Source of the DNA: Rhodocyclales bacterium
GTDB lineage: Bacteria; Pseudomonadota; Gammaproteobacteria; Burkholderiales; Rhodocyclaceae
Direction of reading: 5' to 3'
Assembly: GCA_026399435.1 (NCBI GenBank)
Contig: JAPLQX010000017.1
Location: forward strand, 1 to 64,000
DNA: 64,000 nucleotides
In this document: in pieces, positions 1-64,000 of the stretch
Numbering within the stretch: position 1 is the stretch's first letter
How the letters are laid out: each line of letters opens with the position of its first letter
Program-made: the position numbers and the translations under genes
Notes under the pieces: model-generated
Told to the model about the DNA's origin: nothing
The model's input: only the letters and a program-made list of their open reading frames with translations
Databases searched by the model: none

Positions 1-2
1 TG

Positions 3-68
3 AATCTGTTATTTCTCGGTGGGTCCCTCGCCATGCTTGCACTTTCGGCAATTCTATTCTGTGCGTAA
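3..68 (+). CDS. 3' end of a truncated upstream cassette ORF (hydrophobic C-terminus ...NLLFLGGSLAMLALSAILFCA*)
   Basis: Open frame from the window start to TAA at 66-68, ending 6 bp before an attC core site; hydrophobic tail. Confidence 0.5.
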   Translation, partial: NLLFLGGSLAMLALSAILFCA

Positions 69-74
69 TACCGC

Positions 75-143
75 GCCTAACCCATCCATCAACACGGACG
101 CTGGCGATAAGGCCGCCGGCGCCGGTTATGTCAAACGTTGGAC
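75..143 (+). other. Integron attC recombination site (59-be) 1
   Basis: R'' GCCTAAC (75-81) and R' GTTGGAC (137-143) flank an imperfect inverted repeat CGGACGCTGGCG-ATAAGGC-CGCCGGCGCCGG with an unpaired A; ends GTCAAACGTTGGAC as in environmental attC sites. Confidence 0.9.
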
Positions 144-958
144 CTCAACATGAACGCCATTCTCCGGTCACTCCTTGTCGCGGTTGCTTTGGTGTGCTCA
201 CCTGCGTTTGCGGCCGTGGAGAAGTTCACCGATGCTGATGCGCTAGGACGTTGGATAACGTACTACTACACGAAGCCTGAGCCTGACCGCGTCGCTGAAG
301 CTATCCGATCTGCCAGTTCCAAAGGCTTTATGAAGAACGGGCAGAAGGCTCCGCCGTTCATTGGGTTCATCGCAGGGGTCATTTCCAAGAACCCCTCGAT
401 AGCCCAGCCTCTTGCTGAACAGCTCAAGTCTCTGCCGGTAGTTGATCAACCGATACTTATCTTGGGTGTCTGGTACTCGGCATACCCAGAAGCGAAACCG
501 CTTTTGGAGCGGCTCAGGAAATCCATGCCGAAACACAAGGAGATGATTGACAACCTGTTGGCTAATGGCCGACCGAGTCTGCTGGAGCTGCCGTTGGAGC
601 AAGGGCCATGGGTGCTTGACGCACTTTGGGGTTACTTTATGGCAACCGGTGATGACGCCCCGATCGCCAGAATCATTTCTGCTCTTCCGTGGGTCAACGT
701 CCGTGGCGATGTTTCCCGTCTCCTGGTTGGTGGCGCCGCAAGGTGGTCGCTCATTTCAAACGCCATCCAGCACAAGCCGGTAATGACAGCCTGCCGAAAG
801 GAATTGGCGTCTCAGCCGAAAGAGGTAACGGACGTTCTCCGTGAGGTGATTGCTGAAGCCGAAAAGGACATGAAGGAGGGCAAGACGCAGTGAGGTCCAA
901 CCCATCAATCCACAGGACGCTGCGCGATGAAGCCGCGCAGCGCCTGTGATTTCAGACG
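138..958 (+). mobile_element. Complete integron gene cassette (TTGGAC ... attC with R'' GTCCAAC)
   Basis: Cassette 5' end TTGGAC (after G137) matches the complement of its own attC R'' (GTCCAAC 895-901), as expected of one excisable cassette; single ORF inside. Confidence 0.85.
150..893 (+). CDS. Cassette-encoded putative exported protein of unknown function
   Basis: Start MNAILRSLLVAVALVCSPAFA looks like a Sec signal peptide; ORF fills the cassette and stops 2 bp before attC2; alternative upstream start at 138. Confidence 0.8.
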   Translation: MNAILRSLLVAVALVCSPAFAAVEKFTDADALGRWITYYYTKPEPDRVAEAIRSASSKGFMKNGQKAPPFIGFIAGVISKNPSIAQPLAEQLKSLPVVDQPILILGVWYSAYPEAKPLLERLRKSMPKHKEMIDNLLANGRPSLLELPLEQGPWVLDALWGYFMATGDDAPIARIISALPWVNVRGDVSRLLVGGAARWSLISNAIQHKPVMTACRKELASQPKEVTDVLREVIAEAEKDMKEGKTQ

Positions 959-964
959 TTGGGC
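895..964 (+). other. Integron attC recombination site 2
   Basis: GTCCAAC (895-901) ... CACAGG-A-CGCTGCGCG / ATGAAGC / CGCGCAGCG-CCTGTG ... GTTGGGC (958-964); near-perfect stem with one extrahelical A. Confidence 0.92.
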
Positions 965-1005
965 ATCACAAGACATATGAGCGCGCTCGTTTCATCAATC
1001 AAAGG

Positions 1006-1048
1006 AATCAAAGGGGCCAGGTTCGAATTGATGAATTGGTGAAAATCG
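1006..1048 (+). repeat. 43-bp direct repeat copy 1 (aatcaaaggggccaggttcgaattgatgaattggtgaaaatcg)
   Basis: Identical to 1071-1113. Confidence 0.95.
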
Positions 1049-1070
1049 TTAGGCATCGACATATGAAGCC

Positions 1071-1113
1071 AATCAAAGGGGCCAGGTTCGAATTGATGAA
1101 TTGGTGAAAATCG
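1071..1113 (+). repeat. 43-bp direct repeat copy 2
   Basis: Identical to 1006-1048; 22-bp spacer. Confidence 0.95.
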
Positions 1114-1200
1114 CCGTGCCGCCAGTGCCGACTTTTCGCTGTCTCCGATACCCATTAGTCATCCGAGTTTCTTAACATTTTCTGATTCCCTCATCCTGAC

Positions 1201-2625
1201 ATGAAGTACATCAGTACCCGCGGCCACGCCGAACGCCAGTCCTTCTGCGATATCCTGCTCGGCGGCCTCGCGCCCGACGGCGGGCTTTACCTGCCCGAGT
1301 CCTATCCGCAGGTGGCCGGACAACTCGAGGAATGGCGCGGCCTGTCCTATGCAGAGCTTGCGTTCCGCATCCTGAGCCTGTTCATCACCGACATTCCGGC
1401 GGCGGACCTCAAGGCGATCTGCGACAAGACCTACACGGCGCAGACTTATCGCTGGTGCCGGCCGGGCCGCCAGGCGGCCGACATCGTGCCGCTGACATCG
1501 CTGGAGCCGGATTTCCATCTGCTGGAACTGTCCAACGGGCCGACGCTGGCGTTCAAGGACATGGCCATGCAGTTGCTCGGCAACCTGTTCGAGTATGTGC
1601 TGGACCAGCGCGGCGAGACCATCAACATCCTCGGCGCGACCTCTGGCGATACCGGGTCGGCCGCCGAATACGCGATGCGCGGCAAGCACAATGTCCGCGT
1701 CTTCATGCTTTCGCCCGAGGGCCGCATGAGCGCCTTCCAGCGCGCGCAGATGTATTCCCTGCAGGACGCGAACATTTTCAACATCGCCGTGCGCGGCATG
1801 TTCGATGATGCCCAGGACATCGTCAAGGCCGTGTCAAACGACGCCGAATTCAAGGCGAAGTACAAGATAGGCGCGGTGAATTCGATCAATTGGGCGCGCG
1901 TCGCGGCGCAGATCGTGTATTACTTCAAGGGCTATTTCGAAGCCACCCGGTCCAATGCGGAGAAGGTGGCCTTCAGCGTGCCGTCGGGAAACTTCGGCAA
2001 CATCTGCGCCGGCCACATCGCACGCATGATGGGCTTGCCGATCGCCCGCCTGGTGCTGGCCACCAACGAGAACGACGTGCTCGACGAGTTCTTCCGCAAC
2101 GGTGTCTATCGGCCCAGAACCACGGCGGAGACGCACATTACATCGAGTCCGTCGATGGATATTTCGAAGGCGTCGAATTTCGAGCGCTTTGTTTTCGACC
2201 TGGTCGGCCGCGACGCGGCCATGGTGCGCCAGCTGTGGCGCGAGGTCGATGCCGGCGGCAGCTTCAGCCTGGCCGGCGGTCCGTTCGCCGCGCGGGTGGC
2301 GGACTACGGTTTCGTCTCCGGTTGCAGTTCACACGCCGACCGCCTGGCGACGATACGCGATGTCTGGGAACGCTACGGGCTGATGATAGACACCCATACC
2401 GCCGACGGGGTCAAGGTGGCGCGGGAACACCGCCTGGCGGGCGAGGCGATGGTCGTGCTGGAGACTGCGCAGCCGGTCAAATTCGCCGAAACGATACGGG
2501 AAGCCCTGGGCCGTGATCCGGTGCGGCCGGCGGAACTCGATGGTCTGGAAAACCTGCCGCAGCGCGTCGAACTGGTCGATGCGAAGGTGGATCAGATCAA
2601 GGGCATCATCATCCGCGAATGCTGA
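1201..2625 (+). CDS. thrC: Threonine synthase
   Basis: MKYISTRGHAERQSFCDILLGGLAPDGGLYLPE...; PLP motif LAFKDMAMQ; full length. Confidence 0.96.
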   Translation: MKYISTRGHAERQSFCDILLGGLAPDGGLYLPESYPQVAGQLEEWRGLSYAELAFRILSLFITDIPAADLKAICDKTYTAQTYRWCRPGRQAADIVPLTSLEPDFHLLELSNGPTLAFKDMAMQLLGNLFEYVLDQRGETINILGATSGDTGSAAEYAMRGKHNVRVFMLSPEGRMSAFQRAQMYSLQDANIFNIAVRGMFDDAQDIVKAVSNDAEFKAKYKIGAVNSINWARVAAQIVYYFKGYFEATRSNAEKVAFSVPSGNFGNICAGHIARMMGLPIARLVLATNENDVLDEFFRNGVYRPRTTAETHITSSPSMDISKASNFERFVFDLVGRDAAMVRQLWREVDAGGSFSLAGGPFAARVADYGFVSGCSSHADRLATIRDVWERYGLMIDTHTADGVKVAREHRLAGEAMVVLETAQPVKFAETIREALGRDPVRPAELDGLENLPQRVELVDAKVDQIKGIIIREC

Positions 2626-2697
2626 TGCGGTGCGGCGCATGCCGCTGACGGAGAGTTCCCGAAGGAACTGTCAGGACGACGGATTGAAGCCTGCGAA

Positions 2698-2835
2698 CTA
2701 CAGATAGATGACCGCCGGAAACACCGTGATGGCGAGCACCAGTATCAGCCATTCCAGGTTGTGGCGCGCCAGAAACCCGGTGAAATGCATGACCAGCACA
2801 ACGATGGCGAGGATGTAGTACAGGATGAAGAGCAT
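2698..2835 (-). CDS. 45-aa small membrane protein MLFILYYILAIVVLVMHFTGFLARHNLEWLILVLAITVFPAVIYL
   Basis: ORF below the track cutoff; SD-like GGAG upstream of ATG; two hydrophobic segments. Confidence 0.55.
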   Translation of the reverse strand: MLFILYYILAIVVLVMHFTGFLARHNLEWLILVLAITVFPAVIYL

Positions 2836-2913
2836 TTTATTCTCCGTCGGCGGCATCCATTCGAGAAGATCGCAAGCGAATACCGGTAGGCCAGTTTCGC
2901 AAAGATTCTAGCA

Positions 2914-5300
<2,387 letters not shown>

Positions 5301-5301
<1 letters not shown>

Positions 5302-7277
5302 CAGAGGTCTGCCTCCACGAGGTGACCGTTCAGTTCCATCCAGGCCCGGCGCGATGAGGCTTCGCCTTTGCCCATCAGCAGATTGAAAAGTTTCAGCGTG
5401 GCTTCGTCGGCACCCGGCAGATCGATGACCGGCAGCACGCGGCGGGTGGCTGGCGCCATCGCCGTTTCGCGCAACTGATCAGGATTCATCTCGCCGAGGC
5501 CCTTGAAGCGGCCCACCTCGACGGCATCTTCGCGAATGCCTTCCTTGATCAGGCGATCCTTGATGGCGACCAGTTCGCCTTCATCCAGCGCATACAGCCG
5601 GCGTGCCGGACGCTTCTTGCCCGAGGCGGGGACGTCGATGCGGTAGAGCGGCGGCTGCGCGATGTAGATGTGGCCATGACGGATCAGGGCCGGGAAGTGG
5701 CGGTAGAACAGGGTCAGCAGCAGGGTCTGGATGTGCGCGCCGTCGACGTCGGCATCGGACATGATGACCAGCTTGCCGTAGCGCAGGCCGGAGAGATCCG
5801 GACTGTCTTCCGGGCGATGCGGGTCAACGCCGAGCGCCACGGCGATGTCGTGAATTTCGTTGTTGGCGAACAGGCGTCCGGCTTCGACTTCCCATGAGTT
5901 GAGCACTTTGCCGCGCAAGGGCAGGATGGCCTGGGTTTCCTTGTTGCGCGCCATCTTGGCCGAGCCGCCGGCGGAATCGCCCTCGACCAGGAAGAGTTCG
6001 TTTTCGGCAATGTCGGTCGATTCGCAATCGGAGAGCTTGCCCGGCAGCACGGCGACGCCGGACTGCTTGCGCTTTTCGACCTTCTGCGCATTCTTCTGTC
6101 GTGCCAGCGCCTGTCGGATAGAGATTTCGGCGATCGCCTTGCCCGCCTCGACATGCTGGTTGAGCCAGATCTCGAAGGGGTCGCGGACCATGCTGGAGAC
6201 CAGCTTCACCGCTTCGCGCGAGTTGAGCTTTTCCTTCACCTGCCCCTGAAACTGCGGGTCGAGGATGCGCGCCGAGAGGACATAGGCCATGCGGCTGCAG
6301 ACGTCGTCCTGCTGCAGCTTGACGCCGCGCGGCAGCAGCGCCCGATGTTCGATGAAGGACTTGACGGCCTCGAAGGCGCCGGCGCGCAGACCGGCTTCGT
6401 GGGTGCCGCCGGCGACCGTCGGAATCAGATTGACATACGATTCGGAGGCTACCGCGTCGACGTGCCAGCCAATGGCCCAGGCCGCACCTTCTCCGGCAGC
6501 AAAATCCGCATGGTCGGCATCGGCGTATTTCTCGGCAGCATAGAGCGGGGCCACCGCTTCGGCATTGCCGGCCATTTCGGTCAGGTAGCCGGCAAGGCCG
6601 GTGGGATAGCTCCAGGTCTTGCTGCTGATGCTGCCGTCGGGCTGCTCGATGTCGAGCCGCACCTTGACGCCGGGCAGCAGCACGGCCTTGGAGCGCAGCA
6701 GGCGTTCCAGCTCGGCCGGCGGGACTTTTGGCGCATCGAAGTATTTCGGATCGGGCCAGACACGAACGCGGGTACCGCTCTGGCGGCCGCAGCTGCCCGT
6801 TTCGGTCAGGGCGCCGACTTTCTCGCCGCCGCCGGAGAATTCGATGGCCCAGATCTTTCCTTCGCGCCGCACTTCGACCGAGACGCGGGTGGACAGCGCA
6901 TTGGTCACGGCGACGCCGACACCGTGCAGGCCGCCGGAAAAGGCGTAGGCGGACGTTCCGGTGTTCTTGTCGAACTTGCCGCCGGCATGCAGCCGGGTGA
7001 AGGCCAGCACCACGACCGGGATCTTCTCGTCGGGATGGAGGCCGACCGGAATGCCGCGGCCGTCGTCGGTGACCGTGATCGAGCCATCGAGGTGGAGCAG
7101 GACGTGCAGGTTTTTCGCATGTCCGCCAAGCGCTTCGTCGGCAGAGTTGTCGATGACTTCCTGAATGATGTGGGCCGGCGAGTCGGTGCGGGTGTACATG
7201 CCGGGGCGCTCGCGCACCGGCTCCAGTCCCTTGAGGACACGGAAGGATGATTCGTCGTAAGTGGGGGTGACAGCCAT
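5301..7277 (-). CDS. parE: DNA topoisomerase IV subunit B
   Basis: GHKL motifs [52 protein letters not shown]. Confidence 0.95.
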
Positions 7278-7299
7278 GTTTCGTATAGGTATGGAAAGA

Positions 7300-8178
7300 T
7301 CAGAAGCGTGCGTCGGCGAGACAGTCGATCAGTCCCGTGTGCCAGTCGGGCAGGGCCAGGCCAAAGTCGCGCCGAAAGCACGAACAGTCGAGCCGCGAGT
7401 TGGCCGGTCGTGGGGCAGGCAGCGGATAGTCGGCGCTGGTGATACGGTGAACCATCGGCGACTTGTCCAGCAAGCCGGCCGCTTGCGCTGCGGCGAAGAT
7501 GGCTTCGGCATAGCCGTGCCAGCTCGTCTCGCCTGCGGCGGCGAGATGATACAGACCGTCAGGGACTTCCTTGCGGGCGACGATCAGGGCCGTCACGTCG
7601 GCCAGATGGCGGGTCCAGGTCGGGGCGCCGACCTGATCGCCCACGACACGCAAAGGCGCGCGCAACTCGTCCCATTCGCGTCCCAGGCGCAGCATGGTCT
7701 TCATGAAATTTGCGCCGTGCAGGCCGTACACCCAGCTGGTGCGAAAGATCAAATGGCGCCCGCCCGCGGCGGCGATGGCCTGCTCGCCGGCGTGCTTGCT
7801 GCGGCCGTAGACCGCGAGCGGCTCGGGTGTGTCGTCCTCCGTGTAGGGCGTGGGCTTGGTCCCGTCGAACACGTAATCGGTCGAATAATGGATCAGCAGC
7901 GCGCCCAGGCGCCGGGCCTCCTCGGCAAGGATGCCGGGCGCCACGGCGTTGATGGCTTCTGCCACTGCCGGCTCGGCCTCGGCCTTGTCTACTTGCGTGT
8001 AGGCGGCAGCATTGACGACGACCGTGGGGGCAATCGCGCGCACGGCAGTGCGCAGGGCATCCGGCTGGGCCAGGTCGAGTTGGCTGCGATCGCAGGCGAC
8101 CAACTCGCCGAGGCAGGCCAGCGAGCGTTTCAATTCGCGACCGAGCTGCCCGGCGGCGCCCGTGAGCAGGATCTTCAT
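7300..8178 (-). CDS. rfbD: dTDP-4-dehydrorhamnose reductase
   Basis: [39 protein letters not shown]. Confidence 0.95.
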   Translation of the reverse strand: MKILLTGAAGQLGRELKRSLACLGELVACDRSQLDLAQPDALRTAVRAIAPTVVVNAAAYTQVDKAEAEPAVAEAINAVAPGILAEEARRLGALLIHYSTDYVFDGTKPTPYTEDDTPEPLAVYGRSKHAGEQAIAAAGGRHLIFRTSWVYGLHGANFMKTMLRLGREWDELRAPLRVVGDQVGAPTWTRHLADVTALIVARKEVPDGLYHLAAAGETSWHGYAEAIFAAAQAAGLLDKSPMVHRITSADYPLPAPRPANSRLDCSCFRRDFGLALPDWHTGLIDCLADARF

Positions 8179-8717
8179 GCGAAGGTTTCAGCCTCGCCAA
8201 AGGGCCGGCCGGCGACGTCCTTGGCCGCCAGCAGCGGCTCGCCGGTCAGCGGCCAGGGAATCGCGAGCTGCGGATCGTTCCACAACAGCGTGCGCTCGTG
8301 CGCCGGGCTCCAGTAGTCGGTCGTCTTGTAGAGGAATTCGGCGGAGTCCGAGGTGACGCAGAAGCCGTGGGCGAAGCCGGGTGGAATCCAGGCCATCCTC
8401 TTGTCGTCGGCAGACAGCACGAAGCCGACCCATTGGCCGAAAGTCGGCGAAGAGCGCCGCAAATCCACCGCCACGTCATAGACTGAACCCGTGGTCACCC
8501 GGATCAGCTTGCCCTGGGCGTGATCGATCTGGTAGTGCAGGCCGCGCACTACATTCTTCTGCGATTTCGAATGATTGTCCTGCACGAAGTCGGCATCGAT
8601 GCCGAGTTCGGCGAAGGCGCGCTTGTTCCAGCTCTCAAAGAAGAAGCCGCGCTCGTCACCGAACACCTTTGGTTCGAGCAGCAGCACATCGGGGATGGCC
8701 GTCGGAATGAGCTTCAT
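8175..8717 (-). CDS. rfbC: dTDP-4-dehydrorhamnose 3,5-epimerase
   Basis: [32 protein letters not shown]; operon context. Confidence 0.95.
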
Positions 8718-9631
8718 CCACGCACCTCACGTTCGAGCAGGCCCAGCAGATATTGGCCATAGCGGCTCTTGGCCAACGGCTCGGCCAGCTTGGCCAGCTG
8801 CGCATCATTGATCCATTTCTGCCGCCAGGCCACTTCCTCCGGACAGGCCACCTTGAGGCCCTGGCGCTTTTCGATGACCTCGATGAACTGGCCGGCTTCC
8901 AACAGCGACTCATGGGTGCCGGTGTCGAGCCAAGCCATGCCACGGCCCATGATCTCGACCTTGAGCTGGCCCTTTTCGAGATAGATCCGGTTGAGGTCGG
9001 TGATCTCGAGCTCGCCGCGCGTCGAGGGCTTGAGTCGGGCTGCGATGTCGCACACCTGCTCGTCGTAGAAGTAGAGCCCGGTGACCGCATAGCGCGACTT
9101 CGGCGCCTTGGGCTTCTCTTCGATGCTGATGGCGCGTCCCGCCGCATCGAACTCGACCACGCCGTAGCGCTCCGGGTCGCTGACCGCGTAGGCGAACACC
9201 GTGGCGCCCGCGCCGACTGTTAACCCACCCCCGGCCGCACTCTGCAACTGCTGGGCGAAATCATGGCCGTAGAACAGGTTGTCGCCGAGCACCAGGGCCG
9301 AGGGATGGTCGCCGACGAAGTCACGGCCGATGACGAAGGCCTGCGCCAGTCCGTCCGGGCTGGGTTGCACCGCGTAGGTGATCTCGATGCCCCACTGCGA
9401 GCCATCGCCCAGCAGCTGTTCGAAGCGCGGCGTATCCAGCGGCGTCGAGATCAGCAGGATTTCACGAATGCCCGCCAGCATCAGCGTGGTCAGCGGGTAG
9501 TAGATCATCGGCTTGTCGTAGATCGGCAGCAGCTGCTTGGACACGGCCAGCGTGACCGGGTGCAGCCGAGTACCGGAGCCGCCGGCGAGGATGATGCCGC
9601 GGGTGCTCTTCGTTTGGGGCAACTGGCTCAT
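8714..9631 (-). CDS. rfbA: Glucose-1-phosphate thymidylyltransferase
   Basis: [37 protein letters not shown]; start placed at MSQLPQ. Confidence 0.95.
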
Positions 9632-10695
9632 TGGCGATCTCCGTAGTTGCGATCCATCCACTGCCGGTATTCGCCGGAGACGACATGGGCCACCCAGGCC
9701 GGATTCTCCAGATACCAGAGCACTGTCCTTCGCATTCCCGACTCGAAGCTTTCCTGCGGGGTCCAGCCCAGCTCGCGCTGGATTTTCGTCGCGTCGATGG
9801 CGTAGCGCTTGTCATGGCCGGGTCGGTCGGCGACCGAAATCTTCTGCGTGCGGTAGCTGCGGCCGTCGTGCCGTGGCTTCAGTTCGTCGAGCAGGGCGCA
9901 CAGGGTATCGACCACTTCGAGGTTGGTCTTTTCGTTGTGGCCGCCGATGTTGTAGGTCTCGCCCGGCACGCCCTGCTCGAAGACCAGGCGCAGCGCGCGG
10001 GCATGGTCGTCGACGTAGAGCCAGTCGCGTACGTTGTCGCCGTTGCCATAGATGGGCAGGGGCTTGTCCGAGACGGCATTGTGGATCATTAGCGGGATCA
10101 GCTTTTCGGGGAACTGGCAGGGGCCGTAGTTGTTCGAGCAGTTGGTGATCACGGTCGGCAGGCCATAGGTGTGATGCCAGGCGCGCACCAGGTGGTCGGA
10201 GGCCGCCTTGGAGGCGGAGTATGGCGAATTCGGCTGGTAGGGGCTGGTCTCGACGAACAGGCCGGTGTCGCCCAGCGAACCGAAGACCTCGTCGGTCGAG
10301 ACGTGGTGGAAGCGGAAGGCGGCCTTGGCTTCGGCATCGAGCGCGGACCACCAGGCGCGTGCCGCTTCGAGCAGCGTATAGGTGCCGCTGATATTGGTGT
10401 CGATGAAGTCGCCCGGGCCGTGGATCGACCGGTCGACATGCGACTCGGCGGCGAGGTGGATCACGCCGGCCGGCTGATACGCGGCGAACAGGTCATCCAT
10501 CGCCGCGCGGTCACAAATGTCGCTGCGGCTGAACACGTGGCGCGGGTGGTCGGCAAACTCCGCCAGGGATTCGAGATTGCCGGCGTAGGTCAGCTTGTCG
10601 ATATTGACGATGCGCCAGTCGCTCTCGGCGATCAGCAGGCGTATCAGTGCCGAGCCGATGAAGCCGGCGCCGCCGGTGACGAAGATGGTTTGCAT
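9628..10695 (-). CDS. rfbB: dTDP-glucose 4,6-dehydratase
   Basis: [40 protein letters not shown]. Confidence 0.95.
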
Positions 10696-10833
10696 GTAAT
10701 CCAGGGACGGTTGCGGGAAGATGCGGGCGCTGGGCGACCGCTGAGGCGCTATTGTATTCGATCAAAATCCGGGTCCGGAGGGCACGGTGGAACGCCTCCA
10801 TTCGGGCGGGCTGCGGCCGTGGTTCCGCCCCGC

Positions 10834-10863
10834 TTGACAGGCAAAATGCTTTAGACCTAAAAT
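10834..10863 (+). promoter_or_regulatory. Candidate sigma70 promoter for the acyl-CoA monooxygenase gene
   Basis: TTGACA (10834-10839), 18 bp, TAAAAT (10858-10863). Confidence 0.55.
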
Positions 10864-10903
10864 AAAACAAATCGAGATAATGTCGCCAAACGAGGAGATT
10901 GAG

Positions 10904-13207
10904 ATGCGTATTGTGTGTCTGGGCGGAGGCCCCGCGGGTTTGTATTTCTCGATCCTGATGAAGAAGGCCAACCCGGCCTGCGACATCACCGTGATTGAAC
11001 GCAACCAAGCCGACAGCACCTTCGGCTGGGGCATCGTGTTTTCCGACAAGACGATGGACGGCTTCCGCCAGGACGATCCGCAGGTGGTCGCGGAAATCGA
11101 GCGCAACTTTCATCACTGGGACGATGTCGACGTGTTCTTCAAGGGCCGGCGCATGGTGTCCGGCGGCCACGGTTTTTGCGGCATCGGGCGCCTGAAGCTG
11201 CTGCAGATTTTTCAGGCCCGCGCCAGGGAACTCGGCGTGAACCTCAAATTTGAGACCGAGTTCAAGGATCCGGACGACTATTCCAGGGAGTACGACCTCG
11301 TCATCGGTTCCGATGGCGTGAATTCGACTACGCGAGCCAAGTACCAGAGCCATTTCAATCCGCGCATCGACGTGCGCAAGTGCCGTTTCATCTGGCTCGG
11401 TGCCAAGAAGAAGCTCAATGCCTTCACCTTCGCCTTCAAGGAAACGCCGTGGGGCTGGTTCAATCTCCACGCCTACCAGTTCAACGAGGAATGGGCGACC
11501 TTCATCATCGAAACCCCGGAAGAGACCTGGCTTAAGGCCGGCATCGACGAGATGGACCCGGATCAGTCGATCGCCTTTTGCGAAGAGTTGTTTGCCGACA
11601 TGCTGGATGGCAGCCGCCTGATCTCCAACGCGCGCCATTTGCGCGGCTCGGCGGTCTGGCTCAAGTTCAACCGCGTGATGTGCGAGCGCTGGTTCAAGGA
11701 CAACATCGTGCTGCTCGGCGATGCGGCGCACACGGCGCACTTCACCATCGGTTCCGGCACCAAGCTGGCGATGGAAGATGCGGCCGCGCTGGTCAAGGTG
11801 ATGAACAGCACCGAAGGCGACGTGCCGACGCGCCTCGCCCGCTACCAGTCCGAGCGCGAAATCGAGGCGCTCAAACTGCAGAGCGCGGCACGCAACCGGA
11901 TGACCTGGTTTGAGGATGTCGAGCGCTATGTCGGCATGGAGCCTGAGCAGTTCGCTTTCGCCGTGCTCACCGGCAGCCAGCGCGTCGGCCACGCCAACCA
12001 GAAGCTGCGCGATCCGGCCTACACCGAAGACCTCGATCGCTGGTTTGCCGCAAAGTGCGGCGTGCCGACGCCTCCCGGTGCAACGCCGGCACCGCCGATG
12101 TTTACGCCTTTCAAGTTGCGCGGCATGACGCTGGCAAATCGCGTCGTGGTTTCGCCGATGTGCATGTATTCGGCGGAGGATGGAATGCCCACGGATTTTC
12201 ATCTCGTCCATTACGGCAGCCGCGGCATGGGCGGCGCGGCGCTGATTGTCACCGAGATGACCTGCGTCTCCGCCGACGCACGCATTACGCCGGGATGTAC
12301 CGGCATCTGGAACGACGCCCAGCAGGACGCCTGGAAGCGCATCGTCGACTACATCCACGCCAACGGCAATACCAGGGTTTCGCTGCAGATCGGCCACGCC
12401 GGGCGCAAGGGCTCCACCCGGCTGGCCTGGGACGCCATCGACCAGCCGCTGCAGAGCGGCGGCTGGCCGCTGCTGGCGCCGTCGCCGCTGCCCTATATCC
12501 CGGGCACCTCGCAGGTGCCGAAGGAAATGGACAGGGCCGACATGGATCGGGTCAAGGCGGATTTCGTCGCCGCCACTCGCCGTGCCACCAGCGCCGACTT
12601 CGACATGGTCGAATTCCATGCTGCCCACGGCTACCTGATGTCGTCCTTCATTTCGCCGCTGACCAACCAGCGCCAGGACGAGTACGGCGGCAGCCTGGAG
12701 AACCGTTGCCGCTACCCGCTGGAGGTGTTCCGCGCCATGCGTGAAGTCTGGCCCGCAGACAAGCCGATGTCGGTGCGCATCTCGGCCCACGACTGGGTGC
12801 CCGGCGGGATTGCCCCGGATGACTCGGTGGCGGTCTCGCGGCTGTTCAAGGAGGCGGGCGCCGACATCATCCACGTCTCCTCGGGCCAGGTCAGCAAGGA
12901 GGAGGCGCCCGTCTATGGCCGCATGTTCCAAGTGCCGTTTTCCGACCAGATCCGCAACGAACTGGATGTGCCGACCATCGCCGTCGGCAACATTTTCGAG
13001 GCCGATCACGTCAATACCATCATTGCCGCCGGCCGTGCCGACCTGTGCGCGCTGGCCCGCCCGCATCTGGCCGATCCGGCCTGGACGCTGCATGCCGCCG
13101 CCGAGCAGGGCTACAAGGAGATACCGTGGCCGAAGCAGTACCAGGGCGGGAAGCTGCAGCTCGAGCGCAATCTCGAGCGCGCGGGCCAGCTCGCGCTGAA
13201 CGCCTGA
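10904..13207 (+). CDS. Bifunctional flavin monooxygenase / Old Yellow Enzyme-type oxidoreductase (salicylyl-CoA 5-hydroxylase or 2-aminobenzoyl-CoA monooxygenase/reductase type)
   Basis: N-terminal FAD motif [15 protein letters not shown] and [28 protein letters not shown] fused to an OYE domain ([28 protein letters not shown]...). Confidence 0.88.
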
Positions 13208-13221
13208 AAGGGGGCCCGGAT

Positions 13222-13653
13222 ATGAAGGTCAGCCAACTCGAACTCGCACCCCCCTCGGACATCCAGATCCTGCAGCCCGCCGGATGGGCTCCTCCCAAGG
13301 GCTATTCGAATGGTATTGCAGCGCGCGGCCGCACCGTGGTGATCGGCGGACAAATCGGCTGGGATGGCCAGTGCCGCTTCCATACCAGCGACTTCGCCGA
13401 GCAGGCCAGGCAGGCCTTGCAGAACATCGTCGCCGTACTCGCCGAGGCTGGCGGCAAGCCCGAACACATCATTCGCATGACCTGGTACGTGATCGACAAG
13501 CGCGAGTATCTCGCGGCGTATCCGCAGCTCGGCCGTGCCTATCGCGAGGTCATCGGCCGCACTTTCCCGGCCATGACGGCGGTGCAGGTGGCCGGATTGA
13601 TGGAAGATGCGGCCCGCGTCGAGATCGAGGCGACCGCGGTCATTCCGGACTGA
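13222..13653 (+). CDS. RidA family protein (enamine/imine deaminase-like)
   Basis: GYSNGIAARGRTVVIGGQIGWD; C-terminal FPAMTAVQVAGLMEDAARVEIEATAVI. Confidence 0.85.
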   Translation: MKVSQLELAPPSDIQILQPAGWAPPKGYSNGIAARGRTVVIGGQIGWDGQCRFHTSDFAEQARQALQNIVAVLAEAGGKPEHIIRMTWYVIDKREYLAAYPQLGRAYREVIGRTFPAMTAVQVAGLMEDAARVEIEATAVIPD

Positions 13654-13734
13654 CCGCGGAGAAGGATCCGGCGCGCGATGCGCTGAGGCAGGGGAATTCG
13701 CAGTGCGCGCCGCTGGCGCTGATAAAATATTGCG

Positions 13735-14604
13735 ATGAAAGCCTGTCATTCCGAATTCGTTCAAGTACGCGGCCGGCGCCTGCATGTGCGCCTGTGGGGC
13801 GACGAGACGGCGCCGCTGCTGGTGCTGCTGCACGGCTGGTGCGATGTGTCGGCCTCCTGGCAGTTCGTGGTCGATGCCCTTGCAAAGGATTGGCGCGTAG
13901 CGGCCCCCGACTGGCGCGGGTTCGGCTTGTCCGAATGGAACAAGGATGTCTATTGGTTCCCTGACTACATTGCCGATCTTGACGCCTTGCTCGAACACTA
14001 TTCGCCGGGCGAGCCGGTACGGCTGGTCGGGCACAGCCTGGGCGGCAATGCGGCTTGCATTTACTCGGGCATTCGTCCCGGGCGTGTGGCAGGGCTGGTC
14101 AATCTCGAAGGTTTGGGCATGCGTCGCTTTGTGCCCGACGAGGCGCCGGGGCGCTATGCCAACTGGCTCGATCAGCTGCGCGATACGCCTAGCTTTCGTT
14201 CCTACCCCGATCGCCCCGCATTTGCCGCGCGGCTGCAGAAGGAAAACCCGCGCCTGTCCAACCAGAAGGCGCAGTTTCTCGCCCTGCACCTGGGCGAAGA
14301 CGATGGCGCGGGCGGCATCCATCTGGCGGCCGACCCCTTCCATCGCTGGGTAAATCCGATCATCTATCGCATCGAAGAGGCGATGGCGATCTGGCGCCAG
14401 GTGACGGCGCCGGTGCTCTGGGTGACCGGCGCCGACTCCTTCATATTCAAGCAACTGTTCGCCGTCGAGTCTGCCGACTACCGCGAGAGGATCGCCTGCT
14501 TCCGCGAACTGCGGGAGGTGATGCTGCAGGAATGCGGGCACAATCTGCATCATGACCAGCCGCAACAGGTGGCGGGTCTCATCGAGGAGTTTTTCGTCAC
14601 ATGA
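13735..14604 (+). CDS. Alpha/beta hydrolase
   Basis: LLHGWCDVSASW, GHSLGGNAA nucleophile elbow. Confidence 0.88.
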   Translation: MKACHSEFVQVRGRRLHVRLWGDETAPLLVLLHGWCDVSASWQFVVDALAKDWRVAAPDWRGFGLSEWNKDVYWFPDYIADLDALLEHYSPGEPVRLVGHSLGGNAACIYSGIRPGRVAGLVNLEGLGMRRFVPDEAPGRYANWLDQLRDTPSFRSYPDRPAFAARLQKENPRLSNQKAQFLALHLGEDDGAGGIHLAADPFHRWVNPIIYRIEEAMAIWRQVTAPVLWVTGADSFIFKQLFAVESADYRERIACFRELREVMLQECGHNLHHDQPQQVAGLIEEFFVT

Positions 14605-15443
14605 AGCCGCTCAACGCCGACCTGCACTGTCACTCGACGGTTTCCGACGGCCTGCTGGCGCCCGCCGAACTGGTGCGCCGCGCCCAGGGCAACGGCGTCG
14701 AACTGCTGGCACTGACCGATCACGATGAACTCGGCGGCCTGGCGGAAGCCCGCGCGACAGCCGCGGAGGTCGGTCTGCGCTTCGTCGATGGCGTCGAGGT
14801 GTCGATTTCCTGGGGCGATGACCAGACGGTGCATATCGTCGGCCTCGGCATCGATCCCGCCGATTCCACATTGACCGAGGGACTGCGGCAGGTCAGGAGC
14901 GGCCGCGACGCACGCGCCGGGCGCATGGCAGCGGAACTGGACAAGGCCGGGATTCACGGTTCCTACGAAGGCGCGCTGCGCCACGCCGGCAATCCGGCGC
15001 TGGTGAGCCGTTCGCATTTCGCGCGCTACATTGTCGAACAGGGGCACGCCAAGGACGTCAAAACGGTGTTCGACTACTGGTTGGCCAAGGGCAAACCGGG
15101 CTATGTCGAACATGCCTGGGCGACGCTGGAAGACGCCTTGAACTGGATCACCGGCGCCGGCGGCATTGCGGTGATCGCTCATCCGGGTCGCTACCGGCTG
15201 TCGAAGGCGGAGCGGAACGAGTTGTTTGTGGCATTCAAGGCCTGCGGCGGGCGCGGCATCGAAGTGCTGTCGGGATCCAACAAGGATGACGAGGTGCGCG
15301 AGTTCGCGCATATCGCCCGCCAGTTCGGCTTTCTTGCTTCGCGCGGCTCGGATTTTCACGGACCCGGAGAGAGCTGGATCGATCTCGGCAAGCTGCCGGA
15401 TCTACCCGAGGATCTGACTCCGGTCTGGTCCGAACTGGTCTGA
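14601..15443 (+). CDS. PHP-domain phosphoesterase (YciV/Rnm-like)
   Basis: DLHCHSTVSDGLLAPAELVRRA, LTDHDELGG, GSDFHGP. Confidence 0.88.
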   Translation: MKPLNADLHCHSTVSDGLLAPAELVRRAQGNGVELLALTDHDELGGLAEARATAAEVGLRFVDGVEVSISWGDDQTVHIVGLGIDPADSTLTEGLRQVRSGRDARAGRMAAELDKAGIHGSYEGALRHAGNPALVSRSHFARYIVEQGHAKDVKTVFDYWLAKGKPGYVEHAWATLEDALNWITGAGGIAVIAHPGRYRLSKAERNELFVAFKACGGRGIEVLSGSNKDDEVREFAHIARQFGFLASRGSDFHGPGESWIDLGKLPDLPEDLTPVWSELV

Positions 15444-15477
15444 GCGGGCAAGCGGTTCCCGGAATTACGGATTACGC

Positions 15478-16113
15478 ATGGCACAGCTATTTCATATTCA
15501 TTCCGAACACCCGCAGCCGCGCCTGATCAAGCAGGCGGCGGAAATTGCACGAAGCGGCGGCCTCATTGCGCTGCCCACCGACGCGGCTTATTCGCTGGCC
15601 GGTGTTTCGGGCTACGCGCCATTGCTGGATCGAATCCGCCACATACGCGGGGTCGATGAACGTCATCACTTCACTTTGATGTGCCGCGACCTGTCCGAGA
15701 TCGCCACTTATGCCCGAGTGGACAACGCCCAATATCGCCTGCTGAAAGCCACCACGCCGGGCAGCTACACCTTCATTCTCGAGGGCACTCGGGAATTGCC
15801 GCGGCGCCTGCTCCATCCCAAGCGCAAGACCATCGGTCTGCGCGTGCCAAATCATCCGCTGGCGCTCGCGCTGCTGGAAGAACTGAATGAACCGCTGCTG
15901 ACCTCGACGCTGATTCTGCCGGGTTTCGAGACGCCGCTGGCCGATGCCGACGAGATACGCGAGCGCATGGAAAAACAGATCGACCTGGTGATTGATGCCG
16001 GCAAGTGCGGCGTGGAGATGACGACGGTAATCAACCTGACCGGCATTCAACCGGAACTGGTGCGCGCCGGGAAGGGACCGCTGGCGCCCTTCGGCTGGAA
16101 TGAAGCGGTCTGA
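15478..16113 (+). CDS. yciO: Sua5/YciO/YrdC family protein
   Basis: GGLIALPTDAAYSLAG; PGSYTFILEGTRELPRRLLHPKRKTIGLRVPNHP. Confidence 0.9.
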   Translation: MAQLFHIHSEHPQPRLIKQAAEIARSGGLIALPTDAAYSLAGVSGYAPLLDRIRHIRGVDERHHFTLMCRDLSEIATYARVDNAQYRLLKATTPGSYTFILEGTRELPRRLLHPKRKTIGLRVPNHPLALALLEELNEPLLTSTLILPGFETPLADADEIRERMEKQIDLVIDAGKCGVEMTTVINLTGIQPELVRAGKGPLAPFGWNEAV

Positions 16114-16130
16114 TAGAATCGCCCCCTCCC

Positions 16131-16775
16131 ATGAATGTTATCCAGACGCTGGCGATTTCCGCCCTGCCGGTAATCTTTGCCATCACGCTGCACGAGGCAG
16201 CGCACGGCTATGCGGCGCGGCACTTCGGCGACCCGACGGCCTGGCAGATGGGCCGCATCAGCCTGAATCCGCTGCGGCATATCGATCCGATCGGAACGAT
16301 CCTTGTCCCGGCACTGATTCTGCTGCTCTCGTCGGGCGGGCTGTTGTTCGGCTGGGCCAAGCCGGTGCCGGTGAATTTCGGCAACTTGCGCCGCCCCAAG
16401 CAGGACATGCTCTGGGTGGCTGCGGCGGGTCCCGGGGCCAACCTCCTTATGGCGCTCTTGTGGGCTCTGCTGTTGAAGTTTGCGATTGGCAGCCCTGAAT
16501 TCGGCTATGCGGAAGCCTTGAAGGAAATGGCGCGGGTCGGCATCAGCATCAACGGCGTCCTGATGGTGCTGAATCTTCTGCCCTTGCCGCCGCTGGACGG
16601 CGGGCGCATCGTGGTAAGTCTGCTGCCGCATCGCGCGGCCTGGCAATTTTCGCAGTTGGAACGATGGGGCTTTCCGATCCTGCTTGCGTTGCTGTTTTTC
16701 GGGGTTCTGGATACCATCCTGCGACCCCTCCTGTGGGTATTCAACACCCTGATTCGAACCCTTTTCGGTTTCTGA
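16131..16775 (+). CDS. Site-2 protease family membrane metalloprotease (M50)
   Basis: HEAAH motif; NLLPLPPLDGGRI; hydrophobic. Confidence 0.9.
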   Translation: MNVIQTLAISALPVIFAITLHEAAHGYAARHFGDPTAWQMGRISLNPLRHIDPIGTILVPALILLLSSGGLLFGWAKPVPVNFGNLRRPKQDMLWVAAAGPGANLLMALLWALLLKFAIGSPEFGYAEALKEMARVGISINGVLMVLNLLPLPPLDGGRIVVSLLPHRAAWQFSQLERWGFPILLALLFFGVLDTILRPLLWVFNTLIRTLFGF

Positions 16776-16776
16776 A

Positions 16777-17979
16777 ATGTACGCAGAAAAAGTTCTCTCC
16801 GGCATGCGTCCCACCGGGCGCCTTCACCTCGGCCATTATCACGGCGTGCTCGCCAACTGGATCAAGCTCCAGCACGAGTACCCCTGCCTCTTCTTCGTCG
16901 CCGACTGGCATGCGTTGACCACGGCCTACGACGAGCCGGGCACGATCACCGACAACGCCAACGACATGATCATCGACTGGCTGGCGGCGGGAGTCGATCC
17001 GTCGCAGGCGACCATCTTCATCCAGTCCAAGGTGCCGGAGCACGCCGAACTGCATCTGCTCTTGTCGATGATGACCCCGCTGGGTTGGCTGGAGCGCGTG
17101 CCGACCTACAAGGACCAGCAGGAGAAGCTTTCGCACAAGGATCTGACGACCTACGGCTTTCTCGGCTATCCGCTGCTGCAGGCGGCGGATATCCTGATCT
17201 ATCGCGCCAACCAGGTGCCGGTCGGCGATGATCAGGTGCCTCACGTTGAATTCACGCGCGAGATTGCGCGCCGCTTCAATCATCTGTACGGCCGCGAGCC
17301 CGGCTTTGAGGACAAGGCCCGCGAGGCGGTCAAGAAGCTCGGCAGCAAGCGCGCCAGGCTCTACGACGAACTGCGCACCCGCTATCAGGAAAAAGGCGAG
17401 AGTGAAGCTCTGGAGCAGGCACACGATCTGCTCAACGAGGCGCAGAGCCTTTCTCTGGGGGATCGCGAGCGCCTGTTCGGCTGGCTTGAAGGCACGCGCA
17501 AGATGATCCTGGTCGAACCCGACGCACTGCTCACCCATGCTTCGCGCATGCCGGGGCTGGACGGCCAGAAAATGTCCAAGTCATACGGCAACACCATCGC
17601 GCTGCGCGAAGATGCGGACGTGGTCACCCGGAAGATACGCACCATGCAGACCGATCCTGCGCGCGTAAGGCGCACCGATCCCGGCGATCCCGACAAATGC
17701 CCGGTCTGGCAGTTCCACCTGATCTATTCCAGCGACGAGGTCAAGAGCTGGGTGCAAACCGGCTGCCGCTCGGCCGGTATCGGCTGCATCGAGTGCAAGC
17801 AGCCGGTGATCGATGGGGTGCTCGCCGAGCAGAAGCCGATGCACGAACGGGCAAGGATGTATGAGGAAGATCCGCAGCTGGTCAGGAACATCATCGCCGA
17901 TGGCTGCGAAAAGGCGCGCAAGCTGGCGCAGGAAACCATGCGCGACGTGCGCGAAGCGATAGGAATCGACTACCCGTGA
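16777..17979 (+). CDS. trpS: Tryptophanyl-tRNA synthetase
   Basis: SGMRPTGRLHLGHYHGVLANW; KMSKS. Confidence 0.95.
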   Translation: MYAEKVLSGMRPTGRLHLGHYHGVLANWIKLQHEYPCLFFVADWHALTTAYDEPGTITDNANDMIIDWLAAGVDPSQATIFIQSKVPEHAELHLLLSMMTPLGWLERVPTYKDQQEKLSHKDLTTYGFLGYPLLQAADILIYRANQVPVGDDQVPHVEFTREIARRFNHLYGREPGFEDKAREAVKKLGSKRARLYDELRTRYQEKGESEALEQAHDLLNEAQSLSLGDRERLFGWLEGTRKMILVEPDALLTHASRMPGLDGQKMSKSYGNTIALREDADVVTRKIRTMQTDPARVRRTDPGDPDKCPVWQFHLIYSSDEVKSWVQTGCRSAGIGCIECKQPVIDGVLAEQKPMHERARMYEEDPQLVRNIIADGCEKARKLAQETMRDVREAIGIDYP

Positions 17980-18866
17980 TCGACAACGCCATGCCGGATC
18001 AGGGCGGCACGCCGCGTCTCGCCCAGCTTGCCGCTCAGGTCGCCGTCTCACCAGCGCCGACTCTTGCGGCTGGCGCGGCGGTCGCGGACCATCGGCCCCG
18101 GGTCTATGGCGAACTCATGGCCGAAATGCCGCGCGACCTCTACATCCCACCGGATGCGCTGGAGATCATTCTCGATTCCTTCGAAGGTCCGCTCGACCTG
18201 CTCTTGTACCTGATCCGCCGGGCCAATATCAGTGTGCTGGACATTCCGATGGCGCCGCTCACGGCACAGTATCTGGTGTATGTCGAGGCGATGCGCAAGG
18301 GCAATCTGGAGCTCGCCGCCGAATACCTGCTGATGGCGGCGATGCTAATCGAGATCAAGTCGCGCATGCTGCTGCCGCGTCCGCCCAAGGCCGAGAATGG
18401 CGAGCCGGAAGATCCGCGTGCCGAGTTGGTGCGCCGCCTGATCGAATACGAACGCATGAAGGCGTCGGCGTCCAGGCTCGATGAAATGCCGCAGGTCGGG
18501 CGCGACTACGAATGGATCACCGTGTGGATCGCCGACAAGGTCGTCGAACGCCAACCCGAGGTAAGCTTGCACGATCTGCAAGTGGCCTGGCTGTCCCTGA
18601 TGAAGCAGGCCAGAGTGCATCAGCATCACAAGATTCATCGCGAGGAACTTTCCGTGCGCGAACACATGAGCTTGATCCTGCGCCGGTTGCAGGGAGGGGG
18701 CTACGTGGTGTTCGACCAGTTGTTCGACCTGACGCTGGGCGCGCAGGGACTGGTAGTGAGTTTTCTGGCAATGCTGGAACTTGCCCGCGAATCGCTGATC
18801 GAAATCACTCAGAACGAGGCCATGGCGCCCATTTACGTGAAACTGCCCGATGCTGCCGCTGCATAA
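17976..18866 (+). CDS. scpA: Segregation and condensation protein A
   Basis: [32 protein letters not shown]. Confidence 0.93.
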
Positions 18867-19566
18867 ACCCGAAGACTACAAACGCGTGCTGGAAACCGCG
18901 CTGCTGGCGGCCGCCGAGCCCTTGCCGCTGGCCGAGCTGAAGAAGCTCTTCGACCATGAGTTCGACGACGATACCTGGCGCACACTGCTGGACGACCTGC
19001 GTCGCGACTGGTCGAATCGGGGCGCCGAGCTGGTGCAGCTGGCATCCGGATGGCGCTTCCAGACCCGCCCCGAGTACCAGTCCTACCTCGACCGGCTGAA
19101 GAACGACAAACCGCCGAAGTATTCGCGGGCGGTGATGGAAACGCTGTCGATCATCGCCTATCGCCAGCCGGTGACGCGCGGCGACATCGAAGACATTCGG
19201 GGCGTGGCAGTATCACCGAACATTCTGAAGACCCTTGAAGGGCGTGGCTGGATCGATGCCGTGGGGCATCGTGATGCACCGGGGCGACCCGCGCTGTATG
19301 CAACTACGCGAAAGTTTCTCGACGACCTCGGCTTGCGCAGCCTCACTGAACTGCCGCCGTTGACTGAAATTGAAAGGGTGATGGACCTTGGACAATCAAC
19401 AATCCCCGAAGTCTCCCCGGTCGAAGCGAGGGCCGAAGAGCCGGGCGCCGAGCACGCAGAATCAGGGCAACCGCCAGAGCAGCGGTCAGCCGAACTCGCC
19501 AACGGGCAGCTCGACTTCCCCGAAAGGGAAGCGGGCCAGTCCTCCCCGTCCGGCGCGCAAGGCTAG
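18850..19566 (+). CDS. scpB: Segregation and condensation protein B
   Basis: [39 protein letters not shown]. Confidence 0.93.
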
Positions 19567-20521
19567 TCCTTTTCGGCCGCCGCAAGGGCGTCCAGGGCCT
19601 CAGAGCGATGCTCCGCGTGCGCGCGGCGGCTCGGCTCTGCCGGCCCACGCAAAGCGCCGCAGCGACCCGGTCTTCATCGATCCGCCCAAGCTGCACAAGG
19701 CGCTGGCCGATGCCGGCTACGGTTCGCGGCGTGAACTCGAAGAATGGATCGTTGCCGGCCGCGTCAGCGTCAATGGTGAGCCGGCGCACGTGGGTCAGCG
19801 CGTGGGTCCGGAGGACAAGATTCGCGTCAATGGCAAGCTGGTGCAGCTCAAGTTCGGCCTGCGTCTGCCGCGTGTGCTGGTCTATCACAAGCCCGAGGGC
19901 GAGATTGTCTCCAAGGATGATCCCGATGGACGTCCCAGCGTATTTGCCAAGCTGCCGCGGCTGAAGAGCGGGCGCTGGATATCGATCGGCCGGCTGGATT
20001 TCAATTCCTGCGGCCTGCTGTTGTTCACCAACGACGGCGGCCTGGCCAATCGCATGATGCATCCGCGCTACGAAATCGAGCGCGAATACGCCGTACGGGT
20101 TCTCGGCGAGGCGACACCGGAAATGCTGGAACGCCTGCGTAGTGGGGTCCAGCTCGAAGACGGTCCGGCCAGCTTCAGTCTCATCGAGGAAGCCGGCGGC
20201 GAGGGTGCCAATCGATGGTACCGCGTGGTTCTGGCGGAAGGACGCAATCGGGAAGTGCGGCGCATGTTCGAGGCCGTGGGCCTGATGGTCAGTCGCTTGA
20301 TGCGCGTGCGCTACGGACCGGTGCATCTTTCGCCGCGCCTAAAGCGAGGCCAGTGCCGTGACCTGGAGCCTGGCGAGGTCGCGGAACTGTTGAAACTGCT
20401 GCCGCCGGAGCAGCGGCCCGCGCCTGCGGGGTCTGGCCCCGGCTTGGATGGCGAGGGTGAAGACGGCTTTGACGACGACGATGAAGTCGACGGCAATCGA
20501 ATTGATTTTGCAGAGAAATGA
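19388..20521 (+). CDS. rluB: 23S rRNA pseudouridine synthase (RluB type)
   Basis: S4 domain then [29 protein letters not shown] start overlaps scpB by 179 nt. Confidence 0.9.
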
Positions 20522-20536
20522 TGCCTCTGCTATAAT
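20508..20536 (+). promoter_or_regulatory. Candidate sigma70 promoter for rimP-nusA-infB
   Basis: TTGCAG (20508-20513), 17 bp, TATAAT (20531-20536). Confidence 0.65.
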
Positions 20537-20577
20537 ATTTTGCTTTGGTTGGCACCGTTCTCGGGAGAGAGAGAAGG

Positions 20578-20597
20578 AATGGGCTTTTTGGCCCATT
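20578..20597 (+). promoter_or_regulatory. Leader hairpin upstream of rimP
   Basis: AATGGGC-TTTTTG-GCCCATT stem-loop between promoter and start codon. Confidence 0.5.
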
Positions 20598-20628
20598 TTC
20601 TATTTGTGCGACGCGTTTGTGAGTTTTC

Positions 20629-21084
20629 ATGCAACTGCTTGATTTGATTGAAACGACTGTTGTTGGTTTGGGCTACGAACTGGTGGAATTCGAGACCAGT
20701 CCGCGCGCCCGGCTGCTGCGCGTCTTTATCGACAGGCCGGAAAGCGCGCAAAAGAGCGGCATCAGCGTCGAGGATTGTGCCGCTGTAAGCAGCCAGCTCA
20801 GCCGCGTATTCATGGTCGAGAACGTCGATTATGACCGCCTTGAAGTGTCCTCTCCCGGGCTCGATCGGGCGCTCGTCAAACCCGCTGATTACCGGCGCTT
20901 CGCCGGGCAGGACGTGCAGGTCAAGCTGCGTGTTCCGCTGGGCAATCAGCGCAATTTCAGCGGTGTGCTGGAGGGGCTGCGGGAAGAAGGTGGAGTTGAA
21001 ATGGTATGCCTGCGAATGAATGAAACACTGCACCAGTTCCCGCTCGAGAATATAGATCGGGCGCGCCTGGTGCCGAAGTTCTGA
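20629..21084 (+). CDS. rimP: Ribosome maturation factor RimP
   Basis: Family pattern and position upstream of nusA. Confidence 0.92.
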   Translation: MQLLDLIETTVVGLGYELVEFETSPRARLLRVFIDRPESAQKSGISVEDCAAVSSQLSRVFMVENVDYDRLEVSSPGLDRALVKPADYRRFAGQDVQVKLRVPLGNQRNFSGVLEGLREEGGVEMVCLRMNETLHQFPLENIDRARLVPKF

Positions 21085-21103
21085 TTAATGCTGGAGGACT
21101 CAC

Positions 21104-22585
21104 ATGAGCCGTGAATTGCTGCTGTTGGTCGATGCCCTGGCCCGCGAGAAGAATGTTCCGCGGGACATCGTTTTTGGCGCGCTGGAACTGGCGTTGGCGT
21201 CCGCGACAAAAAAACGCACCAACGACGAAGCCGATGTGCGCGTGGACATCGATCGCGAGACTGGCGAATTCGAGTCTTTCCGCCGCTGGCTGGTGGTTGC
21301 CGACGACATGGTTGAGAATCCGGAACAGCAGATAGGGCTGACTGCTGCGCAACAGCAGATTCCCGACATCATGCTCGAAGACTTCATCGAGGAAGGGCTT
21401 GAGCCCATCGATTTCGGGCGTATCGGCGCGCAGGCGGCAAAGCAGGTGATCCTGCAGAAGATCCGTGATGCCGAGCGCGAACAGTTGCTGAACGACTTCC
21501 TCGATCGGAAGGAGTTCCTGGTGAGTGGCACGGTCAAGCGCATGGAACGCGGCAGCGCCATCATCGAGGCCGGACGCATCGAAGCCTTGTTGCCGCGCGA
21601 CCAGATGATTCCCAAGGAAAATCTGCGCCCCGGCGACCGCGTGCGTGCCTGGCTGATGAAAATAGACCGCCAGGCGAGGGGGCCGCAACTGATCCTGTCG
21701 CGCACGGCGCCCGAGTTCATCATGAAGCTGTTCGAACTGGAAGTGCCGGAGATCGAAGACGGCCTGCTGGAAATCAAGGCCGCCGCCCGCGATGCCGGCA
21801 TGCGCGCCAAGATTGCCGTCAAGTCGAATGATCCGCGGGTCGATCCGATCGGCACCTGCGTCGGCATGCGCGGTTCGCGCGTCACGGCCGTGACCAATGA
21901 ACTGTCCGGCGAACGCGTGGACATCATTCTCTGGTCAGCCGATCCGGCCCAGTTCGTCATCGGCGCGCTGGCGCCGGCCGAGGTGCAGAGCATCGTCGTG
22001 GACGAGGAAAGGCACGCAATGGATGTAGTGGTGGACGAGGACAACCTCGCCATCGCCATCGGTCGCGGCGGGCAAAACGTACGCCTGGCCTCCGAACTGA
22101 CCGGATGGACGATCAATCTGATGACCATCGAAGAGTCGCAGACGAAGTCCGAAACCGAGCACAGCTCGATCCGCGCCCTGTTCATCGAGAAGCTCGACGT
22201 CGACGAGGAAGTTGCCAATATTTTGATCGAGGAAGGTTTTTCCACGCTGGAGGAAATCGCTTATGTTCCCCTCGCGGAGATGCTCGAAATCGACGCCTTC
22301 GACGAGGCAACGGTGACCGAGTTGCGTGACCGTGCGCGCAACATGTTGCTGACCGAAGCCATTGTTGATGAAGAGCAGTTGGAAAAGATAGCCGATGACA
22401 TGCTGTCGCTCGAGGGCATGGACAAGTCGCTGGCAGCGAAACTGGCAAAGAACGGCATCACTGACCGCGAGTCGCTGGCGGACCTGGCGACCGACGAGTT
22501 GATTGAAATGACCGGCATCGATGCCGGGCGGGCGACGGCGCTGATCACTGTTGCGCGTGCCCACTGGTTCGCCGAAGAAGAATGA
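21104..22585 (+). CDS. nusA: Transcription termination/antitermination protein NusA
   Basis: S1/KH regions, [29 protein letters not shown]. Confidence 0.96.
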
Positions 22586-22595
22586 GAGGTAGGGC

Positions 22596-25307
22596 ATGGC
22601 TTTGATGACAGTTTCCCAATTTGCTACCGAGCTGAAAATGCCGGCGCCGGCCCTGCTGGAGCAACTGGCCAAGGCCGGCGTCAGCAAGCAGGCGTCCAAC
22701 GACACCTTGTCCGAACAGGACAAGACGCGGCTGCTTGACTATCTGCGCAAGTCGCACGGCGAAACCGCGCCCAAAGCCAAGATCACCCTGACACGCAAGC
22801 AGACCACCGAGATCAGGGCCTCGGATTCCACCGGCAAGGCACGTACGATCCAGGTTGAAGTCCGCAAGAAGCGCGTATTCGTAAAGCGCGATGCCAGCGA
22901 GCTGGCCGCCGAAGCGGCCGTTGAAGCGGCGGCTGAAGTCCCGGTCGAAGTTGCTGCGGTCGAGCCGGTTGTTGTCACGGCGCCGGAACCCACTCCAGTT
23001 CCAGATGCCGTGGTCATGGTCGAGGCACCGATGCCCGAGCCTGTTCCGGAACCAGCCGCAGTAGCCCCGGTGGCGGCAGCAGCCCAGGCAGAAGTCCCTG
23101 CGGTCAAGTCCGCGCCGAAGTCGGTGATCGACTCGGCGCAGCGTGCGTTGCGTGAGGCGGAATCGAAGCGTCAGGGCAAGCTTTCCGCGATTCAGGCGGC
23201 CGAATTCAAGGAGAAGGCCGACCGCGAGGCCCGGGCTCGCGCTGAAGCCGAGGCACGCCTTGTCGAGCAGCAGGCACAACTCGCTGCAGCGGACGCCAAG
23301 AAGGCCAAGGAGGCGGCGGCTGCCGCCGGCGTATCCGGCACGATTCACAAGCCGGCAGCGAAGCCGGAAGACGGCAAGGCCAAACCGGCGAAGAAGGATG
23401 CGTGGAAAGATGACGCCGCCAAGCGGCGTGCGATCAAGACGCGGGGCGATGCCGGAACTTCCGGTTGGCGGGGTTCCAAGGGCGGTGGTCGCCATGGTCG
23501 CCACGGTCACGCCGAGGACGCGCCGGCGCAGCAACCGGTCGAGGCTATCGTCCGCGAAGTTCATGTTCCGGAAACGATCTCCGTGGCCGATCTGGCGCAC
23601 AAGATGACCGTCAAGGCCACGGAAGTCATCAAGACCCTGATGAAGATGGGATCGATGGTCACCATCAATCAGGTGCTCGATCAGGAAACCGCCATGATCG
23701 TGGTCGAGGAAATGGGCCACATCGCTTTCGCTGCAAAGCTCGACGATCCGGATGCCTACCTCGCTGACGAAGGCGAGCACAAGGACGTGGCGCAACTGCC
23801 GCGGGCCCCGGTGGTCACCGTGATGGGTCACGTCGACCACGGCAAGACCTCCCTGCTCGACTACATCCGCAAGAGCCGTGTCGCGCATGGCGAGGCAGGC
23901 GGCATTACTCAGCACATCGGCGCGTATCACGTCGAAACGCCACGCGGCATGATTACCTTCCTCGACACTCCCGGTCACGAGGCCTTTACGGCGATGCGGG
24001 CTCGCGGCGCCAAGGCGACCGACCTGGTCATTCTGGTGGTAGCCGCCGACGACGGCGTCATGCCGCAGACCAAGGAAGCCATCCATCATGCAAAGGCGGC
24101 CAATGTGCCCTTGATCGTGGCCGTCACCAAGATCGACAAGCCCGATGCGAATATGGAACGGGTGAAGCAGGAACTGGTCGCCGAAGGCGTGGTACCGGAA
24201 GAATATGGTGGTGATGCTCCTTTCGTCGGGGTCTCGGCCAAGACCGGAGAAGGCATCGACAGTTTGCTGGAGCAGGTGCTGCTGCAGGCAGAGGTGCTGG
24301 AACTCCAGGCGCCGGTGGAAGCACCGGCCAAGGGCCTGGTGATCGAGGCCCGTCTCGACAAGGGCAAGGGCCCGGTCGCGACCATTCTCGTCTTGTCAGG
24401 AACGCTGCGCCGCGGCGACGTGCTGCTGGTAGGAGCCGTGTTCGGGCGCGTGCGCGCCATGCTCGATGAAAACGGCAAGTCGATCGATTCGGCTGGTCCC
24501 TCGATTCCGGTCGAGATCCAGGGCCTCACCGACGTGCCGGCAGCCGGCGACGAAGGCATGGTCCTCGTCGACGAGCGCAAGGCGCGCGAAATCGCATTGT
24601 TCCGCCAGGGCAAGTTCCGCGACGTCAAGCTGGCCAAGCAGCAGGCCGCAAAGCTGGAGAACATGTTCGAGCAGTTGGCCGAAGGCGAGATCAGGGCCTT
24701 GCCGCTGATCATCAAGGCCGACGTGCAAGGTTCGCTGGAAGCCTTGGTGCAGTCCCTGAACAAGCTGTCGACAGGCGAGGTCAAGGTCACCGTTGTCCAC
24801 GCCGGCGTGGGAGGCATCAGCGAATCCGACATCAATCTGGCTGCTGCCTCGAAGGCCGTGGTCATCGGCTTCAACACCCGTGCCGATGTGGGGGCACGCA
24901 AGGCCGCGGAGAGTCTCGGCGTCGATATCCGCTACTACAACATCATCTATGCAGTCGTGGATGAGGTGAAGGCAGCCCTGTCGGGCATGCTGGCCCCGGA
25001 GAAAAAGGAAGTCGTTCTCGGTCTGGTCGAGATTCGCCAGGTCTTCCGGATTTCCAGGATCGGCGCTGTCGCCGGTTGCATGGTGCTGTCCGGCTTGGTC
25101 AAGCGCAATGCCTCGGTACGACTGCTGCGCAACAACACAGTTGTGCACACGGGTGAACTGGATTCACTCAAGCGTTTCAAGGATGACGTGCGCGAGGTCA
25201 AGGAAGGTTTTGAGTGCGGCTTGAGCCTCAAGAACTTCAACGACATCAACGAAGGCGATCAACTCGAAGTATTTGAGGTCCAGGAAATCGCCCGCACACT
25301 GGGCTGA
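22596..25307 (+). CDS. infB: Translation initiation factor IF-2
   Basis: [28 protein letters not shown]. Confidence 0.97.
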
Positions 25308-25313
25308 TAGACG

Positions 25314-25715
25314 ATGGCGACAAAGCGCGGCTCGGGGCATGGTTATGCGCGTTCTGACCGCGTTTCCGAGCAGATTCGACGCGAACTGGCGGATTTGCTG
25401 CGCTTCCACCTCAAGGACTTGCGCATCGCGCCCAAGCTGACACTGGTTACGCTGACTGCCGTCGAAGTCACTGCCGACTACGCGCACGCCAAGGTGTTCT
25501 ATACGTCGCTGGCGGATCCGGCCGCCAATCAAATGATCGACGAAGGCCTCAAGCATTCCGCCAGTTTTCTGCGTCGCGAACTGGGTCGCCGGATTCGTAT
25601 TCATCATATTCCCGAACTGCATTTCGTCTTTGACCCCTCGGTTCAGGAGGGCGCGCGCCTCTCCAAGCTGATCGACGAGGCGGTTGAATCAGACAAGAAG
25701 CTGCAGGACGAGTGA
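25314..25715 (+). CDS. rbfA: Ribosome-binding factor A
   Basis: Sequence and infB-rbfA-truB synteny. Confidence 0.95.
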   Translation: MATKRGSGHGYARSDRVSEQIRRELADLLRFHLKDLRIAPKLTLVTLTAVEVTADYAHAKVFYTSLADPAANQMIDEGLKHSASFLRRELGRRIRIHHIPELHFVFDPSVQEGARLSKLIDEAVESDKKLQDE

Positions 25716-26641
25716 GCGTGCCCCGTCGGGAAGGTGCTAAACCCGCGCGTCGGCGGCTCGATGGCGTGCTGCTGCTGGACAAGGCCCTCGGACTTTCGTC
25801 CAATCACGCCCTGCAAGCCGCGCGGCGCCTCTACAACGCAGAAAAGGCCGGGCATACCGGGACGCTTGACCCATTGGCGACTGGTTTGCTGCCCTTGTGT
25901 TTCGGCGAGGCAACCAAGTTCTCGGGCGAGCTGCTGAATGCCGACAAGCGTTATGTGGCGACAGTGCAACTCGGCGTCATAACCGACACGGCGGATGCAG
26001 AAGGTGCGGTGCTGGAACGTCGTCCGGTGGCGGTTGGTCGTCCGGACGTGGAAGCCTCACTGGCTGGCTTTGTCGGCGAGATCGAACAGGTGCCGCCGAT
26101 GTATTCGGCGTTGAAGCGCGACGGCAAGCCTCTCTACGAATATGCCCGCGCCGGGATAGAAGTGGAGCGGGCGGCGCGGCGCATCAGCATTTATGAATTG
26201 CGCCTGCTCGACGGAGGCGATGACCTCGCCAACGGGCGTTTTGTTTTCGAAGTCCGTTGCAGCAAGGGAACCTATGTGCGAACCCTGGCCGCCGACATCG
26301 GTGATCGCCTGGGTTGCGGCGCGCACCTTGCCGCCTTGCGCCGAACCGGCATCGGCGCGCTCGATGTCGCCCAGGCTCATTCCCTGACGATGCTCGAAGC
26401 GCTGACTGCCGAAGCCCGCGATGCCCTGCTGCTGCCGCCCGATTCCCTGCTGATGGACCTGGCCGAAGCCCGGCTGGACGCCGCTGATGCCGCACGGCTG
26501 CGGCACGGTCAGGTGGTTCGCTGGTCGGCCGAGGAGGGTGTCCGGCTCCGGGTTTACGACGCAGAACAAGGCTTCATCGGCGTTTGCCGGCAGGTCGCGG
26601 ACGGCTGGCTGCAACCCCTGCGGCTGGTCTCCAGTGCCTGA
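25712..26641 (+). CDS. truB: tRNA pseudouridine(55) synthase
   Basis: GVLLLDKALGLSSNHALQAARRLYNAEKAGHTGTLDPLATGLLP. Confidence 0.96.
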   Translation: MSVPRREGAKPARRRLDGVLLLDKALGLSSNHALQAARRLYNAEKAGHTGTLDPLATGLLPLCFGEATKFSGELLNADKRYVATVQLGVITDTADAEGAVLERRPVAVGRPDVEASLAGFVGEIEQVPPMYSALKRDGKPLYEYARAGIEVERAARRISIYELRLLDGGDDLANGRFVFEVRCSKGTYVRTLAADIGDRLGCGAHLAALRRTGIGALDVAQAHSLTMLEALTAEARDALLLPPDSLLMDLAEARLDAADAARLRHGQVVRWSAEEGVRLRVYDAEQGFIGVCRQVADGWLQPLRLVSSA

Positions 26642-26663
26642 GCGACAAATTAGCCTTCAATAC

Positions 26664-26693
26664 TTGATTAGATCGTATCCAGAACGCTATAAT
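26664..26693 (+). promoter_or_regulatory. Candidate sigma70 promoter for rpsO
   Basis: TTGATT, 18 bp, TATAAT. Confidence 0.55.
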
Positions 26694-26742
26694 CCATGGT
26701 TCTCCAAGAGCCCAATATCATAGGATCAGCAAGGAAACCACA

Positions 26743-27012
26743 ATGGCAATTTCCACTACCGACAAAGCCAAGATCGTCACCGACTACCAGCGTGCCCAGG
26801 GTGACACCGGCTCTCCCGAAGTTCAAGTCGCGCTGCTTACCGCGCGCATCAATGACCTGACGGGTCATTTCAAGGCACATACCAAGGATCATCACTCACG
26901 TCGCGGTCTGCTCATGATGGTCAGCCAGCGTCGCAAGTTGCTGGATTACCTCAAGCGCAAGAACGTCGACGGCTATCGTTCGCTGATCGAGCGCCTTGGT
27001 CTGCGCAAGTAA
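26743..27012 (+). CDS. rpsO: 30S ribosomal protein S15
   Basis: Full-length S15 ([24 protein letters not shown]). Confidence 0.97.
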
Positions 27013-27092
27013 TTTTTTATCAAGCGCAGTTCCGGGTCATCCCCAACGCGCGATGCGCTTTGCGCCAGATACTGCGCAGGCTTGCTGAACAG

Positions 27093-27131
27093 GCCGGTAC
27101 AGCCATGATGGCTGTGCCGGCTTTTAATTTT
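27093..27131 (+). terminator. rpsO-pnp intergenic hairpin (intrinsic terminator/processing site)
   Basis: GCCGGTACAGCCA-TGA-TGGCTGTGCCGGC followed by TTTTAATTTTT. Confidence 0.8.
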
Positions 27132-27148
27132 TGCTGAAAGGAATTTTT

Positions 27149-29266
27149 GTGCTGAATCCGATCAAGAAGAGTTTTGCCTACGGTGACCATACGGTTACCC
27201 TTGAAACCGCTGAAATCGCCCGCCAAGCAGGCGGCGCCGTCCTGGTTACCATGGATGACACCGTCGTGTTGGCCACGGTGGTGGGCGCGAGGAACGCCAA
27301 GCCGGGACAGGACTTCTTCCCGCTGACCGTCGATTATCAGGAACGATCCTATGCCGCCGGCCGCATCCCGGGAGGCTTCTTCAAGCGTGAGGGACGTCCG
27401 TCGGAGAAGGAAATCCTGACTTGCCGGCTTATCGATCGTCCGCTGCGCCCGCTGTTTCCCGATGCTTTCTACAACGAAGTACAGGTCGTCTGTACGGTGA
27501 TGTCGTGCAACCCCGAAATCGATCCGGACATCCCCGCAATGCTCGGTGCCTCGGCCGCAATGGCGATTTCCGGCATTCCGTTCAGTGGTCCGATCGGCGC
27601 TGCCCGTGTCGGCTACATCGATGGCAAGTACGTGCTGTGCCCGACCAAGACCCAGCTGGAAACCGCGCTACTGGATCTGGTCGTTGCCGGTACCGAAGGT
27701 GCCGTATTGATGGTCGAGTCGGAGGCCAAGCAGCTCTCTGAAGAAATCATGCTGGGTGCCGTGGTTTTCGGTCACGAGCAGATGCAGGCGGCGATCAAGG
27801 CCATCAACGAACTGGTGGAAGTGGCCGGCAAGCCCGAATGGGACTGGCAGCCGCCGGCGAAGGACGAGCCGCTGATCGCTCGTGTGGCCGAACTGGCGGA
27901 AACCGAACTGCGCGAGGCCTATCGCATTACCAGCAAGCAGGCCCGCACGATCAAGACCCGCGAAATCACCAAGAAGACCATCGCTGCCCTGACCGAGGGT
28001 GTCGAGAACGCGCTCGATTCCAACCTGGTCGGCAACACCGTGTTCGATCTGGAAGCCAAGATTGTCCGCAGCCAGATTCTCAACGGCGAACCGCGCATCG
28101 ACGGTCGCGACACGCGCACCGTGCGTCCGATCGTGATCCGTAACGGCGTCCTGCCGCGCACTCACGGCTCGGCGCTGTTCACACGTGGTGAGACGCAGGC
28201 GATGGTAGTCGCCACGCTGGGCACCGGCCGAGACGAGCAGATTATCGACGCTTTGCAGGGCGAGTACCGTGATCGCTTCATGCTCCACTACAACATGCCT
28301 CCCTATGCCACCGGCGAAACCGGCCGCGTCGGCACGCCGAAGCGCCGCGAAATCGGCCACGGCCGCCTCGCCAAGCGCGCGCTGCTGGCCGTGCTGCCCT
28401 CGCCCGAGGAATTTGGCTATTCGATGCGCGTGGTCTCCGAAATCACCGAGTCGAACGGTTCGTCGTCGATGGCCTCCGTCTGTGGCGGCTCGTTGGCCCT
28501 GATGGATGCCGGCGTTCCGCTCAAGGCGCACGTGGCGGGCATCGCCATGGGCCTGATCAAGGATGGCCCCCGCTTTGCAGTGCTGACCGACATCCTCGGC
28601 GACGAAGATCACCTCGGCGACATGGACTTCAAGGTGGCGGGTACCGAAGAAGGCATCACCGCCCTGCAGATGGACATCAAGATCCAGGGCATCACCAAGG
28701 AGATCATGCAGGTTGCACTGGCCCAGGCCAAGGAGGCGCGACTGCACATCCTGGAGAAGATGAAGGCTTCCATGACCGGCCATCGCGAAGAAGTTTCCAC
28801 CTTTGCGCCGCGCATGATCCACGTCAAGATCAATCCTGAAAAGATTCGCGACGTGATCGGCAAGGGCGGCGCCGTAATTCGTGCGCTGACCGAGGAAACC
28901 GGTTGCGTGATCGACATCGAGGACGACGGCTCGATTACCATTTCGTCGGTGAATGCCGATGCGGCGCAGGTCGCCAAGAAGCGCATCGAGGACATCACCG
29001 CCGAGGTTGAAGTCGGTCGCATCTACGAAGGCACGGTGTTGCGCCTGCTTGATTTCGGCGCCATCGTCAGCCTGCTGCCGGGCAAGGATGGCCTCCTGCA
29101 TATTTCGCAGATCGCCAGCGAGCGGGTGAATGCGGTTGCCGATTACCTCAAGGAAGGTCAGGTCGTGAAGGTCAAGGTCATCGAGACCGACGACAAGGGC
29201 CGTGTGCGCTTGTCGATGAAGGCCATTGCCGCAGAAGCCGCAGCACCGGCTGCCGTCGCCGAGTAG
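27149..29266 (+). CDS. pnp: Polyribonucleotide nucleotidyltransferase
   Basis: [34 protein letters not shown]1 C-terminus; GTG start with SD AAAGGAA. Confidence 0.96.
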
Positions 29267-29285
29267 GGTCTCTATTGCAGGCAAC

Positions 29286-29313
29286 AAAAAAGGACGCCGC
29301 GGCGTCCTTTTTT
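29286..29313. terminator. Bidirectional intrinsic terminator between convergent pnp and dksA
   Basis: AAAAAAGGACGCC-GC-GGCGTCCTTTTTT. Confidence 0.88.
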
Positions 29314-29344
29314 GCTGGTCGGCGCGTCCGCGCTCGCAGGTGGC

Positions 29345-29773
29345 CTACTTGCCGACCTGTTTTTCGCGGTGCTCCTCCAGCGTCTTGCAGTCGATGCACA
29401 GCGTGGCGGTCGGGCGTGCTTCAAGGCGCTTCAAGCCGATCTCGACGCCACAGGAATCGCAGTATCCGTATTCGCCGCTTTCGATGCGCGCAATCGATTC
29501 GTCAATCTTCTTGATCAGCTTGCGCTCCCGGTCGCGATTGCGCAGTTCGAGTGCAATGTCGGATTCCTGGCTGGCGCGATCATTCGGATCGGCGAACACG
29601 GTGGCCTCGTCCTGCATCGTATGCACGGTGCGCTCGATATCCTCGCTCAGTTCGTCCTTGAGGGACGCCAGGATGGCGCGAAAGTGAGCCAGTTGTTTCG
29701 TGCTCATGTAGTCCTCACCCTTCTTCGGGGTGTAGGGCGGGAATTGCTTCTTGTGCAGCAGATCTTCAGCCAT
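29345..29773 (-). CDS. dksA: RNA polymerase-binding transcription factor DksA
   Basis: Cys4 zinc finger CDSCGVEIGLKRLEARPTATLCIDCK. Confidence 0.95.
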   Translation of the reverse strand: MAEDLLHKKQFPPYTPKKGEDYMSTKQLAHFRAILASLKDELSEDIERTVHTMQDEATVFADPNDRASQESDIALELRNRDRERKLIKKIDESIARIESGEYGYCDSCGVEIGLKRLEARPTATLCIDCKTLEEHREKQVGK

Positions 29774-29868
29774 TGCAGAGAGTCCGTATTTTCGGAGAAC
29801 CGGCTTTATAAACGAAACGGAGGGCTACCGCAAGTCAAGGTTTTTTGACAGGCCTTCGCGGAATGCGA

Positions 29869-29898
29869 TTGACCGCCATGGATGAGGCTCTGTAAAAT
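29869..29898 (+). promoter_or_regulatory. Candidate tRNA-Pro promoter
   Basis: TTGACC, 18 bp, TAAAAT, 9 bp before the tRNA. Confidence 0.5.
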
Positions 29899-29907
29899 GG
29901 CAAAGTT

Positions 29908-29984
29908 CGGGGTGTGGCGCAGCCCGGTAGCGCGCTTGCTTTGGGAGCAAGATGTCGAGAGTTCGAATCCCTCCACCCCGACCA
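29908..29984 (+). tRNA. tRNA-Pro (anticodon TGG)
   Basis: Cloverleaf cggggtg...cttgc-tttggga-gcaag...gttcgaatc...caccccg-a-cca, CCA encoded. Confidence 0.95.
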
Positions 29985-29993
29985 GTTGATCCC

Positions 29994-30028
29994 AAGGGTT
30001 TCCGTCGAAAGACCGAAACCCTTTTTTT
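29994..30028 (+). terminator. Intrinsic terminator after tRNA-Pro
   Basis: AAGGGTTTC...GAAACCCTT followed by TTTTT. Confidence 0.85.
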
Positions 30029-30147
30029 GTACGGTTTTTCCTTCGATAAGGCGACGGGGCAGGAGATAGAATAGCCAAAATGGGTGGCCGTTCGAATACG
30101 CTCAACCGCATGACGGCTACTGTCGGTGATGGCTTGAGAGGGGGAGC

Positions 30148-31230
30148 ATGCTTGAGTTTTCGCGAGAGGGACAGTGGCTCCTGGTCGTTCTGGCTCCGAT
30201 AGTTTCGGCGGGCTTGACCAAAGGCCTGATGCTCTTCGCGCCGCGCTGGGGCCTGATTGATCATCCGGGACACCGCAAGGTGCATGATCATCCCACGCCG
30301 CTGGTGGGTGGCTTGGCGATGCTGTTGACGCTCGTTGCGCTGCAGGCGGCGACAGGCCGCGTTCCCTTCGGGAGCTGGAGTCTGCTTGCCGCATTGTTGC
30401 TGGTGACGACCATTGGCGTGGCGGACGACTCGCGCGAATTGAGTCATCGTGCGAAGTTCGTGGCGCAAGCCTTGGGCGCCGTTGTAATTGTTTCCGGCAC
30501 ATCGGTGTGGGTAACGAATCTCGGAGATCTGGCGGGACTGGGAGCAATTGACCTCGGCAAATGGTCCCTGATGGTGACGGTGATCTCCTTCGTGGGCGTG
30601 ATGAATGCGATCAACATGATCGACGGTCTCGATGGCCTGTCCGGTAGTGTTTCCCTGGTTCCAGTCGTGCTCCTGGGCTATCTTGCGATGGCTGGGAACT
30701 CGCAGGACCTGCTGTTTGAGCTGTTGCTGTTCGCTGGGGCGATTCTCGGGTTTCTGTCGCTCAACTTCAGGCTGCCGGGGCGCTCCAAGGCGCTGGTCTT
30801 CATGGGGGATACGGGTGGCATGGTGATCGGCATGCTGCTCGCCTGGTACTGCGTCAAACTGGCTGGCTCGCCGACTTCACTGATCCACCCGATTACGGCG
30901 GTATGGATTCTGGCGGTGCCCCTGCTCGATATGGGCAGCGTCATGCTGCTGCGCTTGCATCAAGGCAAGAGTCCTTTCCATGCGGATCAGCAGCATATGC
31001 ACCATGTCTTGCTGCAGGCGGGGTACACGGTCAATCAGGTGGTTGCGATCATGGCCGGATGTTCATTCATCTATGGCGTGATTGGCATCGCGGCAGAGCG
31101 AAGCGGTGCGCCTGAAGTTGTAATGCTCGTCGTGTTTCTCGTGCTTTGGGGCCTGTATGTCGTTGCTCTAAAGCATCCCGTGCGCTTGCAGGCGACTGTC
31201 AAGCGTCTGATCCCGCCCCTGTCTGCCTGA
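30148..31230 (+). CDS. MraY/WecA-family undecaprenyl-phosphate sugar-1-phosphate transferase
   Basis: DHPGHRKVHDHPTPLVGGLAML, DDSRELSHRAKF, NMIDGLDGLSG, MGDTGGMVIG. Confidence 0.9.
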   Translation: MLEFSREGQWLLVVLAPIVSAGLTKGLMLFAPRWGLIDHPGHRKVHDHPTPLVGGLAMLLTLVALQAATGRVPFGSWSLLAALLLVTTIGVADDSRELSHRAKFVAQALGAVVIVSGTSVWVTNLGDLAGLGAIDLGKWSLMVTVISFVGVMNAINMIDGLDGLSGSVSLVPVVLLGYLAMAGNSQDLLFELLLFAGAILGFLSLNFRLPGRSKALVFMGDTGGMVIGMLLAWYCVKLAGSPTSLIHPITAVWILAVPLLDMGSVMLLRLHQGKSPFHADQQHMHHVLLQAGYTVNQVVAIMAGCSFIYGVIGIAAERSGAPEVVMLVVFLVLWGLYVVALKHPVRLQATVKRLIPPLSA

Positions 31231-31248
31231 TCCGGTTCCGACCTCACA

Positions 31249-32499
31249 ATGAAGTCGGCCTGGAAAGCAATTTGCATCCTGCTGATGTTCTGGCTGGCGC
31301 TGGCGCCAATGCACGCGCTTGGACAGGCCAAGTCCACCTCCCAGGCAAGTGCGAAGGCCAAAGCAGCGGCGCTCGCCAAAGCCAAAGCGCAAGCCAAGAT
31401 CAAAGCCAAAGCGAAAGCGAAAGCCAAGGCGCAAGCCAAGATCAAAGCCAAGCCCAAAGCAAAAGCAACCATTCCAAGTAGTCGCGGAACCGCCATGGCT
31501 CCATCAAGGTCTCCTGCGGATGAAAACAGCCTCGATGCGGAAGTGGCCGCCGCACGTCGGATCGTGACCGGCAATCCGGGCGACGTGGCGGCCAGAGATC
31601 GCCTGGCTCGCGCCGCAGTGTCACTCATAGACCTTTTGCTGCAGGCGGAGGCGGTGGGCGATCGCGAGAAAGCTCAGCATCTGGCGCAGAAACTGGAGAA
31701 GGATTTGCATGACACGGGTGGGCAAATAGGGAAAATGGCACAGAACGGCGATTTGAAGGCCAGACAGGCCATGGGCTTTCTTCTTGGTCGCGGCGTGCTG
31801 CTGAAAAAGGATGCGGACAAGTCATGCGTCGAGTTCCTGGCCGCCGCGGAGGAACTGGCTCCTGCCGGCTGGCATGCTGCGCAGTGTCTGATGGAAGCTT
31901 CTCCTGAGAAAGCATGGGTGCAGATGGAGCGCGCAGCGCAGCGGGGGCACGCGGCCGCGCAGGAATGGATGGGACGCCGGTGTCTCGGAGAATTCGGCGG
32001 AAAGGAAAAGGACTACGCCTGCGCCAGGGGCTATTTGATCGAATCCGCGAGTTTCGGCCGGTCGCGTGCCCAGACACTGTTGGCGTATTTGCTGATGTCC
32101 GGACAGGGAGGTCCGGTGGATGTGTCCCGAGCCATCCGCCTCTACAAGGTTGCAGCCGCGCAAGGCGACGCCGATGCGCAGAACAACCTGGGCGAGATTT
32201 ATGAAATGGGACGCGGCGTCCCCAGGAATCTGAACGAAGCCATGCGCTGGTACGAACTGGCGGCGCAGAAGGGGCTCGGTTCCGCGCAATTCAACGCAGG
32301 CAGGTTGTGGGCCATCGGGGTCGGTGAGAAGAAGGATCCCGCAAGAGCTCGCGCCTTCCTCGTCCAAGCCGAAGGAAATGGCGTTGCGCAGGCCAGACAG
32401 GTACTCGACTGGCTCGATCGGCAGACTCCACAGGCGCCTGATGCACCTTCCGCGCAGGGCGCCGCGACTGCTCCGGAGCTTGACGCACCAAAGAATTGA
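31249..32499 (+). CDS. Exported Sel1-repeat protein with Lys/Ala-rich N-terminal repeat
   Basis: Signal peptide, then AKAKAQAKIKAKAKAKAKAQAKIKAKPKAK, then Sel1 repeats (AAAQGDADAQNNLGEIYEMGRGVPRNLNEAMRWYELAAQKGLGSAQFNAGRLW). Confidence 0.85.
   Translation: MKSAWKAICILLMFWLALAPMHALGQAKSTSQASAKAKAAALAKAKAQAKIKAKAKAKAKAQAKIKAKPKAKATIPSSRGTAMAPSRSPADENSLDAEVAAARRIVTGNPGDVAARDRLARAAVSLIDLLLQAEAVGDREKAQHLAQKLEKDLHDTGGQIGKMAQNGDLKARQAMGFLLGRGVLLKKDADKSCVEFLAAAEELAPAGWHAAQCLMEASPEKAWVQMERAAQRGHAAAQEWMGRRCLGEFGGKEKDYACARGYLIESASFGRSRAQTLLAYLLMSGQGGPVDVSRAIRLYKVAAAQGDADAQNNLGEIYEMGRGVPRNLNEAMRWYELAAQKGLGSAQFNAGRLWAIGVGEKKDPARARAFLVQAEGNGVAQARQVLDWLDRQTPQAPDAPSAQGAATAPELDAPKN
31340..31470 (+). repeat. 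Coding Lys/Ala repeat tract with 42-bp periodicity
   Basis: GCGCAAGCCAAGATCAAAGCCAA at 31387 and 31429. Confidence 0.85.
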
Positions 32500-32537
32500 G
32501 AGGCGTATAATTTTTCCTCCTTCCAGCAGGTGGTTGC

Positions 32538-33665
32538 ATGATCCGACTATTCCTCGCGCTGGTTTCTTTCATCATGGCTTCGACCCACGCCGCTTGGGCT
32601 GGCGAAGAGGGTGGGTTGCGTCGGCAGAGTTTTGTCTACCCCCCCATGGTGCTGGACGAGATCGGGCCCGGGCTTAAGCCGGAAGTGCATCTTGGTCCGG
32701 TCGTTGATCGCCGCCGCGCCTACTTGCTCGATATCGGCGAAGAAGAGTTCTCAGGCAAGCAGCTACGCCCAGTCCGCAACGTTTGGGATCGGATTCGCAA
32801 CGGATTCGCCTTGTCGCCGCTGAGGGGGCCACTGGTTGCCGAACGGGAACTCTGGTACGGCCAACGCAAGGATCTCGTCGCCAACATCAGCCAGAAGGCG
32901 CGCCGCTATCTCTTCCATATTGTCGAAGCGGTCGAAAAGCGGGGTCTGCCGATGGAGTTGGCACTGCTGCCTATCGTCGAAAGTGGATTCGAGCCGGGCG
33001 CGCTCTCGAGTGCCCAGGCTTCAGGTTTGTGGCAGTTCATTCCTGGCACCGCTCACCGCTACAACCTGAAGCTCACCGATCACTATGATGCCCGGCGAGA
33101 TATCGTCGCATCGACTGAGGCCGCGCTGGACTACCTCGAGTTTCTCCATAGCATCTTCAACGATTGGCAGCTCGCCCTCGCCGCATATAACTGGGGCGAG
33201 GAGGCGGTCTTGAGGGCCGTTCAGCGCAATCAGGCGAAAGGACTTGCGGCTGATTACGAAAGCCTGAGCTTGCCCGAGGAAACCAGGTATTACGTGCCAA
33301 AACTCATGGCGATCAGGAACATCGTAATGAGCCCGGAGTTGCACGGAGTTGAACTGGCCGACATCCCGAACACTCCCTATTTTGCCGGGATCGACGTTCG
33401 TGTGCCCCTGGATATTCAGTCGGTCGCGCGTTTGGCCGGATTGCCGGCTTCGGAAGTGCTGGCATTGAATCCCTCGCACAAGTCCTTGTATATCTCGGGC
33501 AAGGGCAAACCCGCTGTTCTGCTGCCGGCTGACCGCATCGAGGTTTTTGCGCAGAAGATCGCCGTCTACCCCTTGAAGGGCAAGCAAATGAACAAGTTTG
33601 CGGAGCCAAAGCTGATCCGGAAGTCGGTTGTCGGTTTCAAATTGCGTGAGGAAAGACCGCTGTGA
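32538..33665 (+). CDS. MltD-like lytic transglycosylase
   Basis: LPIVESGFEPGALSSAQASGLWQFIPGTA..., LALAAYNWGEEAV; no clear LysM domain. Confidence 0.9.
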   Translation: MIRLFLALVSFIMASTHAAWAGEEGGLRRQSFVYPPMVLDEIGPGLKPEVHLGPVVDRRRAYLLDIGEEEFSGKQLRPVRNVWDRIRNGFALSPLRGPLVAERELWYGQRKDLVANISQKARRYLFHIVEAVEKRGLPMELALLPIVESGFEPGALSSAQASGLWQFIPGTAHRYNLKLTDHYDARRDIVASTEAALDYLEFLHSIFNDWQLALAAYNWGEEAVLRAVQRNQAKGLAADYESLSLPEETRYYVPKLMAIRNIVMSPELHGVELADIPNTPYFAGIDVRVPLDIQSVARLAGLPASEVLALNPSHKSLYISGKGKPAVLLPADRIEVFAQKIAVYPLKGKQMNKFAEPKLIRKSVVGFKLREERPL

Positions 33666-34855
33666 AAAGGTGCTGGCAGCATATTGCTTGCTGTGCGGTC
33701 CTCGTGGGACTTGCCGCAGGGCAGGCCGTGGCCAGTGGGCCGGCGTCAGGGGCCCTGACGTACGAGCAGACCGAGGACCGGTCCAACTTCATCGTTCAGG
33801 TACGAAAGGCCCGGCAGGGCGATACCGAAGCGCAGTGGCAAGTTGGAATGACCTATGCAAGCCTGGGCGATTTCGCGCGTGCCTTGCCGATGCTGCTATC
33901 TGCGGCCGGAGCAGGGCATGCACGCGCTGCGGCGCTGTTGGGGTGGCTGCACGAGGATGGCCGCGGTACCGAGAAGAGCGTCGAGCAGGCAAAACACTGG
34001 TATCGCATTGCCGCCGACCAGGGCGAACCGGGTGCCATGTCCGCTTTGGGGCGTTTGTCGCTGCAGGACAAACGACCCGAGGCGCGCGAGGTCGCCCGGC
34101 AACTGTTCGAGCGTGCTGCCCGGATGGGAGATGCCGACGGACAATATTTTTTGGGCTGGATGCTTGCGGCGCCTTTTGAGCGACAGCGAGATGACGCGGG
34201 CGCTTATGGCTGGTTTATCAAGGCGGCGAATCAGGGTCAAGTCGGCGCGCAACTCGCGGTAGCGACGCAGCTGCTGGCGGGACGGGGCGTGGCCATGGAC
34301 AGGAAAGTAGCCGGCGACTGGCTGGTGCGGGCGGCAGAAACACAGGATCCTGTTGCCCACTACCTGTTGGGACGTTTACGGCAAGGCGCCGGGGAGGCTG
34401 ATTTGGGCAAAGTGCGCAGTTCGTTTCGCTTCGCGGCGGCGGCCGGGCACCGCGAAGCGCAATTCGCGCTGGGCACGCTGCTCGCAAAGTCTGCCTCCGA
34501 TGTCGATAAGAAGGAAGCCGCTGAGTGGTTCGCCAAGGCTCATGAAGCCGGTCACATCGCTGCCGCGAACCGTCTTGCTGAACTCTATCGTGACGGAGCG
34601 GGAGTTCCACGACAGATGGACAAGGCGCGAAGCATTTTTCAGCAGGCTGCTGAACAAGGTGATGCGAATGCCATGTATAATCTCGCCGCAATGCAGAATG
34701 AAGGCTTGGGTGGCGCGCGGGATACCGACAAGGCCCTCAGGTGGTACGCTAGAGCGGCAGATCAGGGGCACGAAAAAGCTTCGGAGGTGGTGGGTAGCCT
34801 GCTGAATGACTCCGTGAAGACTTCTGCTTTAGGTCTAAAGGGATTCTGGCAGTAG
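33662..34855 (+). CDS. Exported Sel1/TPR-like repeat protein
   Basis: Multiple Sel1 repeats (AAEQGDANAMYNLAAMQNEGLGGARDTDKALRWYARAADQGHEKASEVVG); signal-like N-terminus. Confidence 0.88.
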   Translation: MKRCWQHIACCAVLVGLAAGQAVASGPASGALTYEQTEDRSNFIVQVRKARQGDTEAQWQVGMTYASLGDFARALPMLLSAAGAGHARAAALLGWLHEDGRGTEKSVEQAKHWYRIAADQGEPGAMSALGRLSLQDKRPEAREVARQLFERAARMGDADGQYFLGWMLAAPFERQRDDAGAYGWFIKAANQGQVGAQLAVATQLLAGRGVAMDRKVAGDWLVRAAETQDPVAHYLLGRLRQGAGEADLGKVRSSFRFAAAAGHREAQFALGTLLAKSASDVDKKEAAEWFAKAHEAGHIAAANRLAELYRDGAGVPRQMDKARSIFQQAAEQGDANAMYNLAAMQNEGLGGARDTDKALRWYARAADQGHEKASEVVGSLLNDSVKTSALGLKGFWQ

Positions 34856-34997
34856 GAAAGAGATTCTGGCAACAGGTCGGTTTTATTGTGGCTTTTGCAC
34901 TACAGGCTAAGCTGTTTGATACGTCATTCGTAACTAAAAGCCGGGCTGTGTCAGGTATGCTTGCCCCAAAGAGGCCCCAATGTTAAGGAGTTTTGTC

Positions 34998-35237
34998 ATG
35001 AAATTTCGACAACTCATTGTTTCATCGATAATTTCAGTATTCGCTTTGTCGGCGCAGGCCGCATTTATCGCTGGAATGTCGCCGTCCCAGATTCGGGCCG
35101 AGATAGCCGCTCAGCAAGTGGCCGGCAGTGACGTTACGGCGGTGGTCGCTAACTTGGCGGCTCAACCGCTGACAGTGCCTCCGACTTCGCTTGCCACTCC
35201 GACGACACAGACCATTTGTTCTGTCAGTTGCAGTTGA
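34998..35237 (+). CDS. Small exported protein of unknown function ending ...TTQTICSVSCS
   Basis: SD AAGGAG, signal peptide MKFRQLIVSSIISVFALSAQAA; Cys-containing C-terminus. Confidence 0.75.
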   Translation: MKFRQLIVSSIISVFALSAQAAFIAGMSPSQIRAEIAAQQVAGSDVTAVVANLAAQPLTVPPTSLATPTTQTICSVSCS

Positions 35238-35281
35238 GTGTCGGTCAAAAATTTGGTTGCTTCAGCAAACTGGGATCGTAA

Positions 35282-36529
35282 ATGATGAAGAAAAATAATC
35301 GGCTTGATACGAATCTGATGTGCGCGGCCCTCGCTTCGCTCTTTGCGCTTTCGGTGCCGGCGGTTGCGCAAGACAAGCCGGCGGAATTCGGCAAGCCGAC
35401 GGGGGTTCCATGGGGCCCGGTCACGGTGTATCCGGAGGCGGATTTGACCTTCAAGTCGAATGACAACATTTATTCCCGGCCATCCAATAAAACCAGCGCG
35501 AATATCACTGTACTGGCCCCCAAGGTAAAGCTGGAGGCCAAGACAGGACCGCACACCTTTGACGCGACCTACCGAGTCGAGCATGGTTCCTACAATGGGG
35601 TCTCTTCGGCCAACTATACCGATCAAGGCCTGACGGGTAATGCAACGTGGGTCTTTTCCGGGCGTTCCGGGTTGAAGCTCGCGGCCGAGTATTTGCAGGG
35701 CCACGATGACCAGGGTTCGACGCCAGGTACAGGCGCAGGGCACGCCAACCCTGACAAGTGGCACCAGTCGTCGTTCGGTGGCGTGGTTGGCTACGGCGCC
35801 GAGGGAGCTCAAGGTCGTATCGAGGTGGATGCCGGGGTGATTTCCAAGCGCTACGACAATTTCCTGGGTACTGCCGCAGCGCCAGACAATTTGAAGCGCG
35901 ACCGTGACGATACCAAACTGGGCGCGACTTTTTATTGGCGCATCATGCCGAAAACGCAACTTCTGTTTCAGGTGTCCCAGACCAAATACGACTATAGGCA
36001 GTCATCCGTTCCGGCTGTATGGACCACGCTGGACAGCACCGACCGCAAGTATCTGGTGGGCGTGACCTGGGAAGCGGCCGCAAAGACGACGGGTATTTTC
36101 AAAATCGGCAGCGTGAAGAAGGATTTCTCCGATTCCTCGCTGCGCGATTTTTCGGGCACTGGCTGGGAGGGCACGGTGAAATGGAGCCCGCTGACCTACT
36201 CGAACTTTGATTTCACCACCGGTAGAAGTCCGAACGAATCTACCATCGGGAACGCCTCGTTTGACCGCAGGTATGGTGTTACTTGGAATCATGCCTGGAA
36301 CAGCCGCCTGTCGAGCGTTGCCTCCTACAACAGCACCAAGGCCGAGTATCAGGATTCAGTTCCGACCCAGACCGACAAGACAGACGCTCTTGGCCTGAAA
36401 CTCAACTATCAGTGGACGCGCAACGTCAAGCTCGGTGTCGGCTATGATCGTACCGACAAGACGTCGAATGTTGCGACTTCGGAGTACAAGCGCAACATTT
36501 ACAGCATCTTCCTTAATGCTGCAATCTGA
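35282..36529 (+). CDS. Outer membrane beta-barrel protein of the EPS locus (EpsL-like)
   Basis: Signal peptide, alternating beta-strand pattern, C-terminal NIYSIFLNAAI; position before wza. Confidence 0.75.
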   Translation: MMKKNNRLDTNLMCAALASLFALSVPAVAQDKPAEFGKPTGVPWGPVTVYPEADLTFKSNDNIYSRPSNKTSANITVLAPKVKLEAKTGPHTFDATYRVEHGSYNGVSSANYTDQGLTGNATWVFSGRSGLKLAAEYLQGHDDQGSTPGTGAGHANPDKWHQSSFGGVVGYGAEGAQGRIEVDAGVISKRYDNFLGTAAAPDNLKRDRDDTKLGATFYWRIMPKTQLLFQVSQTKYDYRQSSVPAVWTTLDSTDRKYLVGVTWEAAAKTTGIFKIGSVKKDFSDSSLRDFSGTGWEGTVKWSPLTYSNFDFTTGRSPNESTIGNASFDRRYGVTWNHAWNSRLSSVASYNSTKAEYQDSVPTQTDKTDALGLKLNYQWTRNVKLGVGYDRTDKTSNVATSEYKRNIYSIFLNAAI

Positions 36530-36570
36530 CGCCGGCGCGCTAGTTCTTCTGTAAGTCATTTGATAGAATT

Positions 36571-36598
36571 AGAGGGGGATATTCCCCCTCTATTTTTT
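36571..36598 (+). terminator. Strong intrinsic terminator/attenuator between beta-barrel gene and wza-like gene
   Basis: AGAGGGGGA-TAT-TCCCCCTCT followed by ATTTTTTT. Confidence 0.9.
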
Positions 36599-36631
36599 TG
36601 TTCCGGCTATTTCCGTGAGAGGCACCTTTCA

Positions 36632-37189
36632 ATGAGTGGACTGTACAAATGCCTGCTTCTCGCAGGCTTTTGGGCGATGTCATTCGCATCTTTTGCACAG
36701 GGGTCGTCGACAGTCGATAACCTGCTGTCCACATATCGATTGGGTTCCGGGGATGTGGTCAGCATTCGCGTCCTCGGCGAAGACGACTTGAAGCGCGAAA
36801 AGATTCGGCTCAGCGATGCCGGGACCATCTCGTTCCCCATCATCGGCGAGATCAGGGTGCTGGGCAAGCGTGTAGTCGAACTGGAAGCGCTGATCGCTGA
36901 CGGCTTGCGCGGGAAATACTTGCTCAATCCCGTGGTGTCAGTGACCATTGAAGAATATCGGCCCTTCTTTGTGAATGGTCAGGTCGAGAAGTCGGGCGCT
37001 TATCCGTTTCAGCCGGGTTTGACCATCCGCAAGGCGGTTTCTCTCGCCGGCGGCTTCAAGGAGCGCGCATCGAAGGAAAAGATTTTCGTGATCCGTGAGG
37101 ATGACAAGACCCAAACGCCGGTCAAGGTTGATCAATCGACCATCGTCAGCCCGGGCGATATCATCACCGTTGAAGAAAGCTTCTTCTGA
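36632..37189 (+). CDS. Polysaccharide export protein (Wza/EpsE-like)
   Basis: YRLGSGDVVSIRVLGEDDLKREKIRLSDAGTISFPIIGEIRVLGKRVVELEALIADGLRGKYLLNPVVSVTI. Confidence 0.93.
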   Translation: MSGLYKCLLLAGFWAMSFASFAQGSSTVDNLLSTYRLGSGDVVSIRVLGEDDLKREKIRLSDAGTISFPIIGEIRVLGKRVVELEALIADGLRGKYLLNPVVSVTIEEYRPFFVNGQVEKSGAYPFQPGLTIRKAVSLAGGFKERASKEKIFVIREDDKTQTPVKVDQSTIVSPGDIITVEESFF

Positions 37190-37191
37190 CC

Positions 37192-39465
37192 ATGAATCAT
37201 CCCGCTGCGCCTGTTGTTCCGGTTGTTGCTGCTCCCGTTCAGTCGGTATATGTGCCTATCGATCGGCCCGAACTCGACGCGGACCGCCTTGCCGAGCAGT
37301 TGCGTTTTTGGCGGCGGAGCATTTCGAAACACAAGTGGAGCGCTCTGGGTCTTGCGCTGGCAATTTCACTGCTGACGACCCTGATTGTTTTCGTGATCCA
37401 GCCGACCTACAGGTCGACCGCGACGTTGATGCTGGAGTCCAACAAGAGCAAGGTGGTCAGCATCGAAGAAGTCTACAGCTCGATGAGCAGCAACCGCGAG
37501 TATTACCAGACCCAGGCTGAAATCCTCAAGTCCGAAGAATTGGCTCGTCGCATCGTGGTCAAGATGAAACTGGTGGATCATCCGGTGATGGACCCACGGC
37601 AGCAGCAAGACAGCGGCTTTTCATTCAGAAAACTGTTGCCGGCTTCCTGGATGGGTGGGGACGAAACCGATATGTGGTCGCCCGAGAAACTCCAGGCAGC
37701 TGTCATCGCCCGGTTCAAGAGAGAGTTGACCATCGAACTGGTGCGCAACAGTCAGTTGATCAAGATCAGTTATGAAAGCCATGACAAGGAGTTTGCCGCA
37801 AACGCTGCAAACTGGGTCGCCGACGGCTTCATCGAGGCAGATATGGATGCGCGTCTGGCAATGACGCAAAAGGCTGGATCGTGGCTGACAGAGCGGTTGA
37901 GCGGATTGCGCAAGAAGCTGGAAGAGTCAGAGCGCGCATTGCAGCAGTTCCGCGAGCGCGAGCGGATAATCGATGCCAAGGGTGTGGCGCAGAGCGGCGC
38001 GTCCAAGCAGCTCGAGCAGCTTGCCGGCGGTCTGGTCGCCGCACGACAAAAAAAGGCAGAGGCCGAAGCAGCTTATCTGCAGGTGCAAAGTGCGCAAAAG
38101 TCGAATATCGACATCGAGTCGATTCCGGCGATTCAGAAGAGCCCCATCTACATTCAGCTCAAGAGCGTCGAGTCGGCTGCCGAGAGCCGGCTGGCGGACG
38201 CAGCCAAGAAATACGGACCGGATCATCCAAAACGCCAGACCGCGGATGCCGAGTTTCGTGCAGCGCGCGAGAACACCAGAAAACAGGTTGACACGATTGT
38301 CACCAGTATTACCAAGGAATATGAGCTTGCGCGCGCCCAGGAGAACTCCGTGGAACGTGCCTTGGCACAAAGCAAGGGCGATATCCTTGGCATGAACCGC
38401 AAGGAATACGAATTGGGCATTCTCGAACGCGAAGTAGCGTCGAACAAGAGCCTGTACGAGATGTTCACCACCCGCATGAAGGAGACCAATGTCGCCGGTG
38501 ACCTGCAGTCGCCGATCGCCCGTGTGGTCGATCCCGCCGTGGTCAGCGGCGGCGCCTATAGTCCCAAGAAACTCAGGATCATCGGCATCGCCGCTGTTGT
38601 CGGGCTGATACTGGGCATTATGCTGGCATTGCTGCTGGAATACCTCGACAACACCATCAAATCCGCCGAGGATGTGGACACCAAGTTGCGCGAGTCGCTG
38701 CTGGGTCAATTGCCCCGCATCAAAGGAAAAGTTGAGACGGGAGATCTGCAGATTGCCTTCATCAAGGACAAGGACCCGGGATTTTCCGAGGCAATACGTT
38801 CGATCCGAACCGGCGTGATGCTGTCCTCGATCGATTCGCCGCACAAGGTGCTGCTGGTGACGTCCTCGATTCCGGGCGAAGGCAAGACTTCAGTGGCTAC
38901 CAACATGGCGCTGGCCTTGGGGCAGGTGCGCAAGGTCTGCCTGATCGATGCCGACATGCGTCGTCCCACGGTGGCTAAGGTCCTCGGCGTCGATACGACC
39001 AGCAAGGGCCTGTCCAATCTGGTCTCGGGCTCCGACCCGACGTCCGAATGCCTGCACTTCAACAAGGAGCTGGGCATTCATATCATTCCCAGCGGCGTCG
39101 TTCCACCGAATCCTCTGGAACTGCTTTCATCCATCCGCTTTGCCGAGGCTATGAAGTGGCTCGAGGAAAGCTTCGATGTCATCATCATCGACAGCCCGCC
39201 GCTCCAACTGGTCAGCGATCCGCTGATCTTGTCGCAGTTTTCCCATTCAGTGGTTTATGTGGTGAAGGCGGATTCCACTCCCTACCAGGTGGTGCTGGGT
39301 GGTCTCGAACGGCTGCGGGATGCAAATGCCCACATTCTTGGCATCGTCATAAACCAGATCGACCGCGAAAAGGCCGATCGTTATTACGGGTACGGAAAAT
39401 ACAGTGCCTACGGCTATGGCAAGCGATATAGCTACAGCAGCGGGTATTCTTCCAGGCGGGCGTGA
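37192..39465 (+). CDS. Chain-length determinant / tyrosine autokinase (Wzc-like)
   Basis: Wzz domain plus Walker A SSIPGEGKTSVATNMA, Walker A' LIDADMRRPT, Tyr-rich tail YYGYGKYSAYGYGKRYSYSSGYSS. Confidence 0.93.
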   Translation: MNHPAAPVVPVVAAPVQSVYVPIDRPELDADRLAEQLRFWRRSISKHKWSALGLALAISLLTTLIVFVIQPTYRSTATLMLESNKSKVVSIEEVYSSMSSNREYYQTQAEILKSEELARRIVVKMKLVDHPVMDPRQQQDSGFSFRKLLPASWMGGDETDMWSPEKLQAAVIARFKRELTIELVRNSQLIKISYESHDKEFAANAANWVADGFIEADMDARLAMTQKAGSWLTERLSGLRKKLEESERALQQFRERERIIDAKGVAQSGASKQLEQLAGGLVAARQKKAEAEAAYLQVQSAQKSNIDIESIPAIQKSPIYIQLKSVESAAESRLADAAKKYGPDHPKRQTADAEFRAARENTRKQVDTIVTSITKEYELARAQENSVERALAQSKGDILGMNRKEYELGILEREVASNKSLYEMFTTRMKETNVAGDLQSPIARVVDPAVVSGGAYSPKKLRIIGIAAVVGLILGIMLALLLEYLDNTIKSAEDVDTKLRESLLGQLPRIKGKVETGDLQIAFIKDKDPGFSEAIRSIRTGVMLSSIDSPHKVLLVTSSIPGEGKTSVATNMALALGQVRKVCLIDADMRRPTVAKVLGVDTTSKGLSNLVSGSDPTSECLHFNKELGIHIIPSGVVPPNPLELLSSIRFAEAMKWLEESFDVIIIDSPPLQLVSDPLILSQFSHSVVYVVKADSTPYQVVLGGLERLRDANAHILGIVINQIDREKADRYYGYGKYSAYGYGKRYSYSSGYSSRRA

Positions 39466-40187
39466 TTGATCTTCATTGCCATTTGCTTCCGGGCATTGAC
39501 GATGGTCCCGAAACTCTGGAATCGGCGCTGCAACTGGCGCGCCACGCGGTAGCCTCGGGCATCCGCTTCTCCATGGTCACGCCCCATATGCACGCGGGGC
39601 GCTATGAGAATCGTGCCGCCAATATCCAGCGTGCCACCGAGGATTTTCAGCGGGAGCTCGATGCTCACGGCATTGCCTTGCGGCTTCGGGCAGCCGCCGA
39701 GGTCCGGCTGGACCACGAGGTTCTGGCTTGGGTCGTCGAGGGCCAGGTGCCCTTCGTCGGCCGCTGGGAGGGTGAAAACGTAATGCTTTTGGAATTACCG
39801 CACAGCCATGTGCCGGTGGGTGCCGACAAGCTGGTCGAATGGCTGCTCAAGCAAGGCATCCGTCCGATGATCGCCCATCCCGAACGCAACAAGGACATCA
39901 TGCGCAGCATCGACAAGCTGCTGCCCTTTATCCGCCTCGGTTGCCTGCTGCAGGTCACCGCCGGCGCCGTTGCCGGCGCCTTCGGCGAGGGCGCTCGCGC
40001 CCGGGCCGTGGATCTGCTGGGCAAGGGCTGGGTAACCGTGCTCGCATCCGATGCCCACAACCTCGAAGCGCGCCCGCCGGAGCTGGAACCAGGCCGCATT
40101 GCGGCGGCGGCCATCGTCGGTGAAGACGAGTCATGGAACCTGGTGCGCTACCGCCCCGCCAGGATTGCCGGCCTGGAGGCAAATTGA
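39462..40187 (+). CDS. CpsB/YwqE-type PHP tyrosine phosphatase
   Basis: MIDLHCHLLPGIDDGPETLESALQLAR; APPEN..ERN; SDAHN; next to the tyrosine kinase. Confidence 0.9.
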   Translation: MIDLHCHLLPGIDDGPETLESALQLARHAVASGIRFSMVTPHMHAGRYENRAANIQRATEDFQRELDAHGIALRLRAAAEVRLDHEVLAWVVEGQVPFVGRWEGENVMLLELPHSHVPVGADKLVEWLLKQGIRPMIAHPERNKDIMRSIDKLLPFIRLGCLLQVTAGAVAGAFGEGARARAVDLLGKGWVTVLASDAHNLEARPPELEPGRIAAAAIVGEDESWNLVRYRPARIAGLEAN

Positions 40188-40274
40188 ACAGGGCGATTCT
40201 TTGGCGCGTGCCCCTTGTTCTGGGCCTGCTCGTGGCTTAAGGATTACCGGACGACCGCGTTGTAGAATTCGCCC

Positions 40275-40706
40275 ATGTTTATCGTGATTTTCGCATTGGT
40301 ACTGATCGTCGCGTCGTCGCCGTCGACCTGTGCGCTGCCCAGCCCGGGCGGCTGTTCGCTGGCGCACGGTTTCGTGATCGGCAATGCACCTTTTTTCCCG
40401 GGCACGATCGAGATCTGGAACTGCTCCGGCAAGACCATAGTCACCCTGAACCAGGTTCGTGACCTGCCGGAAGGGAACGGCCCGGTCACCCGCAATCACT
40501 TCTGTCCCGAACTCGGGCCAGGCGAGCGCCTAATGGGATGCCGAGGCGAAGACGAGAACTTCGACGGAACAGTGGCGATCACGAGTGCCTCGGGAGGCGA
40601 TCGGCCGGAACTGCGGAAGGCGTGGTCGGCCGATACCGGGCAATGGAAGTTCGTTGCGAGCACGCGAACCGACCTGGTCTGCAACCGCGGACTGACCGTG
40701 GACTGA
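40275..40706 (+). CDS. Hypothetical small Cys-containing exported protein
   Basis: Hydrophobic N-terminus, intact ORF; no family recognised. Confidence 0.5.
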   Translation: MFIVIFALVLIVASSPSTCALPSPGGCSLAHGFVIGNAPFFPGTIEIWNCSGKTIVTLNQVRDLPEGNGPVTRNHFCPELGPGERLMGCRGEDENFDGTVAITSASGGDRPELRKAWSADTGQWKFVASTRTDLVCNRGLTVD

Positions 40707-40769
40707 GCGCCGGCCATCCGCAGCCTTCGGTGTCAGCCGGTGGCCTCGGTCATGGCAAGTACAAGACGC

Positions 40770-42203
40770 CTATCCCGCGTCATCGTCATCGTCTCGCAGG
40801 TCTCGGCTTGAAGAGTGCTTCCGGCGCTCGAAATTCAGCGCGATCCAGCCCAGCGCCAGGACGAACATGAAGGTCATCGCGTTGGATGGGATTTGCAGGT
40901 TGAAGTCCGTAGTGCTGTGGATCAGTATGGCCGTGATGCCCATCACGGCGCCGAACGCCAGCCCGCGTGCCAGGAAATCGCTTCGCAGGTACTGCGCACG
41001 CAGCGCGGCGAACAGCGAAAGCCCGACGACCGCCCCAAGCAGCAGAATGCCGACGGCCCCGGTTTCGGCGAGGAACTGCAAGTAGTCGTTGTGCGCATGG
41101 GTCGGGGTGATGGGCACTTCCGGGCCAGTAAAGCGGGGATACACCACGTGGTAGGACCCAAGGCCGGAGCCGAACACCGGAAACGCCTTCCACATCTCCA
41201 GCGTATGGGCGGCGACGTCGGGACGGTCCTCGGTGGCGAGCGTGGTTTTTTCAATCCGCTCAACGACCTGGCTGGCACCGAAATAGGTACCGACGATCAC
41301 GATGTCGATCACGATCAGACTGGCGATCAGGATCATCATCGAACGCGTCGCGCGGCGTGAAAATGCAAGGCCGATCACTCCGGCCACCAACAGGCTGGCG
41401 AAGAAGGCCGTGTTGCCCATTCGCGACCGCGACAGTACCAGGCCGATCACCATGCACACCAGGGCGAGGCGCAGACGCATGCGCGGACCGAGGATCAGTT
41501 CCGCCGCATCGCGTAGGAACTGCTGGAGGTTGTGCGCCTTCCTCCCGGTGAGGTTCGCAATCAGCATGCCAAGGCCGACCGCAAGGCACATCTCCAGATA
41601 GCCGGCGAAGTGATTGCGGTTTACAAATGTGCCGTGCGCCGGTTCCCCCGGCATATCCAGTGCGGAGATGCCCCCATAGACCGCCTGCACGAGGCCGGAA
41701 ATCACCAGGGTGTAGGCTGCAATCCGGATGCGCCGCCGGGTCTCCAGCAGCGCCAGCGTCAGGATGAAAAACAGCACGTAAGTGGTGCTCTTGAAGGCAC
41801 CGTGCAGTCCGCCGTGCAGGTCCAGCATCAGGGGGGCGAAGGCCGGTGTCTCCGGGTGGCCGGCAAGGGCATGGGCACGCGCCGTTTCCGGCGAGATCGC
41901 CGCCAGCCAGTCGATGGGCAGCGGCAGCCGTTGCAGCCAGACGTAGGCCAGCCAAAGCGAGAGGCACAGCAGGACCGGCCATGCTCCCCTCAGTACCGGG
42001 CCCGGATCGACCCTGCCACGGACATATTGACCCAGCCAAGCGATGGTCAGTGCAAACACCCACAATTCAGCCACGCCCCAGGCCACCGGCCGATTGCTGC
42101 CGAATGGCAGCGGCAGCCACAGGATCAGCAGCAGGTAGGCGACAAACGCCACGATGGGTGCGCGCCGCTCACGAGACCTGCTCATGAAGACGGACGCGGA
42201 CAA
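40770..42203 (-). CDS. O-antigen ligase/polymerase-family membrane protein
   Basis: Multi-TM; Wzy_C-like GTFVNRNHFAGYLEM, RSRMGNTAFFASL, THAHNDYLQFLAETGAVG. Confidence 0.9.
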   Translation of the reverse strand: MSASVFMSRSRERRAPIVAFVAYLLLILWLPLPFGSNRPVAWGVAELWVFALTIAWLGQYVRGRVDPGPVLRGAWPVLLCLSLWLAYVWLQRLPLPIDWLAAISPETARAHALAGHPETPAFAPLMLDLHGGLHGAFKSTTYVLFFILTLALLETRRRIRIAAYTLVISGLVQAVYGGISALDMPGEPAHGTFVNRNHFAGYLEMCLAVGLGMLIANLTGRKAHNLQQFLRDAAELILGPRMRLRLALVCMVIGLVLSRSRMGNTAFFASLLVAGVIGLAFSRRATRSMMILIASLIVIDIVIVGTYFGASQVVERIEKTTLATEDRPDVAAHTLEMWKAFPVFGSGLGSYHVVYPRFTGPEVPITPTHAHNDYLQFLAETGAVGILLLGAVVGLSLFAALRAQYLRSDFLARGLAFGAVMGITAILIHSTTDFNLQIPSNAMTFMFVLALGWIALNFERRKHSSSRDLRDDDDDAG

Positions 42204-42850
42204 GCCTTGCGATCGGCCGATTTCGGCGCCTTTGGATCGCAGGCCAGATCGGGGCGGTTATAGTCCCGAGCGATGCGATTGACCGAAGCAACATCCCGCT
42301 GCACGGCCCGGTCACGCATTCCAAGAATCAGTTCGCGCCGCGCAGGGTCGGCCAGATCCCACGCGCCCAAGCCCGTCTGCAGACCCAAAAGGAGCACCGG
42401 GGGCTCCCACGGACCATAGCGCACTGACTGTTCCAAGGCGGCAAAGAACTCGCCATCGAGCTCCCCCAGGGACTGTTTGGCGAGGGCCAGATTGACCCAC
42501 GTCTGCGAGGCTGTCGGCCGCTGCCACAGGGCCCTGCGAAAACTGTCTCGGCTTTCGCGCGCCGCCGCCACTGCGGCCTGCGGATCGGTGGCGCCGCGAA
42601 CCGTCTCGAATTGCATCGCGCCCATGAATTCGAGGGCCCACGCGTTGTTCGGCGCGACCGCCAAGGCCCGCCCCAGCCGCCCTATGACCTGCGGCAGCGC
42701 ATTCGCCTCCCGCCTGAACCCGGGACGCGACCACGCCTCGATTTCCAGCGCTGCAGTGTGGGTATAAAAGTCCGACAGCGTCTGCCGGGCGGCAAGGAAG
42801 GAAAGCCCGCAAAGGGCGGCGATCAGCAGTATCGCCAGTCTGCGCATCAC
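42182..42850 (-). CDS. Helical/TPR-like protein coupled to the ligase gene
   Basis: One N-terminal TM, helical repeats; overlaps ligase start by 22 nt. Confidence 0.65.
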   Translation of the reverse strand: MMRRLAILLIAALCGLSFLAARQTLSDFYTHTAALEIEAWSRPGFRREANALPQVIGRLGRALAVAPNNAWALEFMGAMQFETVRGATDPQAAVAAARESRDSFRRALWQRPTASQTWVNLALAKQSLGELDGEFFAALEQSVRYGPWEPPVLLLGLQTGLGAWDLADPARRELILGMRDRAVQRDVASVNRIARDYNRPDLACDPKAPKSADRKACPRPSS

Positions 42851-42907
42851 GCCCCCGCCTCGGTACGGGCACCACCAGTCTCAAGCATCGGACGCATCGC
42901 GGACGAA

Positions 42908-42934
42908 AAAAAGCCCGGCGCTTCGTCGCCGGGC
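42908..42934 (-). terminator. Intrinsic terminator for the FecR-domain gene
   Basis: Minus strand GCCCGGCG-loop-CGCCGGGC followed by TTTTTTT. Confidence 0.85.
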
Positions 42935-42953
42935 CTTTATTTTCGCTACTCCG

Positions 42954-44555
42954 TCAGCAACCGCTCGGGCCGCAATTCGGGAGCGGTGGCGGGATGACAG
43001 GCACGACGACCGGAGGAGGTTCGGGTGCGGTGGGTGCGGCGGGTGCGGGTGCAACTACTGCAACTGCAGCATTCCCGGCAGTGGCGGTTGCCGTCGTCGT
43101 CGTCGTCAAGGCAGTATTCACCGAAGTCGTCGCCGCCGCGATTTGGGCAGCCGTAGCGCCGGGAGCATTCGCCGACGTCGCCGCCGCCGCCGCCGTGGTC
43201 GACGCCGTCGCTGCCGTGGTTGCCGCCGTGTTGGCGTTGTTGGCCGCTGCCGCTGCCGCTGCCAAGTTACCCGTATTGGTCGCGACGATGGTGACCGCAG
43301 TCTGCGCCGCTGCCGCGATCGCTTGGGCGCTCGCCGAGTTCGCTGCCGCCTGGGCCGCCGCCGCCGCAACTGCGGCCGCCTGTGGGTTGGTCGCCGCCGC
43401 GGCCTGAGTAGCCGCCGTCTGCGCCTGCGTGGCTGCCGTATTTGCACGCGTAGCCGCAGCTTGAGCATTGGCGATAGTCGTATCAACAGCCGCCAGAGCC
43501 TGAGCCACTGCCTGGTTAACCGCATTGACGTTGTTGACTTGGGCTGCCAATGTCGCTGCCTGGGCCGTTGCCGTAGCCGACGGCTGCTTGACTGCAGCTG
43601 CAATAACCAGGGTCGATCCGACCGACTGGTTTGCAAGCAATGAACTAAGCGCCTGTTGTGTACTTGCAATAGCAACCTTTTGGGCTACCGTCGCAGCGGC
43701 CTGTGCGGTGGCCGCTTCAGCTGCCGCCTTGGCCGCCTCGGCCGATGCCGCTGCCTTTTGCGCCGGGGTACCTACCGCGTCGGCTGCCGCTTTGGCCTTG
43801 ACCTGAGCCTCGGCCGCCTTCTTGTTCGCATCGTCCACTGCCTTCGATGCCGCCGCCGCCGCCTGCGTCACCACCGGGAAATTGTTGGGCAGGCCGATCT
43901 GCGCCGCGACGTTGAGGAAGGCCTGCACAGCGGCTGGGGCGTTGGCGATCGGGCTAACGGTGGTCGAGGTCGAGGTACCGAACTGGCCGGTGTTAACGGT
44001 GATGGTGCCCAGACTGCTGGCGATCGACAACGCGCCCTGGACAACCGAAGCCGCTGCGACCTGGTTGTTCTCAACCAGCAATGAGATGTCGGTACCGCGG
44101 ATGCCGATGGTCGCCGTGCCAGCCGTGAGCCTCATGCCCCTGGGGTTGTTGGCGCCGATCAGGCCGGAAACGAAACGCAGGCCGCCCTTGAGGAAGTTGA
44201 AGGCCGCCGAACTCTTCGCGACGTCTGTCTTGTTGAAGTTGTACTCATCCACGCGGAATGCTGAATTCGGCTGCAGGGCGGCCAGTTGGCCGTCCTCGAA
44301 CTTCAGGATCACCTTGCCGTCCTTGCCGGTATCGAAGGTGGTGCCAGCCTGAAAGACGTCGCCGGCACGGACCGGAGTCGAGGCGCCACCCTGTTTGGTC
44401 ATGGCGACCGTGCCCGACATCTCGTGCACATAGCCCGCCTGGGCCCAAGCCGAAGACGCACCTACCAGCGCAAAAAGGGCCAGCAGGGCAAAAACAAATG
44501 ACCGGTAACCGGATTTCAGACAGTCCATGATGGTATCCATAAATTTGGTATCCAT
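42954..44555 (-). CDS. Exported FecR-domain protein with very long Ala/Thr-rich region and Pro-rich NCGPSGC C-terminus
   Basis: Signal peptide; FecR region GTVAMTKQGGASTPVRAGDVFQAGTTFDTGKDGKVILKFEDGQLAALQPNSAFRV; start ambiguous (44555/44540/44528). Confidence 0.85.
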   Translation of the reverse strand: MDTKFMDTIMDCLKSGYRSFVFALLALFALVGASSAWAQAGYVHEMSGTVAMTKQGGASTPVRAGDVFQAGTTFDTGKDGKVILKFEDGQLAALQPNSAFRVDEYNFNKTDVAKSSAAFNFLKGGLRFVSGLIGANNPRGMRLTAGTATIGIRGTDISLLVENNQVAAASVVQGALSIASSLGTITVNTGQFGTSTSTTVSPIANAPAAVQAFLNVAAQIGLPNNFPVVTQAAAAASKAVDDANKKAAEAQVKAKAAADAVGTPAQKAAASAEAAKAAAEAATAQAAATVAQKVAIASTQQALSSLLANQSVGSTLVIAAAVKQPSATATAQAATLAAQVNNVNAVNQAVAQALAAVDTTIANAQAAATRANTAATQAQTAATQAAAATNPQAAAVAAAAAQAAANSASAQAIAAAAQTAVTIVATNTGNLAAAAAAANNANTAATTAATASTTAAAAATSANAPGATAAQIAAATTSVNTALTTTTTATATAGNAAVAVVAPAPAAPTAPEPPPVVVPVIPPPLPNCGPSGC

Positions 44556-44560
44556 AAATT
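44531..44560. repeat. 15-bp perfect tandem duplication (tggtatccataaatt x2) duplicating a start codon
   Basis: 44531-44545 identical to 44546-44560; encodes MDTKFMDTI on the minus strand. Confidence 0.95.
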
Positions 44561-44902
44561 CACCCACGAAGTATTTCGGAACCGGCGTCAAGTAGCCGCC
44601 CAACGAACCCACGCAATTGCGCACGCAGATAGCTTTTTACCAAAAAAATGCGGTCTTTGGGGAATCAAGTTGTGACAAAGTTCCGCCACACCGCCAAATG
44701 TTGTCATTCCACCCGTCTCCGCCTGCCCCGGAAACCAACCCGGCGGAGTGTCGAGGCAAGCCAGTCTGGCCGGGGATGGGAAGACGTTGCGGCAAGCCGT
44801 GGCTTCGATTCGCACCTTTGTGTGTCAGGTTGTGCAAATTGGTGGTCTCATGGGTCGACTTCAGTCGGCCAAGTCTGCGCCTATCCTTGTAAAATATCCC
44901 GC

Positions 44903-46183
44903 ATGAATCCATCCCAAGACACCCGCATCGCCATCGTCGGTCTCGGCTACGTTGGTCTGCCGCTGGCCGTCGAATTTGGCAAGAAAACGCCGGTTACCGG
45001 CTTCGACATCAAGCAGAGCCGCATCGACGAACTCAAGGCCGGTCGTGACAGTACCCGGGAAGTCGAGCCGGCCGAACTGGCCGAAGCGAAGCACCTGAGT
45101 TTCACGGCCGATGCTGCGCAATTGCGAACCTGCAACGTCTTTATCGTTACCGTGCCGACCCCGGTTGATAGCGCCCAGCGCCCCGATCTCACCCCCTTGA
45201 TCAAGGCCTCTGAAACTGTCGGCAAGGTCATGCCCAAGGGTGCCATCGTCATTTACGAATCCACGGTCTATCCCGGCGCCACGGAAGAAGTCTGCGTTCC
45301 TCTGCTGGAAAAGCACTCCGGTCTCAAGTTCAATGTTGACTTCTTTGCCGGCTACAGCCCCGAGCGCATCAACCCCGGCGACAAGCAGCACAGACTGCCC
45401 ACCATCAGGAAAGTCACCTCGGGCTCCACACCCGAAATCGCTGAATTCGTCGACACCCTGTATCGCAGCATCATCACCGCCGGCACCCACCGGGCGAGTT
45501 CGATCAAAGTCGCCGAAGCGGCCAAGGTGATCGAAAACACCCAGCGCGACCTCAATATCGCCCTGATGAACGAGCTTTCCCTGATATTCCATCGGCTGGG
45601 CATCGATACCCTCGAAGTCCTCGAAGCGGCCGGCAGCAAATGGAACTTCCTGCCCTTTCGTCCCGGTCTGGTCGGCGGTCACTGCATCGGCGTCGATCCC
45701 TACTACCTGACCCACAAGGCGCAGGAGATCGGTTACCACCCCGAAGTCATCCTCGCCGGCCGGCGCATCAATGACAGCATGGCCGGCTATGTCGCCGACG
45801 AAGTCATCAAGCTCATGACGCAGCGCAAAATGCAGGTCGTCGACTCCAGAATCCTCGTCCTCGGCCTTGCCTTCAAGGAAGGTTGCCCGGACCTGCGCAA
45901 CACCAAGGTCATCGACATCGTGCGCGAACTCACCAGCTACAACGCCCAAGTCGATATCTACGACCCGTGGATTGATGTTGCTGAAGCCGCGCACGAATAC
46001 CAAGTCTCGCCCCTGACGGACAACCCGCAGCCTGGCACTTATGACGCTATCGTCCTTGCTGTGGCGCACCCCGAATTCCTGCAACTGGGGGCAGCAGGTA
46101 TTCATGCCCTGGGCAAGGCTGGACACGTGCTCTACGATGTGAAGTCACTGTTGGGCAAGACCGAAGCGGATGGTCGCCTTTAA
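44903..46183 (+). CDS. Nucleotide sugar dehydrogenase (UDP-N-acetyl-hexosamine dehydrogenase, TviB/WbpA-like)
   Basis: [54 protein letters not shown]. Confidence 0.93.
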
Positions 46184-46248
46184 GGCTACAGCAGCAATAC
46201 TTCAATTTGGCAAGATTTAACCGCTGTCCGATACGAACGAAGACTTAA

Positions 46249-48066
46249 TTGGCGCCACCTCCCAACTCTACCGCCACCGTTCCAGAATTGTTGCTACGCC
46301 TCTGGCACTACCTTGGCCCGCGTCGTCAGCGTCAGTTCGGGCTGCTGTCGGGCTTGATCTTGGTCAGCGTATTCGCTGAAGTCGTTAGCTTGGGTGCCGT
46401 GCTGCCCTTCCTCGGCATAGTAACGACACCGGAGCGGGCGTTGAGCTACCCTGTTGTCGCGAAGGTAGCCAAGGCTTTTGGCATTTACTCCGCCGATCAA
46501 TTGGTATTGCCCTTCATAGTCGCGTTTGCCGGGGCCGTTTTGATCGCAGCAGCAATTCGCATGCTGTTTTTCTGGGCCAGCAGCAGACTCGCGTATGCCT
46601 GCAGTACAGACCTTAGCAACGAGGTCTATCGCCGCACTCTCTACCAGCCCTACCGGGTTCATGTCGCCCGCAACAGTAGTCACTTGATCAGCGGCATCAC
46701 CGCCAAGGCGGGCGATATCGTCACTGTGCTGCTAGCGTTGTCGACGCTATTGAGCGCAGTTCTACTGCTATTGGCGATCACTCTCACTTTGGTCGCGATC
46801 AATCCCGTGGTGGCTTTGGAGGCAGGTGTCGGTTTTGGTGCCAGTTATGTATTGATCTCGTGGCTGGTAAATCACAGATTAAGAAGAAATAGTCGACGCA
46901 TCGCCGATGAAAGAACTCAGGTAATCAAAGCACTGCAAGAAGGGTTGGGTGGCATTCGCGATGTGTTGCTCGATGGGACGCAGCCGGTTTACTGTGCCAT
47001 CTACCGGAACGCCAACCACGTATTGAGCCAGGCGCAGAGCAGCAACTATTTTCTTGCGATAAGCCCGCGCCCCGGCATGGAGGCACTAGGCATGGTGTTG
47101 ATTGCTTTCATCACCTATAGCTTCAGCAATCAGGCGGGAGGCGTCGCGACGGCTGTGCCGGTGCTTGGTGCGCTGGCGCTTGCTGCGCTACGTCTACTAC
47201 CGGCTCTGCAGCAGAGTTATGGCGCCTGGGTGAGTATTGCCGGCTGCAGTGTCTCGCTGGCCGATACTGTCGCATTGCTTGATCAGCCTCTCGATGCCGA
47301 GGCACTGCAACCCGTTCGCACGCCGCTGCCCCTTAAGAGCACTATCAGCTTCAATGCCGTGCATTTTCGCTATACAACCGATGGCCCCATGGTGCTGGAG
47401 GACTTCAGCTTCACCATTGCCAAGGGGGCGCGGATCGGCTTCGTCGGTAGCTCTGGTAGCGGCAAGAGTACGACGTTGGATATACTGATGGGGCTGCTAA
47501 GTCCCACCGAGGGACAGTTTCTGGTGGATGGTCAGCCGGTCATTGGCAGTCGAGTCAGGGCATGGCAGCGAAGCATCGCCCATGTGCCGCAAAACATTTA
47601 TTTGGCCGATACTACTCTGGCTGAGAATATTGCATTTGGTATCCCGCGCGACACGATCGATCTGGAGCGGGTACAACAGGCTGCCAGGCAGGCGCAGATT
47701 GCCGATTTTATTGAGAGCCGGCCCGAGGGCTACAGCGCGTTTGTGGGGGAACGTGGCATCCGTCTCAGTGGCGGCCAGCGTCAACGCATCGGAATTGCCC
47801 GTGCGCTCTACAAGCAGGCCAGCGTTCTGGTGTTCGACGAAGCCACCAGCGCCCTTGACAATGCTACCGAACAGGCGGTTCTGACCGCCATCGAAGAACT
47901 TGATCGCGACCTCACCATCCTGCTCGTCGCCCATAGGCTTACCACTGTGCGGCACTGCGACCTCATCGTTGAACTCGAGCATGGTCGGGTGGTAGCACAG
48001 GGTACGTACCAACAGCTACTCGAGTGCAGCCCAAGTTTTCGGCAAATGGACCGTTCTGCGCGATAA
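46249..48066 (+). CDS. ABC transporter, fused permease/ATPase (MsbA/PglK-like putative lipid-linked oligosaccharide flippase)
   Basis: Six-TM domain; Walker A GSSGSGKST, LSGGQRQRIGIARAL, VFDEATSALD; TTG start. Confidence 0.85.
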   Translation: MAPPPNSTATVPELLLRLWHYLGPRRQRQFGLLSGLILVSVFAEVVSLGAVLPFLGIVTTPERALSYPVVAKVAKAFGIYSADQLVLPFIVAFAGAVLIAAAIRMLFFWASSRLAYACSTDLSNEVYRRTLYQPYRVHVARNSSHLISGITAKAGDIVTVLLALSTLLSAVLLLLAITLTLVAINPVVALEAGVGFGASYVLISWLVNHRLRRNSRRIADERTQVIKALQEGLGGIRDVLLDGTQPVYCAIYRNANHVLSQAQSSNYFLAISPRPGMEALGMVLIAFITYSFSNQAGGVATAVPVLGALALAALRLLPALQQSYGAWVSIAGCSVSLADTVALLDQPLDAEALQPVRTPLPLKSTISFNAVHFRYTTDGPMVLEDFSFTIAKGARIGFVGSSGSGKSTTLDILMGLLSPTEGQFLVDGQPVIGSRVRAWQRSIAHVPQNIYLADTTLAENIAFGIPRDTIDLERVQQAARQAQIADFIESRPEGYSAFVGERGIRLSGGQRQRIGIARALYKQASVLVFDEATSALDNATEQAVLTAIEELDRDLTILLVAHRLTTVRHCDLIVELEHGRVVAQGTYQQLLECSPSFRQMDRSAR

Positions 48067-48245
48067 CAGTCAATGACGCCGCCTATGATCCTGGTTCATG
48101 CGGTCGAGCCACGGATCACACCTGCAAGGATATTCGCGCCGGATTGATGGACCGTGTGCGGGCTGTTGAATTGGTGAATCGCCCAACCGTTTGGCAACAT
48201 CGGGCACCGAATGGCCTCGCTCCGTGACCTTGCCTGGCTGCTTCT

Positions 48246-48303
48246 ATCCTGAATTCTTCCGGGTAACGCTTCGTACTCATGACGCATCCTGAATTCGCCC
48301 GGG
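48246..48303 (+). repeat. Short direct repeat ATCCTGAATTC(TTC/GCC)CGGG, two copies 40 bp apart
   Basis: 48246-48263 and 48286-48303. Confidence 0.7.
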
Positions 48304-48329
48304 ATCAAGGCTTCAGAGCGTCTGCAGGT

Positions 48330-48610
48330 TCCGGGGCGATTCACCCTTTCTGGACAATGCCGTCGTAGAATTCATGTTCTCTATGCCAAACCATTTCAAG
48401 ATACCTGATGGAGTCACGAAGCGGTTGCTACGTCGGGCAATGCAGGACTTGCTCCCTGAGGCAACGCGAATGCGGGTCAAGAAAACTGGCTGGAACGCCC
48501 CGGTGCACCACAGGTTTTCGGATCCTGGATTGGACTCGCTGCGGGATATAGTTGCCTCCAACTTATTTCGGGGGCGTGGCATTTACGGCTTGGCGAAGTG
48601 GATCGTCTGA
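48330..48610 (+). pseudogene. Decayed 3' remnant of an asparagine synthase-like gene
   Basis: NAVVEFMFSMPNHFKIPDGVTKRLLRRAMQDLLPEATRMRVKKTGWNAPVHHRF; upstream HPF(L)DNAVVEF appears interrupted by a 1-nt deletion; no N-terminal domain. Confidence 0.8.
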
Positions 48611-48723
48611 TTCAAGAACATGAAACACCAGTGCGGACAGGTGAGGCATCAAAGTACAATCACGTGATGTTCCCGTGGCAACTGCCATCAATACCGTGTA
48701 TCAATTGCGGGGTTACATAAGCT

Positions 48724-49932
48724 GTGCTCTTTGGCAATCGCATTCCATTAACTTCGACAGCGGAAACTCCAGATCCGCGTCTGGAACAGCCGTTGCATAG
48801 CCAGATGATCGCCAGGTTCAAAACATTTATCTGCGCGCATACTACCAAATATGGCGATGGGGTTTTAGACCACTTCAAGGTTTCTTACACCACGCAGATA
48901 AAGGCTTGGCTTGGGGTTTTGTACCTTTTCCGTTTGACCGTCCTTAATTCCAGAAAATACATTTTCGAGACTTTTCGCAACAGGGAGTTGATCGCTTGCT
49001 TGAACCCCCGGGACGTTCTCATCCTTGGAGGCAAGCCCGATCTTCATCAGTGTTTGGAAAATGGCTACGGTTTATTTCGGACTGGCGGAATTGAAGCCGC
49101 GATACTTGTCGCTTGGCGGCGAGGACGAACGGCGCCGCTCATCCTTCAGATATACCTTGCCAAGAAGCTATTGCGAGGGCGGAAATACTTTTTTCTTTGG
49201 GAAGACACTCTTCCGGTCGGGATATTTTTTTCGCTATTGGGAAACAGTTGTCATCACTCGACTATATGTATTCAGCATGGATTCCATTCTGCCGGTGCAT
49301 CGGGGGCCGGATTGAATGACGGGGCTTTATGTAAATACAACCTGCTATACGCTTTGGAGCAAAAGGAGCACATTCCATCCAGCGATACTGCAATCTTCGA
49401 GCTCGGACTTCCGTATGACGTAGCCAGTTCAAACGAGATCTCTCGCGAAATAGTCTTGGTCGGGACGGGTGAGCATGAGTACCGGCGAGACTTTTATTTT
49501 AGATCGCTTGATTTCTATAAACGCGTACAAGAGCAGCTAAGAGGGAGGGGATGGGCAGTAACGTATAGACCGCATCCCGATGAACATGGATCAGACTATT
49601 CTTCATTGTTTCCGGCAGTTGATGAGGGTACCAAGCTTGCGTGTCTTTCCGGCCCGAGAAAAACATTTATCGGATATGTTTCCACACTTCTTTACGAAGC
49701 CAGGACGCTCGGTCACTGTGTCATATGTGTGACTGACCCTGCGATGCATAAAAATTCATTTACGCCAAATGCCGAAATTGATGCTGACGATGCTAGGAAC
49801 ATCGAAACCGTTATAGACAATTTGCATTCCGAAATGGAAACAATCCTGGTTCCGCGGCCTCGTCCGATACGGGATCGATTCCTGGCAATTCTTGGAGAAA
49901 TCGAAATGGATCGTCGCTGTCTTGATGAGTAG
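48724..49932 (+). CDS. Hypothetical polysaccharide-locus protein, possibly GT-B-fold transferase
   Basis: Intact ORF in the AT-rich segment; IQHGFHS and YRPHPDEHGSDY stretches recall glycan transferases. Confidence 0.6.
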   Translation: MLFGNRIPLTSTAETPDPRLEQPLHSQMIARFKTFICAHTTKYGDGVLDHFKVSYTTQIKAWLGVLYLFRLTVLNSRKYIFETFRNRELIACLNPRDVLILGGKPDLHQCLENGYGLFRTGGIEAAILVAWRRGRTAPLILQIYLAKKLLRGRKYFFLWEDTLPVGIFFSLLGNSCHHSTICIQHGFHSAGASGAGLNDGALCKYNLLYALEQKEHIPSSDTAIFELGLPYDVASSNEISREIVLVGTGEHEYRRDFYFRSLDFYKRVQEQLRGRGWAVTYRPHPDEHGSDYSSLFPAVDEGTKLACLSGPRKTFIGYVSTLLYEARTLGHCVICVTDPAMHKNSFTPNAEIDADDARNIETVIDNLHSEMETILVPRPRPIRDRFLAILGEIEMDRRCLDE

Positions 49933-50099
49933 CGTTAATCTCCCGCGATGTCCGCCGCTGTTTCCATGGTTCGCCTCAAGGACCGAACATAAAATATCCG
50001 TTATGGAGCGCCGTTACTTGGACCTTTTCGTTTCCGCCTGGGCAGCTCAAACAAAAAGATGATCGATCGCCCCCATGATTAGACACGCCTATTCTATCC

Positions 50100-51395
50100 A
50101 TGCATAACGCAATTACTTTCGTGCTGGCGCTCAGCGTTGGCGTCAATGTCCTAAGCCTGAATTATGCTATTGGAACTCTGCTGGATCTCTCGGGCCAGAG
50201 TGTTTCTCTTGCGGTTAATCTTGCCTGTGTGGCGTGTGTAGTTCACCACGTTGCCACAGAAAAAACTGTCGGGTTACTCAGCAGCTCACTCTGGATAACC
50301 ATACTGACAGTTCTAATAGTTCCGCTCATTGGATATTTGATTAATTACCACGGGCAAGACTCGGTTGTTTTTGTATTTTGGCTAAAGCGATCAGCCCTGA
50401 TCATAGTGACACTTATCGCAGCAGTGGTACTTTTAGTGCGCCTGCCAAGCCGCTGGGCGTCAGTTTTCTCCGAGTTCATATTGGTACTTAATTGCGCCAC
50501 TATTCTGTACTCATATTTCAATCCAAATGAGGCGTTGATCTTCTTCACCGCAGAAATGGAAGAATGGGGCGACCTTGAATCCATTAGCACCGGGCGGGCG
50601 TTTGGAACCAGCATAAATCCAAATGATGCTGCATTTTCCTTGGTAGCGTGTTATCTGGTGTGCCAAATAGTCATTCAAACCGGCCGAACCCGAATTGAAT
50701 TTTGGCACCGTACAGTGCTAGACGCATTTGTTATAGGAACGCTTGTTTTAACAGGGTCACGCGCGATAGTGTTACTCGGCGTGATATGTATTTTGCTGAC
50801 TACTTTTTATGCATACGCCGAAGGCGCGAAGGCATTAAGTATCGGTTCTTCAAAACTGATTAAACAGCGAGCGTTCTATGTAATACTTGTTGGTTTATCC
50901 TTGGTTCTATTAATGGCATTCCTGTTGGCTGGGGACGACGAAACCGGGGCGTTTCGTGTTGTTTCCTTCTTGACAAGCACTCAAAGTGAGGAAGCGCTGG
51001 AAAGCACCAGTTTGAGATTGGATGCACTTGTTGCTGGCTTGCAGCTGATTTTTGAAAACCCGCTGACTGGGGTCGGGTTTGAGGACAGTGCAACTTTATT
51101 GTTCCTGCTCCCTCATAACACGTTTGTTTACTATTTTGCGAATAATGGAATCATATTGGGGCTCATGTATCTTGCGTTCATCTATGCGATATTTATAAAG
51201 CCAAGAAAAAAAGGCCATCGGGTAATGCTGAGTATTTGTCTATTATTTATATTGGGCGCTTCGTTTTTTATGCATACGTTGTTGGATAGTAAACAACTGC
51301 CATGGCTGGTCGCTGCATTGATCGGTCTTGGACGCGGGCAGCAAGGCTTACAAAGGCCCACGAGAAATGAACTACAGGCATTTGCCCCACAGTAA
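50100..51395 (+). CDS. O-antigen/EPS polymerase-like multi-TM protein (Wzy-like)
   Basis: Many TM segments, GSRAIVLLGVICILL, NPLTGVGFEDSATLLFLLPHNTFVYYFANNG. Confidence 0.8.
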   Translation: MHNAITFVLALSVGVNVLSLNYAIGTLLDLSGQSVSLAVNLACVACVVHHVATEKTVGLLSSSLWITILTVLIVPLIGYLINYHGQDSVVFVFWLKRSALIIVTLIAAVVLLVRLPSRWASVFSEFILVLNCATILYSYFNPNEALIFFTAEMEEWGDLESISTGRAFGTSINPNDAAFSLVACYLVCQIVIQTGRTRIEFWHRTVLDAFVIGTLVLTGSRAIVLLGVICILLTTFYAYAEGAKALSIGSSKLIKQRAFYVILVGLSLVLLMAFLLAGDDETGAFRVVSFLTSTQSEEALESTSLRLDALVAGLQLIFENPLTGVGFEDSATLLFLLPHNTFVYYFANNGIILGLMYLAFIYAIFIKPRKKGHRVMLSICLLFILGASFFMHTLLDSKQLPWLVAALIGLGRGQQGLQRPTRNELQAFAPQ

Positions 51396-51412
51396 TTGTT
51401 CCATGAATAGCG

Positions 51413-52228
51413 ATGAGTAATTGTGCCGCAGCTTGTCTTGAAGGTTCGCGAGAGTCCAGGAACTATCCGCTGATATCAATTGTTACAGTTTGCCGTAACG
51501 CCGGAAATACAATCGCCAGGACATTTCAGGGGCTGAGGGATCAAACTTACCCAAATATTGAATACATTGTGATTGATGGTGGTTCAACTGATGGCACCGT
51601 CGAGCGTATAGCTTCGGACAGTGATTTAATATCCTGTTATGTGTCTGAAAAAGATAATGGTATTTACGATGCAATGAACAAAGGCATCAGGATCGCCAGA
51701 GGTGAAATCATCGGCATTATTAATGCCGATGATTACTATGAGCCGACCGCGTTAGAGGAAGTCATGCGTGCTTGGCAGAAAGACAATAGCCTGGATGTAA
51801 TTTATGGAAATTGCGAAGTCGTTAATTTTGGAGAGAGCGTCGTAAGGACTAGCAAGCCGCAGCTTGACTTCAAAAAGGGCGTGATTAACATTCCGCATCC
51901 CTCGGCTTTTGTTTCAAAACGTTGCTATACAAATCATGGGCTTTTTGATGATTCGTACTTGTATGGCGGTGATTATGAATTGTTCTGCCGCCTTGCTAGT
52001 CGCGGCGCCAAATTCCGCTATATTGACAAGACGCTTGCATATTTTCGCCTTGGCGGCTTTAGTGCCTCGGTAGGCATCGCAAAAGAAAAAGAATTGTTAT
52101 TGACGACATGGAAGTATTGGGGGTTTTTGGCTGCATGCAAGGTATTTCCTGGAAAGTGTTGTTATCCATTTGTTCGCCGGAAACTGGGGTCCTGCCTTCG
52201 CAACCTGGGATTGAAGCGGGCTGTTTGA
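51413..52228 (+). CDS. Glycosyltransferase family 2
   Basis: PLISIVTVCRNAGNTIARTFQGLRDQTYPNIEYIVIDGGSTDGT; NADDYYEP. Confidence 0.93.
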   Translation: MSNCAAACLEGSRESRNYPLISIVTVCRNAGNTIARTFQGLRDQTYPNIEYIVIDGGSTDGTVERIASDSDLISCYVSEKDNGIYDAMNKGIRIARGEIIGIINADDYYEPTALEEVMRAWQKDNSLDVIYGNCEVVNFGESVVRTSKPQLDFKKGVINIPHPSAFVSKRCYTNHGLFDDSYLYGGDYELFCRLASRGAKFRYIDKTLAYFRLGGFSASVGIAKEKELLLTTWKYWGFLAACKVFPGKCCYPFVRRKLGSCLRNLGLKRAV

Positions 52229-52436
52229 GAATCAACAGAAAAGGTGGCACCGTAGCCGATCGGCCATAACAATGTGCCGGGCAAAGGCGGGCGTACTATT
52301 TTCGACGCAGGTGGTGAACCTGAATATTTGCGTCTCGGCGGACGCTGCATTTGATGCGCTAGAAGAATGGTTGGTTGATCGGTACCCGCAAGTCGGGAGA
52401 TGCGTTGGTGGTGTGTGGGCCGGGTATTGTTGTGGT

Positions 52437-52475
52437 GTCGGGCAATAGGTTGCGTTAACTATTCCATTGCCCGAC
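52437..52475. repeat. Perfect 10-bp inverted repeat GTCGGGCAAT/ATTGCCCGAC with 19-nt loop
   Basis: 52437-52446 and 52466-52475. Confidence 0.85.
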
Positions 52476-52612
52476 GGTTCGCGACAAAAGCGAAACAAAG
52501 AATGGTGGAAATTTGCTGTAACGCCGCGCTGGACGCGATAGACAATGCTTAGCCGAAGCTGTTGCAGGTACGCTTTGTTCGTCAGGAACAAGTCTTCTGA
52601 ATAGGTGCATCA

Positions 52613-53440
52613 ATGATCGAGCATGCAAGAGAAGTCTCGCGCCGGGAGCGATTTGAATTCGGGGCCAATTGGACAAAGTTTCTAAATGTAGTTGACGATG
52701 AACGGATTGCACAGGCGGAAGAATCGCTATGCAATATGCTCACAGTTAGTGATCTACGAGGGAAAAGTTTTCTGGATGTTGGCAGCGGTTCGGGGCTATT
52801 CAGTCTGGCTGCGCGCCGCTTGGGCGCGACGGTGTTCTCGTTTGATTATGACCCCAGTTCGGTGGCCTGCACCCGAGAGTTGAAGCGGCGGTATTTGCCG
52901 GATGACGCGAAATGGGATATTGAGGAAGGTTCCGCACTAGATCGCAACTTTTTGTCACGGCTGGGAAAGTTCGATGTGGTGTACAGCTGGGGAGTGCTCC
53001 ACCACACAGGGGCGATGTGGGAAGCGTTGGATAATGTGGTTCCACTGGTTGCAGCAAGGGGGCAGTTGTTTGTCGCGATCTATAACGATCAGGGGCGGCC
53101 TAGTGTGATGTGGAGGACCGTCAAGAAAGCCTATTGTGGTGCGTCTGAGCCGTTTCGCACTGTCTTGTTGCTATTGGCTTTCACGCGATTGTGGGGGCCA
53201 ACAATGCTAAGGGACTTGATCAAGGGCCAGCCTGGCGCAACAGCGAGGAACTATGGCAAAGCTCGTGGTCGAGGCATGTCACCTTGGCGAGACGTCGTGG
53301 ACTGGGTTGGCGGTTACCCTTTCGAGGTCGCTAAGCCGGAAGAGATTTTTAATTTCTACCGGGATAGGGGGTTTCGCCTGGATCAACTGCAAACCTGCGC
53401 CGGCGGATTGGGGTGCAATCAGTTTGTCTTTGTCCGTTAG
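52613..53440 (+). CDS. Class I SAM-dependent methyltransferase
   Basis: GKSFLDVGSGSGLFSLAARRLGATVFSFDYD; YSWGVLHHTG. Confidence 0.9.
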   Translation: MIEHAREVSRRERFEFGANWTKFLNVVDDERIAQAEESLCNMLTVSDLRGKSFLDVGSGSGLFSLAARRLGATVFSFDYDPSSVACTRELKRRYLPDDAKWDIEEGSALDRNFLSRLGKFDVVYSWGVLHHTGAMWEALDNVVPLVAARGQLFVAIYNDQGRPSVMWRTVKKAYCGASEPFRTVLLLLAFTRLWGPTMLRDLIKGQPGATARNYGKARGRGMSPWRDVVDWVGGYPFEVAKPEEIFNFYRDRGFRLDQLQTCAGGLGCNQFVFVR

Positions 53441-53518
53441 CGAACCCGGCAAGCAGACTGTTTTGAATGTTTGTGCAGATTCTTACGCTTGGGGTCGATG
53501 GCTGTCAGCCATAGCTTT

Positions 53519-54625
53519 ATGAAAATCCTGCTTCTGACCTCATCGATGAGCCTCGGCGGCGCCGAGCGCGTTGCGTGCAGACTCGCAAATGGATGGACGT
53601 CCCGCGGCGATCAGGTTGTGCTGATGCCAACGTTTTCCGGACGCGGGGATTGCTTCTACGAGGTGTCTCCGGATGTCCGGATCGTTTATCTTGCAGATCG
53701 AGTTTCAAGCCGTGCGAAAACGCTTGTAAACCAGATTGCACGTCTCGCCGCCCTGCGCAGATTCATTGCCTCCGAGCGGCCGGATATCGTTGTTTCGTTT
53801 CTGCCGAACGTCAACGCGGCTGCAGTGATTGCGTCTGCCGGATTAGGCATCCCGATCGTCGTCTGCGAGCGCACCGATCCGTTTGCGCGGACAAAAGAGT
53901 ATTGGCTTCATCGCGTGTTTCGGTTTGCTTATCCTTTTGCGAAGGTGCTGATGGTGCAAACGCGGGCTGTGGCGTCAAAATTTGCAGCGTCGAATCGGCT
54001 ATTGCGTCTGATTTGGGTGATCCAAAATCCCGTTTCCGAAGAGCTCCTGAGCTTGAAGCGCGATGATCATGTCGCAGCCGACAAGCACCTGTTGGCGGTC
54101 GGCAGACTGTCTGAGGAAAAGCAATTCGATTTACTGATCAGGGTGTTTGCAAGGCTTTCGGGCCGCCATAGCACTTGGTCGCTGCGAATTGTTGGCGAAG
54201 GGGATTTGCGGTCGAAATTGTGGAACCAAATTGCCGAGCTTGGGCTGGAATCGCGTATTGCGTTGGTGGGGCAATCTGACAATATCAGTGATGAATTGGC
54301 GCGGGCCGATGCCTTTGTCCTGTCATCCAGCTTTGAGGGCTTTCCAAATGCGCTGCTTGAGGCGATGGCTGCCGGGTTGCCGTGCGTCGCATTTGATTGT
54401 CCGAGCGGCCCACGCGAGATGACCATGAATGGCCAGACTGCTCTATTGGTGGCACAGAATGATGAACCCGCTTTGGAACTTAATTTGGATCGCTTGATGC
54501 GGGATGACAATTTCAGACAAACTCTCGGCAGCCAGGCCCGCGAATCGATGCTGGAGCATTTTGGCATGGAAAGAATACTGGACAAGTGGGATCTGCTCTT
54601 TGAAGAAATCGGAGTCGTGCGTTGA
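53519..54625 (+). CDS. Glycosyltransferase family 4
   Basis: MKILLLTSSMSLGGAERVACRLANGW; LSSSFEGFPNALLEAMAAGLPCVAFDCPSGP. Confidence 0.92.
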   Translation: MKILLLTSSMSLGGAERVACRLANGWTSRGDQVVLMPTFSGRGDCFYEVSPDVRIVYLADRVSSRAKTLVNQIARLAALRRFIASERPDIVVSFLPNVNAAAVIASAGLGIPIVVCERTDPFARTKEYWLHRVFRFAYPFAKVLMVQTRAVASKFAASNRLLRLIWVIQNPVSEELLSLKRDDHVAADKHLLAVGRLSEEKQFDLLIRVFARLSGRHSTWSLRIVGEGDLRSKLWNQIAELGLESRIALVGQSDNISDELARADAFVLSSSFEGFPNALLEAMAAGLPCVAFDCPSGPREMTMNGQTALLVAQNDEPALELNLDRLMRDDNFRQTLGSQARESMLEHFGMERILDKWDLLFEEIGVVR

Positions 54626-55755
54626 AAATCATGCACATCATCGTGGGTCTTGAGGCGCATGGCGCCGAGCTGATGCTCCAGCGGTTGATTGAGGCTGATC
54701 CAGCCGCGATCTCAAGCACTGTCGTAGTGTCGTTGACTTCCCTCGGTGTGATCGGCGAATCTTTGCAGGCCAAAGGTGTGAAGGTTTATGCACTAAGCAT
54801 GTCATCGAGCCTCTCATCACTTGTGACGATATGGCGTCTGGTTAAGTTGATGCGTCAGTACCAGCCTGCAATTGTCCAGACCTGGATGTATCACGCTGAT
54901 CTTCTGGGAGGGTTGGCTGCACGTCTGGCACGCTGCCAAAACGTGGTGTGGGGTATCCGAATAACTTTTGTGCCGCGAAGCAACATGCTGACGGTGTTGG
55001 TCATGGAAATTTGCGCGCTGATATCTCGCTGGATTCCCAGGAAGATTATCTGCGTAGCCGATGCCGCACGAAGAGAACACATCAAATACGGCTATGCCGC
55101 ATCGCGAATGGTGGTTATTCACAATGGGTTTGATTTCAATGCGCTCTCTGCGACTGGTGAACAGATTGTTGCTCTGCGACAAGCGTGCCACTTTGCAGCG
55201 CATGACGTGATTGTAGGTTGGGTGGGTCGCTATCACCCGGACAAGGGACAAAGCAACTTTGTCAAAGCCGCTGCAATTCTGATGCGCAGTCATGCGGAGG
55301 TTAAGTTTCTTTTGGTGGGGCACGGTTGCGACCCGAGTAATTCCGAGTTGATGGGTTGGCTCACGGAATACGGATTGCACAACAGGTTTACTTTGCTGGG
55401 CGAGCGAAGTGATGTTGCTGTGTGTCTGGCTGCGATCGATATTTTTTGCATGCCATCACGCAACGAAGGTTTTCCAAACGTGTTGGGCGAGGCAATGGCG
55501 ATGGGCCGGCCCTGCGTCGCCACCAATGTCGGCGATGCTGCGCTTTTAGTCGGCGAAACGGCGATCCTTGTGCCACCGCAAGATGAGCAGGCCCTGGCTG
55601 CAGGTCTGTCAAATATTCTAGCCTTGTCAAGGCAGCAACGAGAAGACATGGGCCAACGTGCCAAGCGTCGTGTGATGGCCGAATTCTCAATCAAGAAGGC
55701 GCATGAGTGTTTCGATTCGGTATATCGGGAGCTGCTGGTCGGGGAAAAGTTCTGA
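54622..55755 (+). CDS. Glycosyltransferase family 4
   Basis: KIMHIIVGLEAHGAELMLQRL; MPSRNEGFPNVLGEAMAMGRPCVATNVGD. Confidence 0.92.
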   Translation: MKIMHIIVGLEAHGAELMLQRLIEADPAAISSTVVVSLTSLGVIGESLQAKGVKVYALSMSSSLSSLVTIWRLVKLMRQYQPAIVQTWMYHADLLGGLAARLARCQNVVWGIRITFVPRSNMLTVLVMEICALISRWIPRKIICVADAARREHIKYGYAASRMVVIHNGFDFNALSATGEQIVALRQACHFAAHDVIVGWVGRYHPDKGQSNFVKAAAILMRSHAEVKFLLVGHGCDPSNSELMGWLTEYGLHNRFTLLGERSDVAVCLAAIDIFCMPSRNEGFPNVLGEAMAMGRPCVATNVGDAALLVGETAILVPPQDEQALAAGLSNILALSRQQREDMGQRAKRRVMAEFSIKKAHECFDSVYRELLVGEKF

Positions 55756-57707
55756 TGTGTGGTTTTGCGGGGTATCTGACGTCAATGCGGCTAGAGCATC
55801 CTTCGGAGTTGCTGCGAAGGATGGGCGAAGCCATCGCCCATCGCGGTCCGGATGATTCTGGCGTGTGGGTCGATGAGCACGCGGGTATCGGCTTGGTGCA
55901 CCGACGGCTCTCAATTGTCGATTTGTCGCCAGCCGGACATCAACCGATGGAGTCGCTGAGCGGGCGCTATTTACTGGTGTTTAACGGCGAAATCTACAAC
56001 TTTCGTGAAATTCGCCAGGAGATCGAAGCAAAGGAAATACTCCCCTGGCGCGGGCACACCGATACCGAAGTAATGCTGGCCGCGTTTGAAACCTGGGGCA
56101 TCGACGCTGCCTTGAATCGCTTCGTCGGCATGTTCGCCTTCGCACTATGGGATCGCCAGGATCGCTGCCTTTACCTCTGCCGCGATCGTATGGGGGAGAA
56201 GCCCCTGTATTACGGATGGTCGGGAGGCGTGTTCCTGTTCGGTTCCGAATTGAAGGCCATGCGTTCGCATCCGGCCTGGCGCGGGGAGGTGGATAGGAGG
56301 GCGCTGGCATTGCTGTTGCGCTACAACTATGTTCCTGCTCCTTATTCGATTCATGTGGGCATTCGCAAAGTAGTTCCGGGCACCTTGCTGCGTCTCGATG
56401 CAGAAGCGATTCGCACCGGGATCGAACCCGCCGCTAAGACTTTTTGGAGCCTTGCGAAGGCGGTCGAGAGAGGACTGGCGACGCCCTTTGCCGGTTCCGA
56501 TGTGGATGTGGCCGATGAACTGGATCGTCTGTTGAGGCAGGCGGTAGCAGGGCAGATGGTGGCCGACGTGCCTTTGGGGGCGTTTCTCTCGGGCGGGGTG
56601 GATTCTTCGACAATAGTTGCGTTGATGCAGGCTCAGAGTCCACGCCCGGTCAAGACGTTCAGTATAGGATTCCATGAAAAGGGCTATGACGAAGCCATTT
56701 TTGCCAAGCGTATCGCGCGCTATCTCGGGACTGATCATACGGAACTGTATGTAACCTCTGCGCAGGCGCAAGCGATCATTCCGCGCTTGCCAACGATGTA
56801 CGACGAGCCTTTCTCAGATGCTTCGCAGATACCGACATTCCTGGTAGCGCAACTCGCCCGGCAGCGCGTCACCGTAAGTTTGTCGGGCGATGCGGGCGAT
56901 GAATTGTTTGGCGGATACAACCGGTATTTCCTGGCGCGCGGTGTGTGGAACGCCCTTCGATTGCTGCCGTTTCCGTTGAGAAGGGCTTTGGCAGCATTCT
57001 TGACACGGTTTTCGCCGGCCGCCTGGAGCAATTTCCTGGCGCGCCTGGGGCCATCGGTACCACCGCAGTTGCGCGGCGGCATTGGCGGAGACAAGGTGCA
57101 CAAGCTGGCCTCCGTTCTGCCGGCGCAGACACCAAGCGAAATGTACAGGAGCTTCACTTCGCACTGGGATGCGCCGGAGGATATCGTCATCGGTGGCATC
57201 GAGCCATTGACAGCGCTGACGGGTCTCTCGCCGATACCCGGCGTGATGACTTTCACCGAGGTGATGATGTATCTCGATACGCTGAGCTATTTGCCGGACG
57301 ACATTCTGGCCAAGGTCGATCGCGCCAGCATGGCCGTGAGCCTTGAATCGCGAATTCCATTCCTCGATCACCGTGTGGTGGAGTTTGCCTGGCGTCTTCC
57401 GTTGTCGGTGAAGATCAGGCACGGGGAGGGAAAGTGGATCTTGCGGCAGGTGCTTTACAAATATGTACCAAAGAAGCTGGTTGAACGGCCCAAGATGGGT
57501 TTTGGCGTACCGATTGATGTTTGGCTGAGAGGACCCCTGAGAGATTGGGCCGAGGACTTGTTGAGCGAGTCTCGCTTACGACAAGAGGGATACTTCAATC
57601 CTGCTCCGATCAGACGTAAATGGGCAGAGCACCTGTCAGGTCGCCGGAATTGGCAGTATCACCTATGGGACGTGCTGATGTTTCAAGCGTGGTTGGAAAT
57701 CCAGTGA
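55755..57707 (+). CDS. asnB: Asparagine synthase (glutamine-hydrolysing)
   Basis: MCGFAGYL N-terminal Cys; SGGVDSSTIVAL PP-loop; full length; ATGA overlap with upstream gene. Confidence 0.94.
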   Translation: MCGFAGYLTSMRLEHPSELLRRMGEAIAHRGPDDSGVWVDEHAGIGLVHRRLSIVDLSPAGHQPMESLSGRYLLVFNGEIYNFREIRQEIEAKEILPWRGHTDTEVMLAAFETWGIDAALNRFVGMFAFALWDRQDRCLYLCRDRMGEKPLYYGWSGGVFLFGSELKAMRSHPAWRGEVDRRALALLLRYNYVPAPYSIHVGIRKVVPGTLLRLDAEAIRTGIEPAAKTFWSLAKAVERGLATPFAGSDVDVADELDRLLRQAVAGQMVADVPLGAFLSGGVDSSTIVALMQAQSPRPVKTFSIGFHEKGYDEAIFAKRIARYLGTDHTELYVTSAQAQAIIPRLPTMYDEPFSDASQIPTFLVAQLARQRVTVSLSGDAGDELFGGYNRYFLARGVWNALRLLPFPLRRALAAFLTRFSPAAWSNFLARLGPSVPPQLRGGIGGDKVHKLASVLPAQTPSEMYRSFTSHWDAPEDIVIGGIEPLTALTGLSPIPGVMTFTEVMMYLDTLSYLPDDILAKVDRASMAVSLESRIPFLDHRVVEFAWRLPLSVKIRHGEGKWILRQVLYKYVPKKLVERPKMGFGVPIDVWLRGPLRDWAEDLLSESRLRQEGYFNPAPIRRKWAEHLSGRRNWQYHLWDVLMFQAWLEIQ

Positions 57708-58579
57708 TTCTTGGCGCAATCAAGAAATGGCTGCCTTGGGAAGCAAAAGTTGTGGCGAAAATGGCCTTGTCGCGCCTGCCTATGGGCTATGAGTGGTGGT
57801 CCCGGGTGGGGTTGTTTCGTCACGGCAATATGGACGCGTACTCTTACGCATGGGGAGTGTTGCAAAAGCATGCAGCAGCTGTGCGCGGAGTCAAAGATTG
57901 GCGTGGTCTGGAACTCGGCCCTGGTGACGGCCTTCTGTCTTCTTTGTTGGCCCCTGCTGCATTGTCATCCGGCTTAGTGCTGGTGGATGCTGGAGACTAT
58001 GCCCATAAGAACATCGAGCGTTACCGAGCTCAGGTCCAGGAATTTGTCGAAGAAAATCCTGAGGCTGAATTGCCGGACTATTCAGGCGCAAAGGATGTGC
58101 CAACTTTGCTGGCCAAGGCAAAAAGTCAGTATTTGTGTGACGGATTGGGCTCACTACGTTTATTGGAGGATGAGTCTTTTGATCTGATTTTTTCACATGC
58201 TGTCTTCGAGCACATACGCAGGGCTGAATTTGAGGAGATGATGCAACAGTGCTACCGCCTGGTAAAGCCGAATGGCGTTATGAGCCATGTAATAGACTTT
58301 AAAGATCATTTGGGCGGTGGGCTTAACAATATGAGATTTGCCTCCGAACTGTGGGAGCGCTCATGGTTTGCCGCAAGAAGTGGGTTTTACACCAATCGTC
58401 TACGGCTATCTGAAATAGTCGGGATTTGCGAACGGGTTGGTTTCAGGGTCGAAGTGCAGAGTACTAGCCGTTGGGCTGAACCACCAATTGGGCGGATGCT
58501 TCTTGCTTCTGAGTTTCGTTGCTTGTCCGATGACGATTTATGTGTGTCGGGTGCACATTTGATCATGCGGCGGCAATAG
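57704..58579 (+). CDS. Class I SAM-dependent methyltransferase
   Basis: WRGLELGPGDGLLSSLLAP; FSHAVFEHIRRAEFEEMMQQCYRLVKPNGVMSHVID; GTG start overlaps asnB stop. Confidence 0.82.
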   Translation: MILGAIKKWLPWEAKVVAKMALSRLPMGYEWWSRVGLFRHGNMDAYSYAWGVLQKHAAAVRGVKDWRGLELGPGDGLLSSLLAPAALSSGLVLVDAGDYAHKNIERYRAQVQEFVEENPEAELPDYSGAKDVPTLLAKAKSQYLCDGLGSLRLLEDESFDLIFSHAVFEHIRRAEFEEMMQQCYRLVKPNGVMSHVIDFKDHLGGGLNNMRFASELWERSWFAARSGFYTNRLRLSEIVGICERVGFRVEVQSTSRWAEPPIGRMLLASEFRCLSDDDLCVSGAHLIMRRQ

Positions 58580-58667
58580 ATATGGGTACTCAACGGAATC
58601 TGGCATATATCGCGACAGCGTCGGAAGTTTGTTGGACCAATCGCGCCTCCGGCAGCGTTAGCACTTG

Positions 58668-59819
58668 ATGAAGTTTATTTTTTTTGCGAATACTGAATGG
58701 TATTTGTTCAATTTCCGGCTCGCATTGGCCAAACATTTGCGAGAGCAAGGTGCCGAGGTAGTAATGGTCTCCCCCTCCGGGCCCTACGGAAAAAGACTGG
58801 AAGCGGAGGGATTTCGCTGGATTGCGGTACCGATGGCGCGCCGCAGTTTGAATCCCTTGCGCGAGTTGTGGCTCTTGTGGCGACTGATCCGTGTTTATCA
58901 GACAGAAAAGCCGGATATCGCACACCACTTTACGATCAAGTGTGTGGTTTATGGCGGTCTGGCTGCGCGTCTTGTAGGGGTGCGCGGGATCGTCGGTGCC
59001 GTGGCTGGAATGGGTTTTGTCTTTGCGAGCAAGAAAACCCTGGCGCGCGTTCTGCGGCCCTTGGTCCGCGTGCTGATGCGCATCGCGCTCGGCGGCAGGA
59101 AATGCAGGCTGATCCTGCAAAATTCCGATGACCGCGATGCCTTGATTTCTGGCGGAATAGCCAACCCGAACCATGTCAGACTGATCCCGGGTTCCGGAGT
59201 CAATACGACACGATTCGCCCCGTCTACCAAGGTTAAGGAAGCCAACCGGACCAGGAAAGTTCTGTTGGCGGCTCGCCTGCTGTGGGAGAAGGGTATCGCC
59301 GAGTACGTTGAGGCTGCAAAGCAAATCAAGCGAGACGGTCTCAAGGTCGAGCTCTTGCTGGCCGGCGAACCCGATGACGGGAATCCCAATTCGGTCAAAG
59401 CTGAACAAGTTGCTGCCTGGCGTGACGAGAGGATCATTACTCCCTTGGGCCACATCGATGACATGGCCGATTTATTGCGTGAGATCGATGTGATGGTGCT
59501 GCCTAGTTTCTATCGCGAAGGGGTGCCACGCAGCCTGATAGAAGCCGCGGCCGCCGGACTGCCGATCATAACGACCGACACGCCAGGCTGTCGTGACGTG
59601 GTGGAAGATGGCGTGAACGGATACTTGGTGCCGGTACGCGACAGTAATGCGCTTGCAGATGCCCTGCGCAAAGTCCTGGAAGCCCCCGCCCTTGCTGCTC
59701 GCATGGGGGCGGCCGGACGCGTGAAGGCATTGACGGAATTTGACGAGCGTTTGGTGTTTGATCGAACCGTGGATGTCTATCGTGAACTGCTTCCGGAGTT
59801 TGGACAGATTGCCCGATGA
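58668..59819 (+). CDS. Glycosyltransferase family 4
   Basis: MKFIFFANTEWYLFNFRLALAKHLREQGAEVVMVSP; LPSFYREGVPRSLIEAAAAGLPIITTDTPGCRDVVEDGVNGYLV. Confidence 0.93.
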   Translation: MKFIFFANTEWYLFNFRLALAKHLREQGAEVVMVSPSGPYGKRLEAEGFRWIAVPMARRSLNPLRELWLLWRLIRVYQTEKPDIAHHFTIKCVVYGGLAARLVGVRGIVGAVAGMGFVFASKKTLARVLRPLVRVLMRIALGGRKCRLILQNSDDRDALISGGIANPNHVRLIPGSGVNTTRFAPSTKVKEANRTRKVLLAARLLWEKGIAEYVEAAKQIKRDGLKVELLLAGEPDDGNPNSVKAEQVAAWRDERIITPLGHIDDMADLLREIDVMVLPSFYREGVPRSLIEAAAAGLPIITTDTPGCRDVVEDGVNGYLVPVRDSNALADALRKVLEAPALAARMGAAGRVKALTEFDERLVFDRTVDVYRELLPEFGQIAR

Positions 59820-60037
59820 GGCTGAGACTCAATTTACTGAACGACGAAATTTCGGGGGCAGCTCACAATGCCAAAAATATTCATGCAGACCGACATCTCG
59901 GCCAGCAGAGCATTCGACAAATTTCTCCGGCGGACTTCAGAGTGGATGGAAAGTGCGATTTCGTGGATAACTTTGCAGCCGGCGATTTCACTCAAGGGCG
60001 CACGGCGATATCGATGTGGATAAAGTGAGGCGCTTGG

Positions 60038-60793
60038 ATGAATAACCATGAATTCTGCGCGCAGTGGATTCTCGATCAGGGAGGCAGAAATACTATTTGT
60101 GTCCTCGACTATGGCTGCGGGGCAGGAGAGATTGTTCAGCAATTAAGGGCACTGGAAGTTAATGCATTCGGGTGCGATATTTTTTACCAGGGTGGCGACC
60201 GCTCAAGGTACGTAGCCCCCCATCTCTGCAACGGCATTATTCGCAAGATGGAAGATGGCTGTATTCCATTTGAGAGTGCGTCTTTTGATTTCGTCATCAA
60301 CAATCAGGTTATGGAACATGTCGAGAATATCGACCGTGTTCTGGCGGAAATATCGCGAGTATTGAAGCCTGGTGGCACTACGCTAAGTTTGTTTCCGGAC
60401 AAAGGAGTCTGGCGCGAAGGGCACTGTGGAGTCCCGTTCTTGCACTGGTTTCCGAAAGGTAGTCGTCTACGACTCTACTACGCGTCGGTATGCAGGACAT
60501 TTGGGCTTGGGTTTCACAAAGGAAACAAGAGCGTAATGCGTTGGAGCGAGGACTTCTGCGACTACCTCGACAGATGGACGCACTACAGAAGCCCTCGAGA
60601 GATTTATTTAGCCTACGACAAATACTTCGATGAGATAAGGCACATCGAAGAGTATTGGCTGCAAAAACGGTTTGGCGCGCGGAAGACGATTGCGACTTTG
60701 TTGCCTTTGACAATACAACGGCTAGTGGTAAGAAAGCTCGCTGGCCTGGTTTTCGTTGCTCGCAAACCCAAAAGTGACCACACGTCACTCTGA
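60038..60793 (+). CDS. Class I SAM-dependent methyltransferase
   Basis: CVLDYGCGAGEIVQQLRALEVNAFGCDIF; NNQVMEHVENIDRVLAEISRVLKPGG. Confidence 0.9.
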   Translation: MNNHEFCAQWILDQGGRNTICVLDYGCGAGEIVQQLRALEVNAFGCDIFYQGGDRSRYVAPHLCNGIIRKMEDGCIPFESASFDFVINNQVMEHVENIDRVLAEISRVLKPGGTTLSLFPDKGVWREGHCGVPFLHWFPKGSRLRLYYASVCRTFGLGFHKGNKSVMRWSEDFCDYLDRWTHYRSPREIYLAYDKYFDEIRHIEEYWLQKRFGARKTIATLLPLTIQRLVVRKLAGLVFVARKPKSDHTSL

Positions 60794-60915
60794 TAACGCT
60801 TGGCGTGGGTATGGCATAAATTCGGCGCATATCAGGATGCGGTCGATAGACAACTATAGTTAACCTGGAATGGCGTTGATTGGGCGTAAGGCTTTTCGAT
60901 TATTTTGCGGAGGGT

Positions 60916-61221
60916 ATGGATATGGCAACGTATCAGGAATTGAAAGCACGGGCAGAAGAGTTGATGCGCCAAGCTGAGGCTGCAAGAAAAGCGGAAACGG
61001 CCGCGATGATTGCGGAGATTCAGGCCAAGATGGCGGAATATGGCATCACCGTGGCTGATTTGAGGGGTGGGGCGAAAAAGCCCGCCACCCGCAAGGCCGT
61101 GGCGGCGAAGTATCGCCACCCCGCCACCCATGAAACCTGGTCCGGTCGCGGCCGCCCGCCGCACTGGCTGGCGGATGAGGTGGCGAAGGGGAGGAAGCGG
61201 GAAGAGTTTTTGGTGGGGTGA
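60916..61221 (+). CDS. H-NS-family nucleoid-associated protein
   Basis: Coiled-coil N-terminus; C-terminal KYRHPATHETWSGRGRPPHWLADEVAKGRKREEFLV. Confidence 0.92.
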   Translation: MDMATYQELKARAEELMRQAEAARKAETAAMIAEIQAKMAEYGITVADLRGGAKKPATRKAVAAKYRHPATHETWSGRGRPPHWLADEVAKGRKREEFLVG

Positions 61222-61250
61222 GGGCGGGATCTGGATTGGTGAACTCGTCT

Positions 61251-61491
61251 TCATATGCGTCGTTTCCTGTGGCTACCCGACTGGATCGTATGGAGGTCGA
61301 ACTTTTCTGCCGGCTCGGCCAACGTCTTGTCTACCGTCAACGCAGCAACCGCGACCTTCGCCTTGAACGCCGCCGTATGATTCCTCTTGGGCTTTCTCAT
61401 TTCTGCTCTCCTTTTGCGGGCGTTTCAGGCACCCATCAGAGCAGGTTCTTCACTTATCGGCCAGTCCTATTTTGCTGGACCACTTCTGACA
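61251..61491 (-). mobile_element. Truncated IS3-family-like insertion sequence (terminal end plus 5' part of orfA)
   Basis: Minus strand: TGTCAGAAGTGGTCCAGCAAAATAGGACTGG end, then ATG at 61400 encoding MRKPKRNHTAAFKAKVAVAALTVDKTLAEPAEKFDLHTIQSG, then loss of similarity. Confidence 0.75.
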
Positions 61492-61504
61492 ACTCCTGGG
61501 GGGG

Positions 61505-61870
61505 TTAGCCCTTGTTTCCCAGCATCGCCTTGAGGTTGGCAAATGGCGAGTGGGTCGCCGCAGGTCCATTACTGTCGGCGCCCGAGCCGTTGCCTGCCGC
61601 TTCCAGTTGCCGTTGATGCTCGTTGTCGTGGCAGTAGAGGCACAGCAGTTCCCAGTTGCTGCCGTTGGACGGGTTGTTGCTATGGTTGTGGTCGCGGTGA
61701 TGCACGGTGAGTTCGCGCAGGTTGGTGCGCATGAATTCGCGGGCGCAGCGGCCGCAGATCCAGGGATAGATTTTCAGGGCCTGCTCGCGATAGCCCTGTT
61801 CGCGGGTTTCAGCGTAGCGGCGTGCATCGGAGACGATACGGTCGAGCTTGCCCGGGTTGCCGGCTTTCAT
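61505..61870 (-). CDS. HNH nuclease family protein (YajD-like)
   Basis: YPWICGRCAREF...LTVHHRDHNHSNNPSNGSNWELLCLYCHDNEH. Confidence 0.88.
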   Translation of the reverse strand: MKAGNPGKLDRIVSDARRYAETREQGYREQALKIYPWICGRCAREFMRTNLRELTVHHRDHNHSNNPSNGSNWELLCLYCHDNEHQRQLEAAGNGSGADSNGPAATHSPFANLKAMLGNKG

Positions 61871-61875
61871 GCGGC

Positions 61876-62106
61876 CTATTTTTCCTGAAGGAGGTTGTTC
61901 ATCCGCTGTGCCCGGCTCTTGGATTCGGCCTTGTTGATCTCGGACACCTGGCGACCGTAGGCTTCGCGTGCTTCCGCGCCTTGCTGGGTGGCTTCGATGC
62001 TGCGTATGCAGCGCCAGCGCTTGCCGGTCTTGGTAACGATAAGTCGCATTTCGCTGCGCGGGTGATGCGTGCGGCAGTGGTAGCAGTAAGTTTGTTCTGT
62101 GGCCAT
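61876..62106 (-). CDS. Small conserved-looking Cys/His protein of unknown function
   Basis: MATEQTYCYHCRTHHPRSEMRLIVTKTGKRWRCIRSIEATQQG... Confidence 0.65.
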   Translation of the reverse strand: MATEQTYCYHCRTHHPRSEMRLIVTKTGKRWRCIRSIEATQQGAEAREAYGRQVSEINKAESKSRAQRMNNLLQEK

Positions 62107-62207
62107 GGGCGTATGCGGGCAACGGGCGGTGACGGTTTCAATTATGCCCTTCCCGGCACCGTTTGTTCCGTCCTGCGCTAAACTCGCACCACGCGTGCTG
62201 AGCGCAT

Positions 62208-62284
62208 CCGCCCGTAGCTCATCTGGATAGAGCACCGGCCTTCTAAGCCGGGGGTAGTGGGTTCGAATCCCGCCGGGCGGGCCA
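62208..62284 (+). tRNA. tRNA-Arg (anticodon TCT)
   Basis: ccgcccg acceptor pairs with cgggcgg; anticodon arm ccggc-cttctaa-gccgg; CCA encoded. Confidence 0.94.
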
Positions 62285-62298
62285 TTCAAGGGGAGTTC

Positions 62299-62769
62299 AT
62301 GAAATCGACGCGTTTTTCCGGCATTGCTGATGCCAAAGCCCGCCTGGGCCAGGAGGTCGGCGTCAGCGACTGGCTGCTGATCGATCAGGAACGCGTGAAC
62401 GCCTTTGCCAAGGTTACCGGCGACGAACAGTGGATTCATGTCGATGTCGAGCGGGCGAAGCGCGAATCGCCGTTCGGCGGGCCGATCGCGCACGGCTATC
62501 TGACCGTATCGCTGCTGGCCAGGTTTGCCCAGGAATGCATCGCAGTCGAGGGCATCAAGCTGGCTGTGAATTACGGTCTCAATCGCGTGCGCTTCGCCTC
62601 GCCCGTGAAGGTCGGCAGCCGCGTCCGTGCGAGATTCGTGCTGGCCGCGCTGGAAGAGATTCCCGGCGGCGCGCAAATCGTCTGGAAGGCGACGATCGAG
62701 ACCGAGGGCGGCGACAAGCCTGCCTGCGTGGCGGAGATGGTCACCCGCTGGTATTTCCAGACGGCCTGA
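62299..62769 (+). CDS. MaoC family dehydratase
   Basis: FAKVTGDEQWIHVDVERAKRESPFGGPIAHGYLTVSLL. Confidence 0.93.
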   Translation: MKSTRFSGIADAKARLGQEVGVSDWLLIDQERVNAFAKVTGDEQWIHVDVERAKRESPFGGPIAHGYLTVSLLARFAQECIAVEGIKLAVNYGLNRVRFASPVKVGSRVRARFVLAALEEIPGGAQIVWKATIETEGGDKPACVAEMVTRWYFQTA

Positions 62770-62823
62770 GGCTTTCCTGATGGCTGTGCCAACACCTGCG
62801 GCGGCGACCGGGCTACGGCTGCC

Positions 62824-63414
62824 ATGAGCCTGCCCACCTACGTCTGCGTCGCTCGCCATGGCGAAACCGACTGGAACATCGCCGGGATTCTGCAGGGCTG
62901 GACCGATGTTCCGATCAACGATCAGGGGCGTCGGCAAGCCTACGAGCTGGTCGGCGGCTTTTCCCATGCGAAGTTTTCAAGGGTCTACTCGAGCCCCCTG
63001 ATCCGTTCGCACGAAACCGCGGAGATCATCGCCCGTTCGCTGAGGCTGGATCCCCCGGAGTGTCACGACGGCTTGAAGGAAAGGCATTTCGGGGTGATCC
63101 AGGGAATTCCGAAATCGGAACTTGCGGACCTGAATCCGGTGCTGCTGCAGCAGATCCTCAAGCGAAATCCTGCGATCGATTTCGATCAGGGCGAGTCGAT
63201 GGATGAATTCGCCGATCGCGTGCTCAATGCGATCGCATGCATTGCCAGGCCGAATGCCGGCAAGCGTATCCTCGCGATTACGCATGGCTGGGTCATGGAT
63301 GTGATTACCCGGCATATCGCGAACCGGCCGCGCAGCACTATCCTCAACATGAAACGCAAGAACGGCGAATGTCTGTGGCTCGAGGTCACGGAAAAATCCA
63401 TTCGCCCCGTGTGA
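62824..63414 (+). CDS. Histidine phosphatase family protein
   Basis: VARHGETDWNIAGILQGWTDVPINDQGRRQA; SSPLIRSHETAEII. Confidence 0.93.
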   Translation: MSLPTYVCVARHGETDWNIAGILQGWTDVPINDQGRRQAYELVGGFSHAKFSRVYSSPLIRSHETAEIIARSLRLDPPECHDGLKERHFGVIQGIPKSELADLNPVLLQQILKRNPAIDFDQGESMDEFADRVLNAIACIARPNAGKRILAITHGWVMDVITRHIANRPRSTILNMKRKNGECLWLEVTEKSIRPV

Positions 63415-63458
63415 GGAAGGAAGCCGGCGCGGAGCGGGGCTGAAGAAGGGGCAAGCAA

Positions 63459-63866
63459 ATGAAGAAGAAATGTTTTGCGGCGCTGGTCATTGCGGCTTGC
63501 AGTGCCAGCGAGGCTAACGCCGGCCCCGCCGGATATGTCTGCACGATAGCCGCGATTCAGGAACTGGGAATGACGGGAACGTTCGCGCTACACGGGGGAG
63601 CGTTTGCAAACCTCGTGGGCAAGACCTTTTCCATCGACAGGCGGACCGGGCAGGTGGTCGGTCTGCCGTTCACCACGGGCCCGAACATGGAAATCAGGAT
63701 TCTCGACCGCGGCAGCGACGTTGACTCGTACAAGCAGTTGATTGTGCTGCCGCCACCCAATGTATGGGTCAGGTACATTTATGTCAGGGAACAGATCAAG
63801 CCCGACAGGAAGCCTTTCTGGGCAACCGATTACGGCAACCTGATCTACAGCGGCACTTGCGAATAA
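63459..63866 (+). CDS. Hypothetical exported protein
   Basis: Signal-like MKKKCFAALVIAACSASEANA; intact ORF. Confidence 0.6.
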   Translation: MKKKCFAALVIAACSASEANAGPAGYVCTIAAIQELGMTGTFALHGGAFANLVGKTFSIDRRTGQVVGLPFTTGPNMEIRILDRGSDVDSYKQLIVLPPPNVWVRYIYVREQIKPDRKPFWATDYGNLIYSGTCE

Positions 63867-63895
63867 CCGGCGAATAGCCGGCCGGTGAAAATGAA

Positions 63896-63915
63896 AAGCG
63901 CCCCGAAAGGCGCTT
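63896..63915. terminator. Intrinsic terminator-like hairpin
   Basis: AAGCGCC-CCGAAA-GGCGCTT; T-tract weak. Confidence 0.55.
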
Positions 63916-63929
63916 GGTTGCAGGCTTCA

Positions 63930-64000
63930 TGGCGGAGAGGGAGGGATTCGAACCCTCGTTAGGATATTATCCTAAACACGCTTTCCAGGCGTGCGACTTA
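63930..64000 (-). tRNA. tRNA-Ser (anticodon GGA), 5' end beyond the window
   Basis: Minus strand: anticodon arm cacgc-ctggaaa-gcgtg, long variable arm, T arm ggttcgaatcc, 3' CCA. Confidence 0.9.

Follow-up and report, generated by a model that had tools for sequence, protein, structure and literature searches.

A gene cassette before thrC in a Rhodocyclales bacterium, probably the distal end of an attI-bearing, integrase-less array in the hom-thrC operon

The left end of the window (the whole 64-kb stretch of DNA analysed here) holds an integron gene cassette bracketed by two attC sites. Most probably (a probability of roughly 0.7, which covers the structural part of the explanation) it is the distal end of an attI-bearing CALIN lying between hom and thrC, the proximal end of which is on a second contig, C8, of the same genome. 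CALINs, clusters of attC sites lacking an integron integrase, are known in Xanthomonas (PMC12444791) and from IntegronFinder 2.0 (PMC9024848); such clusters are found at conserved chromosomal places, and mobilisation in trans is ascribed to them (PMC12444791). The original prediction had placed the cassette next to thrC, which is right as to adjacency and missed the setting, inside the hom-thrC operon.

The source genome (G000) is a draft of 57 contigs, 81% complete. Window position 1 is base 1 of contig C20 (140,661 bases); window and contig thus share their left edge, and no upstream sequence is available on C20. The bare pattern RYYYAAC-N-GTTRRRY was dropped as a means of finding attC sites, since its 12 matches were outnumbered by 52 in the reversed control, per strand, and a covariance model was used instead, trained on 17 sites from other contigs and genomes with the window sites left out. 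Over the 64-kb window the model scores the site at 75-143 at 64.6 bits (E 2.4e-15) and that at 895-964 at 89.1 bits (E 3.7e-22), with no third match on either strand up to E=10; Rfam gives no match at either place. The cores are R'' GCCTAAC and R' GTTGGAC in the first site and R'' GTCCAAC and R' GTTGGGC in the second. On folding, the stems (GGACGC...GCGCC) carry an extrahelical A, and the site that follows the cassette ORF has R'', L'', L' and R' elements together with a folded stem. Its R'' GTCCAAC (895) is exactly complementary to G+TTGGAC at the 5' end of the cassette (138), as in a circular cassette. The two are genuine attC sites and bracket one gene cassette (Table 1). The claims made at the outset of two attC sites with such cores and an extrahelical A, of matching cassette ends, and of a true cassette at the distal end of an array are thus borne out. 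Low model scores and a lack of further attC or intI would have counted against them; the two sites score highly, and in the genome as a whole there are some 18 attC sites, as well as two intI genes.

Table 1. Features at the left end of the window and sites of the dispersed motif within it
Feature	Position	Strand	Evidence
3' end of preceding, partial cassette, cut by contig edge; hydrophobic ORF tail, TAA 66-68	1..74	+	
attC of preceding cassette	75..143	+	covariance model
Integron gene cassette, TTGGAC to G of next core GTT	138..959	+	complementary ends; recurs in two other attC arrays
Payload CDS (more probable start), 247 aa, signal-peptide-like N-terminus, dN/dS ~0.1	150..893	+	
attC of payload cassette, last in array	895..964	+	covariance model
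Two exact 43-nt direct repeats with CAAAGGGGCCAGGTTCG	1006-1048, 1071-1113 (span 1006..1113)	+	
Tail common to hom-thrC inserts of six other species	1111..1200	+	
thrC, threonine synthase, right-hand gene of interrupted operon	1201..2625	+	Pfam PF14821, PF00291, PF24857
TCRCCGTNYCGCCAGCGCCGACTTTY motif	1111-1136, 9196-9221, 12577-12602, 18040-18065; 5200-5225(-), 7425-7450(-)		

The payload ORF is open from TTG138, giving the 251-aa product first proposed, and from ATG150 it encodes 247 aa. ATG150 is more probably the start, since the GTTGGACCTCA-ATG spacing (GTTGGAC to ATG) is constant in both close homologues; position 138 lies within the R' core, so that the 251-aa version probably has 4 residues too many. 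The two close homologues are on the MAG contigs WBUF01000105 (89% aa identity) and JAPKGD010000326 (86%), filed as Rhodocyclaceae bacterium and Bdellovibrionales bacterium, respectively; the latter may reflect a binning error. In both, the 5' end is identical to that in the window, the ORF is bracketed by attC sites, and the cassettes beside it differ from the neighbours seen here. The payload attC of JAPKGD010000326 is identical to the window site at 68/70 positions, and the ORF on WBUF01000105 carries another attC, of 87 nt. Across the three genomes DNA identity is 84-86% and dN/dS is 0.10-0.13, which indicates purifying selection on the protein. The payload is a gene mobile as a cassette and under selection. 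Relatives 75-89% identical are found in three genomes; for the 75% homologue, which belongs to a different family within the order, the covariance model detects no attC, so that some relatives are not cassettes. More distant relatives (28-33%) occur on Bradyrhizobium and Acaryochloris plasmids and in other genera. A scan of viral contigs found no relative of the payload. Pfam, NCBIfam and PADLOC give no family match and a PDB profile search nothing credible (best E 0.014), in agreement with the earlier view that the protein belongs to no recognised family. An AlphaFold2 model built from three near-identical rows is helical and of low confidence (pLDDT 48, pTM 0.40). The N-terminus, judged by eye, looks like a signal peptide, and it is on this reading that the proposed export of the product is based; a small helical periplasmic protein is the best guess.

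The proximal end of the array is assigned to C8. Near the end of this contig the order is hom, an antitoxin-like gene related to counterparts in other hom-thrC inserts, small ORFs, an attI-like site (TTATTGGACAGTCCGATAATCTGTTTAC-N24-GTTGGGG) and a cassette, the last with 87% identity over 138 nt to a cassette behind an attC on contig C45. The genus has intI genes of several types, to each of which a distinct attI belongs, and the C25-type attI comprises a GACAGTCC-like palindrome and GTTTAC-N24-GTT. The C8 site has the sequence layout of these intI-linked attI. The pattern GTTTAC-N24-GTTRGG alone is weak, with two matches where about one is estimated by chance, and the claim therefore rests on a full scoring matrix built from intI-linked sites, on which the C8 site reaches 55 bits and non-attI places in the G000 contigs examined fall below 0. 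By its sequence the C8 site is thus described as attI-like. No intI was found on the hom side of C8 or on C20. The two attC sites on C20, with no intI on either contig, correspond to a CALIN (at least two attC, no neighbouring intI), and an intI beside the attI of the array, as in a complete integron, is seen neither in the hom-side sequence of C8 nor in the bridged gaps of relatives. No contig in G000 spans C8 to C20, and we infer the junction between them.

Two full-length intI genes are present in G000, on C54 and C25, the array side of each at a contig edge. With C20 itself ending within an array, the window could belong to an ordinary intI integron that the assembly has broken, leaving the distal end here, as the original prediction implied by looking for an integrase upstream. 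In the complete relative G002, however, a relative of the C25 intI stands at the head of an array that runs up to the C45 flank; the other intI has the C54 flank behind it and an array that runs up to the C2 flank. By this synteny both intact intI genes of G000 head other arrays. With C25 and C45 paired, and likewise C54 and C2, C8 and C20 are left together, as the hom-thrC order requires. Furthermore hom, which lies to the left in all relatives, leads on C8 to an attI without intI, and the bridged hom-thrC gaps of the genus also lack intI. An ordinary integron severed in this way is therefore very unlikely, and the implied upstream integron is not supported. In a draft of this completeness, an intI may still lie in unassembled sequence.

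The hom-thrC gap was compared in 29 genomes of the same genus with both genes on one contig; in G000 itself hom and thrC are on separate contigs (C8 and C20). In 21 of the 29 the genes form a tight operon, overlapping slightly or lying no more than 8 bp apart; in one the gap is 150 bp, and seven (G002, G004, G007, G008, G015, G024 and G041) carry an insert of 1.0-3.0 kb. Small toxin-antitoxin-like genes stand at the hom-side start of most inserts. One attC site is found in each of the G002 and G024 inserts, two in that of G015 and three in that of G008, all oriented along the hom-thrC direction; five species have attC between hom and thrC. The gaps of G002 (assembled as one contig), G008, G015 and G024 are bridged, and in none of them was an intI found. 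The inserts at six loci (L032, L033, L035, L042, L077 and L080), with toxin-antitoxin-like genes and tail, are related across species, but on a hom+thrC tree the presence of an insert is scattered as much as shuffled labels. Such patchiness would follow from precise loss, or from an exchange in which entire operon alleles are swapped.

These gaps bear on the way in which cassettes entered the operon. The G024 gap matches the attI that belongs to a G044 intI at 33/34 nt, and its first cassette starts TTAGAG directly at this attI and has an attC starting CTCTAAC, as expected from insertion at attI. A type-A attI with an altered core (66.5 bits) is present in the G008 gap, and the G015 gap has a weaker attI likeness (80% over 61 nt), also with an altered core. 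Entry of the cassettes at a non-classical genomic site (attG) instead of an attI is a type of insertion that has been described, in work cited in PMC12444791, and the G002 gap, with one attC and no recognisable attI, would suit it. In G000 and in G024, nevertheless, an attI-like sequence precedes the first cassette, with relics in G008 and G015, and the likeness of the G002 gap to that of G024, about 640 bp in common, stops where the G024 attI begins; entry at attG is consequently very unlikely.

For the favoured reading, an attI-bearing CALIN between hom and thrC, the following course may be proposed. The array would be oriented with hom-thrC transcription, its proximal attI behind hom and a toxin-antitoxin remnant, and the platform would derive from an integron whose intI was lost. 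An IntI encoded elsewhere would insert and excise cassettes at the C8 attI in trans, most plausibly that of C25, which has an attI of matching layout. The cassettes would be transcribed through read-through from hom. A search of positions 1-1260, a weak test, found no sigma-70-like promoter. Plain decay shares the observed facts with this explanation and differs only in activity: an old hom-thrC integron would have lost its intI, and the attI and cassettes would be inert relics served by no integrase. The chances of this are about even. The altered attI cores of G008 and G015 suggest decay and not use, the attI is gone from G002, and CALINs are generally seen as degraded integrons (PMC9024848); inert relics are less readily reconciled with intact window attC sites whose scores resemble those in the intI arrays, with a C8 attI that retains the layout of the resident intI-B attI, and with a payload under purifying selection.

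The hom-thrC array resembles CALINs in its attC-bracketed cassettes, the lack of an adjacent intI and its conserved chromosomal place. Unlike them, it keeps an attI-like site proximally, and several orphan attI occur in the one genome, G000, one of them within a biosynthetic operon. With the sedentary chromosomal integron of the same genome (C25-C45) it has in common the attC type, the attI layout GTTTAC-N24-GTT and one cassette, whereas its own attI is without an adjoining intI. A CALIN with its own attI, several per genome, or inside a biosynthetic operon was not found in the open-access literature, which is weak evidence. IntegronFinder restricts attI detection to class 1 (PMC9024848), and with finders ignoring attI of other kinds an orphan attI would be overlooked.

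Two further attI-like sites without intI are found in G000. One, on a 68-kb contig (C27:3321-3384, 49 bits), heads a cassette for a HEC-07 candidate defence (anti-phage) protein (L110/L126:1560-3384; PADLOC, 6.7e-113), and a cassette for a HEPN_LA2681 protein also follows this attI, behind an attC. The other is at a contig edge (C34:1-33; L125:1-60), where sequence resembling an intI-linked leader extends for some 120 nt beyond the attI, toward the missing intI, a pattern expected after intI loss. Weak tblastn matches on C34 and C27 to a long ORF from L073 cover its attI and leader part and not the integrase. Elsewhere in the genome, the end of C4 (L108:2383-2523) and the start of C19 (L109:1-141) overlap exactly over 141 nt with one lone attC, and C33 (L107:2863-3788) has two attC sites inside the contig without intI, a possible further CALIN.

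More tentatively, and with considerable doubt, it may be suggested that in this betaproteobacterial genus attI stand apart from intI at several places, hom-thrC included, and are loaded in trans by the resident IntI. Cassettes would then be spread over several separately transcribed platforms rather than one array. In the usual picture an integron consists of a single integrase, a single attI next to it and a single array. Were attI without intI retained at several places, and this in several species, cassette capture could extend over the chromosome and come under a housekeeping promoter.

Additional motifs mark the stretch between the array and thrC. The CAAAGGGGCCAGGTTCG of the two window repeats runs inverted with respect to the copy preceding the orphan attI on C8. 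The 16-nt motif CGARCCWGGCCCCTTT is found ahead of the C8 attI and, inverted and in two copies, after the attC at 895-964; elsewhere in G000 it has a single additional match, on C44. The tail of about 90 nt before thrC is present in all attC-bearing inserts and in those of G041 and G004, and the window tail has 90% identity over 131 nt to that of G024. It begins with a dispersed 26-nt motif (about TCRCCGTNYCGCCAGCGCCGACTTTY), for which a matrix trained on other species, with the cut-off at 24 bits, detects 19 sites over 184 kb of G000 and none in the reversed control. The motif is scattered across the genus, inside ORFs in all frames as well as in intergenic DNA, and its flanks are not conserved. 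No paper containing its core was found in the literature. Cassettes on both C8 and C45 also contain it, and it lies close to two of the orphan attI, which may be due to chance at such density. Exact matches occur in at least 120 stretches of viral contigs, on more than 100 contigs. The motif looks like a putative recognition sequence, either of the DNA-uptake type or of another genome-wide kind.
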